64,000 nt of DNA from Aquiflexum balticum DSM 16537 (lineage in GTDB: Bacteria; Bacteroidota; Bacteroidia; Cytophagales; Cyclobacteriaceae). Positions 1 to 64,000 of this stretch are shown here, piece after piece (the stretch's first letter is position 1; every line of letters starts with the position of its first letter). The notes below the pieces were generated by a model. That model saw only the letters and a program-made list of their open reading frames with translations, did not search any database and was not told where the DNA came from. The translations under genes were made by a program, and so were the position numbers. The DNA lies in assembly GCF_900176595.1 (NCBI RefSeq), contig NZ_LT838813.1, positions 1,240,001-1,304,000 of the forward strand. Reading direction: 5' to 3'.

Positions 1-1
1 A

Positions 2-163
2 TTGTCTAATGATGGATGTATTGATTCTTCCAAAATAAATCCTGATGCAGTATGTTATATGATCCATGATCCTGTTTGTGGCTGCGATGGGAAAACCTAT
101 TCAAATGATTGCATCGCTATCAATAAAGGTGTTTTGTCTTTTGAAAAAGGGGAATGTAAATGA
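2..163 (+). CDS. Kazal-type serine protease inhibitor domain protein (3' part)
   Basis: The open frame enters from the left edge and ends at TGA 161-163, leaving 53 visible residues. The segment CxCDGKTYSNDC, with further cysteines upstream (CIDSS, AVCYMIHDPVC) and at the C-terminus (GECK), is the disulfide pattern of a Kazal domain. In that family this fold inhibits serine proteases, usually outside the cytoplasm. The N-terminus, and so any signal peptide or lipobox, lies outside the window. Whether this copy really inhibits a protease is not shown by the sequence; Kazal-like modules in Bacteroidota are often small secreted or lipoprotein domains of unknown target. Confidence 0.75.
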   Translation: MSNDGCIDSSKINPDAVCYMIHDPVCGCDGKTYSNDCIAINKGVLSFEKGECK

Positions 164-219
164 TTGATTAAAATAAAGAGAATATTGAAAAATTTTAAGA
201 TCAAAGGACTCGAAGAATT

Positions 220-492
220 TTAATTAATAATCAAGAACTGCTGATGACCTTTTTCATTTCCTTCAGTAATTTCCAAGAAGTCAACTTTGGCCAAGGGAGG
301 CCCTATTCCTAGCCAATTTTCCATTTCTGCAATTGCAGAAGGATTGCCTTCCATTTCTACCAATACAGAACCATCTGATTCATTTCTTACCCAGCCATTG
401 ATCCCAAGGGTTATGGCTTTTTCCAAGGTACTCTTTCGAAAAAAAACACCCTGAACTTTTCCATTGATTTTGATCTGCTTATTGATCTTCAT
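220..492 (-). CDS. acyP: Acylphosphatase
   Basis: The 90-residue product matches the usual length of acylphosphatases, small cytosolic enzymes that hydrolyse the carboxyl-phosphate bond of acyl phosphates. The two family signatures are present: KVQGVFFR near the N-terminus, whose Arg binds phosphate, and GWVRNESDGSV about 20 residues later, whose Asn orients the catalytic water. A TTG at 507 is in frame upstream, but the ATG at 492 (MKINKQIKING) fits the family start and reduces the overlap with the upstream gene to 14 bases. The overlap suggests co-transcription with the small membrane protein encoded just before it. Confidence 0.88.
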   Translation of the reverse strand: MKINKQIKINGKVQGVFFRKSTLEKAITLGINGWVRNESDGSVLVEMEGNPSAIAEMENWLGIGPPLAKVDFLEITEGNEKGHQQFLIIN

Positions 493-685
493 ACCATTTA
501 TCTTCAAAGGTACTTGTCACTTCCACATCTGCAGTAAGCACCCTATAAACCATCCATAAAATAGGAATAGGAGATATGGAAAACATGAATAAAATTAAAC
601 CAGTATTTAAGTTAGCTTGGATTGAGGTTACATAAACGATCAGAAACGCAGTAACCAAATAGATGGGAAATAAGTAGTTTTTCAT
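479..685 (-). CDS. Small two-helix membrane protein
   Basis: The 68-residue product has two hydrophobic segments (about residues 4-22 and 28-48) and a charged C-terminal tail ending FEDKWYEDQ. I do not recognise the family. It overlaps the start of the acylphosphatase gene downstream on the same strand, so the two are probably translated from one mRNA. The ATG at 685 is followed by Lys-Asn and then the first membrane helix. Divergent from the vWA gene starting at 751, with only 65 bases between them to hold both promoters. Confidence 0.6.
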   Translation of the reverse strand: MKNYLFPIYLVTAFLIVYVTSIQANLNTGLILFMFSISPIPILWMVYRVLTADVEVTSTFEDKWYEDQ

Positions 686-750
686 GACAGTTTTATATTT
701 TGTTTATAATTATTAAACTACAAACAGACTCTTAATGTTATGATGCTGTT

Positions 751-1851
751 ATGAAAGGATTTCGTTTTACACAGTATGTTCCCCCGAATGATCCGGAGAA
801 GAATACCTTCGATAATTTGCTGAATATTTTCTTACAATTGGTCACTATGACCGGAGGAGATGTGGCTGAGGCATTGAGTTGGCTGACCAATTTGGATAAG
901 CGCTACAATATGACGAACCCCAATTATGGGATAGGAGATTTTATTGAAGATCTCAAAACCAAAGGGTATTTAACCGAAGAAAACCAAAAAGGGGAATTTA
1001 AGATTACGGGAAAAGCAGAGCAGTCAATCAGGAAAAATGCCTTGGAGGAAATTTTCGGGAAATTGAAAAAAGGGAAAGGTGGATTTCACAAAACAACCCA
1101 ATCAGGACAAGGCGACGAAAGAGGCACAGATCGTAGGCCATACAACTTTGGAGACAATCTGGATCAGATTGCCTTGACTGATTCCATTAGAAACGCCCAA
1201 GTTAATCATGGCTTTGGAGGCGATTACCTGCTTACTGAAGATGATCTGGAGGTAATTGAAAATGAATTCAGGACCCAGACTTCCACAGTTTTGATGATTG
1301 ACATCTCCCATTCCATGATTTTGTATGGGGAAGACAGGATTACTCCTGCCAAAAAAGTTGCGATGGCTTTGGCTGAATTAATTAAAACACGATATCCAAA
1401 AGACACCTTGGATATCATTGTTTTCGGCAATGATGCCTGGCAGATTGAAATCAAAGATTTGCCTTACCTGCAAGTAGGGCCATATCATACCAATACCGTT
1501 GCAGGTTTGGAATTGGCCATGGATCTATTGAGAAAAAGAAAAAATCCCAATAAGCAGATTTTCATGATTACAGATGGTAAACCAACCTGTTTAAAAGTAG
1601 GCATCAAATATTATAAAAATGCTTTTGGCATAGACAGTAAAATTCTCAGCGAGACACTTAAGCTCGCAGCGCAGTGCCGAAAACTGAAAATTCCCGTTAC
1701 CACCTTTATGATTGCTTCCGACCCCTATCTCAAAGAGTTTGTGAAGGAATTCACCAAGGTGAATAATGGGAATGCCTATTACAGCAGTCTCAAAGGGTTG
1801 GGAGATTTGATTTTTGAAGATTATAGACGAAACAGAACCAAAAAATTTTAA
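751..1851 (+). CDS. vWA (MIDAS) domain protein, partner of the MoxR-like ATPase
   Basis: This 366-residue cytosolic protein carries a von Willebrand factor A domain in its C-terminal half. The MIDAS metal site is MIDISHSM with D184, S186 and S188, followed later by the TDGKPT segment (the second metal-binding motif). The N-terminal 150 residues are charged and not recognised. The gene is 2 bases upstream of a MoxR/magnesium-chelatase-type AAA+ ATPase. Such ATPase-vWA pairs act as metal-dependent chaperones or chelatases that remodel or load cofactors into a client. The client is not identifiable here, since no chelatase H subunit or client operon adjoins. Confidence 0.82.
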   Translation: MKGFRFTQYVPPNDPEKNTFDNLLNIFLQLVTMTGGDVAEALSWLTNLDKRYNMTNPNYGIGDFIEDLKTKGYLTEENQKGEFKITGKAEQSIRKNALEEIFGKLKKGKGGFHKTTQSGQGDERGTDRRPYNFGDNLDQIALTDSIRNAQVNHGFGGDYLLTEDDLEVIENEFRTQTSTVLMIDISHSMILYGEDRITPAKKVAMALAELIKTRYPKDTLDIIVFGNDAWQIEIKDLPYLQVGPYHTNTVAGLELAMDLLRKRKNPNKQIFMITDGKPTCLKVGIKYYKNAFGIDSKILSETLKLAAQCRKLKIPVTTFMIASDPYLKEFVKEFTKVNNGNAYYSSLKGLGDLIFEDYRRNRTKKF

Positions 1852-1853
1852 AC

Positions 1854-3377
1854 ATGGATTACCAAAAATTAGCAGGAAAAGAATTATTGAAAATAGTAAC
1901 GCTAGGGGAATTGAAAGCCTCAGGTTATCAACCAAAGTCCATTAAGGAGGAATTAAGGTTAAATCTCATTCGCAAAATCAAAAATAAGGAAAATGTGTTT
2001 GAAGGGATTTGGGGATATGAGGATACGGTTATTCCTGATATTGAAAGAGCTATTCTTTCGAGGCATAATATCAATCTTTTGGGTCTAAGAGGTCAAGCCA
2101 AAACCAGAATAGCCAGACTGATGACGCAATTGTTGGATGAATATATTCCGGTAGTTTCCGGTTCAGAACTCAATGATGATCCTTTGGATCCCATCTCAAC
2201 CTATTCAAAGGAAATGATTGCCTCAAAAGGGGACCATACGCCCATCTCATGGTGGCATAGAAATGATAGATATACCGAAAAACTGGCTACGCCGGATGTT
2301 TCAGTTGCTGATTTGATCGGTGATGTAGATCCTATCAAAGCTGCGACAATGAAGCTTTCTTACAATGATGAAAAAGTCATTCATTATGGGCTTGTTCCAA
2401 GATCCAACCGATCCATTTTTGTGATCAATGAATTACCTGATCTGCAGGCCAGAATCCAAGTTGCCCTTTTTAATATCCTTCAAGAAGGGGATATCCAAAT
2501 CCGTGGATTCAAATTAAGGTTGGCTTTGGATATTCAATTTGTGTTCACCGCTAATCCGGAAGATTATACCAACAGGGGCAGTATTGTAACTCCATTGAAA
2601 GACCGGATAGAAAGTCAGATTATTACCCACTACCCAAAAAACATCGAAATTGGCAAGCGAATTACCAAACAAGAAGCAAAATTAGAGGGGAAACCTCTGT
2701 CCAAAATCCATGTGCCGGAACTGATGAAAGATTTGATCGAGCAGATTGCGATAGAGGCTAGGAAAAGTGAATATGTGGATGAAAAAAGCGGGGTTTCTGC
2801 CCGACTGACAATTTCTGCTTATGAAAACCTCATCTCTGCAGCTGAAAGAAGATTATATAGAAACAATGAAGAGAATACTGTAGTAAGAGTAGCGGATTTA
2901 ATTGGTGTGATTCCAGCAATTACAGGGAAAGTGGAGTTGGTTTATGAAGGTGAACAGGAAGGTGCGGGATTGGTAGCCTATACTTTGATTGGAAAAGCAG
3001 TGAGGACTTTGTTTTCAGAACTTTTTCCTTCGCCAGAACAAAAGAAAAAGGAGAAAGAAGGAAATCCCTATGTTTTGCCTTTGTCATGGTTTGGAGAGGG
3101 AAATGCTTTGGATATTTTGGCCTCTCAAAGTGATAAAGAATATAAAAGCAGTTTGCATCAAGTCCCCGGATTGGAGGATATAATCACGGGTACTTTGAAA
3201 AACCTTCCGGAAAAAGAGAAAGAATTCTTTATGGAGTTTGCCCTACATGGACTTGCCGAATATAGCAAACTGAGTAAAAAACTATTGGACACAGGAATGC
3301 AGTTCAAAGATCTCTTTAGTTCTATGTTTGATATGGGGGCACCGGAAGAAGATGATTTTGACGAAGATGATTTATAG
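1854..3377 (+). CDS. AAA+ ATPase, magnesium chelatase I / MoxR-like
   Basis: The 507-residue product has a Walker A site GLRGQAKT at residues 77-84, in the degenerate GxxGxAKT form typical of MoxR and chelatase subunits. It also has a sensor-1-like FTANPEDY around residue 234, then a helical lid and a C-terminal acidic tail (EEDDFDEDDL). At the Walker B position the sequence is FVINEL, with Asn192 where Asp is normal; Glu193 is kept. It follows the vWA gene by 2 bases and almost certainly works with it. It is longer than a minimal MoxR (about 330 aa) because of a C-terminal extension of unknown role. No H subunit or tetrapyrrole gene is near, so true Mg-chelatase activity is unlikely. Confidence 0.82.
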   Translation: MDYQKLAGKELLKIVTLGELKASGYQPKSIKEELRLNLIRKIKNKENVFEGIWGYEDTVIPDIERAILSRHNINLLGLRGQAKTRIARLMTQLLDEYIPVVSGSELNDDPLDPISTYSKEMIASKGDHTPISWWHRNDRYTEKLATPDVSVADLIGDVDPIKAATMKLSYNDEKVIHYGLVPRSNRSIFVINELPDLQARIQVALFNILQEGDIQIRGFKLRLALDIQFVFTANPEDYTNRGSIVTPLKDRIESQIITHYPKNIEIGKRITKQEAKLEGKPLSKIHVPELMKDLIEQIAIEARKSEYVDEKSGVSARLTISAYENLISAAERRLYRNNEENTVVRVADLIGVIPAITGKVELVYEGEQEGAGLVAYTLIGKAVRTLFSELFPSPEQKKKEKEGNPYVLPLSWFGEGNALDILASQSDKEYKSSLHQVPGLEDIITGTLKNLPEKEKEFFMEFALHGLAEYSKLSKKLLDTGMQFKDLFSSMFDMGAPEEDDFDEDDL

Positions 3378-3451
3378 GGTGGGTATTTAATCAAATATGG
3401 TTAACTTAGGGTCTTAATAATCATTCCAACCACTAATAATCCCTTTAAATT

Positions 3452-3661
3452 ATGAACTTCGGAAAAAAATTAAAATCCCTTGCTGTACTGGTTTTTGCTT
3501 TAGGTTTCTTGTTCGCAACCACTACAACATCATGTGGCAACAAAAAAACCTCTGAGGATACAGAACAGGCAGAACACCCGACTGAAGGAGAAGAACATCC
3601 ATCAAGTGGTGACGAGCATCCCAAATCAGATACTACAGGTGGGGAGCACCCTTCTAACTGA
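3452..3661 (+). CDS. Small lipoprotein with repeated EHP motifs
   Basis: The 69-residue precursor has a signal peptide (residues about 5-27) ending in a lipobox-like TTTTSCGN, so Cys28 is the likely lipidated residue. The mature part is about 40 residues, very acidic and low in complexity, with four EHP tripeptides (EHPTEGE, EHPSSGD, EHPKSD, EHPSN) spaced 7-11 residues apart. I recognise no domain. The regular His/Glu spacing could bind a divalent metal, but this is only a suggestion. It lies 75 bases downstream of the ATPase gene and just upstream of a strong terminator, so it may be the last gene of that transcript. Confidence 0.62.
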   Translation: MNFGKKLKSLAVLVFALGFLFATTTTSCGNKKTSEDTEQAEHPTEGEEHPSSGDEHPKSDTTGGEHPSN

Positions 3662-3693
3662 TATGACGTCAATATCAAAGAAAACGATGATTC

Positions 3694-3726
3694 TTAAGGC
3701 TGTGGAAACACAGCCTTAATTTTTTC
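3694..3726 (+). terminator. Rho-independent terminator
   Basis: An 11-bp perfect stem (3694-3704 with 3709-3719), loop GAAA, is followed by a run of T from 3720. It ends the plus-strand vWA/ATPase/lipoprotein transcripts. The stop codon of the convergent transglutaminase gene (3716-3718) lies within its right arm. Confidence 0.85.
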
Positions 3727-5068
3727 TTACAAAAGAAAACGTAGTCAAAGGATAAGCCATTTCATCTCCTAATTCCATAAGGGGATAAGCCAGGAAATTG
3801 ATAGGACCTGATGCAGGACTTGGGGATACTCGAAGATCTCTTCCGCGACTTAATTCAATTCGGTTGGCTGGATGACGGCCAAAATAATATGTAGCCAAAG
3901 CTGTATATTTATTCCCTTCACTGATATCAATAGGCCACCATTTCCCTTCTGCATAGAATTCAGCCCAACAATGGTAGCCATCCATGCCGCCTTCATCTCT
4001 ATCAGAAGGAATAGATGCTCCGATGGAAAACCTTGCAGGGATACCTATCGATCTTGCCAAAGAAATAAAAAATGAATGGAACTCAGTGCAGTTTCCGGTT
4101 TTGGAATCACAGGCATAGACCGCGTCTCCTCTTCCATAATCTCCAAATTTCATATAGCGCATGTTGTCAATGATATAATCATAAAGCGCCCTTGCTTGGA
4201 TTAATTTACTGTCATTTTCTTTTCCTTTTATTACTTCGTTGGCTATTTCACTGAATTGTCCACCAATAGGCATCAGAATATTTGGTTCTAGATATATTTG
4301 ATCTATGGGTTGAATGGCTTCATAGGGGCCTTTTTCTTTTCTTTGGACCCGGTACTTTATTTCCAGTTCCTCACTGCTTTGATCAGGGCCAAGTTCTATG
4401 TATAGGATTTTATTTTTAAAAACTTCCTCTTCCAAGAATTTGTGGTTTCCGGGGATTTGCATGAAAATTATTTCGATGTCTTGATATTCGTCCGATTGGG
4501 CGATAGGAATCCAAACTTTTGCGCTTTCTTTGATCACAGGGATTTTTGCATGATAATAAAACTCAAATTCATCCCTTCCTTCTATCACCCCCAAGAGGTC
4601 AGAGGAGGCTGTTTCCACAGGAACTCTTCGCCATGTTTTGTCAACTACCTGTTTCCAGGTATAAAAGGGTTTGCCATTTAATTTGTGAAGGGAAGTTTCT
4701 GTGACGGTCATATTTCCAGGTTCTCCTTCAAGAAAAAAATCCACATCATAGACATCTCCTTTTTCATCAGCGAGATCGACGCAGGCAAAATGACTGTTTG
4801 GACCTAGATTGGAAAGGTATTCCGTATGAACCCTTACCAGCTTCAATTTCAGATTTCGTTCTGTGTCATTGATCAGAAAATATCCATCGTGCTGTTGGGT
4901 TTCCTTATCGATATAGGCTTTGATGCCTTCCTCGATTTCTTTTATGGATACTTTTTTAATGGATTTTTCATTGTTGGCATGTATTGTTTCCTGTTTTTCC
5001 TTCGAATTTGAAGAACAAGAAGTGAAAATGGCAAGCAGAATGAAGAGAAGAAGTCTTGAGGTGATCAT
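3716..5068 (-). CDS. Transglutaminase-like domain lipoprotein
   Basis: With the ATG at 5068 the product is 450 residues and begins MITSRLLLFILLAIFTSCSS, a clear lipoprotein signal peptide; the longer frame to 5176 would bury it, so I reject that start. The C-terminal third has the transglutaminase/protease-like catalytic triad: Cys327 in GNCTEFH, His366 in YHCWAEF and Asp381 in WPIDISEG. The preceding 200 residues are beta-rich and not assigned. In bacteria such domains usually cleave or cross-link peptides at the cell surface. Substrate unknown. Convergent with the EHP lipoprotein gene, sharing its terminator region. Confidence 0.82.
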   Translation of the reverse strand: MITSRLLLFILLAIFTSCSSNSKEKQETIHANNEKSIKKVSIKEIEEGIKAYIDKETQQHDGYFLINDTERNLKLKLVRVHTEYLSNLGPNSHFACVDLADEKGDVYDVDFFLEGEPGNMTVTETSLHKLNGKPFYTWKQVVDKTWRRVPVETASSDLLGVIEGRDEFEFYYHAKIPVIKESAKVWIPIAQSDEYQDIEIIFMQIPGNHKFLEEEVFKNKILYIELGPDQSSEELEIKYRVQRKEKGPYEAIQPIDQIYLEPNILMPIGGQFSEIANEVIKGKENDSKLIQARALYDYIIDNMRYMKFGDYGRGDAVYACDSKTGNCTEFHSFFISLARSIGIPARFSIGASIPSDRDEGGMDGYHCWAEFYAEGKWWPIDISEGNKYTALATYYFGRHPANRIELSRGRDLRVSPSPASGPINFLAYPLMELGDEMAYPLTTFSFVRKN

Positions 5069-5283
5069 GACTGAATTTATCAATGATTTAAGTTTTTGAT
5101 TTCTGGCTTTACCCAAAAGGTAAGTATTCCTATCTAATTGAACCAAACAAAATTTATAAAAGGATTGGCCTTTCAAATTCTTTGATCCAAAAATCTAAAA
5201 AAAGACCCCAATAGGAACAAACCTACCAGGGTCAAAATTTAAATGGTTATTCTGAATTCATCCAACACATTTAATGGCCTGTT

Positions 5284-5311
5284 CCTTCTACCTTCATCCC
5301 TTAGCCTTCAT
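5284..5311. repeat. Heptanucleotide repeat, 4 units
   Basis: Four consecutive 7-base units: CCTTCTA, CCTTCAT, CCCTTAG, CCTTCAT. They have the same consensus as the tract at 5412-5446 and the one overlapping prfA. They are followed by a segment containing GATTGCCACGTCGCTC, which resembles the common dispersed intergenic repeat seen in many bacterial genomes (recognition from memory, low certainty). Confidence 0.65.
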
Positions 5312-5411
5312 CTAAAGAGATTGCCACGTCGCTCAAAGAGTTATCAAAATATCAAAGCTTCCCCAAGTGCTCCCTACCAAAATCGGCAGGCAGGCTTGAA
5401 ATGAGGCCCCA

Positions 5412-5446
5412 CCTTCATCCTTTATCCTTCCTCCCTCATCCTTTTT
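5412..5446. repeat. Heptanucleotide repeat, 5 units, next to the pckG stop
   Basis: Five units in register: CCTTCAT, CCTTTAT, CCTTCCT, CCCTCAT, CCTTTTT. The tract ends one base before the pckG stop codon (5448-5450 on the minus strand), so it would be the first part of the pckG 3' untranslated region, read there as a purine-rich ATGAAGG-like repeat. Confidence 0.7.
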
Positions 5447-5447
5447 T

Positions 5448-7274
5448 TCAGTGCCTCTCAGGAGCCAAGCCAATTTTTTCCGGTGACCTCCACAGAGCTG
5501 AAAGGAGTAATTCCCGCATAAACAGAAATTCTTTTGGGATTTTATCATAAGCTTTCTCAAAGAGTTCAGAATGACCGAGCATCTCAGCTTTCCAAGGCTC
5601 AGTTTCAATGATCATGATATTATTGAAATCATCTCTGGTAAAGCTTTCAAGACCATTCCAGTCCATATCTTTATACCTAGGTCTCCACCCAATAGGGCAT
5701 TCGACCGCAGATATTTTTCCTTTACACCTTCCTATAATCCATTTCAAAACCCGCATATTGTCTCCGAATCCAGGCCAGATAAAGTTTCCTTCTTTATCTT
5801 TTCTAAACCAATTCACACCGAATATCCTAGGGGCATTTTCCAAATCCCTTCCAAACTGCAACCAATGATTGAAGTAATCTCCCATATGGTAACCCATAAA
5901 TGGAAGCATGGCAAATGGATCTCTTCGAACTTTCCCTATCTCACCAAAAGCAGCGGCAGTCATTTCAGATCCCATTGTGGCTGCCATGTAAACCCCAAAA
6001 TTCCAGTTGAAAGCCTGATATACCAATGGGACTGCTGTACTTCTACGTCCTCCAAAAATAAAGGCAGTAATCGGAACACCCTCAGGATTATCCCATTCCG
6101 GATCAATTACCGGGTTTTGATAAGCAGGTGCAGTGAACCTGGAATTGGCGTGGGCAGCCGGTTTCCCGCTGTTTTTATCATAAGGTTTACCATGCCAATC
6201 TGTAAGTCCATCAGGAACTTCCTTAGTCATACCTTCCCACCATACATCACCATCCTTAGTGATGGCTACATTGGTAAAAATGGTATTCTCTTTGATACTT
6301 TCCATAGCACTGGGATTGGTATTATAGTTGGTACCGGGAGCTACACCAAAATATCCGGCTTCAGGATTGATCGCATGCAATTTACCATCTTTGCCTTTGT
6401 GGATCCATGCGATGTCATCACCGACTGTGGTTATTTTCCAACCTTCCAACTCTTCCGGAGGAACCATCATGGCGAAATTGGTTTTTCCACAGGCGCTCGG
6501 AAAAGCCGCTGCGACATAGCTTTTCTCATTCTGAGGACTTTCCACACCCATAATGAGCATGTGTTCGGCCAACCAACCTTCCTCTCTTCCCATAGTGCTG
6601 GCAATTCTTAGTGCAAAACATTTTTTACCTAGGAGGGCATTTCCACCATAGCCACTTCCGTATGAAATGATCAATTTTTCTTCAGGAAAATGCGAGATAT
6701 ACTTTACGTTGGGATTACATGGCCATTTGACATCCTCCTGACCATCTGCGAGTGGTGCACCCAAGGTGTGGATGCATTTCACAAAGTTTTCATCAATATA
6801 AGGTATAGCCTGATTTCCCATTCTGGTCATAATCCTCATATTCACCACTACATACTCACTGTCAGTAATCTGTACACCATATCTGGAGAGGGGAGATCCT
6901 AGTGGACCCATACAGAAAGGAATAACGTACATTGTTCTTCCCTTCATACTTCCTTTCGTAAGGTCGTCAAGAATAGTTTTCATGTCCGAAGGACTCATCC
7001 AATTGTTTGTAGGTCCGGCATCTTCTTTTCTTCTGCTGCAGATAAAAGTTTTATCCTCCACTCTGGCGACATCGCTTGGATCGGAAAAACAGGCAAAACT
7101 ATTTGGTCGTTTTTTGGGATTCAGTTTAATGAATGTACCCTTGTCCACCATAAGCTGGCAAAGTGTATCATACTCTTCCTGTGACCCATCACACCAATAT
7201 GTTTTTTCAGGCTTGAAATGGTCTGCCATACTTTCTACCCAAGATTTTAATTCTGTTTTGATTGTTGATATCAT
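5448..7274 (-). CDS. pckG: Phosphoenolpyruvate carboxykinase (GTP)
   Basis: The 608-residue product is the length of GTP-dependent PEP carboxykinases, which convert oxaloacetate and GTP to PEP, CO2 and GDP, the entry step of gluconeogenesis. Family features visible: the kinase-1a loop FPSACGKTN with the hyper-reactive Cys262, the [11 protein letters not shown] metal/substrate region, the GDDIAW motif, and the guanine-binding FIFGGRRS and NWFRKD segments. This is the GTP type, not the ATP type of enteric bacteria. It has 219 bases of its own upstream sequence and no obvious operon partner. A heptanucleotide repeat directly follows the stop codon. Confidence 0.97.
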
Positions 7275-7493
7275 GGTTTTATCTATTTGGATTAAAAAAA
7301 AAAGAATAAATCAATTTTATAATTCAAGGTTTTATCGCCTTTCAAATTCACTTTTTTCTATTTATTTCATGCCTTCAATTTAAGAATTTAAAAACATAAA
7401 AACGGCCTTTTTAGGATGATTTAAATTCCCTTAAATGATGACTTTTAACATGATTTGGAAAAGATTTCTGTGGAAAAATTTCTGAGATCAAAT

Positions 7494-8666
7494 TTATTCT
7501 ATTGGTATTTTCCATTTAAAGGCTTCCAAATCAATCCGAAGCTCCTTTCCGAACATTGTATTTGATATCGCCTCTCCCAAACCGGCTGAATGTTTGAAAC
7601 CGTGACCACTGCAGGCCGACGCTATCAAAACTTCAGGGAAATCAGGCATTTCGTCAATTATAAAATAAGAATCGTTTGTGACGGTGTATAGACATACCTT
7701 GGAAACCAAAACCTTTTTTTCGATGTGGTTCAATCTACCATCGATTTTTGTTTTTAGAAAATCCACCTGTTCCTGTTCACTTACTTCTCTGGAGACAGTA
7801 TCTGGATGGTTTCTTTCTACAAACGACTCAGAGGCGACTTTTATTGATTTTCCGTCCAAAGAAGGGAACCCGTATATGAAATCCTCTGCACCTTCACCGA
7901 ATCCCCACATAAAAACAGGTGTTTGGCTCTTTTGAAAATGATTGGCTTCTATCGGAATCCAATGGAGTATCTGTCGGCAAATTTTAAATTTGGTTTTCGC
8001 AAAATCCGGAAGAAAGTCTTTTATCCATGGTCCGGCACTGACCACAACCCGTCCTGCTTCAAATATCCCTTGATTGGTTTCAATAGAGACTCCTCCGCCA
8101 CTTATGGGTCTCAGGCCATAAACCTTGGTATGGGTCTTAATGACCGCATTATTTTGCTCAGCTAGTTGCAATTGAGTGGAGATGGCCAATTCCGGATACA
8201 AGAATCCCGCACTGGGTTCGAAATATACTGTTCCTGTTTTTTCCAGATTAAATTCTGAAAAACGTTTTTTTAACTCACCTGTATCAAAAACCTCATGGGG
8301 AATATTACTTTTTTGGGCAAATTGGACTGTTCTTTGAAAAAATCCCTCTGATCCATGTTTGGACCAGGATTTTCCTCCTGAGTCAAAAAGTAAGCCTCCT
8401 GTAGTATTCATTATCTTGTTGCCTGTAATTCCTTCGATCTCCTTCCATATTTCATGTGATCGCGTCACAATCGGTACAAAATCCAATCCTTCTCCAACGG
8501 CTAACCGGGTGATTCTGGTTTCACCGTGGGATGAACCCATGCTGTGTGGTGGGGAAAACTGATCTATCCCAAGGATTTTTTCCCCTGATTTGCTGAGTTG
8601 CCAAAGCGTAGATGCACCCAAAGCTCCTAGGCCAACGACCGCAACGTCAAAATGATTTTGGTTCAT
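7494..8666 (-). CDS. solA: FAD-dependent amine oxidase, monomeric sarcosine oxidase / N-methyltryptophan oxidase family
   Basis: This 390-residue flavoprotein begins with the Rossmann motif GLGALGASTLWQL and has the family segment HSMGSSHGETRITR. Near the C-terminus it has KVCLYTVTNDSYF followed by SGHGFKHS. In monomeric sarcosine oxidases the Cys of the CxYTxT segment carries FAD covalently, and the later GHGFK contacts the flavin; both are kept. The family oxidises secondary N-methyl amino acids to the amine plus formaldehyde and H2O2. The exact substrate cannot be read from sequence; the symbol marks the family only. It starts 9 bases after the MBL hydrolase gene, so it is the last gene of a PAS-MBL-oxidase operon. 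Confidence 0.85.
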   Translation of the reverse strand: MNQNHFDVAVVGLGALGASTLWQLSKSGEKILGIDQFSPPHSMGSSHGETRITRLAVGEGLDFVPIVTRSHEIWKEIEGITGNKIMNTTGGLLFDSGGKSWSKHGSEGFFQRTVQFAQKSNIPHEVFDTGELKKRFSEFNLEKTGTVYFEPSAGFLYPELAISTQLQLAEQNNAVIKTHTKVYGLRPISGGGVSIETNQGIFEAGRVVVSAGPWIKDFLPDFAKTKFKICRQILHWIPIEANHFQKSQTPVFMWGFGEGAEDFIYGFPSLDGKSIKVASESFVERNHPDTVSREVSEQEQVDFLKTKIDGRLNHIEKKVLVSKVCLYTVTNDSYFIIDEMPDFPEVLIASACSGHGFKHSAGLGEAISNTMFGKELRIDLEAFKWKIPIE

Positions 8667-8675
8667 GATCGGAAT

Positions 8676-9509
8676 TTAAGATAGGTCAATTTCCATTCCT
8701 TCCCTTGCAAATTCCAGTTTTGATGGACTCTTTATTCCACTTAATATCTCAGCATGAAATTCCTGTAGCTGAAGATCTGTATGGGAAGGGTCATGATGTG
8801 TGAGCAAAAGATGTCTTACTTCTGCAATTGAAGCCAGTTGTATGGCATCCTCTATACTCGAATGACCCCAGCCTTTTCTGTTTTCGTATTCCAATGCAGT
8901 ATATTGGCCATCATGCAGCAAAAGATCAGCCTGATTAGCCAGATTAAATCCCGATATCCATCTTTTGTCCGGAATTATACCTGATCGACCCAAAGCAGGC
9001 TCATTGTCAGGGATATAAGCCAAGACGGCATTTTTCCCTTTTACCCTAAACCCTACTGTGGGACCTGGGTGGATTACGTATTCAGAATCAACAGAAAAGG
9101 GACCTATTTGGAAATTGCTGTTGGAGATCTCATGGAGAGTCAGTTGGCAGGGAAGATCCCGGAGAGATATGGGGAACAATGGCGGCGAAAGATACTTGTT
9201 GAGTCTTTTCTGTAAACTTAAGGTGGCACTTGCAGGAGCCCAAATATGAACTTCTTTGGAGCTATCAAACAATGGCTTGAAAAACCCAAGTCCCTGGATA
9301 TGGTCCATATGCAAATGAGTGAGCAAAATGTCGATGCGCTTGGTTGATTTATCGGGAAGGCTAACTTTTCGCAAACCTGAACCTCCATCTAAAATCAACA
9401 ACCATCCCTCTTCCAAGACTGTCACGCAGGAGGTGTTCCCACCATAATAGGAGGTTTCAGAACCTGCTGTGGGAATCGATCCCCTTACTCCTATTATTGA
9501 AACTATCAT
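8676..9509 (-). CDS. MBL-fold metallo-hydrolase
   Basis: With ATG 9509 the product is 277 residues. The zinc-binding signature of the metallo-beta-lactamase fold is seen in THLHMDHIQG, with further ligands in LLHDGQYT and LLLTHHDPSH, the arrangement of the RNase Z / class II phosphodiesterase-like branch. The N-terminal IGVRGSIPTAG is also typical of that branch. ATG 9509 overlaps the TGA of the upstream PAS gene as ATGA, which decides the start against a longer frame from 9527 and implies translational coupling. Likely a cytosolic phosphodiesterase or related hydrolase; substrate unknown. Confidence 0.83.
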   Translation of the reverse strand: MIVSIIGVRGSIPTAGSETSYYGGNTSCVTVLEEGWLLILDGGSGLRKVSLPDKSTKRIDILLTHLHMDHIQGLGFFKPLFDSSKEVHIWAPASATLSLQKRLNKYLSPPLFPISLRDLPCQLTLHEISNSNFQIGPFSVDSEYVIHPGPTVGFRVKGKNAVLAYIPDNEPALGRSGIIPDKRWISGFNLANQADLLLHDGQYTALEYENRKGWGHSSIEDAIQLASIAEVRHLLLTHHDPSHTDLQLQEFHAEILSGIKSPSKLEFAREGMEIDLS

Positions 9510-9901
9510 AGGTCTCTTGATTCCCAAAAAATAGCCACTGCACCGAGAAACTTATGTGACCGACCAATTATTGGGTATGATGTAACTGAAATTTTTTCAT
9601 TTTTACCCTTGAGGCTTTCTATAAAAAAAACCTTATAATGAGGAAGTTGGTCCTGCAATGTCATCACAAGAGGCAGACCTTCGGGTGATAGAGGTTCTCC
9701 TTGTTCATCAAGTGGTTTGAATATGGTTGCCCAAGTCCCGACCTCCATTTCACCTGTATCTTCAAAGCGTGTTCCCAGAATTTCTTCCGCAGGTTCATTA
9801 TAGAAAATAAGGTTGCCTGCTGTATCTGTTATAAATACAGGTATTGAAAGGCAATCCGCTAGTTGGCGGTTAAGAATAATTTCTATTTCATATGCGCTCA
9901 T
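9506..9901 (-). CDS. Single-domain PAS protein
   Basis: The 131-residue product is almost wholly one PAS domain: an N-terminal helix, PVFITDTAGNLIFYNEPAEEILG (PAS core; residues about 20-43), then a KISVTSYPI and FLGAVAIFWE beta pair (PAC). No kinase, cyclase or DNA-binding output domain is attached. PAS domains sense ligands, redox or light, and stand-alone forms usually pass the signal to a partner protein. Its stop overlaps the start of the MBL hydrolase by ATGA, and the oxidase follows, so the output may be one of these enzymes. That link is inferred only from gene order. Confidence 0.75.
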   Translation of the reverse strand: MSAYEIEIILNRQLADCLSIPVFITDTAGNLIFYNEPAEEILGTRFEDTGEMEVGTWATIFKPLDEQGEPLSPEGLPLVMTLQDQLPHYKVFFIESLKGKNEKISVTSYPIIGRSHKFLGAVAIFWESRDL

Positions 9902-10011
9902 CAGGGAAAATTATTGTCTAAGCTAAATATAGGAAAACAAAACATAATATATCCATAGCCACATGACTTTTTACCTTTTGCCTTAAATTATGATAGCAAT
10001 TGTAACAAACA

Positions 10012-11685
10012 TCAGCGGTCAAAAAATGGAGGTCTTTTCCGCTGCCATTCTGTTTTTTTCTGGTAGTGTGACCCTAGCATAATGAGTTTTTCCTCGTCAT
10101 ATAGATTGGCCAAAAACGTAATGGATGTTGGACTGCCATTTTGGGAAAATCCGTTGGGCATACATAAGGCAGGATGACCGGTGAGGTTGGTAATCAGAAG
10201 TTGATTCCCTGCGAAAGACGGCGCAACAATCACATCAAATTCTTTGAATAATTCATGGATCTCCTCAATTAAAATAGATCTATACCTATTAGCCTGAATA
10301 TACTCTACCGCAGGAATAAACCTGGCTGTTCTAAAGATATTGGGCCATGCGTTTTTATGTTGGGCTACCAGTAAGTCATCTCTATTCGATCTGGTCAAAT
10401 CATCAAAGGCCGCTGCGGCTTCTGCCTCCAGAATAATCCGCATGCTTCCTACAGGTACCGAGGTGCTCAATTCCAATGGATGTAAGGTCAAACCCATAGC
10501 TTTCAGATCCTCCAAGACCTGTAAATCATTTGCCAAATTGCTGCGATCTCCTTCAAAAAATGCAGGGAAGTAACCTATTTTCAAATCCTTAATGGAATTG
10601 GACCCGGAATAATTGAAAGCTGCTGGAATAGTGCTCTTATCTTTTTCATCAAATCCATTGATTGTAGAAAGGACAATTCCATTGTCCAAAGCAGACCTTG
10701 ATATAGGCCCGATTTTGTCCATACTCCAGCTTAAGGCCATGGCCCCATGCCTGCTTACCCTACCAAAGGTTGGCCTTAGTCCGGTAACTCCATTTCTTGT
10801 TGAAGGGGATACTATGCTGCCGAGTGTTTCTGTACCTATTGCAAATGGTACCAAAGCTGCGCTAACTGCTGATGCCGAGCCGGCAGATGAACCGCTTGAG
10901 CCTTGATTTAGGTTCCAAGGGTTTTTGGTGATGCCACCATACCAAACATCTCCCATTGCCAGGGCACCTAAAGTAAATTTTCCAACCAAAACGGCTCCTG
11001 AAGCATCTAGCTTTTCCACTACCGTTGCCGTTTCATCAATTAACTGATCTTTGAAAGGTGCTGCCCCCCATGTTGTTTTGGTTCCTTTTACAGAAAGTAA
11101 ATCTTTTATTCCATAAGGAATGCCATGTAATGGACCTCGATAATTACCGTTTTGTATTTCAATATCCATTTCTCTGGCTTTCTGTAGGGCTTCAGTATCC
11201 AATAAGGTGATAAGACATTGTAGTGTATCAGAATATTTTTTGATTCTATTCAAATAAATTGTGGTCAATCTTTCTGAACTTAATTTTCTGGATTTTATCA
11301 AAACCGAGAGTTCAGCCACAGAAAGAAATGCGATATCTTTTTCATTTTGCGGCAAGTCCACTGTAGCAGGTAATCCCCAATTAAAAGGCTTTTGCATCTG
11401 CTCAGGTACAAAACCATGCGGTAAGGGGTTGAAAGCAATTGCAGGACCGGTGGAATTTTCAATTGGGATTTTTCTCATTTCCTGGTAGGCGGCAAGTTGA
11501 TCATTGAGATCCCTTAACATGCTGTCTCTTTCCGCTTGATTGAACTCCAATCCAATTAAGGTCTCTGCACCTTCAATGGATATCCGGGTGATCTCTCCTG
11601 ATTTTTTACCTACAATAAAACCCAAGGATAAAAGAATGGGTATGATAAAAATCCAAAGTCTTCGGTCAATTTTAGAATGCTTCAT
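10012..11685 (-). CDS. Amidase signature family enzyme, membrane-anchored or exported
   Basis: From ATG 11685 the product is 557 residues and begins MKHSKIDRRLWIFIIPILLS, a signal peptide or membrane anchor; the frame open to 11940 would run through the divergent gene and hides this signal. The amidase signature is complete: Lys194 in GIPYGIKD, the serine-rich GSSGSSAGSA loop with the cis-Ser, and the nucleophile in GTETLGSIVSP. Residues 30-110 before the catalytic domain are not assigned. These Ser-cisSer-Lys hydrolases cleave carboxamides. The family is broad, so the substrate is unknown; the anchor suggests it acts outside the cytoplasm. It is not a GatA: no gatB or gatC is near. Confidence 0.83.
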   Translation of the reverse strand: MKHSKIDRRLWIFIIPILLSLGFIVGKKSGEITRISIEGAETLIGLEFNQAERDSMLRDLNDQLAAYQEMRKIPIENSTGPAIAFNPLPHGFVPEQMQKPFNWGLPATVDLPQNEKDIAFLSVAELSVLIKSRKLSSERLTTIYLNRIKKYSDTLQCLITLLDTEALQKAREMDIEIQNGNYRGPLHGIPYGIKDLLSVKGTKTTWGAAPFKDQLIDETATVVEKLDASGAVLVGKFTLGALAMGDVWYGGITKNPWNLNQGSSGSSAGSASAVSAALVPFAIGTETLGSIVSPSTRNGVTGLRPTFGRVSRHGAMALSWSMDKIGPISRSALDNGIVLSTINGFDEKDKSTIPAAFNYSGSNSIKDLKIGYFPAFFEGDRSNLANDLQVLEDLKAMGLTLHPLELSTSVPVGSMRIILEAEAAAAFDDLTRSNRDDLLVAQHKNAWPNIFRTARFIPAVEYIQANRYRSILIEEIHELFKEFDVIVAPSFAGNQLLITNLTGHPALCMPNGFSQNGSPTSITFLANLYDEEKLIMLGSHYQKKTEWQRKRPPFFDR

Positions 11686-11758
11686 GTAGTTTTGTGTTTG
11701 AAACGTATTTTTATTCCCAAATGGGGATTTGATTTTAGGAAGGTAATGATAATCTAGA

Positions 11759-12196
11759 ATGGATAACAATAAGCTTACACCAATATTCCCTATGCCGATG
11801 CGGGGGCTGCTTTTACTTACAGGAATGTATTCTTTTGCCTGGTCGGCATTTTTCAGGTATTTCGGGGGGGACCTAATGAGGTGGCTTGCCATGAATCCAA
11901 CAGAGATCCCGGAAATCAGTGCTAGGGTTTTCGGTACCACAGGGATGGTAATTGGTTTTTTGATTTTTTTAAGTGCTTTTTATCCTATCAGTTGGCATTA
12001 TCTTATCATGGTAGGAATCGCTGGAAAAATGATCTTGGCAGCTTGGTTTTTCCTTGCTTTCATCCCTGAATTGGGTTGGAATAAGCGCTCCATCTTCCAC
12101 TTGGTTTTCAATGAATTGCTATGGCTGATTCCTTTATCCATAATTCTGATAAGGGCTATTAAGGTGAAAAAATATTTAAAGGATTTGCCAGAGTAA
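11759..12196 (+). CDS. Four-helix membrane protein of unknown function
   Basis: The 145-residue product has four hydrophobic segments (about residues 14-33, 56-79, 80-104 and 111-133), a conserved-looking GMYSFAWSAFFRYFGG loop after the first helix, and a basic C-terminal tail. I do not recognise the family with confidence. It is divergent from the amidase (73 bases between starts) and its stop lies 14 bases before the stop of the convergent FGE-fold gene. Coding support is the length, the membrane pattern and the absence of a competing frame. Confidence 0.65.
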   Translation: MDNNKLTPIFPMPMRGLLLLTGMYSFAWSAFFRYFGGDLMRWLAMNPTEIPEISARVFGTTGMVIGFLIFLSAFYPISWHYLIMVGIAGKMILAAWFFLAFIPELGWNKRSIFHLVFNELLWLIPLSIILIRAIKVKKYLKDLPE

Positions 12197-12210
12197 CCCG
12201 TGCATTCTTT

Positions 12211-13050
12211 TTAACGGCTTTCTCTAACCAACCTAAAACCCACATCATAGCCATTTCCAGGACCAGCTCCATGGAATAAATAGGTGGCATTGGTAACATC
12301 AGAAGTAATGCTGCCCCCTTTCAAAACATGTACTTCGCCTTTTTCCGGGGGGCTCGGGTATGCAAAAATATCATTGTTATAATAGTCTTCAACCCATTCC
12401 CAAACGTTGCCCAACATATCATATAATCCCCAAGGATTGGGTTTTTTTGTGCCAATGGGTTTTGTGGTTCCTTTATTGGTTTGTTGAATCCAAGCTTGTT
12501 CGCGTGTTTCTGACCAAGATAATAAGGAGTCATTACCTGCTCTGGCAGCATATTCCCATTCAAATTCAGTAGGTAGGCGATACTGATAAATGCTATCCAT
12601 CTCGTTCAGTTTGGTCAAAAATTCCTGTACCATTTGCCAAGTGACATTATCGACCGGAAATAAATCTGCATTTCCTCCGACTTTATCTGCATCAAAAATT
12701 GAAGGGTTGGATCCCATTACCGCTTTCCATAGTCCCTGAGTGACTTCATATTTTCCGATGTAATAAGGTTCCGCTATGTTTACCCAAAAACCTGGTCTGG
12801 AATCCTTTTCTGCCATTTCCTTACAGCGTCTAAAATCTTCCTCTGTCCATTTTTCTTTTTCAGGAACATCCCGTTTGTCAGGATAACTTGGGCATTCAAT
12901 TTCAATTTTTCCTACTAAGAATTTTCCAGGTTCAATCTTTTGAAATTCCATTCTAAGGTTATTGGGAATACCATGATTGACCTGTTGGGAATAAAGAGGC
13001 CATGATGCCATATATCCTATAAAAAACAGAAATTGAACAAAGTTTTTCAT
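12211..13050 (-). CDS. FGE/SUMF1-fold secreted protein lacking the catalytic cysteines
   Basis: The 279-residue precursor has a signal peptide (first 22 residues, ending near LYSQQ). The FGE-sulfatase fold is shown by YYIGKYEVTQGLWKAVMG, the PVDNVTWQMVQEF helix, YRLPTEFEWEYAARAG, GLYDMLGNVWEWVEDYY and a final GFRLVRE. True formylglycine-generating enzymes need a Cys pair between the KGGS strand and GFR; here that stretch has no Cys, so sulfatase activation is unlikely. Two Cys are in an N-terminal insert (IECPSYPD and RRCKEMA). It starts 2 bases after the DUF1080 gene's stop and so is the last gene of the carbohydrate operon. Confidence 0.82.
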   Translation of the reverse strand: MKNFVQFLFFIGYMASWPLYSQQVNHGIPNNLRMEFQKIEPGKFLVGKIEIECPSYPDKRDVPEKEKWTEEDFRRCKEMAEKDSRPGFWVNIAEPYYIGKYEVTQGLWKAVMGSNPSIFDADKVGGNADLFPVDNVTWQMVQEFLTKLNEMDSIYQYRLPTEFEWEYAARAGNDSLLSWSETREQAWIQQTNKGTTKPIGTKKPNPWGLYDMLGNVWEWVEDYYNNDIFAYPSPPEKGEVHVLKGGSITSDVTNATYLFHGAGPGNGYDVGFRLVRESR

Positions 13051-13052
13051 TT

Positions 13053-13823
13053 TCAGAAAGCCGGTTTAAGTTCCTTGATCTTAATATTCCTAAAGGAATG
13101 AGCTGCATCAGGTTTCCAAGAGAAATCACAGCACCTCCCACCTGGCACAGGTTGCAAAGTGGCACTCCAATGCAATTGAAATGCAATCATTCCCGCAGTG
13201 ACATCACCAATCAAATCATTGCGTTGCCCTTCTGCGTCCCACATGTGTATTCCATTTATCCACAATGACACTTTTGGTATTTCTCCGGTTATTCGGATTA
13301 AGAAACTGTTCCAATCACCCTTATTCCAAACTTCATCCAAGTTTTCAATTTTGGCATTGATAGTGGTTCTCAGCAATTCTCCAAAAAGATTACCGGTTCC
13401 CCTTTCTCCATCTCCTGCCAATTCCAATTGATAAGCTGAACCACTTTCACTCGATCTAAGAAAAATTCCACCATTGGTTCCCGGGTGGCCTTTGAATTCA
13501 AGTTGTAGTTCAAAATCCTGATATTTTTTGTCCGTGAGTATAATGCCCCCCTGTCCATAGGGATATTGTTTCATGACAAGGGCCCCATTTTCAATATAAA
13601 AATTCCCCATCGTTCCATGGTGATTGGTTTTGCTGATATGCCAACCATCTAAATTTTCACCATTGAAAATCGAAATAAATCCATTTTGTGTATAATCCTT
13701 TTGTGCACAAATGATATGACTGATCATTATGAGACATATTCCTAAAAATTTCCTCAATACAAACCCGACAGATGAGAAAGAGAATTGGTCTTTTCTATTT
13801 AAAGGTTGAATTGCACTTGCCAT
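13053..13823 (-). CDS. DUF1080 (3-keto-disaccharide hydrolase family) secreted protein
   Basis: The 256-residue product contains the DUF1080 concanavalin-like fold: SIFNGENLDGWH, the GNFYIENGALVM strand, DFELQLEFKGHPGTNGGIFLR and the C-terminal FRNIKIKEL. Members studied in Bacteroidota cleave or rearrange 3-keto-glycosides in the periplasm. The N-terminus has a hydrophobic stretch ending MISHIICAQ, consistent with export, although it begins about 22 residues in; a shorter start is possible. It lies 8 bases after the PQQ dehydrogenase stop and 2 bases before the FGE-fold start, so the three genes form one transcript. The upstream enzyme could supply an oxidised sugar, but this is inference. 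Confidence 0.85.
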   Translation of the reverse strand: MASAIQPLNRKDQFSFSSVGFVLRKFLGICLIMISHIICAQKDYTQNGFISIFNGENLDGWHISKTNHHGTMGNFYIENGALVMKQYPYGQGGIILTDKKYQDFELQLEFKGHPGTNGGIFLRSSESGSAYQLELAGDGERGTGNLFGELLRTTINAKIENLDEVWNKGDWNSFLIRITGEIPKVSLWINGIHMWDAEGQRNDLIGDVTAGMIAFQLHWSATLQPVPGGRCCDFSWKPDAAHSFRNIKIKELKPAF

Positions 13824-13831
13824 CAGTTTTT

Positions 13832-16675
13832 CTATTTAATAAACTCGATTCCTGTCATCATAATCAGAGCGTCACTTTCTTTTGCCTGCAAATTCTTTAC
13901 CACGATAAATAAATCATGCAATCCATCTGATTTAGAAATATCAAAGGTTGCCGGAAGACCCATAGCCTCTCCGAAGAAAGGACCCTTATCTCCTTTGGGG
14001 GCTGGTGGTATTGTATATGCCTCTCCAATTATCTGTCCTTCAGGATTGCCCGATCTGAGCTCGATGGTTGCTCCAACAAAATGAGACCAATGCCAAAAGC
14101 GATTTGGCGCTCCGATTTTGATCTGATTGATTCCAGTAAGGTCTATTTCTTTGAAACCTATATGTCCTCCTCTTCCTGTGAAAATAAAACCCGGATCATT
14201 GGTTGAAGGGGTATAAGAAATACCGGTAACCGAAAAGAAATCCGCATCTTCCGGAGCCAAAACAGGATATCTTAGTAGAAAATAATCTTTCCCCGTCAAG
14301 TTCAGGCCCTCTTTTTCCGGTGATCCTTTGTCTGTATAACTTGCCAAGAAAACATAAGACCCCATTTCCAAAGGAGTTCGGAAATACGAATCCAGCCTTT
14401 TGCCTCTTCCCCTCTTTTTAAAGGCTTTTGTCTGGTATTGACCGGATGATCCCAAATTGATATTTTTTCCATTTTCAGAATCTATTTCAAGAATATAATC
14501 AATGATCTGAGAAATTTCAGAAGGATTTAATGTGGGCTGTGGAGGCATAGGTGAATCTCCCCATTTACCCGAACCCCCTTCAGAAATACTTTTTGACAGG
14601 GTTTCAAAAGCTTTGGGATCTTTCTTATACCTATTGGCGATATCCCGAAAAGCAGGACCGACCAATTTACCTTCCTCTAAATGACAGGAAAGGCAATTGC
14701 TTTTTTGTATCAAAGCTTTGGCATTGAGATGTCTTAACCTAGTGTCTGTATTCAGTTTATCTTGCCTATCCAACAAGGCCAATTGTGGATAGCCCATTCC
14801 TGATGGAATATATTGTGCTGTGACCAACACATCTTCTTTCCTTATATTTCCTGCTACCAAACTCCCTTCTTCATTATCTTCAACAGAAACTACGTACTTG
14901 ATCATCGCATCCGGGAAGTAAAAACTTTGGTTCCCTTCCAAAATTTGAAATTTTACTTGGGGCTGACTGTTCCCGGCAATAATTTGGAATGAATCCTCAG
15001 AAGCAAGTCCATCGGGATCTTTTACCTCCAGATTTACTACATATTTACCTGGTTCTTCAAGTATCAATGTGGGATTTAAGTCCGTAAGGTTTTGGACCAT
15101 TTTTCCATCAATACCTTTGATCGTCCAATTATAGGTCAATGAATCACCATCAAAATCCAAACTCCCTTCAGAAGATAGTCTTAGCTTCAAAGGTGCTTTT
15201 CCATCCAGGACATTAGCGCTTGCTCTGGCAATCGGTGCCCTATTGCCAGCATTGTATTCTATTCTGGAGATTTTTCCCTGTCCACCTATCCCGTATTCTA
15301 CTAAATATAAATCCCCATTGGGGCTGAAATCCATATCCAAAGGCTGGCTATGTGTCAATAATTCTGCCGGAAGAAATTTCTCCAAGGAAATTACTTTTGA
15401 GCGCTGCTCATCCATTTCCACCACCATGATCCAATTCCGGACATAATCGGTAATAAACCATTTGCCTTCAAAATAGTCAGGGAAAACCCTTTCTGCATTT
15501 TTGGAGAAATCCTTCTTTCTAAAAATCGGACCACCAACTGCCGACCTAGCGGCACTGCCCAGCAAAGGCCACTTTTCCGAAACTTGGTAAGGATAGGCCA
15601 TGAGAGCTTCCTGTGCGGGTGGAAGAATCTTGAGCCCCGTATTGTTGGGAGAATCGTTGTAGCTGGAGTCAGGCTTATACGGGTCGCCGTATTCTCCAGT
15701 AGCATAATCATAACTTTTGTAAGCCCTGTTATACCCAATAAAATAAGGCCAACCATAATTTCCCGGACCTTTGGCGACATTGAATTCATCGTAACCCATT
15801 GGTCCAAATTCGTCTGAGTCCATTCCTGCATCCGGTCCCACTTCTCCCCAATGAAGATATTGGGTTTTGGAGTCAATTGACAATCGCCATGGATTTCTGT
15901 TGCCCATCACATAAATCTCAGGTAAGGTATTTGGAGTACCCGGTTCAAACAAATTTCCTTTTGGGATGCTGTAATTGCCATCAGTTTGTGGTTTGATTCT
16001 AATGATGGTTCCACGCAAGTCATTGGTGTTTCCAGCTGTCCTTGCTTCATCTTCGCCTCTACCCCCTTCATTTTTAAATGGAAGCGGTGAATATTGAGTG
16101 GGATGCGAATCTGCCCCAATACTGAGGTATAAATTCCCTTCTTTGTCCCAGGTCATTCCCCCACCAAAATGCTGACCATCCGGTTGTTCCCAAGGAACAG
16201 TCAGGATTATTTTTTCAGCTGAAAAATCAAGTTTGCCTTCTTTATCCAATTCAAACCTGGAAAGCCGCAAGGCATTCCCCTTGTCTGCGGCTGCCGAAAA
16301 AAAGAGAAACAATTGGCGGTTACTTTCAAAATCTCTGTCCAGCAAAATTCCTATCAAACCTGGTGCTGTTTCTTCGGTCAGGTCTAAAGTGCCTAACAAC
16401 TCAACCTCTCCTGTTTTTTCATTATATCGCTTTACGTTTCCGATCCGCTCAATCCAATATATGTTTCCACTCTGATCGAATTCAATTTGAAGCGGCTCCT
16501 CCAAACCCTCAACAAGGATTTTCTGTGTAAATCTGCTGTCTTCAGGCCGAATGGATTCAACTTGTTTCAAATTTTCTTTACAGGCTGTGGTGAATCCAAG
16601 AAAAAGAAGAAGGATAATCTTTATCTTGACTTTTGGATAAAAGGCATAGAATGAATTTTTCGGGAAAGCAATCAT
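13832..16675 (-). CDS. PQQ-type sugar dehydrogenase fused to PKD domain and cytochrome c
   Basis: This 947-residue lipoprotein (signal about residues 15-31, lipidation Cys in FTTACKEN) has modules in order. A six-bladed glucose/sorbosone dehydrogenase propeller spans about residues 45-480 (IGILLDRDF, HFGGGMTWDKEGNLYLS, GNRNPWRLS). A PKD-like domain spans about 490-575 (FDGDSLTYNWTIKG). A class I cytochrome c with haem site CLSCH (C661, C664, H665) and a likely Met ligand in DSPMPPQP follows. The C-terminal beta-sandwich is carbohydrate-binding-like. Such fusions oxidise sugars in the periplasm with PQQ and pass electrons to the haem and respiratory chain. No PQQ biosynthesis genes are in the window. 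First gene of a three-gene operon. Confidence 0.88.
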   Translation of the reverse strand: MIAFPKNSFYAFYPKVKIKIILLLFLGFTTACKENLKQVESIRPEDSRFTQKILVEGLEEPLQIEFDQSGNIYWIERIGNVKRYNEKTGEVELLGTLDLTEETAPGLIGILLDRDFESNRQLFLFFSAAADKGNALRLSRFELDKEGKLDFSAEKIILTVPWEQPDGQHFGGGMTWDKEGNLYLSIGADSHPTQYSPLPFKNEGGRGEDEARTAGNTNDLRGTIIRIKPQTDGNYSIPKGNLFEPGTPNTLPEIYVMGNRNPWRLSIDSKTQYLHWGEVGPDAGMDSDEFGPMGYDEFNVAKGPGNYGWPYFIGYNRAYKSYDYATGEYGDPYKPDSSYNDSPNNTGLKILPPAQEALMAYPYQVSEKWPLLGSAARSAVGGPIFRKKDFSKNAERVFPDYFEGKWFITDYVRNWIMVVEMDEQRSKVISLEKFLPAELLTHSQPLDMDFSPNGDLYLVEYGIGGQGKISRIEYNAGNRAPIARASANVLDGKAPLKLRLSSEGSLDFDGDSLTYNWTIKGIDGKMVQNLTDLNPTLILEEPGKYVVNLEVKDPDGLASEDSFQIIAGNSQPQVKFQILEGNQSFYFPDAMIKYVVSVEDNEEGSLVAGNIRKEDVLVTAQYIPSGMGYPQLALLDRQDKLNTDTRLRHLNAKALIQKSNCLSCHLEEGKLVGPAFRDIANRYKKDPKAFETLSKSISEGGSGKWGDSPMPPQPTLNPSEISQIIDYILEIDSENGKNINLGSSGQYQTKAFKKRGRGKRLDSYFRTPLEMGSYVFLASYTDKGSPEKEGLNLTGKDYFLLRYPVLAPEDADFFSVTGISYTPSTNDPGFIFTGRGGHIGFKEIDLTGINQIKIGAPNRFWHWSHFVGATIELRSGNPEGQIIGEAYTIPPAPKGDKGPFFGEAMGLPATFDISKSDGLHDLFIVVKNLQAKESDALIMMTGIEFIK

Positions 16676-16868
16676 GGGTGGTTATTTTGGGAGATGTTAA
16701 ACGATATATAAATATGGAAATAGTCTCTTGAAAAGAGAAAGTAATATTGACAATCGGCAAATTTTATGACTTTGAATTTATTTCCAATCCACTAATAATT
16801 CCCAATACAGGGCATTTCCTTAATACCTTGATTTTGTAAGAAAACACCAATTTTTTAGAATCTTTTTA

Positions 16869-16876
16869 TAAGTTTG
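16869..16876 (+). promoter_or_regulatory. Possible -7 element upstream of the Tat isomerase-like gene
   Basis: TAAGTTTG matches the Bacteroidota -7 consensus TAnnTTTG and lies 22 bases before the ATG at 16899. No TTTG sits at the preferred 19-base spacing, so the assignment is tentative. Confidence 0.35.
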
Positions 16877-16898
16877 AAACTTATATAGCTGATCACCG

Positions 16899-17864
16899 AT
16901 GAACCGTAGGAAATTTATAATTAAAAGTACCTTGTCAACTGCAGGATTGGGTTTAATGCCTGCTTTCTCTCATTCGAATAATATGAAAATAGCCAATACA
17001 GATTTCGGAGTAGCTCTTTTTACCCTACCCAAAGCCCTTTCAGAGGATTTTGAAGGTACAATCCGAATAATCAGTGAAATGGGGTATAAGGAATTGGAGT
17101 TCTTTGGTCCATACGATTTTAGTGATGAGGGTGTAAAAAAGAGTTGGAATCAGCTAACACCACTTCTTGGGTTTTCGGGAAGCGGATATTTTGGTCATCC
17201 CTACAAAGAAACCAGGGAAATACTGGATAGGTATGGATTAAAAGCCCCTGCTATTCATGTGGACCTTCAAACTCTGGAAAAAAATATGGGTCAAGTGGCA
17301 GAGGCTGCAAATGTTCTCGGTCATAAATACGTAGGAATTGCGATGATCCCGGAAGAAATGAGGCCGGATTTGGAAGGGTATAAGAAGACAATAGATACTT
17401 TCAATAGGGTTGGTGCATCTGCCAAAAAATATGGACTGACGTTTTTTTATCATAATCACGGTTATGGCCACAAGGAAATGGAAGGTGTAGTCCCATTTGA
17501 TTTAATTCTAAAAAACACTGATCCTGAATTGGTAAAAATGGAATTGGATGTTTTCTGGTTTGCTGCGGCAGGAGTAGATTCCAAAAAGATACTCAAGGAA
17601 AATCCGGGCAGGTTTCCATTGCTTCATATTAAAGATATGAGCGAGGCAAAAACGTTTACCGGAGATGGTGGAAACCCTTCAGAATGGATGAGCCTTTTCC
17701 CCTATTTGACAGACGCAGGAGATGGGGTTTTGGACCTTCCGGGAATTTTGAAACAGGCAAAAAAATCAGGAGTAAAGCACTTTTTCCTTGAAAAAGACAA
17801 TACTCCTGAATTTGAAAGCGCATTGATGAGAAGTTTTAACTTCCTCTCGAAGCTTAAACTTTAG
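16899..17864 (+). CDS. Tat-exported sugar phosphate isomerase/epimerase-like TIM barrel protein
   Basis: The 321-residue precursor begins MNRRKFIIKSTLSTAGLG, a twin-arginine signal, so it is exported folded. The rest is a xylose-isomerase/AP-endonuclease-2 type TIM barrel: EMGYKELEFFGPY, GLKAPAIHVDL, YGLTFFYHNHGYGH (metal-site His), ELDVFWFAAAG and PLLHIKDM. Relatives in Bacteroidota accompany secreted 3-keto-sugar or inositol-type dehydrogenases. It is divergent from the PQQ dehydrogenase operon (223 bases apart), so shared regulation is plausible. The true substrate is unknown. Confidence 0.85.
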   Translation: MNRRKFIIKSTLSTAGLGLMPAFSHSNNMKIANTDFGVALFTLPKALSEDFEGTIRIISEMGYKELEFFGPYDFSDEGVKKSWNQLTPLLGFSGSGYFGHPYKETREILDRYGLKAPAIHVDLQTLEKNMGQVAEAANVLGHKYVGIAMIPEEMRPDLEGYKKTIDTFNRVGASAKKYGLTFFYHNHGYGHKEMEGVVPFDLILKNTDPELVKMELDVFWFAAAGVDSKKILKENPGRFPLLHIKDMSEAKTFTGDGGNPSEWMSLFPYLTDAGDGVLDLPGILKQAKKSGVKHFFLEKDNTPEFESALMRSFNFLSKLKL

Positions 17865-17869
17865 AAATT

Positions 17870-18187
17870 TTATAATAGGATAATCAAGAGAATGATAATT
17901 ATCAATGCACCGGTGGAGATATAAATACCAGTTCCCCGGAAGGCTTTAGCCTCTTTTTCAAGAGATCTGAGTTCATCTTTCAACTCTTTCTTCTCTTCTT
18001 TTGAAAGGACGGTCAAATCCATTTCTTTGAGTTCAAGAACCCTGGATTCTATTTCCAAAAGTCTTTCTGATTCTTCCATCGTCAAAACTTTCGGTTCTTT
18101 CGATTTAAAAGGCATAGCCTCAACTGTAATCCCTGTAAAAGCAATTAATGCCGCTGCTGTAGCAAGTGTTAAAAAGGGTTTCCGCAT
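17870..18187 (-). CDS. Small coiled-coil protein with signal and C-terminal membrane helix
   Basis: The 105-residue product has an N-terminal signal-like helix (residues 5-24), a highly charged coiled coil of Glu/Lys/Leu heptads (about residues 36-83: SERLLEIESRVLELKEMDL), and a C-terminal hydrophobic segment (88-105) that ends at the stop. It is probably tethered to the inner membrane with a periplasmic coiled coil. I do not recognise a named family. It starts 18 bases after the fumC stop on the same strand, so it is likely the second gene of a fumC transcript. Confidence 0.65.
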   Translation of the reverse strand: MRKPFLTLATAAALIAFTGITVEAMPFKSKEPKVLTMEESERLLEIESRVLELKEMDLTVLSKEEKKELKDELRSLEKEAKAFRGTGIYISTGALIIIILLIILL

Positions 18188-18205
18188 AAATTCAATATTT
18201 AAATT

Positions 18206-19606
18206 TTATTTCAAACTACCGATCATATCCTCAGGCTTAACCCATTCATCAAACTGCTCGTTGGTCAGTAATCCCAAAGCCAAAGCAGCTTCTCTAAGGC
18301 TAGTCCCTTCTTTATGGGCTTTTTTCGCTATTGCCGCAGCATTTTCATAGCCTATATAAGGATTCAGTGCGGTGACCAACATCAGGGAGTTTTCCAGGTG
18401 CCTCTTGATAAATGGCCTATTGGGTTCAATACCAATGGCACAATTATCATTGAAAGAAACACAGGCATCTCCTATCAATCTTGCGGACTGCAGGAAATTA
18501 GCCACAATCATCGGCTTGAAGACATTCAACTCGAAATGACCGTTTGATCCACCAATAGAAATAGCCACATCGTTGCCCATAACCTGTGCAGCCACCATGG
18601 TGATGGCTTCTACTTGGGTAGGATTGACTTTGCCGGGCATAATGGAGGAACCGGGTTCATTTTCAGGAATCAAAATTTCACCTATTCCTGACCTTGGTCC
18701 TGATGAAAGCATGCGAATATCATTGGCGATTTTCATCAAACTCACTGCCAATTGTTTCAAGGCACCGTGGGTTTCCACCATGCCATCATGTGCTGCCAAT
18801 GATTCAAATTTATTAGGGGCCGTTACCATAGGTTGTCCGGAGAATTCGGCTATTTTTTTTGCCACCAATTCGGAATAACCTTTTGGTGTGTTCAGACCTG
18901 TCCCTACAGCAGTACCTCCCAAAGCAAGTTCTGAAAGATGGGATAAAGTATTTTTCAAGGCCCTCAGACCATGGTCAAGTTGCGCAACATATCCGGAAAA
19001 TTCCTGTCCCAAAGTTAAAGGTGTTGCATCCATAAAGTGTGTTCTTCCTATCTTGACCACCTCCATAAATGCTTCTGATTTTGCCTTTAAGGTATCCCTT
19101 AATTTCTCCACTCCGGGGATGGTGGTTTCCATCACCATTTTATAAGCAGCAATGTGCATTGCGGTAGGAAAAGTATCATTGGAGGATTGGCTTTTATTGA
19201 CATCATCATTGGGATGGATTTTTTTCTTCTCATCCTCCAACGAACCTCCCAATAAGACATGCGCCCTGTAGGCAATCACTTCATTGGCATTCATATTGGA
19301 TTGGGTTCCCGAACCTGTCTGCCAGATGACCAATGGGAATTGGTCATCATGTTGTCCGGTAAGGATTTCATCACAGACCTTAGCAATAATATCTGCCTTT
19401 TCTTGGGTCAAAACACCCAACTCGGCATTAGCCAAAGCGGCGGATTTTTTGAGAATAGCAAATGCCCTGATAATTTCAATGGGCATGCGGTTTCTTTCGC
19501 CGCCAATTTTAAAGTTGTTGATGGATCTTTGTGTTTGCGCCCCCCAGTACTTGTCGGCAGGAACTTCCACAGGCCCCATAGTATCTTTTTCTATTCTAAA
19601 GTTCAT
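18206..19606 (-). CDS. fumC: Fumarate hydratase class II
   Basis: The 466-residue product is a class II fumarase, interconverting fumarate and L-malate in the TCA cycle as a homotetramer. Visible signatures: [29 protein letters not shown] (catalytic His region), and the superfamily signature [13 protein letters not shown] at about residue 318. The fumarase-type sequence, with [17 protein letters not shown] near the end, separates it from argininosuccinate or aspartate lyases. The ATG at 19606 gives the standard N-terminus [17 protein letters not shown] small coiled-coil membrane protein follows after 18 bases. Confidence 0.97.
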
Positions 19607-19677
19607 AGGATTGAATTGTTGGTTGCTTTAATTGGACTGCTAAATTAGTATCTAAGGAGGATAATACATAGTAAAGG

Positions 19678-20151
19678 TTAATTATTAAGTAGTTCCAAAA
19701 AAATCCCCTGTGAGATTTTTATTTTCCGTTTGAAATGGGACCAGGCAAACCAATAATTCCCGATTCCCAAAGTGATTGAGAGTACAGCGAGATATGGATT
19801 TCCGACCAAAAAAAGAAAAATCAACGCCAATAACACTGTCAACAAGGTCCAGAACCCCAAGAAAAAAACAGAGCCTGGAAATAGGCTGTATTCAAGAAAA
19901 AGAATGCTGCCTGAAGGTGTGTTTTCAATTTCACCTTTGATCAAAGGTAAAAAGCTGTCTGCCCTGTTGATTACCAAAGAAATGCTAAAACTATTTTTTT
20001 CAAGGCTTCCATTAAAAAGTTGAACTGCGTCGGCTTCAGCCGTGTAATCCAAAAAATTTGCCTTTTTGGTTACCCTATTTAATCGATACAAAATCTCTTC
20101 TTTTTGAAGTGTTGAAACCAATACTTCGCTATGATTTGGGAAAAATGACAT
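19678..20151 (-). CDS. Hypothetical membrane protein
   Basis: The 157-residue product has a soluble N-terminal part (about residues 1-90) and two adjacent hydrophobic segments (about 92-116 and 119-136), ending in a short basic tail. The soluble part has alternating strands (SFSISLVINR, SGSILFLEYSLF). I do not recognise the family. It stands alone on the minus strand: 63 bases separate its start from the divergent DUF2867 gene, and 71 bases separate its stop from the fumC start. Confidence 0.6.
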   Translation of the reverse strand: MSFFPNHSEVLVSTLQKEEILYRLNRVTKKANFLDYTAEADAVQLFNGSLEKNSFSISLVINRADSFLPLIKGEIENTPSGSILFLEYSLFPGSVFFLGFWTLLTVLLALIFLFLVGNPYLAVLSITLGIGNYWFAWSHFKRKIKISQGIFLELLNN

Positions 20152-20214
20152 ATTTGGCTAACCCATTGGGCTTGTTATTGTTATTTCATTGACTTAAATA
20201 TTACCTTAACAAAT

Positions 20215-20658
20215 ATGAGTTCCAAAATCATCTCTGAAAAAATGATATTTCAGATCCACGGAGATCCGGAAAAAGTGCTGGAAAAAATCTGGAGTATTGG
20301 CGGCGAACGGGGTTGGTATTTTGGGACCAAGCTTTGGAAAATGAGAGGTTGGCTGGATAAAATGACAGGGGGTGTAGGATATAGAAAAGGCAGAAGAGAC
20401 CCGGTTGAGCTTTTCAAGGGGGATCTTATCGATTTTTGGAGGGTAGAAACTGCCGATAAGAAAAACAGAATTCTAAAGCTAAAAGCTGAGATGAACCTCC
20501 CGGGAGAGGTTTTTCTCCGATGGGAAATCAAACCAAATGAATTGATCCAAACTATTGATTTTATCCCAAATGGTTGGAAAGGAAAGGCCTATTGGAACTT
20601 CGTAAGGCCATTTCACTTCTGGATTTTTTATAATATGGGCAAAAGATTGGTCAAATAA
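20215..20658 (+). CDS. DUF2867 family protein
   Basis: The 147-residue product matches the DUF2867 pattern: ERGWYFGTKLWKMRGWLD, then GGVGYRKGRRDP, GDLIDFWRVE, LKAEMNLPGEVFLRWEI, and a C-terminal NFVRPFHFWIFYNMG. In other bacteria this domain is fused behind a nucleoside-diphosphate-sugar epimerase; here it is alone, with an N-terminal START/SRPBCC-like segment. Biochemical role unknown. Convergent with ridA, whose stop is 2 bases beyond its own. Confidence 0.8.
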   Translation: MSSKIISEKMIFQIHGDPEKVLEKIWSIGGERGWYFGTKLWKMRGWLDKMTGGVGYRKGRRDPVELFKGDLIDFWRVETADKKNRILKLKAEMNLPGEVFLRWEIKPNELIQTIDFIPNGWKGKAYWNFVRPFHFWIFYNMGKRLVK

Positions 20659-20660
20659 AT

Positions 20661-21041
20661 CTATTTGACCGCAATACAGGAGATCTCCACATTTACATCT
20701 TTGGGCAATCTGCTTACTTCAACAGTTTCCCTTGCAGGTGGATTGGTTTTGAAATATTGGCCATAAGCCTCATTGATGGTTCCAAACTGTCCCATATCTT
20801 TGATAAAGATTGTGCACTTCACCACATCAGAAAATTCAAACCCTGCAGCTCTTAATACGGCTTCTAAGTTTTTCATGACGGCATGAGTTTCTTCGGTGAT
20901 ATTCTCATTGATGAGCTCTCCGGTATCTGCATCCAATGGAATTTGACCTGAAACATAAAGCGTATTCCCTGCTTTTACGGCCTGTGAATAAGGACCAATC
21001 GGTGCAGGTGCTTCTTTCGAAAATATGATTTCTTTAGACAT
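20661..21041 (-). CDS. ridA: RidA family enamine/imine deaminase
   Basis: The 126-residue product (ATG 21041; a frame opening at 21056 adds only MRKKN) is a standard RidA/YjgF/UK114 protein: EAPAPIGPYSQAV, LYVSGQIPLD, ETHAVMKNLEAVL, VKCTIFIKDM and NPPARETVEVSRLP, with the Arg that marks active RidA. It hydrolyses reactive 2-aminoacrylate-type enamines from PLP enzymes, protecting other PLP enzymes. It lies divergent from kynU, itself a PLP enzyme, with 151 bases between the two starts. Confidence 0.93.
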   Translation of the reverse strand: MSKEIIFSKEAPAPIGPYSQAVKAGNTLYVSGQIPLDADTGELINENITEETHAVMKNLEAVLRAAGFEFSDVVKCTIFIKDMGQFGTINEAYGQYFKTNPPARETVEVSRLPKDVNVEISCIAVK

Positions 21042-21098
21042 GTTTTTTTTTCGCAAAATAAGAATTCCGAATACAAGGAGCGAAGTTAAAACTGTTTT

Positions 21099-21125
21099 TT
21101 TGATTAAATTAAGGTGGTATGTTTG
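21099..21125 (+). promoter_or_regulatory. Possible kynU promoter
   Basis: TTTG (21099-21102) and TATGTTTG (21118-21125) match the -33 and -7 elements of Bacteroidota, but the 15-base spacer is shorter than the usual 17-23. The element is 67 bases before the kynU ATG. Confidence 0.3.
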
Positions 21126-21192
21126 GAATTAAATAAACCCATTGGAGCATTCCATTGTTAAAGTTTCAAAATGATCAAAATAAAATTCCCAA

Positions 21193-22479
21193 ATGGAAAA
21201 TCAGATCTATAAATATTCAGAAGAATTCGCAAGGGAATTGGATGAAAATGACCCGCTCAGAGGATATCGTTCAAAGTTTTATTTCCCCAAAGTCAATGGT
21301 CGGGAAGCGATATATTTCTGTGGGAATTCCCTTGGGCTCCAACCCAAGTCTGTAAAAGAATATATAGGAAAGGAACTGGACAATTGGGCGAATTTGGCGG
21401 TTGATGGCCATTTTTTTGGTGAAGATGCCTGGTATCATATCCGCAAGAAATCAAAACCTGCATTGGCTGCCATTGTTGGTTCACACGAGCATGAAGTGGT
21501 AGCAATGAATAATCTCAGTTCCAATCTCCACTTTTTGATGGTATCATTTTACCGACCAACAAAGGAAAAATTCAAAATAATAACTGAAGCGGGTGCCTTT
21601 CCTTCAGATATGTACATGCTGGAGACACAAGTCAAATTCCATGGCTTGGATCCTAATGAGACAATCATTGAAATCCATCCGAGATCAGGAGAACACACCC
21701 TTAGAACCGATGATATTCTCAATACTATAGCGGAGCATAAAGACCAATTGGCCTTGGTCATGATGGCGGGCTTACAATATTATACCGGACAGTTGTTCGA
21801 TATGGAAGCGATTACAAAGGCAGGACATGAAGCAGGCGCAAATGTCGGATTTGATCTTGCACATGCTGCAGGAAATGCTCCTTTAAGACTACATGACTGG
21901 GGAGTTGATTTTGCCGCTTGGTGCAGTTATAAGTATATGAATTCGGGGCCAGGAAATATATCGGGTGTTTTTATTCATGAACGGCATGCTGAAAGTCCGG
22001 AATTACCAAGATTTGCAGGTTGGTGGGGACATGATGAAGGGGAGAGATTCAAAATGGAGAAAGGCTTCAAGCCCATGTTTGGTGCAGATGGTTGGCAATT
22101 GGCCAATTCCAATGTGTTGGCTTTGGCGGCACATCAGGCTTCTTTGGATATTTTTGAAGAAGCCGGCATTAAAAACTTACGGGCAAAAAGTGAACTGTTG
22201 ACAGGTTATCTGGAGTTTCTGATCGGACAAATAAGCGGGGATAGCGGAATTTTGGAAATAATTACACCAAAAAATAAACAGGAAAGAGGTTGTCAGTTAT
22301 CTTTGTTGGTCAATAAAGGTGGCAAAAAAGTTTTTGACGCTTTATATGAAGAAGGCATTGTAGGTGATTGGAGACACCCAAATGTTATCAGAGTAGCTCC
22401 AACACCCTTGTATAACAGCTACTTGGATGTTTATCAATTTGCCCGCATTCTGGAACAATCCTTACAAAAATTCGCTTAA
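21193..22479 (+). CDS. kynU: Kynureninase
   Basis: The 428-residue PLP enzyme of fold type I cleaves L-kynurenine or 3-hydroxykynurenine to (3-hydroxy)anthranilate and alanine. Signatures: FYFPKVNGREAIYFCGNSLG, the VDGHFFGEDAWYHI substrate region, GFDLAHAAGN with the PLP-binding Asp, and AWCSYKYMNSGPG with Lys247 as the Schiff-base lysine. RFAGWWGHD and the C-terminal GDWRHPNVIRVAP are also conserved. It is 26 bases upstream of kmo and clearly co-transcribed. Together they take kynurenine to 3-hydroxyanthranilate. Confidence 0.97.
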   Translation: MENQIYKYSEEFARELDENDPLRGYRSKFYFPKVNGREAIYFCGNSLGLQPKSVKEYIGKELDNWANLAVDGHFFGEDAWYHIRKKSKPALAAIVGSHEHEVVAMNNLSSNLHFLMVSFYRPTKEKFKIITEAGAFPSDMYMLETQVKFHGLDPNETIIEIHPRSGEHTLRTDDILNTIAEHKDQLALVMMAGLQYYTGQLFDMEAITKAGHEAGANVGFDLAHAAGNAPLRLHDWGVDFAAWCSYKYMNSGPGNISGVFIHERHAESPELPRFAGWWGHDEGERFKMEKGFKPMFGADGWQLANSNVLALAAHQASLDIFEEAGIKNLRAKSELLTGYLEFLIGQISGDSGILEIITPKNKQERGCQLSLLVNKGGKKVFDALYEEGIVGDWRHPNVIRVAPTPLYNSYLDVYQFARILEQSLQKFA

Positions 22480-22505
22480 GTGTAAGGAGTATTATCTCTC
22501 AAACC

Positions 22506-23861
22506 ATGAAAAAAAATGAAATCAGTGTACTTGGGGCCGGCCTGATCGGTTCTTTGTTAAGTATATATTTAAGAAAAAGAGGCCTGGATGTCAACCTGTA
22601 TGAAAAAAGGGCAGACAATAGGAAAGGTGAATATTCTGAGGAAGGCAGGTCTATCAATATGGCGCTCAGTGATCGGGGGTGGAGGGCTTTGGAAAAAGCA
22701 GGACTAAAAGAGAAAGTTCTTCCTTTGACTATACCCATGTACGGAAGAAAAATCCATGATGAACATGGTAAAACCACCTTTATCCCCTATGGCAATGAAG
22801 ATCAGGCAATTTATTCCATTTCAAGGGGTAAATTCAATCAACTGTTGGTGGATGAAGCAGAATCTTTGGGCGTAAAACTGAATTTTGAGCATAAATGTGA
22901 GGAGGTAGACCTCAGATATAACCACCTTACTTTTTCAACTCCTGATGGAATTACCGAAAAATTAGAATCCAATGTCATCATTGGTTCAGATGGAGCTTAT
23001 TCTTCCTTGAGGAACGCTATGCTCAAGCAGGTAAGATTCAATTACAGGCAGGAATATATTTCCCATGGCTACAAAGAACTGACCATCCCTGCTACAGCTG
23101 AAGGAGAGTTTGCCATGGATCCCAATGCCCTTCATATCTGGCCTAGAGGCAGTTTTATGTTGATTGCATTACCCAATCCAGATAAATCATTTACCTGTAC
23201 TTTATTTCTTCCATTTGACGGGGAAAGGGTTTGTTTCGAAATCATCCAGGATAAAAAGGATGTCGAAAGTATTTTCAAAACCTATTTCGATGATGCATTT
23301 GAAATGATGCCCAATCTTACGGAGCAATTTTTCAAAAATCCTACAGCTTCACTTATCAATCTTGAATGTTATCCCTGGATGCTGAACAGGGCATTGTTAA
23401 TTGGGGATGCCTCTCATGCCATGGTTCCTTTTTATGGTCAAGGCATGAATTCAGGTTTTGAGGATGTATTGATATTGGATGAACTTATTGGAAAACTGGG
23501 GACCAATGCCTGGGAACTGGTATTTGCCAAGTTTCAAAAAATCAGAAAGCCGGATACTGATGCTATTTGCCGTCTGGCTATGGAGAATTTTGAAGAGATG
23601 AGAGATCAGGTGGCAGATCCGAAGTTTTTGATTCGAAAAAGAATTGAAGCCAAACTTCATGCCTTATATCCAAAAGATTGGATTCCTCTATATACCATGG
23701 TCACCTTTTCCAGTATGCCGTATTCCGAGGCATACAGTCAGGGCAAGTTGCAGGATATGGTGATGAATAGAGTAATGGCAGATCCATTGATTACGCAAAA
23801 TTGGAACAAGTTGGATTACGAAGATATTATCAATCAGATGGATAAAGCCAAGGCTGTATAA
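22506..23861 (+). CDS. kmo: Kynurenine 3-monooxygenase
   Basis: The 451-residue class A flavin monooxygenase hydroxylates L-kynurenine at C3 using NADPH and O2. It has the N-terminal GAGLIGSLLSIYL dinucleotide fold, GRSINMALSDRGWRAL, IYSISRGKFNQLL, the IGSDGAYSSLRNAM segment, and LIGDASHAMVPFYGQGMNSGFED with Asp301 in the FAD-ribityl loop. The last of these is highly specific for KMO. The C-terminal region has VTFSSMPYSEAYSQG, as in other bacterial KMOs. Start ATG 22506; an AAGGAG lies at 22484-22489, too distant to be a good ribosome site. A bidirectional terminator follows. Confidence 0.96.
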   Translation: MKKNEISVLGAGLIGSLLSIYLRKRGLDVNLYEKRADNRKGEYSEEGRSINMALSDRGWRALEKAGLKEKVLPLTIPMYGRKIHDEHGKTTFIPYGNEDQAIYSISRGKFNQLLVDEAESLGVKLNFEHKCEEVDLRYNHLTFSTPDGITEKLESNVIIGSDGAYSSLRNAMLKQVRFNYRQEYISHGYKELTIPATAEGEFAMDPNALHIWPRGSFMLIALPNPDKSFTCTLFLPFDGERVCFEIIQDKKDVESIFKTYFDDAFEMMPNLTEQFFKNPTASLINLECYPWMLNRALLIGDASHAMVPFYGQGMNSGFEDVLILDELIGKLGTNAWELVFAKFQKIRKPDTDAICRLAMENFEEMRDQVADPKFLIRKRIEAKLHALYPKDWIPLYTMVTFSSMPYSEAYSQGKLQDMVMNRVMADPLITQNWNKLDYEDIINQMDKAKAV

Positions 23862-23902
23862 CAAAAAAAAGGCTAGTTCTTCAAGAATCAGCCTTTTTTT
23901 CG
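23862..23902. terminator. Bidirectional terminator between kmo and the YD-repeat lipoprotein
   Basis: A stem pairs GGCTAGTTCTT (23871-23881) with AAGAATCAGCC (23883-23893), with one mismatch and one G-T pair. It is flanked by an A run on the left (23863-23870) and a T run on the right (23894-23900). The symmetry suits the convergent genes on both sides. Confidence 0.75.
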
Positions 23903-23912
23903 ATGTATTCCT

Positions 23913-24686
23913 TCAATTGGAATACTGATATCTTTGCCCATCATTCCTTTCAATTGGATAACCTGAGTCATTATAAATGTAAGTATACCTGATGTCTCTC
24001 ATAGAACTGGGATAATTAATTACAGAATATTTTTCTCGGGTTACATTATTTGGGTTTGTGTTTTCGCCGGGAGCACGATCGGGTCTCAAGTATTGGTAAG
24101 GATTTTTCTTACTGTCAAATTCGTATTCAGTAGTGTTGGATAATAACTTTGAACCATCTTCCAGAATATAGTAATGACTATCCGTGGAGACATTACCATT
24201 CATGTCATATTTATATTCTCGGATTCCAGTTAGATTTTCACCATTAAACATTTTTCTAGTTGAAATACGACCATTATTATCGTATTCATATTCAGAATGG
24301 CCATTTAATTCAGTACTTTTTACTAACCTGTTATTCGAATCGAATTCATAAACCAATGTTCCACTAAGAGTTGTGTTTTGAGGATTTACCCATTCGCTGC
24401 GGTTGTTAGCCTCCTGAACAGTGCCACTATTACTGCTAAGAATCCTTGAATCAAAGTATATTTTTTTTGAAACAACACCAGAATTAACACTATAGAAATA
24501 TCCGTAATAATGAAATTTAGCTTTTTCTGCTACCAAAAAACCATCAGCGTCATATTCGTATTCATATAACTTAGTGTCGTTGAAACTTACGGTTGTAAGT
24601 CTTTCACCAATGTTTGGGATATTGGTCTCATTAAGACATGAACTTATCAAAACGCCAATGAATAAAACAAAAAATAGCTTTCTCAT
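23913..24686 (-). CDS. YD-repeat-like surface lipoprotein
   Basis: The 257-residue precursor begins MRKLFFVLFIGVLISSCLN, a lipoprotein signal with Cys17 as the lipidated residue. The mature part repeats a YEYD/YEFD-x-N/D-G unit: YEYDADGFLVAEK, YEFDSNNRLVKST, YEYDNNGRISTRK, YKYDMNGNVSTDS, YEFDSKKNPYQYL. These are RHS/YD-type repeats, which form beta shells, but only about five are present and no toxin or C-terminal domain follows. Probably an outer-membrane-anchored protein of unknown role. It is flanked by the bidirectional terminator on its 3' side. Confidence 0.75.
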   Translation of the reverse strand: MRKLFFVLFIGVLISSCLNETNIPNIGERLTTVSFNDTKLYEYEYDADGFLVAEKAKFHYYGYFYSVNSGVVSKKIYFDSRILSSNSGTVQEANNRSEWVNPQNTTLSGTLVYEFDSNNRLVKSTELNGHSEYEYDNNGRISTRKMFNGENLTGIREYKYDMNGNVSTDSHYYILEDGSKLLSNTTEYEFDSKKNPYQYLRPDRAPGENTNPNNVTREKYSVINYPSSMRDIRYTYIYNDSGYPIERNDGQRYQYSN

Positions 24687-24832
24687 AATTAATTATGTTT
24701 GTAATTGAGGCAAAGATACATGTGGAAGGTTGGTTTATCAATTTATGAACTTACAAACAAGTTTATGTTTCAATCCCTAAAAAAAATGCAGATTTGAAAT
24801 AATGCATCTTAAGATTCAATTCAAAAGCCAGA

Positions 24833-25453
24833 CTATTCAGCTTTCCTTGTCCACTTAATCGTGCACCCAATTGCTTTAGTAGATTCGACTGCGACTTTTC
24901 TCCCATTCATTACATCGTCCAGGGCCTCTTCCACATACTTTTCTGTTACTCCATTCGGGTCTTGATAGTTGTTGTCAATGGCTCCGATATATTTGACCAC
25001 AAAATCGTTGCCCTCTTTGTGAAGCAGATAGACAGTTGGTGTTCTTGAACCACCATAAGCTTTGATTACTTCTTGTGTTTGGTCATGGACATAAGCAAAA
25101 GGGAATTTTTTGGATTTTGCCCTTTCTTTCATTTTTTCAAAACTGTCACCAGGACTCACTTTATCGTCATTTGCGTTGATGGCAATTACAGGATAACCCT
25201 TGGGTGCATATTTCTTATGCAGGTCGATCATGCGATCCTCATAGGCCACTACATAAGGACAGGTATTGCAGGAGAAAATTACTATCGCTCCTTTAGCATT
25301 ATTGGGAAGTGACACCAAAGAACCATCCACACTTTTCAATTTGAAATCAGTGGCTTTATCACCTGTTTTGTATCCGGGGTTCTGTGCCATTGTAGCCACA
25401 ATCAGGCCCAAAACAAAAACAAAGGTCATCACTGCTATTTGTAATTTTTTCAT
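24833..25453 (-). CDS. Secreted thioredoxin-fold (redoxin family) protein
   Basis: The 206-residue precursor has a signal peptide (first 23 residues, ending VATMAQ). The thioredoxin fold is seen in GDKATDFKLKSVDGS, IVIFSCNTCPYVVAYEDRM (a CxxCP active-site motif), YPVIAINANDD and GGSRTPTVYLL (the cis-Pro strand). The family resembles AhpC/TSA-like proteins of Bacteroidota with a CNTCP motif rather than WCGPC. Periplasmic thiol reductase or oxidase activity is likely; partners unknown. It follows the TlpA-like gene by 6 bases, so the two form an operon. Confidence 0.83.
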   Translation of the reverse strand: MKKLQIAVMTFVFVLGLIVATMAQNPGYKTGDKATDFKLKSVDGSLVSLPNNAKGAIVIFSCNTCPYVVAYEDRMIDLHKKYAPKGYPVIAINANDDKVSPGDSFEKMKERAKSKKFPFAYVHDQTQEVIKAYGGSRTPTVYLLHKEGNDFVVKYIGAIDNNYQDPNGVTEKYVEEALDDVMNGRKVAVESTKAIGCTIKWTRKAE

Positions 25454-25459
25454 TGTAAA

Positions 25460-25960
25460 TTATTTTAACTGATTAATTAATGTTTTTAATTCCACTTCTG
25501 TCACTTCCCCTTCGTGAAAAGATCTCGTTCCATCCGATTTAATGAAAAGGGAAGCAGGTATTGCTCCCGACCAAGAAGTATCAACCTTATCAATCCACTT
25601 GTTATAATCCACATCGTCCAACAGATAAACAGGGGCTTTTATTCCTTTTCTTTCAATAAAGGAGGTCACTCTTTCCGGCTTTCTGCCATCATCCAATGAT
25701 ACAAAGAACAATTCAATGGAGGGGTCCGAAGCATTTAAATTTTCAAAATAAGGCATTTCTTTAATACAAGGTCCGCACCAGGTAGCCCAAAAATTGTAAA
25801 TCCTGAATTTATCTGATGGAGTATCGACCATCTTTTCAAACTGGGCGAAGCTAATTATTTCGAAAGATTTTTCTTCTTTGATTAAGTCTCCCTTAATCAA
25901 AAAAGAGAAAATCAAGAAAGCAATGAATGGAGAAGATAAAATATGCATTTCAGTTTTCAC
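25460..25960 (-). CDS. TlpA-like periplasmic thioredoxin
   Basis: The 166-residue precursor has a signal peptide or N-terminal anchor (residues about 5-22). It contains NFWATWCGPCIKEMPYFENL, the TlpA/ResA-type active site, then LFFVSLDDGR and a cis-Pro strand GAIPASLFIKSDG. TlpA-like proteins reduce disulfides in the periplasm, for example during cytochrome c or oxidase maturation. Its function here cannot be narrowed. It is the first gene of a two-gene operon with the CNTCP redoxin, and its upstream side is the 676-base candidate origin region. Confidence 0.85.
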   Translation of the reverse strand: MKTEMHILSSPFIAFLIFSFLIKGDLIKEEKSFEIISFAQFEKMVDTPSDKFRIYNFWATWCGPCIKEMPYFENLNASDPSIELFFVSLDDGRKPERVTSFIERKGIKAPVYLLDDVDYNKWIDKVDTSWSGAIPASLFIKSDGTRSFHEGEVTEVELKTLINQLK

Positions 25961-26636
25961 TTTTTCTGTTAAAATTAAACTTTTCCAATTAACACATTAT
26001 TAATTCAGCAAAACTATTTCAACCGAAAATGGCTGTAAAAATAAATTATTATTTACCCGCCTTTTTTCCATAAAAATTTATCGATTCAATGCTTGATCAA
26101 GACCCGTATTAAGGCAACGAAACAGAGAATAAATAGTTTGACCTTATATCAAATTGTTGAAATACAGTCAATAATCTAACCTGCAAAAAAACAAGCTTTT
26201 TTTATCCACATTAATCCACACTTATCCACAGCACAAAGAAAAAACACCTTAAATACCTGATATTCAGTATTTTATCAAATTATGAAAATAGGTGGTTTTG
26301 TGGATATCTATCTGAAAATGAGTTTTTTAAATAGTTTAATATTCTTATTTAATAGAGGTAAGCCAGTTTAAAAAAATGAAAATCTTTTTTTGGTAAGACA
26401 GTCGATCTGAAGAAGAATATTTTCCTTCATAACATTTTATTTTTTGATTTCAATAAACCAAACAAGCTGAAAAAATCATCTTTTTGTATCAAATCCAATA
26501 CGTCAAAATCAAAAAACAAATTATAAATTTTGAATATTTACCTGATGCAATATTACAATTCAATAAAATTGATAAGTCAATTGATTTTCGAACATAGTAT
26601 AAGGTGTGTTTCTTATAAATGGTATTGAGCAAGAAA
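25961..26636. other. Candidate replication origin (oriC) region with DnaA boxes
   Basis: This 676-base gap has no credible ORF. At 26202-26210 and 26222-26230 are two perfect TTATCCACA DnaA boxes; between them at 26212-26220 is TAATCCACA (one mismatch). The three start exactly 10 bases apart, one helical turn, on the same face. A fourth, inverted, box (TGTGGATAT, one mismatch) is at 26299-26307. Both flanks hold long A/T runs (for example 26038-26056 and 26321-26352) that could serve as an unwinding element. No dnaA gene is in the window, which is common in Bacteroidota. Alternatives are a DnaA titration or regulatory site. Confidence 0.5.
26202..26230 (+). promoter_or_regulatory. Three phased DnaA-type boxes
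   Basis: TTATCCACA, TAATCCACA and TTATCCACA at 26202, 26212 and 26222, each separated by one base. The outer two equal the consensus TTATNCACA; the middle has one mismatch. An inverted partner lies at 26299-26307. Confidence 0.65.
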
Positions 26637-27551
26637 TCATTGTTCTTCCAAAAGATCATTGTCCAAGACCGTAATGATATTGGCGATCAGGCCAACAGTT
26701 GAGGTATAAAAATCCGGTTGGATATTTTCGAAAGTATCTGTCGTTTTGTGATAGTCTTTGTGGTCTTCTACTCCAAAATAAATGAAGGGAATACCGTTTT
26801 TATGAAATTGGGAATGGTCAGAGGCATTGGTCCAATCATCCCTACCTGTACCGGGAACATCATGTCCAAAAAGTAACTTAGGTTGTTGGCTTATTGCTAC
26901 TTTTTCAATAATTGGTTTTAAAAAAGGGTAATGGTATGTTCCTGAGGCATAAATTTCATTGTCATCATTTCTACTGATCATATCCATGTTGATATTTAAA
27001 ATTACTTGCTCCAAAGGAAAAGGAAAATCATCCACCAAGGCTTTTGCGCCTTGATGGCCCATTTCTTCTGCATCCAAAGCAACAAACATCATGGAGTGCT
27101 TTGGCCTGTTATTTGAAAAGTATTCAGATAAGGCCAAGACAGCCGCAGTGCCAGAGGCATTATCATCTGCTCCATAAAAGATTTCATCCCCTTTGCGTCC
27201 CAGATGATCATAGTGGGCCATGATTACAATCAGTTTTTCAGATTCTGAACCAGGTAGAAAAGCAACAATATTCGCTGCCTTTTCATATAACTTTCCATCT
27301 CGACGATTGCGGAAATCAAAGTATTGTGTAAGATCAGGGTATTGGGATGTAAGCCCGAGTGAATAAAAGCGTTCTTTTATATATGCTCTTGCCTGAAGGC
27401 TTCCATCAGAAAGGGGCTTCCTTCCTTCCAATTCCTCGGAAGATAAATATTTGATATCCTGAAGAAGCTGTTCATTATTGATGTTTTGGGCGGAAGTAAA
27501 CTGTGGACAGGAGAGGAAAAAAAGTAGAAGAAAATTCAATAAATACTTCAT
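26637..27551 (-). CDS. M28 family zinc aminopeptidase, secreted
   Basis: The 304-residue precursor begins with a signal peptide (MKYLLNFLLLFFLSCPQFTSAQ). The metal ligands of M28 peptidases are seen in order: MAHYDHLG, YGADDNASGTAAVL, ALDAEEMGHQGA, NINMDMIS and a C-terminal SDHSQFHKNGIPF. Two zinc ions and a catalytic Glu (in DAEE) are expected. Such enzymes remove N-terminal amino acids from peptides outside the cytoplasm. The SCPQ in the signal could be a lipobox, but cleavage after SAQ is as likely. Its start is divergent from the next gene (73 bases apart). Confidence 0.88.
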   Translation of the reverse strand: MKYLLNFLLLFFLSCPQFTSAQNINNEQLLQDIKYLSSEELEGRKPLSDGSLQARAYIKERFYSLGLTSQYPDLTQYFDFRNRRDGKLYEKAANIVAFLPGSESEKLIVIMAHYDHLGRKGDEIFYGADDNASGTAAVLALSEYFSNNRPKHSMMFVALDAEEMGHQGAKALVDDFPFPLEQVILNINMDMISRNDDNEIYASGTYHYPFLKPIIEKVAISQQPKLLFGHDVPGTGRDDWTNASDHSQFHKNGIPFIYFGVEDHKDYHKTTDTFENIQPDFYTSTVGLIANIITVLDNDLLEEQ

Positions 27552-27624
27552 ATCGCTTTTTTGTTTTGGCCGTTATGTATATTCGTAAAAATAGTAAGGA
27601 TTAATCGCTCCAATATTAACAATT

Positions 27625-28620
27625 ATGAAATATCTTTCAGCGTTGTTGCTGCTTTTTGGTTTTTTCAAAGAGACAATTGCCCAAGCACCACTTCCAGATC
27701 ATTTTTTGGATGGAAAAGCAGTTGTTCTTATTTCAAATGCTCCTCAGGCAAGGCCTGTGTATACTTGGACTTACCTTGCTGAACAGATTCATTCAGGTCT
27801 TATTGATGCCGGAGGGGATCCGGTTGCCTACTATGAACTGGAAGATATAGCTATTTCGGAAGAGGTTCAGGCAGGTTATGCTGAGATGTTTTCCAAAAGA
27901 TTGATAACCAATATCGTGATCCTGACCAGAAAAGCAAATGGAAGTGTGGAGCTCAATATCGGAAGATTCACAGGAAACAGAAACATGCTTCCCAGTACCC
28001 AACTTTGGAACCTGTCAGCAGAATCTTTGGAACAGTTAAATCAATCACTAACCAATATCGGGCTGGCTCAGAAAACCAAAAACCTACTTGTAATAGATAT
28101 ACCTGAATTTCCTTCAGGAGCAAATGCGCTGGCTGCTTCCCAAAGATACCTCAGTCGTAATCCACTCAATTTGGATGTGTTTAAGTTGGGCATACCACTT
28201 TCCGGCTCATCTGGAGAAAGTGGATTTCTGAACAACTTCAGGTATGATTTGTTGGGAAAATCCCAAGAGCTTATTTTGGCGGAGCAAAAGTCGGAAAGGC
28301 AAGGTCTTGAAGCGCTGTTCAACCAATTGTATCCCTATCAGATCGAATTTCTGACCGAACCAAAAACAGATGCTGAGTTGCTCCGAGAAAGAATCCAGTT
28401 TGTTTTGATGAGAGTGGAGGCAAGAGAGGGAGATTTGATGCAAAATATGGGTATCCCGGTTGAAAATCCTGAGTCGAAGGACAGGATTGTGGTAAAATAT
28501 TATATTCGGTTTCTGGTCAGGAATGAACTATACATTGGGCCAATTTGGGATGCTGATCCCGATTGGAGAAAAGCCCTGGAAAATTTTCTAAATAATCTAA
28601 AAATAAAAGAGAGCCCTTAG
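27625..28620 (+). CDS. Secreted protein of unknown function
   Basis: The 331-residue precursor has a signal peptide ending near TIAQAP. The mature part looks globular, with Rossmann-like alternation (KAVVLISNAP, LITNIVILTRK, NLLVIDIPEF) followed by a helical C-terminal region with VKYYIRFLVRNELYIGPIW. I do not recognise the domain and no catalytic motif is evident. It is a single-gene unit on the plus strand, divergent from the M28 peptidase. Its TAG stop lies in the loop of a hairpin. Confidence 0.7.
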   Translation: MKYLSALLLLFGFFKETIAQAPLPDHFLDGKAVVLISNAPQARPVYTWTYLAEQIHSGLIDAGGDPVAYYELEDIAISEEVQAGYAEMFSKRLITNIVILTRKANGSVELNIGRFTGNRNMLPSTQLWNLSAESLEQLNQSLTNIGLAQKTKNLLVIDIPEFPSGANALAASQRYLSRNPLNLDVFKLGIPLSGSSGESGFLNNFRYDLLGKSQELILAEQKSERQGLEALFNQLYPYQIEFLTEPKTDAELLRERIQFVLMRVEAREGDLMQNMGIPVENPESKDRIVVKYYIRFLVRNELYIGPIWDADPDWRKALENFLNNLKIKESP

Positions 28621-28628
28621 GGGGCTCT
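28601..28628 (-). terminator. Hairpin at the gene end, better placed as a minus-strand terminator
   Basis: AGAGCCC (28610-28616) pairs with GGGCTCT (28622-28628). On the plus strand it is followed by A-rich sequence, not T. On the minus strand it is followed by TTTTATTT, so it could end transcription of the triphosphatase gene (stop at 28898) after a 270-base untranslated tail. Nothing else is evident in 28621-28897. Confidence 0.5.
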
Positions 28629-28897
28629 AAAAAGATTATCGCTTACAAGTAGGTGATTAGCCTCTTTCCGCCTTTAAAATCATTATTCAAATATGCTTTT
28701 TGCTTTTTGGATTCAATATTTTATATACCTCGAGAAGCATTCTGTTGCATTTTTCAAAACCAAATGTTTATTATTAGGATTTCTTATTTAAGAGTATTTT
28801 ATTTTATCAATAAAAATTGAATAAAATAAAATTTTCCCCAAAGCTACATAGAGATTTATTAAATATCTAATTGAAATAATCTATCGCCTATAGAGAA

Positions 28898-29470
28898 TCA
28901 ATGATAAATATTATCATTCACAAAAGGAATCAAGGCTAGAACAACAGCTTGTTGGTAATAGTTTTTCCTATCCAGTACGCCATTGGTCAAAATGCCTACA
29001 GCACCCTCGCCTTCTTTTGAATTTTCTTTTTGAAAGAATTTATCATCAGCCTCACCAAGTTCCATTCCGCTTCTGACCAGCTTGGCAATGGGATCGGGTA
29101 GGAAAAAAGCAGATGTCCTCGCTTTTCCTACTTTACCATCTCTATCTAAAATCACAACCCATGCAAAGGCATTCATTTCATCATTGAATTCCTCAACTCC
29201 GCCCTCTATTCCAACCCAATAATCAGCTTCAGGGAATATGGCTTTAGAATTTTTAGCCCTGTTCATAGCTCCTGTCAAAGTTTTCTTATCCCCTACAGGC
29301 TGAGCTTCAATATCAGAAGACACATTCAACCCTTCCACAAGGAAAGCACTTTCAAACATCTGATGAAACCCTGATTCAGTACAACTTATTTTAATGGGAT
29401 TTCTGCTCCCTACAATGACTAAATTTTGACGCTCTTGGTCTTTAATATTCTTTCTCTTAGGAAAAATCAT
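28898..29470 (-). CDS. yjjX: Inosine/xanthosine triphosphatase (non-canonical purine NTP phosphatase)
   Basis: The 190-residue cytosolic product fits the YjjX/PRRC1-type house-cleaning phosphatases that hydrolyse ITP and XTP. Signatures: VIVGSRNPIKISCTESGF (substrate-binding loop), QPVGDKKTLTGAMNRAKN, DYWVGIEGGVEEF with the acidic metal site, and EGAVGILTNGVLDRKNYY near the end. It removes deaminated purine nucleotides before they enter DNA or RNA. The YebC gene lies upstream on the same strand, 67 bases away, so the two may be co-transcribed. Confidence 0.9.
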   Translation of the reverse strand: MIFPKRKNIKDQERQNLVIVGSRNPIKISCTESGFHQMFESAFLVEGLNVSSDIEAQPVGDKKTLTGAMNRAKNSKAIFPEADYWVGIEGGVEEFNDEMNAFAWVVILDRDGKVGKARTSAFFLPDPIAKLVRSGMELGEADDKFFQKENSKEGEGAVGILTNGVLDRKNYYQQAVVLALIPFVNDNIYH

Positions 29471-29537
29471 GATATACAGTTATCGATTAAACACGCCTAA
29501 AGGTAATTAAATCTTTAAAATCAATGAATACAAATAA

Positions 29538-30245
29538 TTATGCAACGTTTGTGAAAACCTGATTGATATCATCATCTTCCTCAAGTCTTTCAATCATCTT
29601 GTTGATTTCCTCCTCCTGTTCTTCAGTCAACTCCACTGTAGTAGCCGGAAACCATTGGAAATCCGCATTGATAATTTCAATTTGCTTGTCTTCAAGGATT
29701 TTTTGCATTTTTCCAAAATCCTCAAAAGCCGTGTAAACAAATATTTCACCCTCATTTTCAGCAATCTCTTCAAGGCCGAAATCTATCAGTTCGAGCTCCA
29801 ATTCCTCCATATCAAGATTGTTTTGAGAAAATCTGAAAACAGCTTTTTTGTCAAACATAAAGCTCACAGAACCCGAAGTTCCCAATGAACCACCTGATTT
29901 TGTAAAATAGCTTCGGATATTTGCCACGGTTCTATTGATATTATCGGTAGAGGTTTCAATGATAACAGCCACACCGTAAGGCCCATAACCTTCGTAGACT
30001 ATTTCCTCGTAATCTTTTTCATCCTTATTGGAGGCCCGTTTGATTGCAGCTTCAATTCTGTCCTTGGGCATGGATGCCCCTTTGGCATTTTGGATTATTG
30101 TTCGAAGTTTTGAATTATTGGAAGGGTCCGGTCCGCCTGCTTTCACAGCCATCACTATCTCTTTTCCAAGGCGGGTAAAAACCTTGGACATCTGACTCCA
30201 ACGCTTAAATTTTCTTTCTTTTCGAAATTCAAAAGCTCTTCCCAT
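29538..30245 (-). CDS. yebC: YebC/PmpR family protein
   Basis: The 235-residue product is a standard YebC (TACO1) protein: MGRAFEFRKERKFKRW at the start, KAGGPDPSNNSKLRTII, MPKDRIEAAIKRAS, YEGYGPYGVAVIIE, NIRSYFTKSGGSLG. The family has been described as DNA-binding regulators and, more recently, as translation factors that relieve stalling at proline-rich sequences. The lysine/arginine-rich N-terminus lacks the AGHSKW start of E. coli YebC, as is usual for the PmpR subgroup. It is encoded upstream of the triphosphatase on the minus strand. Confidence 0.93.
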   Translation of the reverse strand: MGRAFEFRKERKFKRWSQMSKVFTRLGKEIVMAVKAGGPDPSNNSKLRTIIQNAKGASMPKDRIEAAIKRASNKDEKDYEEIVYEGYGPYGVAVIIETSTDNINRTVANIRSYFTKSGGSLGTSGSVSFMFDKKAVFRFSQNNLDMEELELELIDFGLEEIAENEGEIFVYTAFEDFGKMQKILEDKQIEIINADFQWFPATTVELTEEQEEEINKMIERLEEDDDINQVFTNVA

Positions 30246-30398
30246 TTCTGTTTGTTGATTTAAAGGTGGGTAAAATTAATAAATCTTTTTTTATAGCCTA
30301 AAATGAAGTGTTTTCAATCCAAACAATTAAACATTTTAATTCCAGTTACAGCAAAAATCAATAGATTTACAATCTAGTTCTACAATAAAATTTTTATA

Positions 30399-31742
30399 AT
30401 GACACAGTCTGTATTTAGTCCGATCCCTAATATTCCCAATCCCAAACATAAACGAATCGTAATTGTGGGTGCAGGATTTGCAGGTTTGAAATTAGCCCAA
30501 GATTTGGCACATTCCGATTTTCAGATAGTAATTTTAGATAAAAACAATTATCATATGTTTCAGCCGCTGCTATACCAGGTAGCAACCGCGGCATTATCTC
30601 CCAGTGCTGTTTCTTTTCCCCTGAGACGTCTTTTTCATAAAATTGATAATGTTATATTCAGGATGGCTGTGGTAAAAGAAATTGATAAAAAGCAAAATCA
30701 AATCCACACAAATTTAGGTTCGATAAGTTATGATTACCTGGTCTTATCTCAAGGGGCCAACACCAATTATTTTGGAAATCAGAACATCCAAAAATTCTGT
30801 GCCCCAATGAAATCCACTTCGGAGGCTCTTTATATCCGGAATAAAATCATCTCCAACTATGAAAGAGCAGTCAATCTGGAAAGTGAAAAAGAAAGAAAAC
30901 CCATCATGAATGTTGTAGTTGTTGGGGGCGGTGCTACTGGAGTGGAATTAGCAGGTTCGATTGCGGAATTAAGAAACAAAGTACTTCCAAGAGATTATCC
31001 TCAGCTTTCTTTCAAAAATATGAGGGTAATTTTAATTGAGGCCGGGAATTCTCTTTTGTCCGGCCTAAAACCAAAATCCCGGGATAAAGCCCTGCATTAT
31101 TTGAAAAAACTCGGTGTTGAAGTCATGCTCAATACCATGGTGGAGGATTATGATGGCTTTACAGTGAAATTGAAAGACAAAGAGCCTATAGAAACCCTAA
31201 CCTTGTTATGGGCTGCCGGTATCAAAGCCAATTCATTGGAAGGTATTGAGGCTGACCAAAGAGCTCCAAATGGAAGGCTTTTAGTGGATGAATTCAATCG
31301 CTTACAAAAGGAGAAAAATATATTTGTTTTAGGGGACCAGTGTCTACAAGTGGGTGAAAAATCCCCTCATGGACATCCGCAGGTTGCCCAAGTTGCTATT
31401 CAGCAAGCGGGTAATCTTGCAAAAAATTTCAAATTGGAGTTGAAAAATAAAGCGTGGAAACCTTTCCAATACAAGGATTTGGGTTCCATGGCCACAGTAG
31501 GTAAATCAATGGCCGTTGTGGATTTACCTTTTATAAGTTTTCATGGGTTTTTTGCTTGGTTCGTATGGCTATTTGTGCACTTAATGGCCATTTTGGGTGT
31601 CAAAAACAAACTCATGGTCTTCCTTACCTGGTCCTGGAAATACCTTTCATTTGATCCAAGTCTACGATTATTGATTAGACCAAGATATGTCAAGGACTTC
31701 AAAAGACAGTGGATGTTGGAAGAGAAGGATTATGAGGACTGA
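30399..31742 (+). CDS. ndh: Type II NADH dehydrogenase (NDH-2)
   Basis: The 447-residue product is an NDH-2-like flavoprotein that oxidises NADH and reduces quinone without pumping protons. It has the FAD fold IVIVGAGFAGLKLAQDL (residues about 20-36), NYHMFQPLLYQVATAAL (a hallmark of NDH-2), the second dinucleotide fold VVVVGGGATGVELAGSI (about 174-190), IFVLGDQC, and VAQVAIQQAGNLAKN. The C-terminal 80 residues are hydrophobic/aromatic (FHGFFAWFVWLFVHLM) and dock it to the inner membrane. Monocistronic; start ATG 30399. Confidence 0.93.
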   Translation: MTQSVFSPIPNIPNPKHKRIVIVGAGFAGLKLAQDLAHSDFQIVILDKNNYHMFQPLLYQVATAALSPSAVSFPLRRLFHKIDNVIFRMAVVKEIDKKQNQIHTNLGSISYDYLVLSQGANTNYFGNQNIQKFCAPMKSTSEALYIRNKIISNYERAVNLESEKERKPIMNVVVVGGGATGVELAGSIAELRNKVLPRDYPQLSFKNMRVILIEAGNSLLSGLKPKSRDKALHYLKKLGVEVMLNTMVEDYDGFTVKLKDKEPIETLTLLWAAGIKANSLEGIEADQRAPNGRLLVDEFNRLQKEKNIFVLGDQCLQVGEKSPHGHPQVAQVAIQQAGNLAKNFKLELKNKAWKPFQYKDLGSMATVGKSMAVVDLPFISFHGFFAWFVWLFVHLMAILGVKNKLMVFLTWSWKYLSFDPSLRLLIRPRYVKDFKRQWMLEEKDYED

Positions 31743-31752
31743 ATTTTGAATG

Positions 31753-32199
31753 TCAGACTTTCCCTACCCGGTTGATAATCTGGGCTAAATAACCATTCGG
31801 AAGTCCATTCTCCTTGCCTCCTTGAACAATGACTTTCCAGTAGGATTCTTGTGGAAAAATTCCCCCTATGGTTTTTTCTGATACAAAAGTGTATGCATCA
31901 ATTTTACCTGCTTTGGTTAAAATCTCTTTTTGGATAAATTTATAACCTGGTTCAGAACCAAGAAAAAACTCCCGATCCGCTTCGGCTACTTCGTAAACCA
32001 AACCATACACCGATTCATTTTGACTTTGAACAATATTGGCCCTGGCAGTTCCATCTGCATTGGGATGATTGAATCTAAATCCATGATGAAGTAATACCCC
32101 AACCCCGATTTTGTTTGGCTTAATCTTTAACCTACTATCAAGAGTGGATTCATCCATATTACTGGCATAGCCGAAATAATAAAATTTTTCCATTTCCAT
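31753..32199 (-). CDS. Gamma-glutamylcyclotransferase-like protein
   Basis: The 148-residue product has YFGYASNM at the N-terminus, the GGCT-fold substrate loop, followed by HGFRFNHPN, ESVYGLVYEVAEAD and a C-terminal NGLPNGYLAQI. This is the gamma-glutamylcyclotransferase/AIG2-like fold, which cyclises gamma-glutamyl amines to 5-oxoproline. The candidate catalytic acid is the Glu in FLGSEPGYK. Exact substrate unknown. Convergent with ndh (10 bases between stops). Met3 is an equally good start. Confidence 0.82.
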   Translation of the reverse strand: MEMEKFYYFGYASNMDESTLDSRLKIKPNKIGVGVLLHHGFRFNHPNADGTARANIVQSQNESVYGLVYEVAEADREFFLGSEPGYKFIQKEILTKAGKIDAYTFVSEKTIGGIFPQESYWKVIVQGGKENGLPNGYLAQIINRVGKV

Positions 32200-32396
32200 A
32201 TTTAAACAATATTGGTCAAAGACACCATTATTTTTTTAAGATTCATTAACAATATAATACAAATCCTTCCTTAAACCTTCATCCCAGACTTTGGTCTAAC
32301 CTACAATAAAGCACAAAAGGGAATGGAATAAACCCGGGAAGTTCCATCTTCTAAAAGTGTTAAACAATTATTGACTATTTAAATAAAGACAAAAAA

Positions 32397-32837
32397 ATGA
32401 AAAAGCTAATAATGATTGCTGCAATATTCATGATGACGTACGCAGGGGCATTTGCCCAAAGAGGTCAGCAAAAAGAAATGCAGTCCCCTGAACAAAGAGC
32501 GGAAAAGATGACTGCGAAAATGACGGAAGAATTGGGCCTTTCTGAAGATCAAAAACAAAAGATCTATCAAATCAATCTCGAGAATGCGAAAAAAAGGCAG
32601 GAACAGCGGGAATCAATGCAGGCAGAGCGAGAAGCAAAAAGAGCTGAAATGCAAGCACAGGCCAAAGCTCAAAACGACCAAATTGAGGCTATTCTGACCC
32701 CTGAGCAAAAAACAAAGTGGGAGGAAGTCAAAAAGGAAAACAGAAAAGAGATCCGTGAAGGAAGCAGAGGAGGAAAAGGCCACCGTGGTGGAAAAGGAAG
32801 TTCAGGAGGTAGAGGTAATTCCTCAACGAGTAGTTAA
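32397..32837 (+). CDS. Spy/CpxP-like periplasmic protein with Gly/Arg-rich tail
   Basis: The 146-residue precursor has a signal peptide ending GAFAQRG. The body is a charged alpha-helical segment with two LTxxQ-type motifs (LGLSEDQKQKIYQ and ILTPEQKTKWEE), as in Spy/CpxP and DUF4890-like envelope stress proteins that bind unfolded proteins. The last 25 residues are Gly, Arg, Lys and Ser rich (GGKGHRGGKGSSGGRG), an unusual basic, disordered tail. It stands alone and is followed by a strong terminator. Confidence 0.82.
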   Translation: MKKLIMIAAIFMMTYAGAFAQRGQQKEMQSPEQRAEKMTAKMTEELGLSEDQKQKIYQINLENAKKRQEQRESMQAEREAKRAEMQAQAKAQNDQIEAILTPEQKTKWEEVKKENRKEIREGSRGGKGHRGGKGSSGGRGNSSTSS

Positions 32838-32862
32838 TGATTTTGATTGGGTTTTATTTATT

Positions 32863-32898
32863 GCAAAAAAAGCAGGCCAATGGTCTGCTTTTTTTATT
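32863..32898. terminator. Bidirectional terminator
   Basis: Stem 32871-32878 / 32882-32889 (AGCAGGCC with GGTCTGCT, one G-T pair) between an A run (32864-32871) and a T run (32889-32896). It serves the Spy-like gene and the convergent lipocalin-like gene. Confidence 0.8.
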
Positions 32899-32910
32899 GA
32901 TACCTTATGT

Positions 32911-33396
32911 CTACTTGCGGAAATAGGTCATTGGAAATGGACCCGAGCAAAGTTCATTGGGTGCGCATTTATATTCAAGCACTAACTGTGACTTCCTTTC
33001 TTTTAGGGCTATGGTGTATTCTCTTTCTATTTTCCAGTCCGATCCGATAAGGTTATCCAATGCAGTATACCATTCCGTACTCCCTTCGGGAAGCGTCAAA
33101 AATTGGTCTCCTGTAAGCGTCAAAACATTTCCTATTAAACGGTATGTCCCCTTTGTGATTGAATTATACCCAAGGTCCATGTTGTTATCTTGCTGTCGGG
33201 CCGTACTTCTGTTTTCAAATGTACCGTCCTCATAGAATTCATACGTGTCGACATAAAACAGTTGTGACTCTTGTTGATATCTACTCAATTCCCAAGTTCC
33301 ATGAAGGTTTTCCTGACTAAAATCGGAGTCATCAATATTACAGGATAGCGTGATGCAAAGGATTGTAGCAAGTATTGGTAAAGAATATATTTTCAT
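32911..33396 (-). CDS. Lipocalin-like lipoprotein
   Basis: The 161-residue precursor begins MKIYSLPILATILCITLSCNI, a lipoprotein signal with Cys19 as the likely lipidated residue. The mature part has the Bacteroidota lipocalin-like pattern: LHGTWELSRYQQ, TYEFYEDGTFENRS, GTYRLIGNVLTL, and later beta strands (EREYTIALKERKSQLVLEYKC). Two Cys near the end (YKCAPNELC) may form a disulfide. Probably an outer-membrane lipoprotein with a small beta-barrel binding domain; the ligand is unknown. Confidence 0.8.
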   Translation of the reverse strand: MKIYSLPILATILCITLSCNIDDSDFSQENLHGTWELSRYQQESQLFYVDTYEFYEDGTFENRSTARQQDNNMDLGYNSITKGTYRLIGNVLTLTGDQFLTLPEGSTEWYTALDNLIGSDWKIEREYTIALKERKSQLVLEYKCAPNELCSGPFPMTYFRK

Positions 33397-33544
33397 GGTA
33401 TCGGCAAGTTATGGTTTTTGATTAGGACGTTCTCAGATTGAATTTTGTCCTACTTGAAGCTTTAATTATTGTGAAAAAGTAAAAACATATTCTTTTTTCG
33501 GTTTTTTCTCACTGGAACTTGAAAGTAATGTTGAATTTTTAACC

Positions 33545-33577
33545 AAAAAGAGCAGGCCAAGGGCCTACTCTTTTTAA
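33545..33577 (-). terminator. Terminator of the gltB-gltD transcript
   Basis: AAAAAGAGCAGGCC (33545-33558) pairs with GGCCTACTCTTTTT (33562-33575) with one mismatch. It lies 75 bases beyond the gltD stop on the minus strand and there runs into CTTTTTGG. Its outer A/T arms also allow function on the plus strand. Confidence 0.8.
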
Positions 33578-33650
33578 TTTAGATTGTTTATATAACAATC
33601 ACAAACTAAACCTGCTATCGCATGTACTCTTTATTTATAGTTCATTGCTT

Positions 33651-35132
33651 TCAATTCGATTCATAAATGATACTTTCTTCTATTTCAAAAAAACCTTCAT
33701 CTTTTCTGGGAAGTGAAGATGTGCCCTGAAGAAATTCATCCACTTTTACAGCAGCTTCCCTTCCTTCCGAAATCGCCCAAACCACCAAAGATTGACCCCT
33801 TCTCATATCTCCAGCCAAAAAAACCTTTTGATTGGTACTTTGGTACTCTTTGGATTTTGGAAGAGAATTTTCCATGGTCTTGACCCCAAATGCCTCCAAT
33901 AGGCCATTCTTAGCAGGACCGGTATATCCTATGGCAATAAATGCAAGATCACAGGGGATTGTCCTTTCAGTTCCGGTAATTTCAACAAACTGCATTCTGC
34001 CATTTTCTGCCTTCCATTCCAGATCCACCAAAACCAAACCACTTACTTCACCTTTTTCATTTCCAACAAATTCTTTGGTCAATATTGAAAATACCCTTTC
34101 GGCACCTTCTTCATGGGAACTTGAGGTTTTCAGAGTCATTGGCCATTCTGGCCATGGATTTAGGTTGGTCCTCTGTTTGGGCGGTTTTGGCAATAACTCC
34201 AATTGAGTAATTGAAGCAGCTCCATGTCTGTTTGATGTCCCGATACAATCAGAACCCGTATCCCCTCCTCCGATTACAATCACATTTTTATTTTCTGCAG
34301 AGATCGGGTTTCTATCAATTTCTCCGGCAATTACCTGGTTTTGTTTCCCCAGAAAATCCATCGCAAAATGAACCCCTTTTAAATCTGACCCTTTAATTTT
34401 TAGTTCTCTTGGCTGTTGGGCACCTGTAGCTAAAATTACGGCATCAAAATTCCTGATGATGTTTTCAGCCTTAATATTAAATCCGACATCCGTATTGGTG
34501 CTGAATATCACACCCTCCTTCTCCATGATTTCCACTCTCCGGTCAATGACCCATTTCTCTAATTTGAAGTCAGGAATTCCATAGCGGAGCAATCCTCCCA
34601 CTTTATTGTCCTTCTCAAAAACAGTCACTTCATGTCCGGCCTGATTAAGTTGATCCGCTGCTGCCAAACCGGCAGGCCCTGAACCGATCACAGCAACAGA
34701 TTTGCCGGTTCTTTGCTTTGGAGGTCTTGGTACAACGAATCCTAATTCGTATGCTTTTTCCGCTATATTTTTCTCAATCAGTTCAATAGCGACAGGATCC
34801 TTATTGATTCCCAGTACGCAGGAAGCTTCGCACGGCGCAGGGCAAATCCTACCCGTAAATTCCGGAAAGTTATTGGTGCTTTTTAAAATATTGAAGGCCT
34901 CTTCCCACTCATTTCGATATACTGCATCGTTGAAGTCGGGAATGAGATTTCCCAATGGACAACCCTGATGACAAAACGGTATGCCACAATCCATACACCT
35001 TGCAGATTGCTCATTTAGCTTCTGCCCATCAAACGGTTTATATATTTCCTTATAATCATTGACCCTTTCTTCAGGGTTTCTTGATTCAGGTAATTCTCTT
35101 TTAAATAGTATAAATCCTTCTTTCGCTCCCAT
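33651..35132 (-). CDS. gltD: Glutamate synthase small subunit
   Basis: The 493-residue iron-sulfur flavoprotein supplies electrons from NAD(P)H to the large subunit. Visible: the N-terminal cysteine clusters CMDCGIPFCHQGCPLGNLIP and CPAPCEASCVLGI (two 4Fe-4S sites), the FAD fold AVIGSGPAGLAAADQL, the NAD(P)-binding VIGGGDTGSDCIGTS, and the C-terminal VFLAGDMRRGQSLVVWAI. Its ATG is one base after the gltB TAA, so the two are translationally coupled. Reaction of the complex: 2-oxoglutarate + glutamine to two glutamates. Confidence 0.97.
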   Translation of the reverse strand: MGAKEGFILFKRELPESRNPEERVNDYKEIYKPFDGQKLNEQSARCMDCGIPFCHQGCPLGNLIPDFNDAVYRNEWEEAFNILKSTNNFPEFTGRICPAPCEASCVLGINKDPVAIELIEKNIAEKAYELGFVVPRPPKQRTGKSVAVIGSGPAGLAAADQLNQAGHEVTVFEKDNKVGGLLRYGIPDFKLEKWVIDRRVEIMEKEGVIFSTNTDVGFNIKAENIIRNFDAVILATGAQQPRELKIKGSDLKGVHFAMDFLGKQNQVIAGEIDRNPISAENKNVIVIGGGDTGSDCIGTSNRHGAASITQLELLPKPPKQRTNLNPWPEWPMTLKTSSSHEEGAERVFSILTKEFVGNEKGEVSGLVLVDLEWKAENGRMQFVEITGTERTIPCDLAFIAIGYTGPAKNGLLEAFGVKTMENSLPKSKEYQSTNQKVFLAGDMRRGQSLVVWAISEGREAAVKVDEFLQGTSSLPRKDEGFFEIEESIIYESN

Positions 35133-35133
35133 C

Positions 35134-39624
<4,491 letters not shown>

Positions 39625-40020
39625 TATATATTAATTTAATAGGTTTTTTTAATTTGAGTTGCAAAATTTACAAAAAATTTTCTTTTTATTAAAATTGACG
39701 TAAGAAAAGCACTATTGTAATAAATAGTTTACATATAAATGAACACTTATTTATCATTAACAAAAAATATATATTGGTTAAAATATTAGGCAGTTTTTAT
39801 AATTATTGTCAATAATTTAAAATTATCAGTTTAAAAACAAACGTAAATTTTTGATTTAGCCAGAAGTATTGGCAAAACTGATTAAAGAGAAAAAAGTCAG
39901 ATTTTTTTAAAATTATTTATTGCGGACTTTTTAAAAAAGTAAATTTCGGAAAGGTTCTGATACAATGAATAAGAAATTAAATTCTGATTTATTCACAAAA
40001 CACAGAATTAGGTAAATAGT
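39625..40020. other. AT-rich intergenic region upstream of gltB
   Basis: Between gltB and gldE are 396 bases that are very AT-rich and carry no credible ORF. It should hold the gltB promoter, but I find no good TTTG/TAnnTTTG pair on the minus strand. A small inverted repeat, ACTTTTTAAAAAAGT (39926-39940), and a longer pair GAAAAAAGTC / GGACTTTTT (39889-39898 / 39924-39932) are candidates for a weak gldE terminator. No DnaA box was seen. Confidence 0.4.
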
Positions 40021-41370
40021 TTAGTCCTGATTATGGCCTTTCAAATCTTTTTCACCGGATCTAATATGAACTTTTACTTTTTTGATTTTTTTTGTATCTA
40101 CGGCAAGAATTGTGAATTCAAATGGATCAAATAAAATCTTTGTACCGTTTTTTGGAAGATTGGAGTTCAGTTCAAGCAAAAGCCCTCCAAGTGATTCACT
40201 TTCACCTTTGACCTCATCAAAAATCTGGGTATCCAAGTCAAGTTTTTTACAAAAATCATTCAAGGAAATTTTACCCTCAAAAATATATGTGTTTGGGTCC
40301 AACTCCTTGAAATAAAAATCCTCAACATCGTCAAATTCATCGTTGATTTCACCTATGATTTCTTCTATCAGATCCTCCAGTGTGACCAATCCGGACGTAC
40401 CCCCATATTCATCTACCACAATAGCCATATGGACTCTTTTTTTCTGAAAATCCTTGAGTAAGGAGTCGACTTTTTTATTTTCAGGAACAAAAAATCCTTT
40501 TCTTATAAGTTTCGACCATTCGAATTTTTCATCTTCTTCAACATATGGCAGCAAGTCTTTGATATATAAAATGCCTTCTATGCTATCAATAGTCTCTTTA
40601 AAAACAGGAATCCTGGAATAACCGCTTTTATTTATTTTGTCCATCAACTCATGAAAATCTGTTTCAATTTCCACTGCAGTGATATCCAATCTAGACTGCA
40701 TGACTTGTTTTACCGATAAGGTCCCAAAATTGACTATGCCTTTTAATATATCTTTTTCCTCATCAGAAGTATCTTCGGTGGTTATCTCCAAAGCTTGATT
40801 CAATTCATTCACCGATAATGAATATCCCTTTTTCTCTATTCTTTTTTCAATGAAATTACTCATGGACATTAAAAAAAGAGATATCGGTTTGAGTAAAACA
40901 GAAAAAAAGTGGATAGATGGAGCCATCATCAATGAAAACTCTATTTTGGCCTGTGTGGCATATACTTTTGGAACTATTTCCCCAAAAAAGACAATAGCAA
41001 AGGTCACACCGATGGTTTGCACTAAAATAACCAATATACCTGTTGCATTCAATCCAAAAAGATTCCAGGTCACCAAAGTCGTCAAGGTAACTATACCTAT
41101 ATTAATTAAGTTATTAAGTATCAATACTGTACTTAAAAGGGTTTTCGGTGACTCGACGAGTTCCAGTGCTTTGGTTACCCGTTTATCAGATCGCTCATCC
41201 ATTCCAGCAATATCTTCCGAATTAAGAGAAAAAAAGGCTACTTCTGATCCGGAAACAAGTCCAGAAGATATCAGCAATAGAATAAAAATGATTGCATTAA
41301 TTAAAATATAGCCGGCTGAAACCTGAGAGAGTTCAGCCAGCAATAAAAGACTCGGGTATGGGTCGTCCAT
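40021..41370 (-). CDS. gldE: GldE-type gliding motility-associated CNNM/CorC membrane protein
   Basis: The 449-residue product has an N-terminal extension, a DUF21 (CNNM) membrane domain with three or four helices (about residues 18-175), a CBS-domain pair (about 215-340; QVMQSRLDITAVE, YGGTSGLVTLEDLIEEI) and a C-terminal CorC/HlyC domain. This is the GldE architecture. In Flavobacterium johnsoniae GldE is needed for gliding or supports GldD, and it is encoded next to ssb and mutY, as here. The family may transport divalent cations. gldD is not next to it; gltB follows instead. Order mutY-ssb-gldE, gap to ssb 64 bases. Confidence 0.85.
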   Translation of the reverse strand: MDDPYPSLLLLAELSQVSAGYILINAIIFILLLISSGLVSGSEVAFFSLNSEDIAGMDERSDKRVTKALELVESPKTLLSTVLILNNLINIGIVTLTTLVTWNLFGLNATGILVILVQTIGVTFAIVFFGEIVPKVYATQAKIEFSLMMAPSIHFFSVLLKPISLFLMSMSNFIEKRIEKKGYSLSVNELNQALEITTEDTSDEEKDILKGIVNFGTLSVKQVMQSRLDITAVEIETDFHELMDKINKSGYSRIPVFKETIDSIEGILYIKDLLPYVEEDEKFEWSKLIRKGFFVPENKKVDSLLKDFQKKRVHMAIVVDEYGGTSGLVTLEDLIEEIIGEINDEFDDVEDFYFKELDPNTYIFEGKISLNDFCKKLDLDTQIFDEVKGESESLGGLLLELNSNLPKNGTKILFDPFEFTILAVDTKKIKKVKVHIRSGEKDLKGHNQD

Positions 41371-41434
41371 TAATTTATTAACAAGATGATTGCAAAATTA
41401 ATAAAATTCTGAATCAATTCTTCAACTATTTGAA

Positions 41435-41875
41435 TTAGAAGGGTAAATCATCATCTTCAACTGTCGCTTCAGCAACAGATGGTGAAGGACCGGAAGATGG
41501 AGTATTGTAATTACCGGTATTTCCTGAGGGAGAGGAACCCTCCGGTTTTCCACCCAACATGGTAAAGCTGAGTACCCTTATTTTGATTCTCTTTCTATTG
41601 TTGCCCTGTTCATCCTGCCAAGAATCAGATTTGATTTTTCCCTCCACATAAAGTTGCATTCCTTTTTTGAGATATTGTTCTGCAATTTTTGCCTGTCCAT
41701 CCCAAAGTTCCAAATCATGCCATTCAGTATTCTCGACACGATTACCTGCCCTGTCTTTGTAGGCTTCGGTGGTAGCTAACCTAAGATTGGCAACTACTTT
41801 ATCACCCTCCAAATGTTTTACTTCGGGGTCTGCACCCAAATTGCCCAATAAAATTACTTTGTTTACTCCGGCCAT
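41435..41875 (-). CDS. ssb: Single-stranded DNA-binding protein
   Basis: The 146-residue product has an OB fold of about 110 residues (MAGVNKVILLGNLGADPEVK, EWHDLELWDGQAKIAEQYLKKGMQLYVEGKIKSD), a Ser/Gly/Pro-rich linker (about 115-135) and the acidic tip DDDLPF that recruits replication and repair proteins. It binds ssDNA as a tetramer. It follows mutY by 50 bases and precedes gldE on the same strand, a conserved neighbourhood in Bacteroidota. Confidence 0.96.
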   Translation of the reverse strand: MAGVNKVILLGNLGADPEVKHLEGDKVVANLRLATTEAYKDRAGNRVENTEWHDLELWDGQAKIAEQYLKKGMQLYVEGKIKSDSWQDEQGNNRKRIKIRVLSFTMLGGKPEGSSPSGNTGNYNTPSSGPSPSVAEATVEDDDLPF

Positions 41876-41925
41876 AATTGTTCTGTTTAAAGGTTTAACA
41901 AAAAGTTTATGTATAAATTTAATGA

Positions 41926-42999
41926 TTAAATTTCTAGGTTCAAAAATTTCAAAATCAATCTTGGTTTGGCAAGTTTTTCCAGATTTTCAAAATCAACTAA
42001 TCTGTAACCTTTCGCATTTACCCAGGATTGAAGTTTTGAAAGAGCGTCTTTCTCCACGATGATTTTTACAAAGGTGGCAAAAATTCTTTGATGGGTAAGA
42101 ATATGTTTGAAGCTGGATTCAGGATTATAGACAATTTGCGTCCCGAATTCTTTTATTTCATTGGCGATAAATGAATCCAATGAATCTTTATCAATTTTTA
42201 TTTTCGACTCTTCCATCGGAAAATCAAAAAGTCCTTCCCAAATATCTCCTTTGCCCCTTTGTTTGACAACGACTTGCTGACCACAGACGATATAGGAGTA
42301 GAGAAAATGCCGGTCTCTTATTTTGAGTTTATTGATCTTCACAGGCAAATCCCCTACCAGCTTATGTTTATAGGCAAAACATCCGGTCTTTAAAGAACAG
42401 TGTTCACAATCCGGATTTTTGGGGACGCATTGCAATGCCCCAAATTCCATAATGGCTTGGTTAAATTCTCCGGGCTTATCTTCAGGGATAAGATTATTGG
42501 CCAAGGATTCGAATTCTTTTTTGCCGGAACTGCTTGCGATATCCGTTGAAATCCCAAAATATCTGCTTAAGACCCGGAAGACATTTCCGTCCACCACAGC
42601 AATCTTCTCGCCATAAGCAAAAGAAGCAATGGCTGCAGCAGTGTAATTACCGACTCCTTTTAGTTTCAACAAACCTTTGTAATCTCCTGGAAAGTCACCA
42701 TCAAATTTTTCAGTAATCTCTTTTGCACATTGGTGGAGGTTTCTTGCCCGGCTGTAATAACCCAATCCCTGCCATAATCTCATCACTTCTTCGGCAGGTG
42801 CATTCGCTAAATCTTCCACATTCGGGTAATTTTGAAGATATTTTTCAAAATAAGGGAGTCCTTGTGCTACTCGGGTTTGTTGTAAGATAATTTCAGATAA
42901 CCAAATGATATATGGGTTTTGGGTGTTTCTCCATGGCAAATCCCGTCTATTGTGGGGGTACCACTCCAATAATCTATGGACAAAAGCTTCAAAGTTCAA
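41926..42999 (-). CDS. mutY: A/G-specific adenine DNA glycosylase
   Basis: The 357-residue product removes adenine mispaired with 8-oxoguanine. Seen: SEIILQQTRVAQG with the catalytic Glu, the helix-hairpin-helix LKGVGNYTAAAIASF followed by AVVDGNVFRVLSR with the catalytic Asp, and a 4Fe-4S loop with spacing C-x6-C-x2-C-x5-C in CVPKNPDCEHCSLKTGC. The C-terminal NUDIX-like domain (about residues 225-350; GLFDFPMEES, FKHILTHQRI) recognises 8-oxoG. Divergent from the HU gene (160 bases apart). Confidence 0.96.
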   Translation of the reverse strand: MNFEAFVHRLLEWYPHNRRDLPWRNTQNPYIIWLSEIILQQTRVAQGLPYFEKYLQNYPNVEDLANAPAEEVMRLWQGLGYYSRARNLHQCAKEITEKFDGDFPGDYKGLLKLKGVGNYTAAAIASFAYGEKIAVVDGNVFRVLSRYFGISTDIASSSGKKEFESLANNLIPEDKPGEFNQAIMEFGALQCVPKNPDCEHCSLKTGCFAYKHKLVGDLPVKINKLKIRDRHFLYSYIVCGQQVVVKQRGKGDIWEGLFDFPMEESKIKIDKDSLDSFIANEIKEFGTQIVYNPESSFKHILTHQRIFATFVKIIVEKDALSKLQSWVNAKGYRLVDFENLEKLAKPRLILKFLNLEI

Positions 43000-43057
43000 G
43001 GCGTTTACAATTAAGGTGTTAAGACAATGTTAAACAATTCAATCTAATTTTGAACAT

Positions 43058-43092
43058 TTTGTTTTTATATTGAAATGCTTCCTTTAAATTTG
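43058..43092 (+). promoter_or_regulatory. Probable HU promoter
   Basis: TTTG at 43058-43061 and TAAATTTG at 43085-43092 match the -33 and -7 elements of Bacteroidota sigma-70-type promoters; the spacer is 23 bases, at the upper end of the known range. It lies 68 bases before the HU start. Confidence 0.5.
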
Positions 43093-43159
43093 CAGTCCCA
43101 AAAACAGTTGGTTAATAGGCCATTAAGCTTATTAGATAATAATTTAAATTCATCAAACA

Positions 43160-43468
43160 GTGACTAAAGCAGAAGTAATCACCAAAATTTCAGAAAAAAC
43201 TGGAATTCAAAAAGACGATGTAACTCAGACAATTGAGGCATTCTTCAAAGTGGTAAAAGATTCCATGGCAGAAGGAGATAACATCTATGTAAGAGGATTT
43301 GGAAGTTTCATCAACAAGAAGAGAGCCAAGAAAATCGCACGTAACATCTCGAAAAACACAGCTATTGTGATCGATGAACACTTCGTACCGGCCTTCAAGC
43401 CTTCCAAAGTTTTTGTTGAGAAAATCAAAAACAGTAAAAAAATCAAAGAACTTGCTCCTCAGGATTAA
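43160..43468 (+). CDS. HU/IHF family DNA-binding protein
   Basis: The 102-residue product is a histone-like DNA-bending protein: MTKAEVITKISEKTGIQ, the VYVRGFGSF-type strand (IYVRGFGSFINKKRAKK), then ARNISKNTAIVIDEHFVPAFKPSK. The basic beta-ribbon lacks the classical RNP tip and reads ARNISKNTAI, as in the Bacteroidota subgroup. It starts with GTG (43160-43162); no nearby ATG would keep the conserved N-terminus. Its TAA sits in the loop of a terminator hairpin. Located between mutY (divergent) and a TPR gene, a conserved order. Confidence 0.93.
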   Translation: MTKAEVITKISEKTGIQKDDVTQTIEAFFKVVKDSMAEGDNIYVRGFGSFINKKRAKKIARNISKNTAIVIDEHFVPAFKPSKVFVEKIKNSKKIKELAPQD

Positions 43469-43487
43469 TCCTGAGAGCTGTTTTTTC
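43454..43487 (+). terminator. HU terminator containing the stop codon
   Basis: CTCAGGA (43458-43464) pairs with TCCTGAG (43469-43475), extended by GCT/AGC outside one bulged base, then TGTTTTTT. The loop TTAA holds the HU stop codon. The next gene starts at 43490, directly after the T run. Confidence 0.8.
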
Positions 43488-43489
43488 TT

Positions 43490-44308
43490 ATGAAGAAATC
43501 CCAAATCATAGCAGTAATCTTTGGAATTGTCTGCATTGGTGTTTTGTTTTCACTTCCAAGAGTAGTTGTTGACAACGAAGACGGCAATTCGGTCATCACC
43601 GAAGGAGAATCAACGACGGGCAACGTTACGGAGGAAATTCATGATGCACCTTTAGCCCAAGAAGAAAGAGATAACATCAATCTGCTGGCCAATGAATTGG
43701 GAATAACTGAAAATAAGGAAAAATATGCATCTTTGGCTACTGAATTAGCTTCATTGTATTCCAATGCAGGTAAATTTGACAGCGCTGCTTATTTCTTGGA
43801 AATGGCAGCTGACAAAATAGAAACTGCCGAAAGTTGGGAAAAAGCAGGTATCGCATATTATGATGCCTACACTTTTGCAATGAATGAAGAAAAAGTAGCC
43901 TATCTTGCCGAAAAGACGAGAACCTACTTGAATAAGGTTTTGGAAGAAGATCCAAAGCGAGTTGATTTGAAATCAAAAATTGCTATGACCTATGTGTCAT
44001 CTTCCAACCCTATGCAGGGAATCACCATGCTTAGGGAGATTTTGGAAGAAGATCCTACCAATGAAGATGGTCTCTTCAATATGGGAGTGTTGTCCATGCA
44101 ATCAGGACAATATAAAAGGGCAGTAGAACGTTTTGAAGAATTGGTGCGTTACCATCCTGAGAATATTCAGGGCCAATTCTATCTTGGCGTGAGTTATTTC
44201 GAATCCAAACAAAACAATAAAGCGAAAAAGCAATTTCAGCAAGTTCAAAACATGACCACAGACCAAATGGTTTTGGCAAGTGTGGAGAGTTACCTGGAAA
44301 GGCTATAA
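43490..44308 (+). CDS. TPR-repeat protein, membrane-anchored
   Basis: The 272-residue product has an N-terminal hydrophobic segment (residues 6-22) followed by an acidic linker and at least three tetratricopeptide repeats: LASLYSNAGKFDSAAYFLEMA, LFNMGVLSMQSGQYKRAVERF and GQFYLGVSYFESKQNNKAKKQF. It is probably anchored in the inner membrane with the TPRs as a protein-binding scaffold. It sits between HU and the bS22-like/RNase G genes in a neighbourhood that recurs in Bacteroidota; partners are unknown. Confidence 0.83.
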   Translation: MKKSQIIAVIFGIVCIGVLFSLPRVVVDNEDGNSVITEGESTTGNVTEEIHDAPLAQEERDNINLLANELGITENKEKYASLATELASLYSNAGKFDSAAYFLEMAADKIETAESWEKAGIAYYDAYTFAMNEEKVAYLAEKTRTYLNKVLEEDPKRVDLKSKIAMTYVSSSNPMQGITMLREILEEDPTNEDGLFNMGVLSMQSGQYKRAVERFEELVRYHPENIQGQFYLGVSYFESKQNNKAKKQFQQVQNMTTDQMVLASVESYLERL

Positions 44309-44338
44309 ATAATTGTTCCACTTAAAATCTTTAAAACT

Positions 44339-44428
44339 ATGCCTTGCGGTAAAAAAAGAAAAAGACATAAGATCTCCACGCACAAGCGAAAAAAGAGACT
44401 TAGAAAAAACAGACATAAGAAGAAGTAA
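44339..44428 (+). CDS. 29-residue basic ribosomal protein, bS22/AURKAIP1-like
   Basis: This 29-codon frame reads MPCGKKRKRHKISTHKRKKR followed by LRKNRHKKK. It is almost wholly Lys, Arg and His, with the RKKRLRKNRHKKK pattern of the AURKAIP1/COX24 family that includes the small actinobacterial ribosomal protein bS22. Proteins of this type and size occur in many Bacteroidota. It lies 30 bases after the TPR gene and upstream of the RNase G gene. The terminator that follows begins inside its last codons. Confidence 0.82.
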   Translation: MPCGKKRKRHKISTHKRKKRLRKNRHKKK

Positions 44429-44446
44429 TTCACTTCTTCTTTTTGA
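44417..44446 (+). terminator. Terminator overlapping the bS22-like stop codon
   Basis: AAGAAGAAGT (44417-44426) pairs perfectly with ACTTCTTCTT (44432-44441), then TTTTG. The left arm encodes the last lysines and the first base of the TAA stop (44426-44428). Confidence 0.75.
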
Positions 44447-44488
44447 GTTTTTAAAGTAAACGTTCATTAACATATAAACCAGACACGA

Positions 44489-46060
44489 TTGAGCACAGAA
44501 TTATTAATTGATTCTGCTCCAACCGGTAGTCGCATCGCCCTTTTAAAAGATAAGAATCTGGTAGAAATCCACTCAGAAGGTGGAGAAAACCAATTTAAGG
44601 TCGGAGATATTTATTTGGGTACTGTCCGTAAAATTGTCAATGGGCTCAATGCAGCTTTCATTGATGTAGGCTATGAAAAGGATGCCTTCCTGCATTATCA
44701 GGATTTGGGTCCTCAGATCAACAGCCTCAACAAGTTTACAAAACTGGTACGCAACAATAATTATCCCAATCTGAATCTGAAGGGTTTTGAAAAGGAGCCT
44801 GATATTGAAAAGCTTGGAAAAATTTCCAATGTCCTTTCAAAAAGCAATCAGGTATTGGTACAGGTGGTCAAAGAACCCATCTCTACCAAAGGTCCAAGAC
44901 TATCGTGTGAGCTCTCCATTGCCGGTCGGTACATTGTCTTAGTTCCCTTTTCCGACACTGTCAACGTATCCAAAAAAATACGAAGTGCGGAAGAAAGAAA
45001 AAGATTGGTCCGCTTAATCACTTCAATCAAGCCATCTAATTTTGGTGTAATTATCAGAACAGTAGCCGAAGGTCAGTCTGTCACAGAACTTGACAAAGAC
45101 CTGAGGAACCTTTACACTACTTGGGAAGAGGGCATGAAAAAACTGGCCAAAGCAAAAGGCCGCGACAAGGTAATCGGAGAAATGAGTATGGCGTCCTCTA
45201 TAATCAGGGACTTACTCAACGAATCATTCGATGCAATCACCGTAGAAGATGAATTGATCTATGATCAAATCAGGTCTTATATCAGATCTATTGCCCCTGA
45301 AAAGGAAAAAATTGTTAAGCTTTACAACGGAAAAGCGAAGCTCTTTGAAAATTTTGGAATAGAGAAGCAAATCAAAAGCTTGTTTGGTCAGACGATAAGT
45401 CTCCCACAGGGCGGTTATCTCATCATTGAGCATACCGAAGCCCTTCACGTCATAGACGTCAACAGTGGGAACAAGTCGAACCAAGAAAGCGAACAGGAAA
45501 TGACGGCATTAAAAACCAACCTGGTCGCAGCCAAAGAAATTGCCCGACAATTGCGCCTCCGGGATATGGGAGGTATCATCGTCATTGACTTCATCGATAT
45601 GAAAAAGGCCGAAAATAAGAAGGTCATTTATGATGCGATGCGGGAAGAGATGAAAGATGACAGGTCCAAAAACACCGTCTTGCCGCTGACCAAATTCGGT
45701 CTGATGCAGATTACAAGACAGCGGGTCAGACCTGAAGTCAATATTGTCACCAAAGAAACCTGCCCGGCATGTAATGGAACAGGAAAGATTCAGGCCTCCA
45801 TCTTGGTGGCCGATCAATTGGAAAAAGACCTCGAGCATATTGCTACTATCCAGAATGTTTCCCACATCCAAATAGGATTACACCCTTACCTGTATGCGTA
45901 TTTTACCAACGGGTTTATTTCCCCGAGAGTAAGGTGGTTTTTCAAATACTTTAAGTGGGTTAGACTGACAAAAGACTCTTCCCTCCCGGTGACGGAGTAC
46001 AGATTCCTAGATGAATCCGGAGAAGAAATAGAACTAACTGTAAAAAGCGAGACCGAATAG
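44489..46060 (+). CDS. rng: Ribonuclease E/G family endoribonuclease
   Basis: The 523-residue product has the RNase G order: S1 domain (about residues 38-125; GDIYLGTVRKIVNGLNAAFIDVG), the RNase H-like and 5'-sensor region, the catalytic Asp pair in LHVIDVNSGNKSN and GGIIVIDFIDMKK, and the zinc-link CPACNGTGK. It lacks the long disordered C-terminal scaffold of E. coli RNase E, so it is G-like. It cuts single-stranded RNA in rRNA and mRNA maturation. The start is TTG 44489 (MSTELLIDS), the only start that keeps the conserved N-terminus. Confidence 0.94.
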   Translation: MSTELLIDSAPTGSRIALLKDKNLVEIHSEGGENQFKVGDIYLGTVRKIVNGLNAAFIDVGYEKDAFLHYQDLGPQINSLNKFTKLVRNNNYPNLNLKGFEKEPDIEKLGKISNVLSKSNQVLVQVVKEPISTKGPRLSCELSIAGRYIVLVPFSDTVNVSKKIRSAEERKRLVRLITSIKPSNFGVIIRTVAEGQSVTELDKDLRNLYTTWEEGMKKLAKAKGRDKVIGEMSMASSIIRDLLNESFDAITVEDELIYDQIRSYIRSIAPEKEKIVKLYNGKAKLFENFGIEKQIKSLFGQTISLPQGGYLIIEHTEALHVIDVNSGNKSNQESEQEMTALKTNLVAAKEIARQLRLRDMGGIIVIDFIDMKKAENKKVIYDAMREEMKDDRSKNTVLPLTKFGLMQITRQRVRPEVNIVTKETCPACNGTGKIQASILVADQLEKDLEHIATIQNVSHIQIGLHPYLYAYFTNGFISPRVRWFFKYFKWVRLTKDSSLPVTEYRFLDESGEEIELTVKSETE

Positions 46061-46077
46061 GTCCCGCTTTTTTTATT
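46044..46077 (+). terminator. Terminator spanning the rng stop codon
   Basis: AAAGCGAGACC (46044-46054) pairs with GGTCCCGCTTT (46060-46070) with one mismatch, followed by TTTT. The TAG stop (46058-46060) lies in the loop and first stem base. The convergent SIMPL gene ends at 46073. Confidence 0.8.
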
Positions 46078-46804
46078 TCACCCCATAACTCAACCGCATC
46101 GTAATCGAAGCAGTTTTATTTTTTGCAGAGGTGTTGAAAGTCCCACCCCAGGAATAATCCTCCGTGGAGTTCTGTCCGGTAATCTGAAAAATGCCCATAT
46201 TGGCTGAAATCAGTCGGCCCAATTTTGATCCCGAATTTTCTGCAATTCTTTCCGCTCTTAGCCTTGCATCTTCTGTGGCTTTGGAAATCATTTCGATTTT
46301 CAGACTTTCCAATTCTGTGTAATAATATCTGGGTGGCTGTGAATAGAATTTTACTCCCTGAAGCAGCAATTCGGTTATCTCTCTCGAAATCTGCTCTACT
46401 TTGTCCACTTCCTTGGATTCAATCTGAAGGGACTGATTCAATTGGTAACCCTTGAAAGTCTGGCCCATAAAATTTCCATTGCTGCTGTAATTTTGATCAT
46501 AAAGAGGATTTGTATTGACCGCTTTGAAAATAATCTGTTCTTTGGGAATTCCTTTGGCCACCAAATAATCTGTGACTGCCTTCCGGTCTTTTTCAAGATC
46601 AGAATAGGCTGTTTTTATATCATAATTTTCCCTGCTGAAATTCCCTTCCCATACCACAAGGTCAGAAGTGAAATTCTGTTCTCCCAAGCCGGTGACATCA
46701 ACAGTTCCGGATTTTTTATTTCTATTGATGATGGCATTGCCTAAAATTGCAGCTGCAATGATGATGGACAAAGCAAAAATGATAGCGGTAAGATGTTTTT
46801 TCAT
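46073..46804 (-). CDS. SIMPL domain (DUF541) protein
   Basis: The 243-residue product has an N-terminal membrane anchor (residues 5-26) and a SIMPL domain: TVDVTGLGEQNFTSDLVVW, a long middle helix, YYYTELESLKIEMISKATEDA and RAERIAENSGSKLGRL. The family is periplasmic or envelope-associated, with a BP26-like fold forming large assemblies in other bacteria; its biochemical role is unclear. Convergent with rng, followed upstream by the DUF2207 gene on the same strand (61 bases), with which it may be co-transcribed. Confidence 0.87.
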   Translation of the reverse strand: MKKHLTAIIFALSIIIAAAILGNAIINRNKKSGTVDVTGLGEQNFTSDLVVWEGNFSRENYDIKTAYSDLEKDRKAVTDYLVAKGIPKEQIIFKAVNTNPLYDQNYSSNGNFMGQTFKGYQLNQSLQIESKEVDKVEQISREITELLLQGVKFYSQPPRYYYTELESLKIEMISKATEDARLRAERIAENSGSKLGRLISANMGIFQITGQNSTEDYSWGGTFNTSAKNKTASITMRLSYGVK

Positions 46805-46865
46805 AATAGCAGAAATGAATTACTTCCTTAAAATTACAATAATATACCATAATATTATATAGAAC

Positions 46866-48764
46866 TCAACGTCCACCTCCGCCTCCGCCGCCTCTTCCAC
46901 CTCCGGAAGAACCCCCTCCTGATGATCCACTGCCACCACTGCTATTGGTCCCTGAGGAACTATTGATGGAATTGGTAAGGGATCTGTTGATGTGATTCCC
47001 CAATGCACCATAGGAATATGCTCGGGAACCCGAATACCAAGAAGTACGGTGCTGATTTTGAAGGCTGGCCCTTTCCATTAAGGTTTGGAATTTCTCTCCC
47101 CAGATTTTATCGACTTTAAATGCCATGGCATAGGGAAGGAGCTTTTCAAATACTTCGGGAGTCAACTTTGGAGGATTGAACATCTGAAGTTGTCTTTCTT
47201 CAGCAGCACTCAAATACCTTTTGAAACCGTCAATTCTTGCCTTTAAATCCAGTTTCTCCTCACTTGGTTGACGGATCAGATAGATATAGGTAAAGAAGGA
47301 AATTACTGCGAAAACAATAAAAACAATAAGAGTAAAATTATTCAGTGAAATGGCACTATTGGAAAATAAATAAAAAGATCCCCCCAAAAACAACATCCCA
47401 ATCAAGGAAAAAAACAACCAGTTTGTTCCCCTTTTTTTGATAAGAGAAATACTGATGAAAACCACAAAGAAAATAGCCAAAGGAAGTATTGGTAAGTCTC
47501 CAATATTAAAATCCAGCGTTGTTGGTGGACCATAATAATTGTAATCAAATCTACTTGCTACCAAAGCGTAAATAATAAAAATAAAAACTGGGCCTACCCA
47601 AAATTTCCAGTTGCTTCCCTGTGTTAAAAAAGGTTTATGCTCAGTCACCAAACTGTTCATATAGGCCTGATACATACTTTTAAAATGGCTGCTGTATTTT
47701 CCATCAATGACCGCGACATTGCCATTGGTGAAAAAATATTGCATCAGCTTCCGCTCTTCTTTGGGTAAAGCATCATCATCCTCTTTTAACTTTACCAAAT
47801 GGAATTCGGTGGACTTAATTAACCCGAAGAGTTGGTCCTTACTTTTTTCTTCAATCCTAAGATAACCGTTCACTGCCAGATGTACTATGGAGGCGGATAT
47901 CAACTCTCCCCAGAAATATCCTTTATGCAGCATACCCATAGAAGCTGGGGACAAATCAGAAGGAGGATTAAATTCAGGGATGACAGTAGGGCTGGGTGGA
48001 TCTACCCCATACTTCCGCCAGGTATAGATGTAATAGACCAAAAGGACTAAGGTCATAATACCTGTAAATATCAATAAACCAAACTGTTCAAAAAAAGTAG
48101 GTGGAGGCGGAAGACTTACAATTCCCTTTGTAAATCCTGTTGCTATAGTGAGATTTTGCCCGGAAGCAAGGTTTTCTGCCCTGAAAATCATTCTACCATC
48201 GGGAAGCGTTTCTGTACTGCAGTTTTGTTCAGTAGAGCCTGAATATCCTGTATAGCATGAAGATTGTAAAAATTCCGCTTCCTGAGGAATTTGGACAGCT
48301 GCTGAAATGCTTGCAATTCTAAAAACCCAACCAAAGCCATTCACATTCCAATAGAGCTCATCATAATCCTCAAAATAGCCCAATTGCCCTTCAGCAGTAT
48401 ATTTTATTTGAAAAGTATACCAGCCAGGTTCCAAAAAACTATCGTCACCAACATTAATAAACAAATTTCCCTGCTTCTTTTCTGTATCATAAGGACTGTC
48501 CTCGCCGTTCATTTTTACATGGATGACCTTATAATCGGTTTTGACAGTTTTGTAACGGTAATCCGTGCCAGACAAAGGCAAGGTCCTCACAATTCCTCTT
48601 CTGATCTGCTCACCGGCAGCATATATTTCGATGGTCTCAGTAACAGTCAACATGCCGGAAGCATCTACCTGCAAATCCGAATGGAATGACCGGATATATT
48701 CCTCCTGTGCATACAGTGTTTGACCAAAAACAACTAGCAGAAAGAAAAAGATGTACCTTTTCAC
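46866..48764 (-). CDS. DUF2207 membrane protein with poly-glycine tail
   Basis: The 632-residue product has a signal peptide, a DUF2207 extracytoplasmic domain (residues about 22-210; YIRSFHSDLQVDASGMLTVTE, YWNVNGFGWVFRI), a membrane helix near 230, a cytosolic stretch, and a helix cluster about 390-510. It ends in a Ser/Gly-rich tail that finishes with an almost pure Gly run (GGGRGGGGGGGR). DUF2207 proteins commonly pair with LemA; here its ATG overlaps the lemA stop by 4 bases (ATGA). Function unknown. Confidence 0.87.
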   Translation of the reverse strand: MKRYIFFFLLVVFGQTLYAQEEYIRSFHSDLQVDASGMLTVTETIEIYAAGEQIRRGIVRTLPLSGTDYRYKTVKTDYKVIHVKMNGEDSPYDTEKKQGNLFINVGDDSFLEPGWYTFQIKYTAEGQLGYFEDYDELYWNVNGFGWVFRIASISAAVQIPQEAEFLQSSCYTGYSGSTEQNCSTETLPDGRMIFRAENLASGQNLTIATGFTKGIVSLPPPPTFFEQFGLLIFTGIMTLVLLVYYIYTWRKYGVDPPSPTVIPEFNPPSDLSPASMGMLHKGYFWGELISASIVHLAVNGYLRIEEKSKDQLFGLIKSTEFHLVKLKEDDDALPKEERKLMQYFFTNGNVAVIDGKYSSHFKSMYQAYMNSLVTEHKPFLTQGSNWKFWVGPVFIFIIYALVASRFDYNYYGPPTTLDFNIGDLPILPLAIFFVVFISISLIKKRGTNWLFFSLIGMLFLGGSFYLFSNSAISLNNFTLIVFIVFAVISFFTYIYLIRQPSEEKLDLKARIDGFKRYLSAAEERQLQMFNPPKLTPEVFEKLLPYAMAFKVDKIWGEKFQTLMERASLQNQHRTSWYSGSRAYSYGALGNHINRSLTNSINSSSGTNSSGGSGSSGGGSSGGGRGGGGGGGR

Positions 48765-49318
48765 TTGAAATTGACTTTAGGAACAGCCCTTTCGGTTTCA
48801 TTATCAAGCTCAAAAAACGCTGATTTTTGAAAACCAAAATTATTGGCAACCAAGTTGCTTGGAAATGAATCAATCAAAATATTCTGATCTCTCACCGAAC
48901 CATTATAATATCTTCGGGATCTTTCGATATCCTGTTCTATGGATGCCAGGTCCTGCTGCATCTGAAGAAAATTGGTATTTGATTTTAATTCAGGATATTG
49001 TTCTGCTACCGCAAATAAGTTCATCAGAGAACGGTTGAGGTTATTTTCAGCCACTTGTTGGTCCAGCACTCCCTGAGCGGATTGAGCTGCATTTCGGGCT
49101 TTGGTCACACTTTCAAATGTTTCCCTTTCATGAGACGCATAGCCCTTTACGGTTTCCAGAAGATTTGGAATCAGATCATAACGTTTTTTAAGTTGTACAT
49201 CTATTCCGCTCCAAGCTTCAGAGACAATTGTTCTTAGTTTAATCAGGCGGTTGTAGATACTGATGACATAAAAAACAAGAATCAATACAATGCAGGCAAT
49301 AAGTAGGATAGTGGTCAT
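48761..49318 (-). CDS. lemA: LemA family protein
   Basis: The 185-residue product has an N-terminal membrane helix (residues 3-22), then the LemA body: RTIVSEAWSGIDVQLKKRYDLIPNL, VKGYASHERETFESVTKARN, ELKSNTNFLQMQQDL and RRYYNGSVRDQNILIDSFPS. LemA is an inner-membrane protein with a large coiled-coil domain; its molecular role is not settled. Its TGA overlaps the ATG of the DUF2207 gene, indicating translational coupling and likely a shared complex. Confidence 0.93.
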   Translation of the reverse strand: MTTILLIACIVLILVFYVISIYNRLIKLRTIVSEAWSGIDVQLKKRYDLIPNLLETVKGYASHERETFESVTKARNAAQSAQGVLDQQVAENNLNRSLMNLFAVAEQYPELKSNTNFLQMQQDLASIEQDIERSRRYYNGSVRDQNILIDSFPSNLVANNFGFQKSAFFELDNETERAVPKVNFK

Positions 49319-49386
49319 TTTTTATCGTTTAAGTTCAGATCAATTTAAATAAAATTTTATGGAATTCAATGATCAACAGCAGTTTG

Positions 49387-50871
49387 TCAAAGAACTCGCT
49401 GTTTAAAATCAGTCTTTTTCGGGGACTCCAGATTGATCAGGTAGCCATTGACCAGGGCATATTTCAATTCCCCATCCTTTGCCAGATAAAAATTAGGACT
49501 TCCACCTGTTCGGATTCCAAAAGGTATAGCACCTGAATTTCTCAAGACCAAAATCGGTAAATCATACAACTCTCTTTCCTCCGCTTCTTCAACCTTCACA
49601 GCAAGAAATCCTTCCCGGAGCAGTTCCAAGGCTTTCTCAGGGGTAATGTCTACTGGTTTTTCAAAGGCATTTTCATAGATTTTTCCTTCAATGATTTCCA
49701 TTCCTGAAGCATCCAACTCTTCATACCCATAAAAAATGGACAAGTCACCCAAATCTTCAATTCCTCCATTTACAAAATAGGAGCCATGTGCATCCACTTC
49801 CCGCTGTCTGATACCCAAGTCTATATTGTAAGTTAAATCTCCTTTTTGCATCGGCAAGTTTCTTATCATTACATCCATCAATCTGGTGGCATTGTCAGGA
49901 ATGGCATAATAATCATCCAAGGAATAGTTCGTGTAACTAGAGTCTGCTATTTCAATCAGTGCATGTAGGATGATCATGAAATTCAGTTTTCTGATATACT
50001 GCTTTTCCGGATCATTGGGATATCCTCCTGATTCTATCAAAATGGTACTCGTCCCCCATTTTTGGATATTGTCTCCAAAAGCTCTGGGCTCAAAAGCATC
50101 ATCATATTTCCCAACATGTCCCGGTGCAGCTTCCTGAATCAACCTGTTCATTCCCACGATGACCTGAATGGCTCTTTTCCTGATATCATTGACTTCTGTT
50201 TCGAAATTGTAAGCGGGTGCCAATACGGAAATGGTGGCCGGAGTGGGAGTTTCTCCTGCAGTATAATAAATGTTTTGATCATGCAGGTTGAATCCAAAAT
50301 CAGGTTCAAACGAATCTCTGGCATTCTTTAAAATCACAGCCTCAGGCGAGGTCAATGAGGCAGCATCCCGATTTAAATCAATATCCAACGCGTTTCGTCT
50401 CATCCATTGATCCATACCATCGGGGTTGAGCATGGGAATGAATCTTATATTTAGTTTTTCTTTCAATTTGTTTCGGACTTCATCCATACCGTCATTTTCG
50501 CCTTCAAAAAAATTGAATAAGTCAAAAAGTGCCATGGTTGCTGTTGACTCGTTGCCGTGCATCTGAGACCAAAGCAGGATTTTAATGGGCCCGTTCCCAA
50601 TATTCATCTGATAAATAGCTTTTCCTTCTACCGATTTCCCTATTTCTTCCACTAGGAAATCTCCTTTCCGGTCCTTTACCAAATGAATTACTTCTCCGTA
50701 TTTGAATCTTCTGGTCTGAACACTTTGTTCTTGGTATTTTTCATAAGCAGTCTCTAAAAAACCAATATCCATTACTGGATCAACTTGATTTTGGCAGGAC
50801 AAGGAAAAGAAAATCAGGCTAAAGACAAGAATTTGAAACATTCGGATCCCGAAACTATTTTTTTTCTTCAT
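49387..50871 (-). CDS. M14 family zinc carboxypeptidase, lipoprotein
   Basis: The 494-residue precursor has a lipoprotein signal (SLIFFSLSCQNQ). The M14 zinc site is H105 and E108 in SQMHGNES with the third ligand in GFNLHDQN; substrate-binding LNPDGMDQW and ALDIDLNRD follow, and the catalytic Glu is probably in LIESGGYPND. The last 120 residues form an unassigned C-terminal domain. M14 enzymes remove C-terminal amino acids; some bacterial ones act on peptidoglycan peptides. The divergent neighbour is a dipeptide epimerase, which supports, without proving, a role in cell-wall peptide turnover. Confidence 0.87.
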   Translation of the reverse strand: MKKKNSFGIRMFQILVFSLIFFSLSCQNQVDPVMDIGFLETAYEKYQEQSVQTRRFKYGEVIHLVKDRKGDFLVEEIGKSVEGKAIYQMNIGNGPIKILLWSQMHGNESTATMALFDLFNFFEGENDGMDEVRNKLKEKLNIRFIPMLNPDGMDQWMRRNALDIDLNRDAASLTSPEAVILKNARDSFEPDFGFNLHDQNIYYTAGETPTPATISVLAPAYNFETEVNDIRKRAIQVIVGMNRLIQEAAPGHVGKYDDAFEPRAFGDNIQKWGTSTILIESGGYPNDPEKQYIRKLNFMIILHALIEIADSSYTNYSLDDYYAIPDNATRLMDVMIRNLPMQKGDLTYNIDLGIRQREVDAHGSYFVNGGIEDLGDLSIFYGYEELDASGMEIIEGKIYENAFEKPVDITPEKALELLREGFLAVKVEEAEERELYDLPILVLRNSGAIPFGIRTGGSPNFYLAKDGELKYALVNGYLINLESPKKTDFKQRVL

Positions 50872-50954
50872 GAGAGCTTTTAGTTATTTTATCTTTCAAG
50901 TTATGAACTTAACAAAAAAATACATTTACTTTATGCCCAAAATCATAAATACCC

Positions 50955-51965
50955 ATGAAGCTATCATTTTTCGTCAAGGATTTACCGCTCAAACATACAT
51001 TTACCATTGCCCATCAAAGTAGAGATATACAGGATACTGTTATTGTGAAGTTGGAAGAGGGAAATTTTATTGGTTTGGGTGAGACCACGACAAATCCTTT
51101 TTACGGGATGACTGCCGAAAATATTACAAAAACATTAGAGGAAAGTCGGGACTTTGTAGAATTGGGTTATTGGGAGAAGCCCCAGGAACTTTGGGAAATC
51201 AGTAAATTCAGTTTTACCAAAAATCCTTTTGCGCAATGTGCATTGGATATGGCTGCTTGGGATTTATTTACCAAAATGCAGGGTAAAAAACTATATGAAT
51301 ATCTTGGACTTGATCCTAAGGATATACCGGTCACAAATTATACTATCGGAATAGACACCATTGAAAATATGGTTTCCAAGATGAAAGAAGTAGAATGGCC
51401 TTTATACAAGATCAAGCTTGGAACAGACCACGATATGGAGATCATCAGGGAACTTCGTAAACACACTGACGCCACTTTTAGAATAGATGCCAATTGTGCG
51501 TGGACCGTGGAACAAGCAATTCAATACTCTGAAGAATTGGCCAAACTGAATGTGGAGTTTATGGAACAACCCTTGCCAAAAGATGATTTGGAAGGAATGA
51601 AGGAAGTATTCAAACACAGTAAACTTCCCCTGATTGCTGATGAAAGCTGTATCGTAGAAAAAGATGTAAAAAAATGTCATGGGTTGTTTCATGGCATTAA
51701 TATCAAGTTGGTCAAAGCAGGAGGAATCACTCCGGCTTTGAGAATGATCAAACAAGCCAAATCCCTGGGAATGAAAACGATGGTTGGTTGCATGACCGAA
51801 TCTTCTATTGGAATCTCCGCTATCGCCCATATTGCCCCATTGTTGGATTATGTGGATATGGATGGAGCAATGCTGTTGGCTGAAGACATTGCTGACGGGG
51901 TGCATATTACACCCGAAGGGGTAACTTTCCCGGATAGAAACGGGATTGGGGCGGAGTTGATTTAA
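50955..51965 (+). CDS. Dipeptide epimerase (enolase superfamily)
   Basis: The 336-residue product belongs to the muconate-lactonising subgroup of the enolase superfamily. Seen: KxK motif with K152 and K154 in YKIKLGTD, metal ligands in FRIDANCAW, EFMEQPLP and LIADESC, and the second catalytic K251 in NIKLVKAGG. The arrangement fits L-Ala-D/L-Glu epimerases, which convert L-Ala-D-Glu from murein to L-Ala-L-Glu, but other dipeptide specificities exist. Gene neighbours (M14 carboxypeptidase, M19 dipeptidase 2.4 kb away) fit murein peptide salvage. Confidence 0.86.
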   Translation: MKLSFFVKDLPLKHTFTIAHQSRDIQDTVIVKLEEGNFIGLGETTTNPFYGMTAENITKTLEESRDFVELGYWEKPQELWEISKFSFTKNPFAQCALDMAAWDLFTKMQGKKLYEYLGLDPKDIPVTNYTIGIDTIENMVSKMKEVEWPLYKIKLGTDHDMEIIRELRKHTDATFRIDANCAWTVEQAIQYSEELAKLNVEFMEQPLPKDDLEGMKEVFKHSKLPLIADESCIVEKDVKKCHGLFHGINIKLVKAGGITPALRMIKQAKSLGMKTMVGCMTESSIGISAIAHIAPLLDYVDMDGAMLLAEDIADGVHITPEGVTFPDRNGIGAELI

Positions 51966-52075
51966 CGGATTGATTGAATACAGATGATGCTGATTTTTAT
52001 GATTTGCTCTGAACTTATCAGCGACAATCTGCTCAATCTGCGTCATCAGCGTTCTATTTCTCGCTTCTCCTAGAC

Positions 52076-53206
52076 TCAAAAAGCTTCCCCAATAAACAAA
52101 TAATATCCTGTCCCCTCTTGGGTAAAGGCCACATCAAACCGGGTATAAATATCTTTTTTGGGGAATAGTAAAAAACGTAATCCGCCACCTGCAGACCAAA
52201 CAACCTTGTGGATCGCAGATTTGGAAAAATCGGGAAAAACCGTACCTGTTCCTGCAAAAACTGCAGCCCCGATTCTTTTTGAAAATCCTAAAGGCAAAGG
52301 TAACATCCGCAATTCAACTTGAGTAGCGATTTGATTGTTATCCCTAAACCTACCCAAATAATATCCCCGCATCATGCTGTCTCCCCCCATCAGCGCCAAT
52401 TGGTTGAAAGGCACATCTCCGGAATTGAACTGTCCCAATAGCTGCCAAGCCAATACATTGTTTTTACCTACGGGTTGAAAGATTCTTGTATCTGAAATGA
52501 TCGTATTGAAACCAAAATCACTAAAAGCAGGGAAATATCGCAATAGGGCCAGTTCTGAAAACCGACCTTTTCGGACATTCAGCACGTTATGTCTGTCATC
52601 ATAGACCAATCCTAAGCCCAAACCCAAGTTGGTGGAACCGGCATAGCCCAAAGGAAGATCAAATTCAGGAGCTTCAGAGGAAGGTTGGAAATCTACCCTT
52701 GAGATACGCTGAAAATCAGCTTCCAGTCCAAAATAAAGATTTTGTTTAATTTCCCTCAATACCCGTTCTTTAATCATAATCTGATTTGCGTCGACCAAGG
52801 CCAAGTAATCTTCAGGCGTATCCATCCCTATGCCGTGGTATTTCAGGGGAAAACTCTGTAACCTGATCCTTCCCAGAAAAAACCATTTATTTTGGTCAGA
52901 GTAAATCGCGTGATCAAACCATATTCCATATTGGTTTTCCAAAGTGACAAAGGTAAAACCACTGATTTCGCTGAGTCTGTTTGTGGTATCCCTCTTGGCA
53001 TAATAGACCAATAGGGAGGAAAGCCCGATTTCCCAGCTTGTTTCCGGGGCAAAGGCCAAAGTGGGATAAATCAGAAATTGGGGCTTGCTGATGTCTGAAG
53101 TATCGTTCAGGATTCCATTGATATACTTCCTTGCAAAGCTTTGGGGAAAAGCTTGGAAGCTACAAAGAGACAGTATCAATATCAGTGAAAAACACTTTTT
53201 GGGCAT
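52076..53206 (-). CDS. Omp85/BamA-like outer membrane barrel protein (copy 1)
   Basis: The product is 376 residues from ATG 53206, which gives a good signal peptide (MPKKCFSLILILSLCSFQAF); a frame from 53224 is less likely. It consists of a short N-terminal region and an outer-membrane barrel with the Omp85-type signature LALMGGDSMMRGYYLGRFRDN, plus many aromatic-ended strands and a C-terminal Phe. No POTRA domain is present, so it is shorter than BamA. It is a paralogue of the gene at 58792-59931. Confidence 0.8.
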   Translation of the reverse strand: MPKKCFSLILILSLCSFQAFPQSFARKYINGILNDTSDISKPQFLIYPTLAFAPETSWEIGLSSLLVYYAKRDTTNRLSEISGFTFVTLENQYGIWFDHAIYSDQNKWFFLGRIRLQSFPLKYHGIGMDTPEDYLALVDANQIMIKERVLREIKQNLYFGLEADFQRISRVDFQPSSEAPEFDLPLGYAGSTNLGLGLGLVYDDRHNVLNVRKGRFSELALLRYFPAFSDFGFNTIISDTRIFQPVGKNNVLAWQLLGQFNSGDVPFNQLALMGGDSMMRGYYLGRFRDNNQIATQVELRMLPLPLGFSKRIGAAVFAGTGTVFPDFSKSAIHKVVWSAGGGLRFLLFPKKDIYTRFDVAFTQEGTGYYLFIGEAF

Positions 53207-53368
53207 ACTAGCTACTAACAGCAAGAATGATTTGAAGGTTGCAAATGATGCGTGTGTAATTTTTAATCACTTTCAATACCAAGTCTTAGCGATAAATTCA
53301 TCTTGAATCAATTCATCGGTTTTTATGATATTCACTGAATATCATAAAATATGGTGAGTTGGGAATTA

Positions 53369-54361
53369 TTATTCTTTCCACAATTGGGAAAAAAATCGCT
53401 GACAGTTTCCATAAGCAAGTTTTTCCAATTGTTGATTGGAAAGCTGTTGTGACAATATCTGTAAAAGAGAGGGATATTTGGAAGCATTTTCGACTACAGG
53501 GAAATAGAAAGGAAAACGTTTCTTATCAGGGAAATCCTTGGTATAAAAAAAATCTGCGCCAAAACAAATCTGATCTTCTGCACCGATTTCAAATCCATAA
53601 AGAATGTGGTCTAAAATTCCTTCCGGATTTTTGTCATCCAAAAAGGCTCTAAGAAAATTAACCCCAATAATTCCCTTTCGATGAATGATCTCTTTGGCAA
53701 ATTCATCTGTTAAGTTTCTTTTGTGATTCCAGATGTGCCTGAAGTTGGAATGACTCGCAATCACTTGTAAGTCAAGCTTTGATGAATCAATATGGTTCAG
53801 GATACCTTCGGCAAGCTTATCAGAGGTATGGGAAAGGTCGATAGCAATGCTTTTTCCAGAAACATAATCGAGAAGCCTTTTTCCATCATCCTTCAATCCG
53901 ATACCTTTAGTATAATTTCCGCCACCAAACCTGTTTTCTGTATGGTGGGTGAGGCTGATGTAAGCAATCCTTCCCGTAAGCTGGATCAAATTTTCCAACT
54001 GCTTATAGGCCTTAGAGATAGGGACTTTTTCATCCGCCAATCCAGCAGCATTTTCAACTGCGGTGACCAAGCCGATTTTTGAACTACTAAGGATATTTGT
54101 GAGAAATTCCCCATTAGCTGGACAGGTATCCATGGAATGGTTAATGAGCATTTCCCTGAATTTATGTGCCTGTTTGGTCGCAAGCTCCATACTTCCTGGT
54201 GCCACATCTGTATAGATGGCACAAACCTGCATTTTAACATTCCCTTTTTTCAACAAAGGAATGGAACAAGCTATATCATCTGAATTATCTGCAGAGGCAT
54301 TTGGGATTTTTGCCAGGTAGGACAAGATATCGCAGTGGGTATCAATTATCGGAAGGTTCAT
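53369..54361 (-). CDS. Membrane-dipeptidase family (M19) enzyme
   Basis: The 330-residue product is a renal-dipeptidase-like TIM barrel with the first two zinc ligands in IDTHCDIL (His9, Asp11). A conserved TAVENAAGL segment follows, where the bridging Glu is expected, then later His residues in SLTHHTEN, VIASHSNFRHIW and IDLSHTSD. M19 enzymes hydrolyse dipeptides, including L-D and D-L dipeptides. No signal peptide is evident, so it is probably cytosolic. Divergent from the 3-hydroxyanthranilate dioxygenase gene (139 bases between starts). Confidence 0.88.
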   Translation of the reverse strand: MNLPIIDTHCDILSYLAKIPNASADNSDDIACSIPLLKKGNVKMQVCAIYTDVAPGSMELATKQAHKFREMLINHSMDTCPANGEFLTNILSSSKIGLVTAVENAAGLADEKVPISKAYKQLENLIQLTGRIAYISLTHHTENRFGGGNYTKGIGLKDDGKRLLDYVSGKSIAIDLSHTSDKLAEGILNHIDSSKLDLQVIASHSNFRHIWNHKRNLTDEFAKEIIHRKGIIGVNFLRAFLDDKNPEGILDHILYGFEIGAEDQICFGADFFYTKDFPDKKRFPFYFPVVENASKYPSLLQILSQQLSNQQLEKLAYGNCQRFFSQLWKE

Positions 54362-54500
54362 AAAATTATAAGAATTGGAGGTTCAAATAAACCAAAAAAC
54401 GATAGTTTTTTAATACTTTTAATTTCAATTATTTCTAATCAAGTTTTGAATTGGAATCTGAAATCAACTTATTCAATTCAATAAAAATTAATCATTCAAG

Positions 54501-55013
54501 ATGGCAGTTTCTAAACCTATCAATTTTCAAAAGTGGATCGAAGAAAACAGAAACCTTTTAAAACCACCTATTGGGAATCAGGTCATGTATAAAGGCAATG
54601 ATGATTTTATTGTCATGGTAGTCGGAGGTCCCAATTCAAGAAAGGATTTCCATTATAATGAAGGGGAGGAATTTTTCTATCAGGTGGAAGGGGAAATAAC
54701 CCTGAAAATAGTTGATGAAGGCGAGGTGAGGGATATCAAAATCGGAGCAGGAGATATGTTTTTATTGCCCGCCAGGACCCCTCACTCCCCTAGAAGGCCT
54801 GCCAATACCATTGGATTAGTAATGGAGAGGTACCGCAAGCCGGGTGAGAAAGATGGCTTCATTTGGCACTGTGAAAACTGCGGAAACAAGCTTTATGAAG
54901 AATATGCCGAAATCACAGATATAGTCAATCAATTGCCGCCGATAATGGAAAGATTCTGGAGCAATCCGGAAAATACGAAATGTAAAAAATGTGGGACTGT
55001 TATGGAAAAGTAA
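54501..55013 (+). CDS. nbaC: 3-Hydroxyanthranilate 3,4-dioxygenase
   Basis: The 170-residue cupin opens the ring of 3-hydroxyanthranilate to form the quinolinate precursor. Seen: RKDFHYNEGEEFFYQVEGE and ARTPHSPRRP, which carry the iron ligands, and a C-terminal rubredoxin-like metal site C124-x2-C127 and C161-x2-C164 (CENC, CKKC), which bacterial enzymes of this family have. With kynU and kmo it completes 3-hydroxykynurenine to the NAD precursor, but it sits 31 kb away. Convergent with the DUF6702 gene (4 bases between stops). Confidence 0.96.
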   Translation: MAVSKPINFQKWIEENRNLLKPPIGNQVMYKGNDDFIVMVVGGPNSRKDFHYNEGEEFFYQVEGEITLKIVDEGEVRDIKIGAGDMFLLPARTPHSPRRPANTIGLVMERYRKPGEKDGFIWHCENCGNKLYEEYAEITDIVNQLPPIMERFWSNPENTKCKKCGTVMEK

Positions 55014-55017
55014 TTTA

Positions 55018-55506
55018 TCAAAAATTCAACGTCCCCATTTCCTTTCCCTTGTACAATATCAGGCTTTTTGGTTTCTGTTCTTTATAAAAGTTGACAATGT
55101 TCTGTTGTCCTTCAAAATGTTCGATCAAGACTTCATTACGAATTTGGACATTATTTGGCGAAGGGACTTTCAATGCCTCCATATAAAACCAAACAGCTTC
55201 CTCTTCAATCTCGAATCCAAGATAGTCTAAGTTCAACTTTTGGCCATTGACCATAATCTCATTTTTTTCTAATATGTAGGACTTAACCATTTCTTCCAAT
55301 GCATCGCTATTACTTGGATTGAGAAAATCAACCTTGGTCTCATAAATTTTAGTCAACGCTACTTCAAGGTCATCCCAAAATATTTTCTGTGCTATTTCCA
55401 AGCTTTGGTTTTCCGGATTGTAGCGGATTTCGGTCAGACTGATGTAGAAAGGGTGAAAAAACACCTTCCATCCCAAAAAGAGCATGAAAATGTAATTCAA
55501 TTGCAT
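55018..55506 (-). CDS. DUF6702 family protein
   Basis: The 162-residue product has an N-terminal hydrophobic segment (residues 3-18) and the HPFYISLTEIRYNPENQSLEI start typical of DUF6702, then a two-strand body with QKIFWDDLEVAL and DYLGFEIEEEAVWFYMEA. In Bacteroidota such proteins are often encoded beside HupE and M1 peptidase genes, as here. Function unknown; location probably periplasmic or membrane-associated. Divergent from the HupE gene. Confidence 0.8.
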   Translation of the reverse strand: MQLNYIFMLFLGWKVFFHPFYISLTEIRYNPENQSLEIAQKIFWDDLEVALTKIYETKVDFLNPSNSDALEEMVKSYILEKNEIMVNGQKLNLDYLGFEIEEEAVWFYMEALKVPSPNNVQIRNEVLIEHFEGQQNIVNFYKEQKPKSLILYKGKEMGTLNF

Positions 55507-55595
55507 AAGGCTTCCTTTATTTTATTTTCTTTGCAAATTATACATTATACTCGCAGTCCTGAAAATTATTCAGGTTATAATTTATCATAGTGTGC

Positions 55596-56177
55596 ATGGG
55601 ACAGTTTCAACTGTATTTTCAATTAGGTATTCAACACATCCTGGACCTAAAAGGGTTTGATCATATATTATTCGTCGTAGCACTTTGTGCCATTTATGTA
55701 TTGCGGGACTGGAAAAAAATCATCATTCTGGTTACTGCATTTACTATAGGGCATTCTATCACCTTGGCCTTGGCTACGCTGAAATTGGTCAGTATCAATT
55801 CTGATTGGGTGGAATTTCTAATTCCGGTTACAATAGCCATAACAGCATTCAGTAATATCCTTTCTCCCAAACCAAGTTCAGGCAGGGGAATTCAGGTCAA
55901 TTATTTCTTTGCACTTTTCTTTGGATTGATCCATGGTTTGGGTTTTTCCAATTACCTGAGATCGTTATTGGGAAAGGAAGCTTCGATATTTCAACCTTTA
56001 TTGGCTTTTAATTTAGGATTGGAGGTAGGTCAGTTGGTGATTGTGGCTATCTTTATGGTGGTGGCAGGGATCTTAGTCGGGATAGTAGGGGTAAACAAAA
56101 AAGACTGGGCTTTGATCATATCCTCGGTTGTATTTGGAATGGCAGTGATGATGATGATTGATACAAAGTTTTGGTAG
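55596..56177 (+). CDS. HupE/UreJ-like membrane protein
   Basis: The 193-residue product has about six membrane segments, beginning FQLYFQLGIQHILDLKGFDHILFV, with the paired His/Asp motif GFDHILF typical of HupE/UreJ proteins, and later FGLIHGLGFSNYL. The family is implicated in nickel or other metal uptake, but the branch common in Bacteroidota has no proven substrate; no hydrogenase or urease gene is near. The start is ATG 55596; a GTG at 55590 is also in frame. It precedes the M1 peptidase gene by 70 bases. Confidence 0.82.
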   Translation: MGQFQLYFQLGIQHILDLKGFDHILFVVALCAIYVLRDWKKIIILVTAFTIGHSITLALATLKLVSINSDWVEFLIPVTIAITAFSNILSPKPSSGRGIQVNYFFALFFGLIHGLGFSNYLRSLLGKEASIFQPLLAFNLGLEVGQLVIVAIFMVVAGILVGIVGVNKKDWALIISSVVFGMAVMMMIDTKFW

Positions 56178-56182
56178 GTTTG
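56175..56182 (+). promoter_or_regulatory. Possible -7 element upstream of the M1 peptidase
   Basis: TAGGTTTG matches TAnnTTTG; it overlaps the HupE stop and lies 65 bases before the ATG at 56248. No -33 TTTG at good spacing. The sequence after it (56201-56224) has three imperfect 8-base units of the TATTGAAA type. Confidence 0.25.
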
Positions 56183-56247
56183 GAGGTTGGAAAATTTTAA
56201 TATTGAAAAATTGAAATATTGAGTTAATAAATTGATTAAGAATAAAT

Positions 56248-58575
56248 ATGAAAAAAATATCCATCGTTTTAATGCTGCTTTTTCTGGGTGGTTTTTCGGC
56301 TATGGCCCAGTGGTCAGAGCAGAATCATGCAGAAAGATTTGAGCAGTTAGGCCCCATGCTGAGGTCACCCAATGTTTACCGTACAGCTTCCGGTGCACCG
56401 GGGCACATGTATTGGCAACAAAAAGCAGATCATGAAATTGAAGTTGAACTGAATGATGACAATCAGTCTATCAAAGGCTGGCAGAAAGTCACCTATTTCA
56501 ACAATTCCCCGGATGATCTCAAATGCCTTTGGATACAGCTCGACCAAAATGAGCGCGCCAAGGATTCCAATACCCCAAAAATCGCTGAAAGCAAGATCAA
56601 TCCGAGAATGTCCATGAGACAACTTGAAAGCATACTCTGGCATGACCTGGATTTGGGATACAAAATACTTTCCGTAAAGGATATGTCAGGAAATGATATT
56701 CCTGTGACCATTGTGAAAACCATGATGAGGGTGGATTTACCCCAGCCTTTAAAAGCCGGTGAAAAAACCGAATTTACCATGGATTGGACTTTCAATATCC
56801 ATGACAGGATGAGTTTTATTGGTGGACGTCCTGGTTATGAGTTTTTTGAAAAGGATGGAAACTACCTTTATACCATGGCTGAATGGTTTCCAAGAATGGC
56901 GGTGTATTCTGACTTCGAAGGTTGGCAGCACAAGCAGTTTGTTGGAAGGGGAGAATTTGCGCTGACCTTTGGTGATTATAAAGTGAAAATCACAGTGCCT
57001 GCAGACCATATGGTGGGTTCTACGGGTGTGCTTCAGAATCCTGAACAAGTATTGAGCTCTGCTGAATTGGACCGATGGAATACCGCTAAAAAGACTTTTG
57101 ACAAACCTGTAATCATCCGTACCCAAGCGGAAGTGGAGAGATTGGAAAAACAAAAAGCCAAAGACAAAAAAACCTGGGAATTCCATGCAGAGAATGTGAG
57201 GGATTTTGCCTGGACTTCTTCCCGAAAACTGATATGGGATGCCATGGCAGTAAAACAAGGCGGCAATGAAGTGATGGCCATGTCTTACTATGCCAAGGAA
57301 GCCAATCCACTCTGGGAACAGTATTCCACCAGGGTTGTTGCGCATACTCTAAAATCATACTCAGCCCGAACCTTTGATTATCCCTATCCTGTAGCCATCT
57401 CTGTGGAAGCTTCTAATGGTATGGAATATCCGATGATCTGTTTCAATTACGGGAGACCTGATGCAGATGGTACATATTCCGAAGCCATCAAAAACGGAAT
57501 GATCGGAGTAATCATTCATGAAGTGGGACACAACTATTTTCCAATGATCGTCAATTCTGATGAACGTCAGTGGTCTTGGATGGATGAAGGACTGAACACC
57601 TTTATGCAATACCTAGCCGAACAGGAATGGGACAGAAACTTTCCTTCAAGAAGAGGTGCTGCCCACAAGATTGTGCCTTATATGAGAAGTGAAAAACATT
57701 TATTGGAGCCTATCATGACCAATTCCGAAAATATCATCCAGTTTGGACCGAATGCCTATGCCAAGCCGGCAACGGGTTTGAATATTTTGAGAGAGACCAT
57801 TATGGGCCGTGAATTGTTTGATCATGCCTACAAGGAGTATTCACAGCGGTGGATGTTCAAACACCCAACTCCCGATGATTTCTTTAGAACCATGGAGGAT
57901 GCATCAGGAATCGATTTGGATTGGTTTTGGAGAGGTTGGTTCTATGGTACAGATCCTGTAGATATCTCCTTGGAGACTGTGAACTGGTACAAACTGGACA
58001 ATAGAACCCCTGCCGAGAAAAAAGCGGATGAAAAGAAAGCCTTTGATAGGGAAGAGACCTATGTCAGCAAGACCTACAACTTAAAAGATACACCTGTGAC
58101 TGTTGTGGAAGCAGATCCGGCCACCAGAGATTTTTACTATACCTATAATCCATTTGCGGTGACGCCTGATGATGAAAGCGCCTATAAAGAATTTATGGCT
58201 GGATTAAGTCCAAAGGAAAAAGAAATGCTTAACAGTGGCTTGAATTTCTACGAGTTGAAATTCAGAAACATTGGTGGCTTGGTCATGCCCCTGATCATTC
58301 AGTTCAATTATACAGATGGAACTTCAGATGTTGAAAGAATTCCAGCAGAAATCTGGAGATTAAATGAATGGGAAGTCTCCAAAGTATTTGCCAAGAAGAA
58401 AGAAGTGAAGAATATTGTACTTGATCCATTTAGAGAAACCGCCGATATAGACGAATCCAATAACTACTGGCCAAGACAGTTTGAACCAAGCAGGTTTGAA
58501 TTGTTTAAAGGAACCGGCGGTGCCAGAGGAGTATCTTCAGGAGATAATCCGATGAAAAAAGCAAGAAGGAAGTAA
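56248..58575 (+). CDS. M1 family metallopeptidase, secreted
   Basis: The 775-residue precursor has a signal peptide (MKKISIVLMLLFLGGFSAMAQ). The M1 zinc site is HEVGH at residues 424-428 with the third ligand Glu447 in WSWMDEGLN, the expected 18 residues later. A GMEYP segment near 390 is the substrate exopeptidase motif (related to GAMEN). The N-terminal beta domain and a helical and beta C-terminal region (about residues 600-775) follow the usual plan. It is an aminopeptidase acting in the periplasm or outside. A pair of terminator hairpins follows. Confidence 0.92.
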   Translation: MKKISIVLMLLFLGGFSAMAQWSEQNHAERFEQLGPMLRSPNVYRTASGAPGHMYWQQKADHEIEVELNDDNQSIKGWQKVTYFNNSPDDLKCLWIQLDQNERAKDSNTPKIAESKINPRMSMRQLESILWHDLDLGYKILSVKDMSGNDIPVTIVKTMMRVDLPQPLKAGEKTEFTMDWTFNIHDRMSFIGGRPGYEFFEKDGNYLYTMAEWFPRMAVYSDFEGWQHKQFVGRGEFALTFGDYKVKITVPADHMVGSTGVLQNPEQVLSSAELDRWNTAKKTFDKPVIIRTQAEVERLEKQKAKDKKTWEFHAENVRDFAWTSSRKLIWDAMAVKQGGNEVMAMSYYAKEANPLWEQYSTRVVAHTLKSYSARTFDYPYPVAISVEASNGMEYPMICFNYGRPDADGTYSEAIKNGMIGVIIHEVGHNYFPMIVNSDERQWSWMDEGLNTFMQYLAEQEWDRNFPSRRGAAHKIVPYMRSEKHLLEPIMTNSENIIQFGPNAYAKPATGLNILRETIMGRELFDHAYKEYSQRWMFKHPTPDDFFRTMEDASGIDLDWFWRGWFYGTDPVDISLETVNWYKLDNRTPAEKKADEKKAFDREETYVSKTYNLKDTPVTVVEADPATRDFYYTYNPFAVTPDDESAYKEFMAGLSPKEKEMLNSGLNFYELKFRNIGGLVMPLIIQFNYTDGTSDVERIPAEIWRLNEWEVSKVFAKKKEVKNIVLDPFRETADIDESNNYWPRQFEPSRFELFKGTGGARGVSSGDNPMKKARRK

Positions 58576-58582
58576 AAACCTT

Positions 58583-58618
58583 AACCTTCGGGGTCAAAAA
58601 AAGACCCCAAAGGTTTTC
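58583..58618 (+). terminator. First terminator after the M1 gene
   Basis: AACCTTCGGGGTC (58583-58595) pairs with GACCCCAAAGGTT (58603-58615), one mismatch, loop of seven A, then TTTCTC. It ends the HupE/M1 transcript. Confidence 0.8.
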
Positions 58619-58629
58619 TCCCAAATGTT

Positions 58630-58681
58630 AAACCTTTGAGGTCTTCCCTACCGCGACGGTAGGACCTCGAAGGTTTTTTTG
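58630..58681 (+). terminator. Second, branched terminator-like hairpin
   Basis: The outer stem AAACCTT (58630-58636) / AAGGTTT (58670-58676) and GAGGTC (58638-58643) / GACCTC (58663-58668) enclose an inner hairpin CTACCG (58648-58653) / CGGTAG (58657-58662), followed by T from 58677. The outer arms share the AACCTT-x-GxGGTC pattern with the first hairpin, so the two appear to be copies of one element. The rest of the gap to 58791 shows only short ACATAG-like echoes. Confidence 0.7.
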
Positions 58682-58791
58682 TGGGGTAAACCCTAAGTAA
58701 AACATAGAAGGATCCATGACTTAACACATAGTCCATATATAGCACATAGTTTTTGTAAACATTTTTTGAAACGGAAATTGATTATGAGCAA

Positions 58792-59931
58792 TTAAATCAC
58801 CTCATTCAACCCAAAATAAAAAGCTTTTTGATCGCCAATTGCAAAGTCTAATCGGATATTTAATCCCTCCTGATTCAATCGGTACCTGAATCCAAATCCA
58901 CCTCCATATCTGAATCTTTTCAAGCCAAATTCTGAAACCTGTGAGGCAACCTGTCCCGTATGGGCAAATGCAACCATGCCAAGGTTTCTATAAATTGGGA
59001 TGCGATATTCAGCCTGGTAGACCATGGCATGATTGTCTCGATATCTCCCTTCAAAATAACCCCGCATCCGGTCACTGCCACCTATCAGCGAGATATGCTG
59101 AAATGGCGGATTTCCTGTGGTGAAACTCAGCCAGCTTTGCAATGCCAATACCTGTTTATCATTGGTTTTAATGTATTTCCTAAAATCAATGTTGTACTGA
59201 TTGAAAGAAAAATTGCTTCCAAGAAAAGAAGCAAAACCCATCCATCCGACACGGTTCAACCAGCCTTTTGTAGGTTGAAAAATATTGTCTCTTGTATCCA
59301 GTGTCAGTAACAGACCCAGTCCTGAAATCCTTTGTCCATCATAGCCCGGAACCTGAGTTGTTTCAAGAATACCTCCCGGAACCCTTTCATTTATATCATC
59401 TATCCTAAATTCATATCGTGGACCAAAATAAAGACCCGGCAAAATTTCTCTTTCATAATTGAAATGGAAATAGGCATATCGGGTAGTATAATATTCACCT
59501 TCTTCTGTAATAGGGTCATTGCCTATTCCATAATACCGAAACGGGAAATTGGATAATTCCAACCGGGTATTGATATGGTCTTTGTCTTCATTGGACCATA
59601 AATCCAGCTCTGTTGAGAATATAGTTTGATTGTTGAGGGTATACAGTAAAGTTATGGGCAAAGAGGAGGGTCTGAGATTGGGGCTTTCTTCTCCTTTGTG
59701 CCTAAAAAGTTTGATTGCCCTGATTCCTATACCTAGGCTGGTTTCAGGTGAATAGACTACCGCAGGAATAAAAGCCCATGATTCTCCCGAAATCATATTG
59801 ATGACCTTGTCCCCTAAGTCAAAAACTTTTTCTATGGAACCGGCTTTATGGATAGAATCTGATTCCACTTGGGCATAGACCTTCGGAATTACCAAAAGCG
59901 GGATCAAAAAAAGCAAGGTAGCCCATTTCAT
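58792..59931 (-). CDS. Omp85/BamA-like outer membrane barrel protein (copy 2)
   Basis: From ATG 59931 the 379-residue product has a signal peptide (MKWATLLFLIPLLVIPKVYA). The barrel shows the Omp85-type segment LIGGSDRMRGYFEGRYRDNH, strongly like copy 1 (MMRGYYLGRFRDN), and amphipathic strands to the C-terminus. No POTRA domain. It belongs to a POTRA-less Omp85-like group whose function is unknown. The GNAT gene ends 25 bases upstream on the same strand, and they may be co-transcribed. Confidence 0.8.
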   Translation of the reverse strand: MKWATLLFLIPLLVIPKVYAQVESDSIHKAGSIEKVFDLGDKVINMISGESWAFIPAVVYSPETSLGIGIRAIKLFRHKGEESPNLRPSSLPITLLYTLNNQTIFSTELDLWSNEDKDHINTRLELSNFPFRYYGIGNDPITEEGEYYTTRYAYFHFNYEREILPGLYFGPRYEFRIDDINERVPGGILETTQVPGYDGQRISGLGLLLTLDTRDNIFQPTKGWLNRVGWMGFASFLGSNFSFNQYNIDFRKYIKTNDKQVLALQSWLSFTTGNPPFQHISLIGGSDRMRGYFEGRYRDNHAMVYQAEYRIPIYRNLGMVAFAHTGQVASQVSEFGLKRFRYGGGFGFRYRLNQEGLNIRLDFAIGDQKAFYFGLNEVI

Positions 59932-59964
59932 ATGGGGCAAATGTAATTAAAGTTTTATTTTGTA

Positions 59965-60507
59965 TCAGTCAAAAAACTTTTCTACTTCCTCCCTGACTAT
60001 GACATATTGAAATAAATCCCCGATTTTTCCATCTTTGATATAGGCATGCCTAAGGATGGCCTCCGGTTCATAGCCTGAGTTTTCAAGCACTTTCATACAA
60101 GGTACATTGAAGTCATACACCTGCGCATAAATTCTCAATACTTCCGGGAATTTTTCCAACGCATATTCTGTAAAAAGCTGCAAAGCTTCAGTGGCAATGC
60201 CCTTGCCCCAAAAAGCTTCTCCAAGCCAAAAACCAACCTCCATATTGGTTCTCAATTCATTTTTACCAATTTCACAACCTACCGAACCTGCTAATCTTCC
60301 TTCAAATTCGATGGCAAAATTTTGAGGAGGATTGAATTTTTGATTATGCTCTATCCAGTGACGGGCATCATGGATGGTATAGGGAGATGGGAAACTATCT
60401 CTTAGATTTTTAGCGATTTTTGGATTGTTGGCAATAGGATAAAGATGATGGTAATGTCCTTCATTCCACGTAACCAAACATATATTTCCTTTTCCCTGTA
60501 ATTTCAT
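59965..60507 (-). CDS. GNAT family N-acetyltransferase
   Basis: The 180-residue product has the GNAT acetyl-CoA fold of the RimJ/RimL type: the DARHWIEHNQKF helix, VGFWLGEAFWGKGIATEALQL (motif A with the pyrophosphate loop GKGIAT), IYAQVYDFNVPCMKVLENSGYEPEAI and LRHAYIKDG. Such enzymes acetylate small molecules or protein N-termini; the acceptor is not identifiable. It stands between the heptad repeat at 60587-60642 and the Omp85 gene. Confidence 0.87.
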   Translation of the reverse strand: MKLQGKGNICLVTWNEGHYHHLYPIANNPKIAKNLRDSFPSPYTIHDARHWIEHNQKFNPPQNFAIEFEGRLAGSVGCEIGKNELRTNMEVGFWLGEAFWGKGIATEALQLFTEYALEKFPEVLRIYAQVYDFNVPCMKVLENSGYEPEAILRHAYIKDGKIGDLFQYVIVREEVEKFFD

Positions 60508-60586
60508 GCAAAAATTATTTTTAAAGCATTAAGATAAGTCAGTTTTATGAGTTTCTGTAAAAATTAATAGGGTTTATTTGAAAGCC

Positions 60587-60642
60587 GTGAGATTTGAGAC
60601 GTGAGATAAGAGACTTTAGACACAAGACACAAGATACAAGAC
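60587..60642. repeat. Heptanucleotide repeat, 8 units of type NNNAGAY
   Basis: Eight consecutive 7-base units: GTGAGAT, TTGAGAC, GTGAGAT, AAGAGAC, TTTAGAC, ACAAGAC, ACAAGAT, ACAAGAC. Positions 4-6 are AGA in all and position 7 is C or T in all, whereas positions 1-3 vary. It lies in the gene-free gap 60508-60741, 80 bases upstream of the GNAT start. Confidence 0.75.
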
Positions 60643-60717
60643 TTCGGAAAATCCCTGTACCCAAATCTTCATTTAAAATAAAAATCCCCATTCCTTCTTA
60701 GTTTATCGGTAATGTCA

Positions 60718-60752
60718 CCCTTATCCCTTATCCTTTCTCCTTCATCCTTCTT
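60718..60752. repeat. Heptanucleotide repeat overlapping the prfA stop
   Basis: Five units in register: CCCTTAT, CCCTTAT, CCTTTCT, CCTTCAT, CCTTCTT. The last two overlap the end of prfA (stop at 60742-60744), so the repeat encodes the final Glu-Glu-Gly residues. The consensus is the same as in the tracts near pckG. Confidence 0.7.
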
Positions 60753-61821
60753 CCATTCCGGTATTTTTCATTTTTTCAAGGTTTTCGGCAAATCTTAAGG
60801 CTGAAATAAACTCTTCAATATTGCCATCCATGATATCCGGAAGGTTATAAACCGTTTTGTTGATTCTATGGTCTGTTACCCGGCTTTGAGAATAATTATA
60901 TGTCCTGATTTTGTCAGACCGATCTCCACTTGCCACCATGGACCTTCTTTGGGCGCCCACTGCTTCATTGTGTTTGTTCAGCTCTATTTCATAGAGACGG
61001 GAACGAAGTACTTTTAAGGCTTTTTCAAAGTTTTTGATCTGGGACTTTTCATCTTGACAGGTTACTATCAGTCCTGTAGGGATATGGGTAAGCCTAACTG
61101 CAGAATACGTCGTATTTACAGATTGTCCACCTGGTCCGGAAGAACAATAAGTGTCCTTGCGAATTTCATTCATATTGATATTGACCTCCACTTCATCCAT
61201 TTCAGGAAGGACTGCAACGGTAGCAGCAGATGTATGTACTCGGCCCTGGGTCTCAGTAGCAGGTACTCTTTGGACCCTGTGCACACCTGACTCAAACTTC
61301 ATCATCCCGTACACATCCGCTCCGGTAATGGTACTGATTATCTCTTTGTAACCTCCCGAAGAACCGAAAGTCAAATCGAGTACAGTCAATTTCCAGCCCT
61401 GTTTTTCACAGAATCTTTCGTACATCCTGAAAAGATCTCCGGCAAAAATAGCCGCTTCATCTCCACCTGTACCGGCACGGATTTCAAGAATACAATCTTT
61501 GGAATCATTTGGATCTTTAGGAATCAATTGCTGTTTCAGCTTTTCTTCCAGTTCTCCTTGTCTATCCTTCAATTCGTCCAGTTCAATTTTTGCCATTTCC
61601 CTGAAATCCGGATCTTTTTCTTTGTCCAAGATTTCTTTTGTACTGGTAATATTTTCCAATACATTTTTATAATCATCATATAAAGCCACCACTTTTTCCA
61701 GATCCTTATATTCCTTGGTCAACTTGGTATATTTGGACATGTCTGACATGGCATCGGGCTGTATGATGAGCTGGCCAACTTCGATAAACCTATCTTTCAG
61801 CGCTTGTAATTTGTCAAGCAT
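60742..61821 (-). CDS. prfA: Peptide chain release factor 1
   Basis: The 359-residue product starts at ATG 61821 ([17 protein letters not shown]), matching RF1 family starts; a longer frame to 61890 would overlap upstream sequence without homology. Seen: [20 protein letters not shown], the PAT tripeptide in [12 protein letters not shown], which reads UAA/UAG, and the catalytic GGQ in [12 protein letters not shown]. The C-terminal tail is short (NTGMEEG) and its last codons are formed by a heptanucleotide repeat. Divergent from the RsmB-like gene. Confidence 0.96.
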
Positions 61822-61910
61822 AAATCTTTTTTTAATGAGAAGGGCAAAATTAGCAAAAATATCCATAGTAGGGATTTTGGATTTCAACACTCCGCTCTTG
61901 GGAATCTTCC

Positions 61911-61918
61911 TATCTTTG
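61911..61918 (+). promoter_or_regulatory. Possible -7 element of the rRNA methyltransferase gene
   Basis: TATCTTTG matches the Bacteroidota -7 consensus and lies 19 bases before the ATG at 61938. No TTTG at the preferred spacing was found. Confidence 0.4.
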
Positions 61919-61937
61919 TCCTTTCAAAAGAAAAAAT

Positions 61938-63131
61938 ATGAAGCTCTTTACCAATACAGTCTATGCCGTAGTGCATGCCATAGATGAAATTTTTAATCAA
62001 AACCGCTACGCCGATAAGGTGATAGAAAAAACCCTCAAATCCAACCCCAAATGGGGTGCAAGAGATAGGGGATTTATTGCTGAATCGGTATATGATATGG
62101 TGCGTTGGTGGAGGTTGATCAATTTTTTGAGCCCCTCCAAGGACAATTATCAGCTTTTTGGTACCTATTGGTTATTGCAGGGAAGGACACTGCCTGACTG
62201 GAAAGAATTCAAAGGTCTGGATTCAGATACCATCCACAGGAAATATGAAAGGCTGAATAATAGAGCAGTGATCCAATCTATCCCGGACTGGCTGGATGAA
62301 ATGGGCGCCGAACTCTTGGGCGATAAATGGGAGGAGGAAATCAACACCCTCAATCAGCAGGCCGAAGTTGTACTGAGGGTAAATACCCTTAAAATTACCA
62401 GGGAACAATTGATGAACCGCTTGGCTGGGGAAGAAATAGAGTCTTACGCCCCTAAGGGATACAAAGACGCCTTGGTCCTGGCCAAAAGGCAAAATGTTTT
62501 CAAAAATGCCGCTTTTAAGGAAGGGCTTTTCGAAGTACAGGACGCTTCTTCCCAGCTGGTTTCTGCGGCATTGGATGTGGAACCGGGCATGCGGGTAATT
62601 GATGCCTGCGCAGGGGCTGGAGGTAAATCTCTGCATTTAGCGGCATTGATGCAGAATAAAGGCAGGATATTGTCTATGGATACGGAGGGCTGGAAACTTC
62701 AAAATACTAAAATAAGAGCAAGACGAAATGGTATCAGTATCATCGAACCAAGAGTGATTGAAGGGAATAAAACCATCAAAAGACTGAGTGAATCCGCTGA
62801 TCGCCTGCTTTTGGATGTTCCCTGTTCCGGATTGGGTGTATTGAAAAGAAATCCTGACACCAAATGGAAATTGACCCCTGAATCAATAACAAAAGTTCAG
62901 GGAATCCAAGAAGAAATTTTACAAAATTACTCTTCCATGGTGAAAAAAGGAGGTATCATGGTCTATGCTACCTGCAGCATATTACCTTCTGAAAACCAGC
63001 ATCAGGTGGAGAAATTTTTGGCATCTGAAAAAGGAAAGGAGTTTGAGCTTTTGGAAGATCAGAAAGTTTTGGCCCAGGAAAGTGGGTTTGATGGGTTTTA
63101 TATTGCTAAGTTGAAGAGGAAAGAAGCTTAA
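61938..63131 (+). CDS. RsmB/NOP family rRNA cytosine-C5 methyltransferase
   Basis: The 397-residue product has an N-terminal NusB-like helical region, a linker, and a Rossmann SAM-binding domain: FEVQDASSQLVSAALDVEPG, VIDACAGAGGKSLHLAAL (motif I), motif IV LLLDVPCSGLGVLKRNPDTKWK and motif VI MVYATCSILPSENQHQV. The two Cys of DVPCSG and YATCS are the release and catalytic cysteines of m5C methyltransferases. Probably modifies rRNA, as RsmB does; the exact target base is not readable from sequence. Confidence 0.92.
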   Translation: MKLFTNTVYAVVHAIDEIFNQNRYADKVIEKTLKSNPKWGARDRGFIAESVYDMVRWWRLINFLSPSKDNYQLFGTYWLLQGRTLPDWKEFKGLDSDTIHRKYERLNNRAVIQSIPDWLDEMGAELLGDKWEEEINTLNQQAEVVLRVNTLKITREQLMNRLAGEEIESYAPKGYKDALVLAKRQNVFKNAAFKEGLFEVQDASSQLVSAALDVEPGMRVIDACAGAGGKSLHLAALMQNKGRILSMDTEGWKLQNTKIRARRNGISIIEPRVIEGNKTIKRLSESADRLLLDVPCSGLGVLKRNPDTKWKLTPESITKVQGIQEEILQNYSSMVKKGGIMVYATCSILPSENQHQVEKFLASEKGKEFELLEDQKVLAQESGFDGFYIAKLKRKEA

Positions 63132-63480
63132 GAAAAAGACTTTTATGGTTTTTCGTATTCAATGTTCTTTTTGACCGATGTCAGATGAACCGCCACAGAG
63201 GGCAGGCCGATGTTGGGTAGGTGGAGGAAGGAAGTGTATTTTGTAAACCTGAGAGTGGTTTCTTGCACTTTGAAAAATCATCAATTCTGAAAGGAAAGAA
63301 TAGGAATGCGGCTTTGGCCCATTCTCAAACAAGTGCAAAGCATAAATAGGCTTTAGCCAAAAGTAATAGCTCAGGTTTTGGATTGAAAGAGGAGATTGCC
63401 CAGTCAAATTTTTTTCAACTAATTTAAAGACTGCTGTAGAATTTTTGTAGTTTTAATCAAACTCTAAAATCAACCCAATC
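63132..63480. other. Gene-free segment between the methyltransferase and ABA4-like genes
   Basis: This 349-base gap has no ORF that I accept: an 82-codon minus-strand frame (63159-63407) has no recognisable fold and a composition (many His, Pro, Ser) unlike the neighbours. The segment is richer in G than most gaps here. I see no tRNA cloverleaf, terminator or repeat. It could be a gene remnant or an untranslated region. Confidence 0.35.
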
Positions 63481-63924
63481 ATGTCTACACTAGAAGCCGT
63501 ATTTGGAATGGCCAGCATATTGGCCTTTTTTTCCTGGATTACCTTATTTATTTTTTATCCACGCAAATGGATTTATCAAACTTTATTTTCGGGAGTGTTT
63601 ATCATTTTAGCATTGACCTATCTCTTTTATATTGTGATGGGACTTGGAGGAGATTCGGAAGGTGGATTTGGTAGTTTGGCCGAGGTCAAAGCTCTTTTTG
63701 GTTCAGATGAAGCCTTGTTGGCAGGATGGATTCATTATTTGGTATTTGATCTTTTTGTAGGCATGTGGATTACCAAAGATGCCTGGGAAAAAGATATCAA
63801 CAGGTGGATTGTTTTTCCCTGTTTGATTCTCACATTTATGTTAGGCCCGGTGGGATTGTTGACTTATTTTCTAATTCGGGGAATAAAACTTAAAAAATTA
63901 AATCAAAGTCCTTTTCATCCATGA
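63481..63924 (+). CDS. ABA4-like (DUF4281) membrane protein
   Basis: The 147-residue product has four membrane helices and the ABA4 signature HYLVFDLFVGMWITKDAWEKD, followed by PCLILTFMLGPVGLLTYFLIR. In plants ABA4 is needed for neoxanthin synthesis; bacterial relatives, often near carotenoid or light genes, have unproven roles. No carotenoid gene is in the window. Its TGA overlaps the next ATG by ATGA. Confidence 0.85.
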   Translation: MSTLEAVFGMASILAFFSWITLFIFYPRKWIYQTLFSGVFIILALTYLFYIVMGLGGDSEGGFGSLAEVKALFGSDEALLAGWIHYLVFDLFVGMWITKDAWEKDINRWIVFPCLILTFMLGPVGLLTYFLIRGIKLKKLNQSPFHP

Positions 63925-64000
63925 ATCTGATAAGGGAAGTTTATAGGCGGAGTCCCAAGTTAGGATGGTTTGGAACTATAAATTTTCTTTTGCTTTTCTT
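63921..64000 (+). CDS. Start of a membrane-protein gene, cut by the window edge
   Basis: ATG 63921 overlaps the ABA4-like stop (ATGA) and opens a frame to the right edge: MNLIREVYRRSPKLGWFGTI then a hydrophobic stretch NFLLLF. Probably a membrane protein translated with the ABA4-like gene. The family cannot be judged from 26 residues. Confidence 0.6.
   Translation, partial: MNLIREVYRRSPKLGWFGTINFLLLF

Follow-up and report, generated by a model that had tools for sequence, protein, structure and literature searches.

Does the cluster of DnaA boxes in a non-coding gap of the Aquiflexum balticum chromosome mark oriC itself, or a separate site at which DnaA is controlled? An earlier note on this DNA had favoured the origin, with a DnaA-controlled site or a titration cluster as the fallback. 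We examined the window, that is, the whole 64,000-nucleotide stretch (positions 1,240,001-1,304,000 of the 5,987,095-bp, one-contig genome G000), together with related genomes. The features of the locus are as follows, in window positions.

25460-25960, minus strand: left neighbour, a TlpA-like thioredoxin-fold gene (Pfam Redoxin, AhpC-TSA and Thioredoxin)
26184-26201, plus strand: A-tract, CAAGC and T-tract before box 1, from alignments, in many closer relatives only
26187-26330, no strand: whole conserved element, about 140 bp, non-coding (match of model R1, G000 1266187-1266330)
26202-26210, plus strand: DnaA box 1, TTATCCACA; TCCACA core invariant in 42 aligned rows
26212-26220, plus strand: DnaA box 2, TAATCCACA; the variable box, missing in distant relatives
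26222-26230, plus strand: DnaA box 3, TTATCCACA; TCCACA core invariant in 42 aligned rows
26257-26267, no strand: CTGATATTCAG, palindrome-like; family consensus CTGATTATCAA/G
26262-26274, plus strand: IHF-like site, 8 of the 9 positions of WATCARNNNNTTR; placed by eye
26299-26307, minus strand (inverted): DnaA box 4, ATATCCACA, which is TGTGGATAT on the plus strand; TTATCCACA in many relatives
26312-26329, plus strand: 3' motif CTGAAAATGAGTTTTTTA, in closer relatives with consensus CTGTAAATGAGTTTTTTA; absent from most of the distant relatives aligned
26637-27551, minus strand: right neighbour, an M28 peptidase gene (Pfam Peptidase_M28, E 7.5e-39)

A tight DnaA-box array in a non-coding gap

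All four boxes claimed in the earlier note are present, and the 676-base gap between the two flanking genes is as it described: the gap holds no ORF of 100 aa or more, the minimum length in the ORF list, and minus-strand genes are the majority on either side of the array according to that list. The A+T content of the gap is 74.4%, compared with 60.7% for the window. Counted with at most one mismatch, single boxes show no excess in the window (63 observed against 72.3 expected), so that only the cluster is unusual. Two copies of TWATCCACA 0-30 bp apart occur in the whole of G000 only as the two overlapping pairs of this array, and the reversed-pattern control gave 0 and 0. A density comparison, which the note had proposed as a check, came out in favour of the array: it is the tightest, with no tighter cluster in the sampled 28% of G000 or 16% of G113, a genome of another genus. 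The element accordingly has the DnaA-box array that an oriC requires, and equally the local excess of consensus boxes that a titration cluster requires. Strand polarity of the boxes in G000 was considered and rejected, as the window holds reverse matches; among the matches listed, reverse-strand ones end at about 0.62 Mb, which mimics polarity, and the counts are whole.

Conservation and architecture of the element

A blastn search with a 270-base query found matches, some of them short, in 52 of 196 family genomes. Model R1, a sequence-only model built from 35 rows, whose E-values are rough and to which stricter filters were applied, matched 168 of the 196 at E <= 0.001, covering 74 of 84 genera; under these filters, 28 of the 196 had no match, including the closed genomes G012, G030 and G090. 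One blastn match in G012, at 3.88 Mb, was set aside, having one box core within 400 bp and no model match; it is possibly a decayed copy. The second genome of the same genus (G001) has a match, and an Aquiflexum lacus record carries the element.

An exact-pattern scan of genome contigs returned 26 records, 22 of them from Cyclobacteriaceae genera or under such labels. The remaining four are also Cytophagales: two are so labelled, and the others are Rhodonellum and Anditalea, which NCBI taxonomy places in Cytophagaceae of the same order. Of the 291 genomes examined across the order, 108 had a match to model R2 (42 rows), by hand count 42 from the same family and 66 from others. Among those 66, 13 matches reached E <= 1e-7; the weaker ones, counted without a control, may be chance. 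The boxes are therefore kept in relatives, and their loss in close relatives, which the earlier note had named as evidence against an origin, was not seen. Conservation of the sequence strongly supports the view that the array is a functional DnaA-box element.

The spacing of the boxes was parsed by script in 41 of the 42 aligned rows, one row being lost to a base beside box 4. Boxes 1 and 3 are consensus boxes exactly two helical turns apart, the distance being 20 bp in 40 of the 41 rows and 19 bp in one; box 4, inverted in the aligned rows, follows box 3 at 73 bp in 24 rows, 74 bp in 12 and 72 bp in 5. The IHF consensus is WATCARNNNNTTR. The central motif fits 8 or 9 of its 9 positions in 34 of the 41 rows, compared with 14.5% among shuffled sequences; coming from related genomes, the rows are not 41 independent cases. 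By motif, the element thus has a datA-type layout, with DnaA boxes on either side of an IHF site. The motif is also nearly palindromic, and a dimeric protein other than IHF is a possible ligand.

Neighbouring genes and readings outside replication

One alternative is that the element is an operator through which DnaA or another factor regulates a neighbouring gene. The TlpA-like gene of the window does have the element upstream, and among the 23 named loci with enough sequence the first left gene is TlpA-like in 15; yet in the other 8 that gene has changed and the element stays, as it does where the first right gene, an M28 peptidase in 8 of the 23, is something else (15 of the 23). These counts rest on our own ORF calls. 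Replacement neighbours included MazG, GH3 and FUR, identified by Pfam, and a CLC channel and the gltX product, recognised by eye only. Since the flanking genes differ between genera, the element is not the promoter of one gene. A scan for sigma-70-type promoters, with other promoter types outside its scope, found no promoter-like site inside the element, and only 3 such sites in 800 bases against 4.4 by chance. We regard the operator reading as very improbable.

An RNA element was also unsupported. Rfam gave no match inside the element, and covariation analysis found no pair: the sole consensus stem, formed by box 1 and the inverted box 4, shows compensation in 0 of its 8 pairs. These two results indicate that the element acts as DNA, not RNA. 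A phage or plasmid source likewise found no support, with no blastn match to the element in phage and plasmid collections and 0 exact matches in viral contigs.

Position relative to a dif-like site

The sequence TATAATTTAYATTATGTTAA, or a near variant, picks out a single best site in most of the closed genomes; G189 and G445 each have another close match. Judged by this pattern, it is likely the dif of the order, an identity supported by strand asymmetry that fades and turns at about 4.0-4.45 Mb in G000 and turns between 2.2 and 3.1 Mb in G195. Sixteen one-contig family genomes with a match were available; G123 was left out and 15 were used, the length of G095 being rounded. In all 15 the element and the dif-like site occupy opposite halves of the chromosome, with element-to-dif arcs of 0.337-0.497 (median 0.467). 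If places were uniform, the chance of 15 of 15 arcs this high would be 5e-8, a value that applies to genomes that are in fact related. The dnaA gene lies elsewhere, with arcs of 0.077-0.286 in 6 of 6 genomes. Outside the family, weaker matches read by hand gave arcs of about 0.43 (G199), 0.43 (G204), 0.23 (G230), 0.47 (G302) and 0.41 or 0.50 (G445).

This location bears on the proposal that the element is the chromosomal oriC, where DnaA would load onto boxes 1-4, the adjacent A+T-rich DNA would melt and bidirectional forks would start. Being the tightest array in the sampled parts of G000 and G113 agrees with such a role, and near-universal presence in the family and the box, IHF-like site, box layout are equally expected of an origin. 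In 8 of the 15 closed genomes the element is only 26 to 112 kb off the dif antipode, but in the other 7 it is 277 to 794 kb off. In G095, one of the two 16S genes lies 10 kb from the element and points away from it; the other fits too, so that both are compatible with an origin at or near the element of that genome. The 16S search found none in the other five genomes. The 100-bp flanks of the core are 67.4% A+T on the left and 71.3% on the right (48 loci), little different from the 66.7% of ordinary intergenic DNA (189 G000 stretches), which weighs at most mildly against an origin here.

Strand asymmetry around the element

Two measures of asymmetry were used: third-position GC (GC3) skew, and a classifier that separates leading from lagging genes, for which genes outside the origin half of G000, G113 and G012 served as training data (AUC 0.73, 0.90 and 0.70 on transfer to each genome from the other two). 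Away from the origin half, leading minus lagging GC3 skew was +0.106 in G000, +0.173 in G113 and +0.064 in G012. A first classifier, trained on G000 only, placed its best switch at 1.539 Mb and its next at 1.204 Mb; the former reflected an unusual block at 1.48-1.54 Mb made up of plus-strand genes, and this version was replaced by the three-genome training. The block itself (G000:C1:1480001-1540000) is mostly plus-strand, its genes look lagging in the right replichore, and it may have been inverted recently or acquired as a cluster.

Pooled over 27 loci (26 named records plus the window; 209 genes), GC3 skew was -0.014 for genes pointing away from the element and +0.015 for genes pointing toward it. 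The difference of -0.029 (bootstrap 95% -0.084 to 0.028) indicates that genes directed away from the element do not resemble leading-strand genes. Per-locus skew signs were dropped in favour of the bootstrap, being confounded by pooled normalisation and gene-strand bias.

In G113, genes are right-type both in the 25 kb left of the element (+1.03 ± 0.21, 24 genes) and in the 25 kb right of it (+0.93 ± 0.17, 23 genes). All 25-kb bins between -75 and +100 kb are positive, by about 0.35 or more; the bin from -100 to -75 kb is weak (0.29 ± 0.20), and left-type genes start past -100 kb. The left-type stretch at 1.00-1.12 Mb has few boxes and few orthologues among the fetched G000 parts and may be foreign; if it is discounted, the switch could lie up to about 280 kb left of the element. 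Around the element G000 and G113 are collinear, though in opposite orientation, and the G113 result is therefore not accounted for by a recent break next to the element.

The signal near the element is weak in G000 (25 kb left, +0.49 ± 0.15; 25 kb right, -0.09 ± 0.22). There the classifier puts the switch about 75 kb left of the element, beside a mobile island with group II introns, and the skew scan is best at 0.98 Mb, 1.5 units ahead of 1.20 Mb and 9.3 units ahead of 1.26 Mb. The methods thus differ on the place of the switch, the skew scan giving 0.98 Mb in G000 and 0.80-0.94 Mb in G113 and the classifier 1.20 and 1.115 Mb, a disagreement attributable to blurring by atypical islands nearby. 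Group II introns recur in the island beside the G000 switch (G000:C1:1194324-1210000), as does a recombinase/transposase-like pair.

Ten 2-kb samples of G195, the first at 4.48 Mb and the last, past the end of the contig, at 0.18 Mb, all lie between the element at 4.43 Mb and the antipode of dif at 0.35 Mb; they were left-type overall (-0.89 ± 0.19, 24 genes; controls: left -1.20, right +0.66). These samples put the origin of G195 at least 0.6 Mb from the element, in a genome where the element match is weak, box 4 is poor and the nearest samples, up to about 0.25 Mb away, are ambiguous.

The switch in asymmetry sign required at an oriC was accordingly absent from the element in the 27 pooled loci and in G113, with G195, whose element is weak, in support, and the picture was least clear in G000. 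Together these results speak for forks that traverse the element instead of starting at it. The earlier note had made oriC its first choice and a GC-skew minimum elsewhere its test; that choice is mostly unsupported, as the switch lies elsewhere in G113 and, less clearly, in G000, although the location in the half opposite the dif-like site is compatible with it. In the stretches sampled around the G000 and G113 switches we found no oriC proper, and the lack there of any comparable DnaA array counts against an element separate from oriC. We nevertheless judge it unlikely that the element is oriC.

DnaA boxes elsewhere in the origin half

In the sampled stretches of G000 and G113, TTATCCACA is commoner in the origin half. 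In G000 its density is 3.0-6.4 per 100 kb between -1.0 and +0.5 Mb relative to the switch, against 0-2.5 elsewhere; in G113 it reaches up to 15.9 per 100 kb in the origin half. A comparable box trend is described for E. coli in the excerpted text of PMC12371093.

A box-rich block was seen at G000:C1:622592-631341 (12 TTATCCACA) and at G113:C1:1258864-1266082 (7 TTATCCACA), in orthologous genes that are placed differently in the two genomes; it is possibly a conserved titration block. As a rival oriC the G000 block at 622-631 kb was rejected, because its 12 boxes are dispersed over 9 kb and the orthologous genes lie elsewhere in G113.

The origin-half enrichment fits a further reading, in which the element is a plain DnaA titration site within an origin-wide field of boxes. 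Titration, however, needs numbers of boxes, not conserved spacings of 20 and 72-74 bp, an inverted box and a central motif, and we consider this reading decidedly unlikely.

Comparison with known systems and interpretation

The regulatory sites datA and DARS were worked out in E. coli (PMC5742627, excerpted text). As described there, datA resembles the element in being non-coding, in having boxes on both sides of one IHF site, and in lying near but not at oriC and being replicated early. The essential boxes of datA all point in one direction, whereas box 4 of the element is inverted; box number and spacing differ as well, the likeness being one of layout. Because of the difference in box direction, we do not file the element as datA.

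The DARS sites of E. coli lie far from oriC, whereas the element is in the origin half. In the same excerpts (PMC5742627), DARS1 and DARS2 each have a core of three boxes at constant spacing, one of them turned against the other two, an arrangement that the element fits in orientation, and DARS2 uses IHF, for which the element has a like motif; the odd box of the element, unlike theirs, stands 72-74 bp off, across the IHF-like motif. DARS and the element share orientation only.

The R1-IHF-R5M part of E. coli oriC is A+T-rich and has an IHF site between boxes (PMC5742627, excerpted text), a likeness that favours the origin reading. The element, by contrast, has fewer boxes, no strand switch and only a putative unwinding element, and because the asymmetry test failed we do not file it as oriC. 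DnaA-box clusters that repress untimely initiation are mentioned for Bacillus subtilis and Streptomyces coelicolor in PMC5742627, and their likeness to the element goes as far as that one-sentence description. Titles and abstract openings, covering few subscription journals, yielded no such element in Bacteroidota and no experimentally mapped oriC in the group.

Taken together, we hold, with confidence evenly divided, that the element is an origin-linked DnaA-control element, separate from oriC, which works like datA or DARS with an architecture of its own. This comes close to the fallback of the earlier note. DnaA would bind boxes 1-3 along one face of the DNA, and an IHF/HU-type protein would bend the centre and bring DnaA on box 4 to boxes 1-3. 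The complex might then change or sequester DnaA, by ATP hydrolysis as at datA, by nucleotide exchange as at DARS, or by titration. Lying in the early-replicated half of the chromosome, the element would be duplicated soon after initiation, and its effect would thereby be tied to the firing of the origin.

More tentatively, and with somewhat less than even confidence, we propose for Cyclobacteriaceae, and probably for more Cytophagales, a dedicated DnaA-control element that is not oriC, consisting of two co-oriented boxes at a two-turn distance, an IHF-like bend in the centre and an inverted box: a Bacteroidota counterpart of datA and DARS with its own architecture. If the oriC reading were true instead, strand asymmetry would misplace the origin in this family. 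The element, present in 168 of 196 family genomes, offers a precise target for studying initiation.
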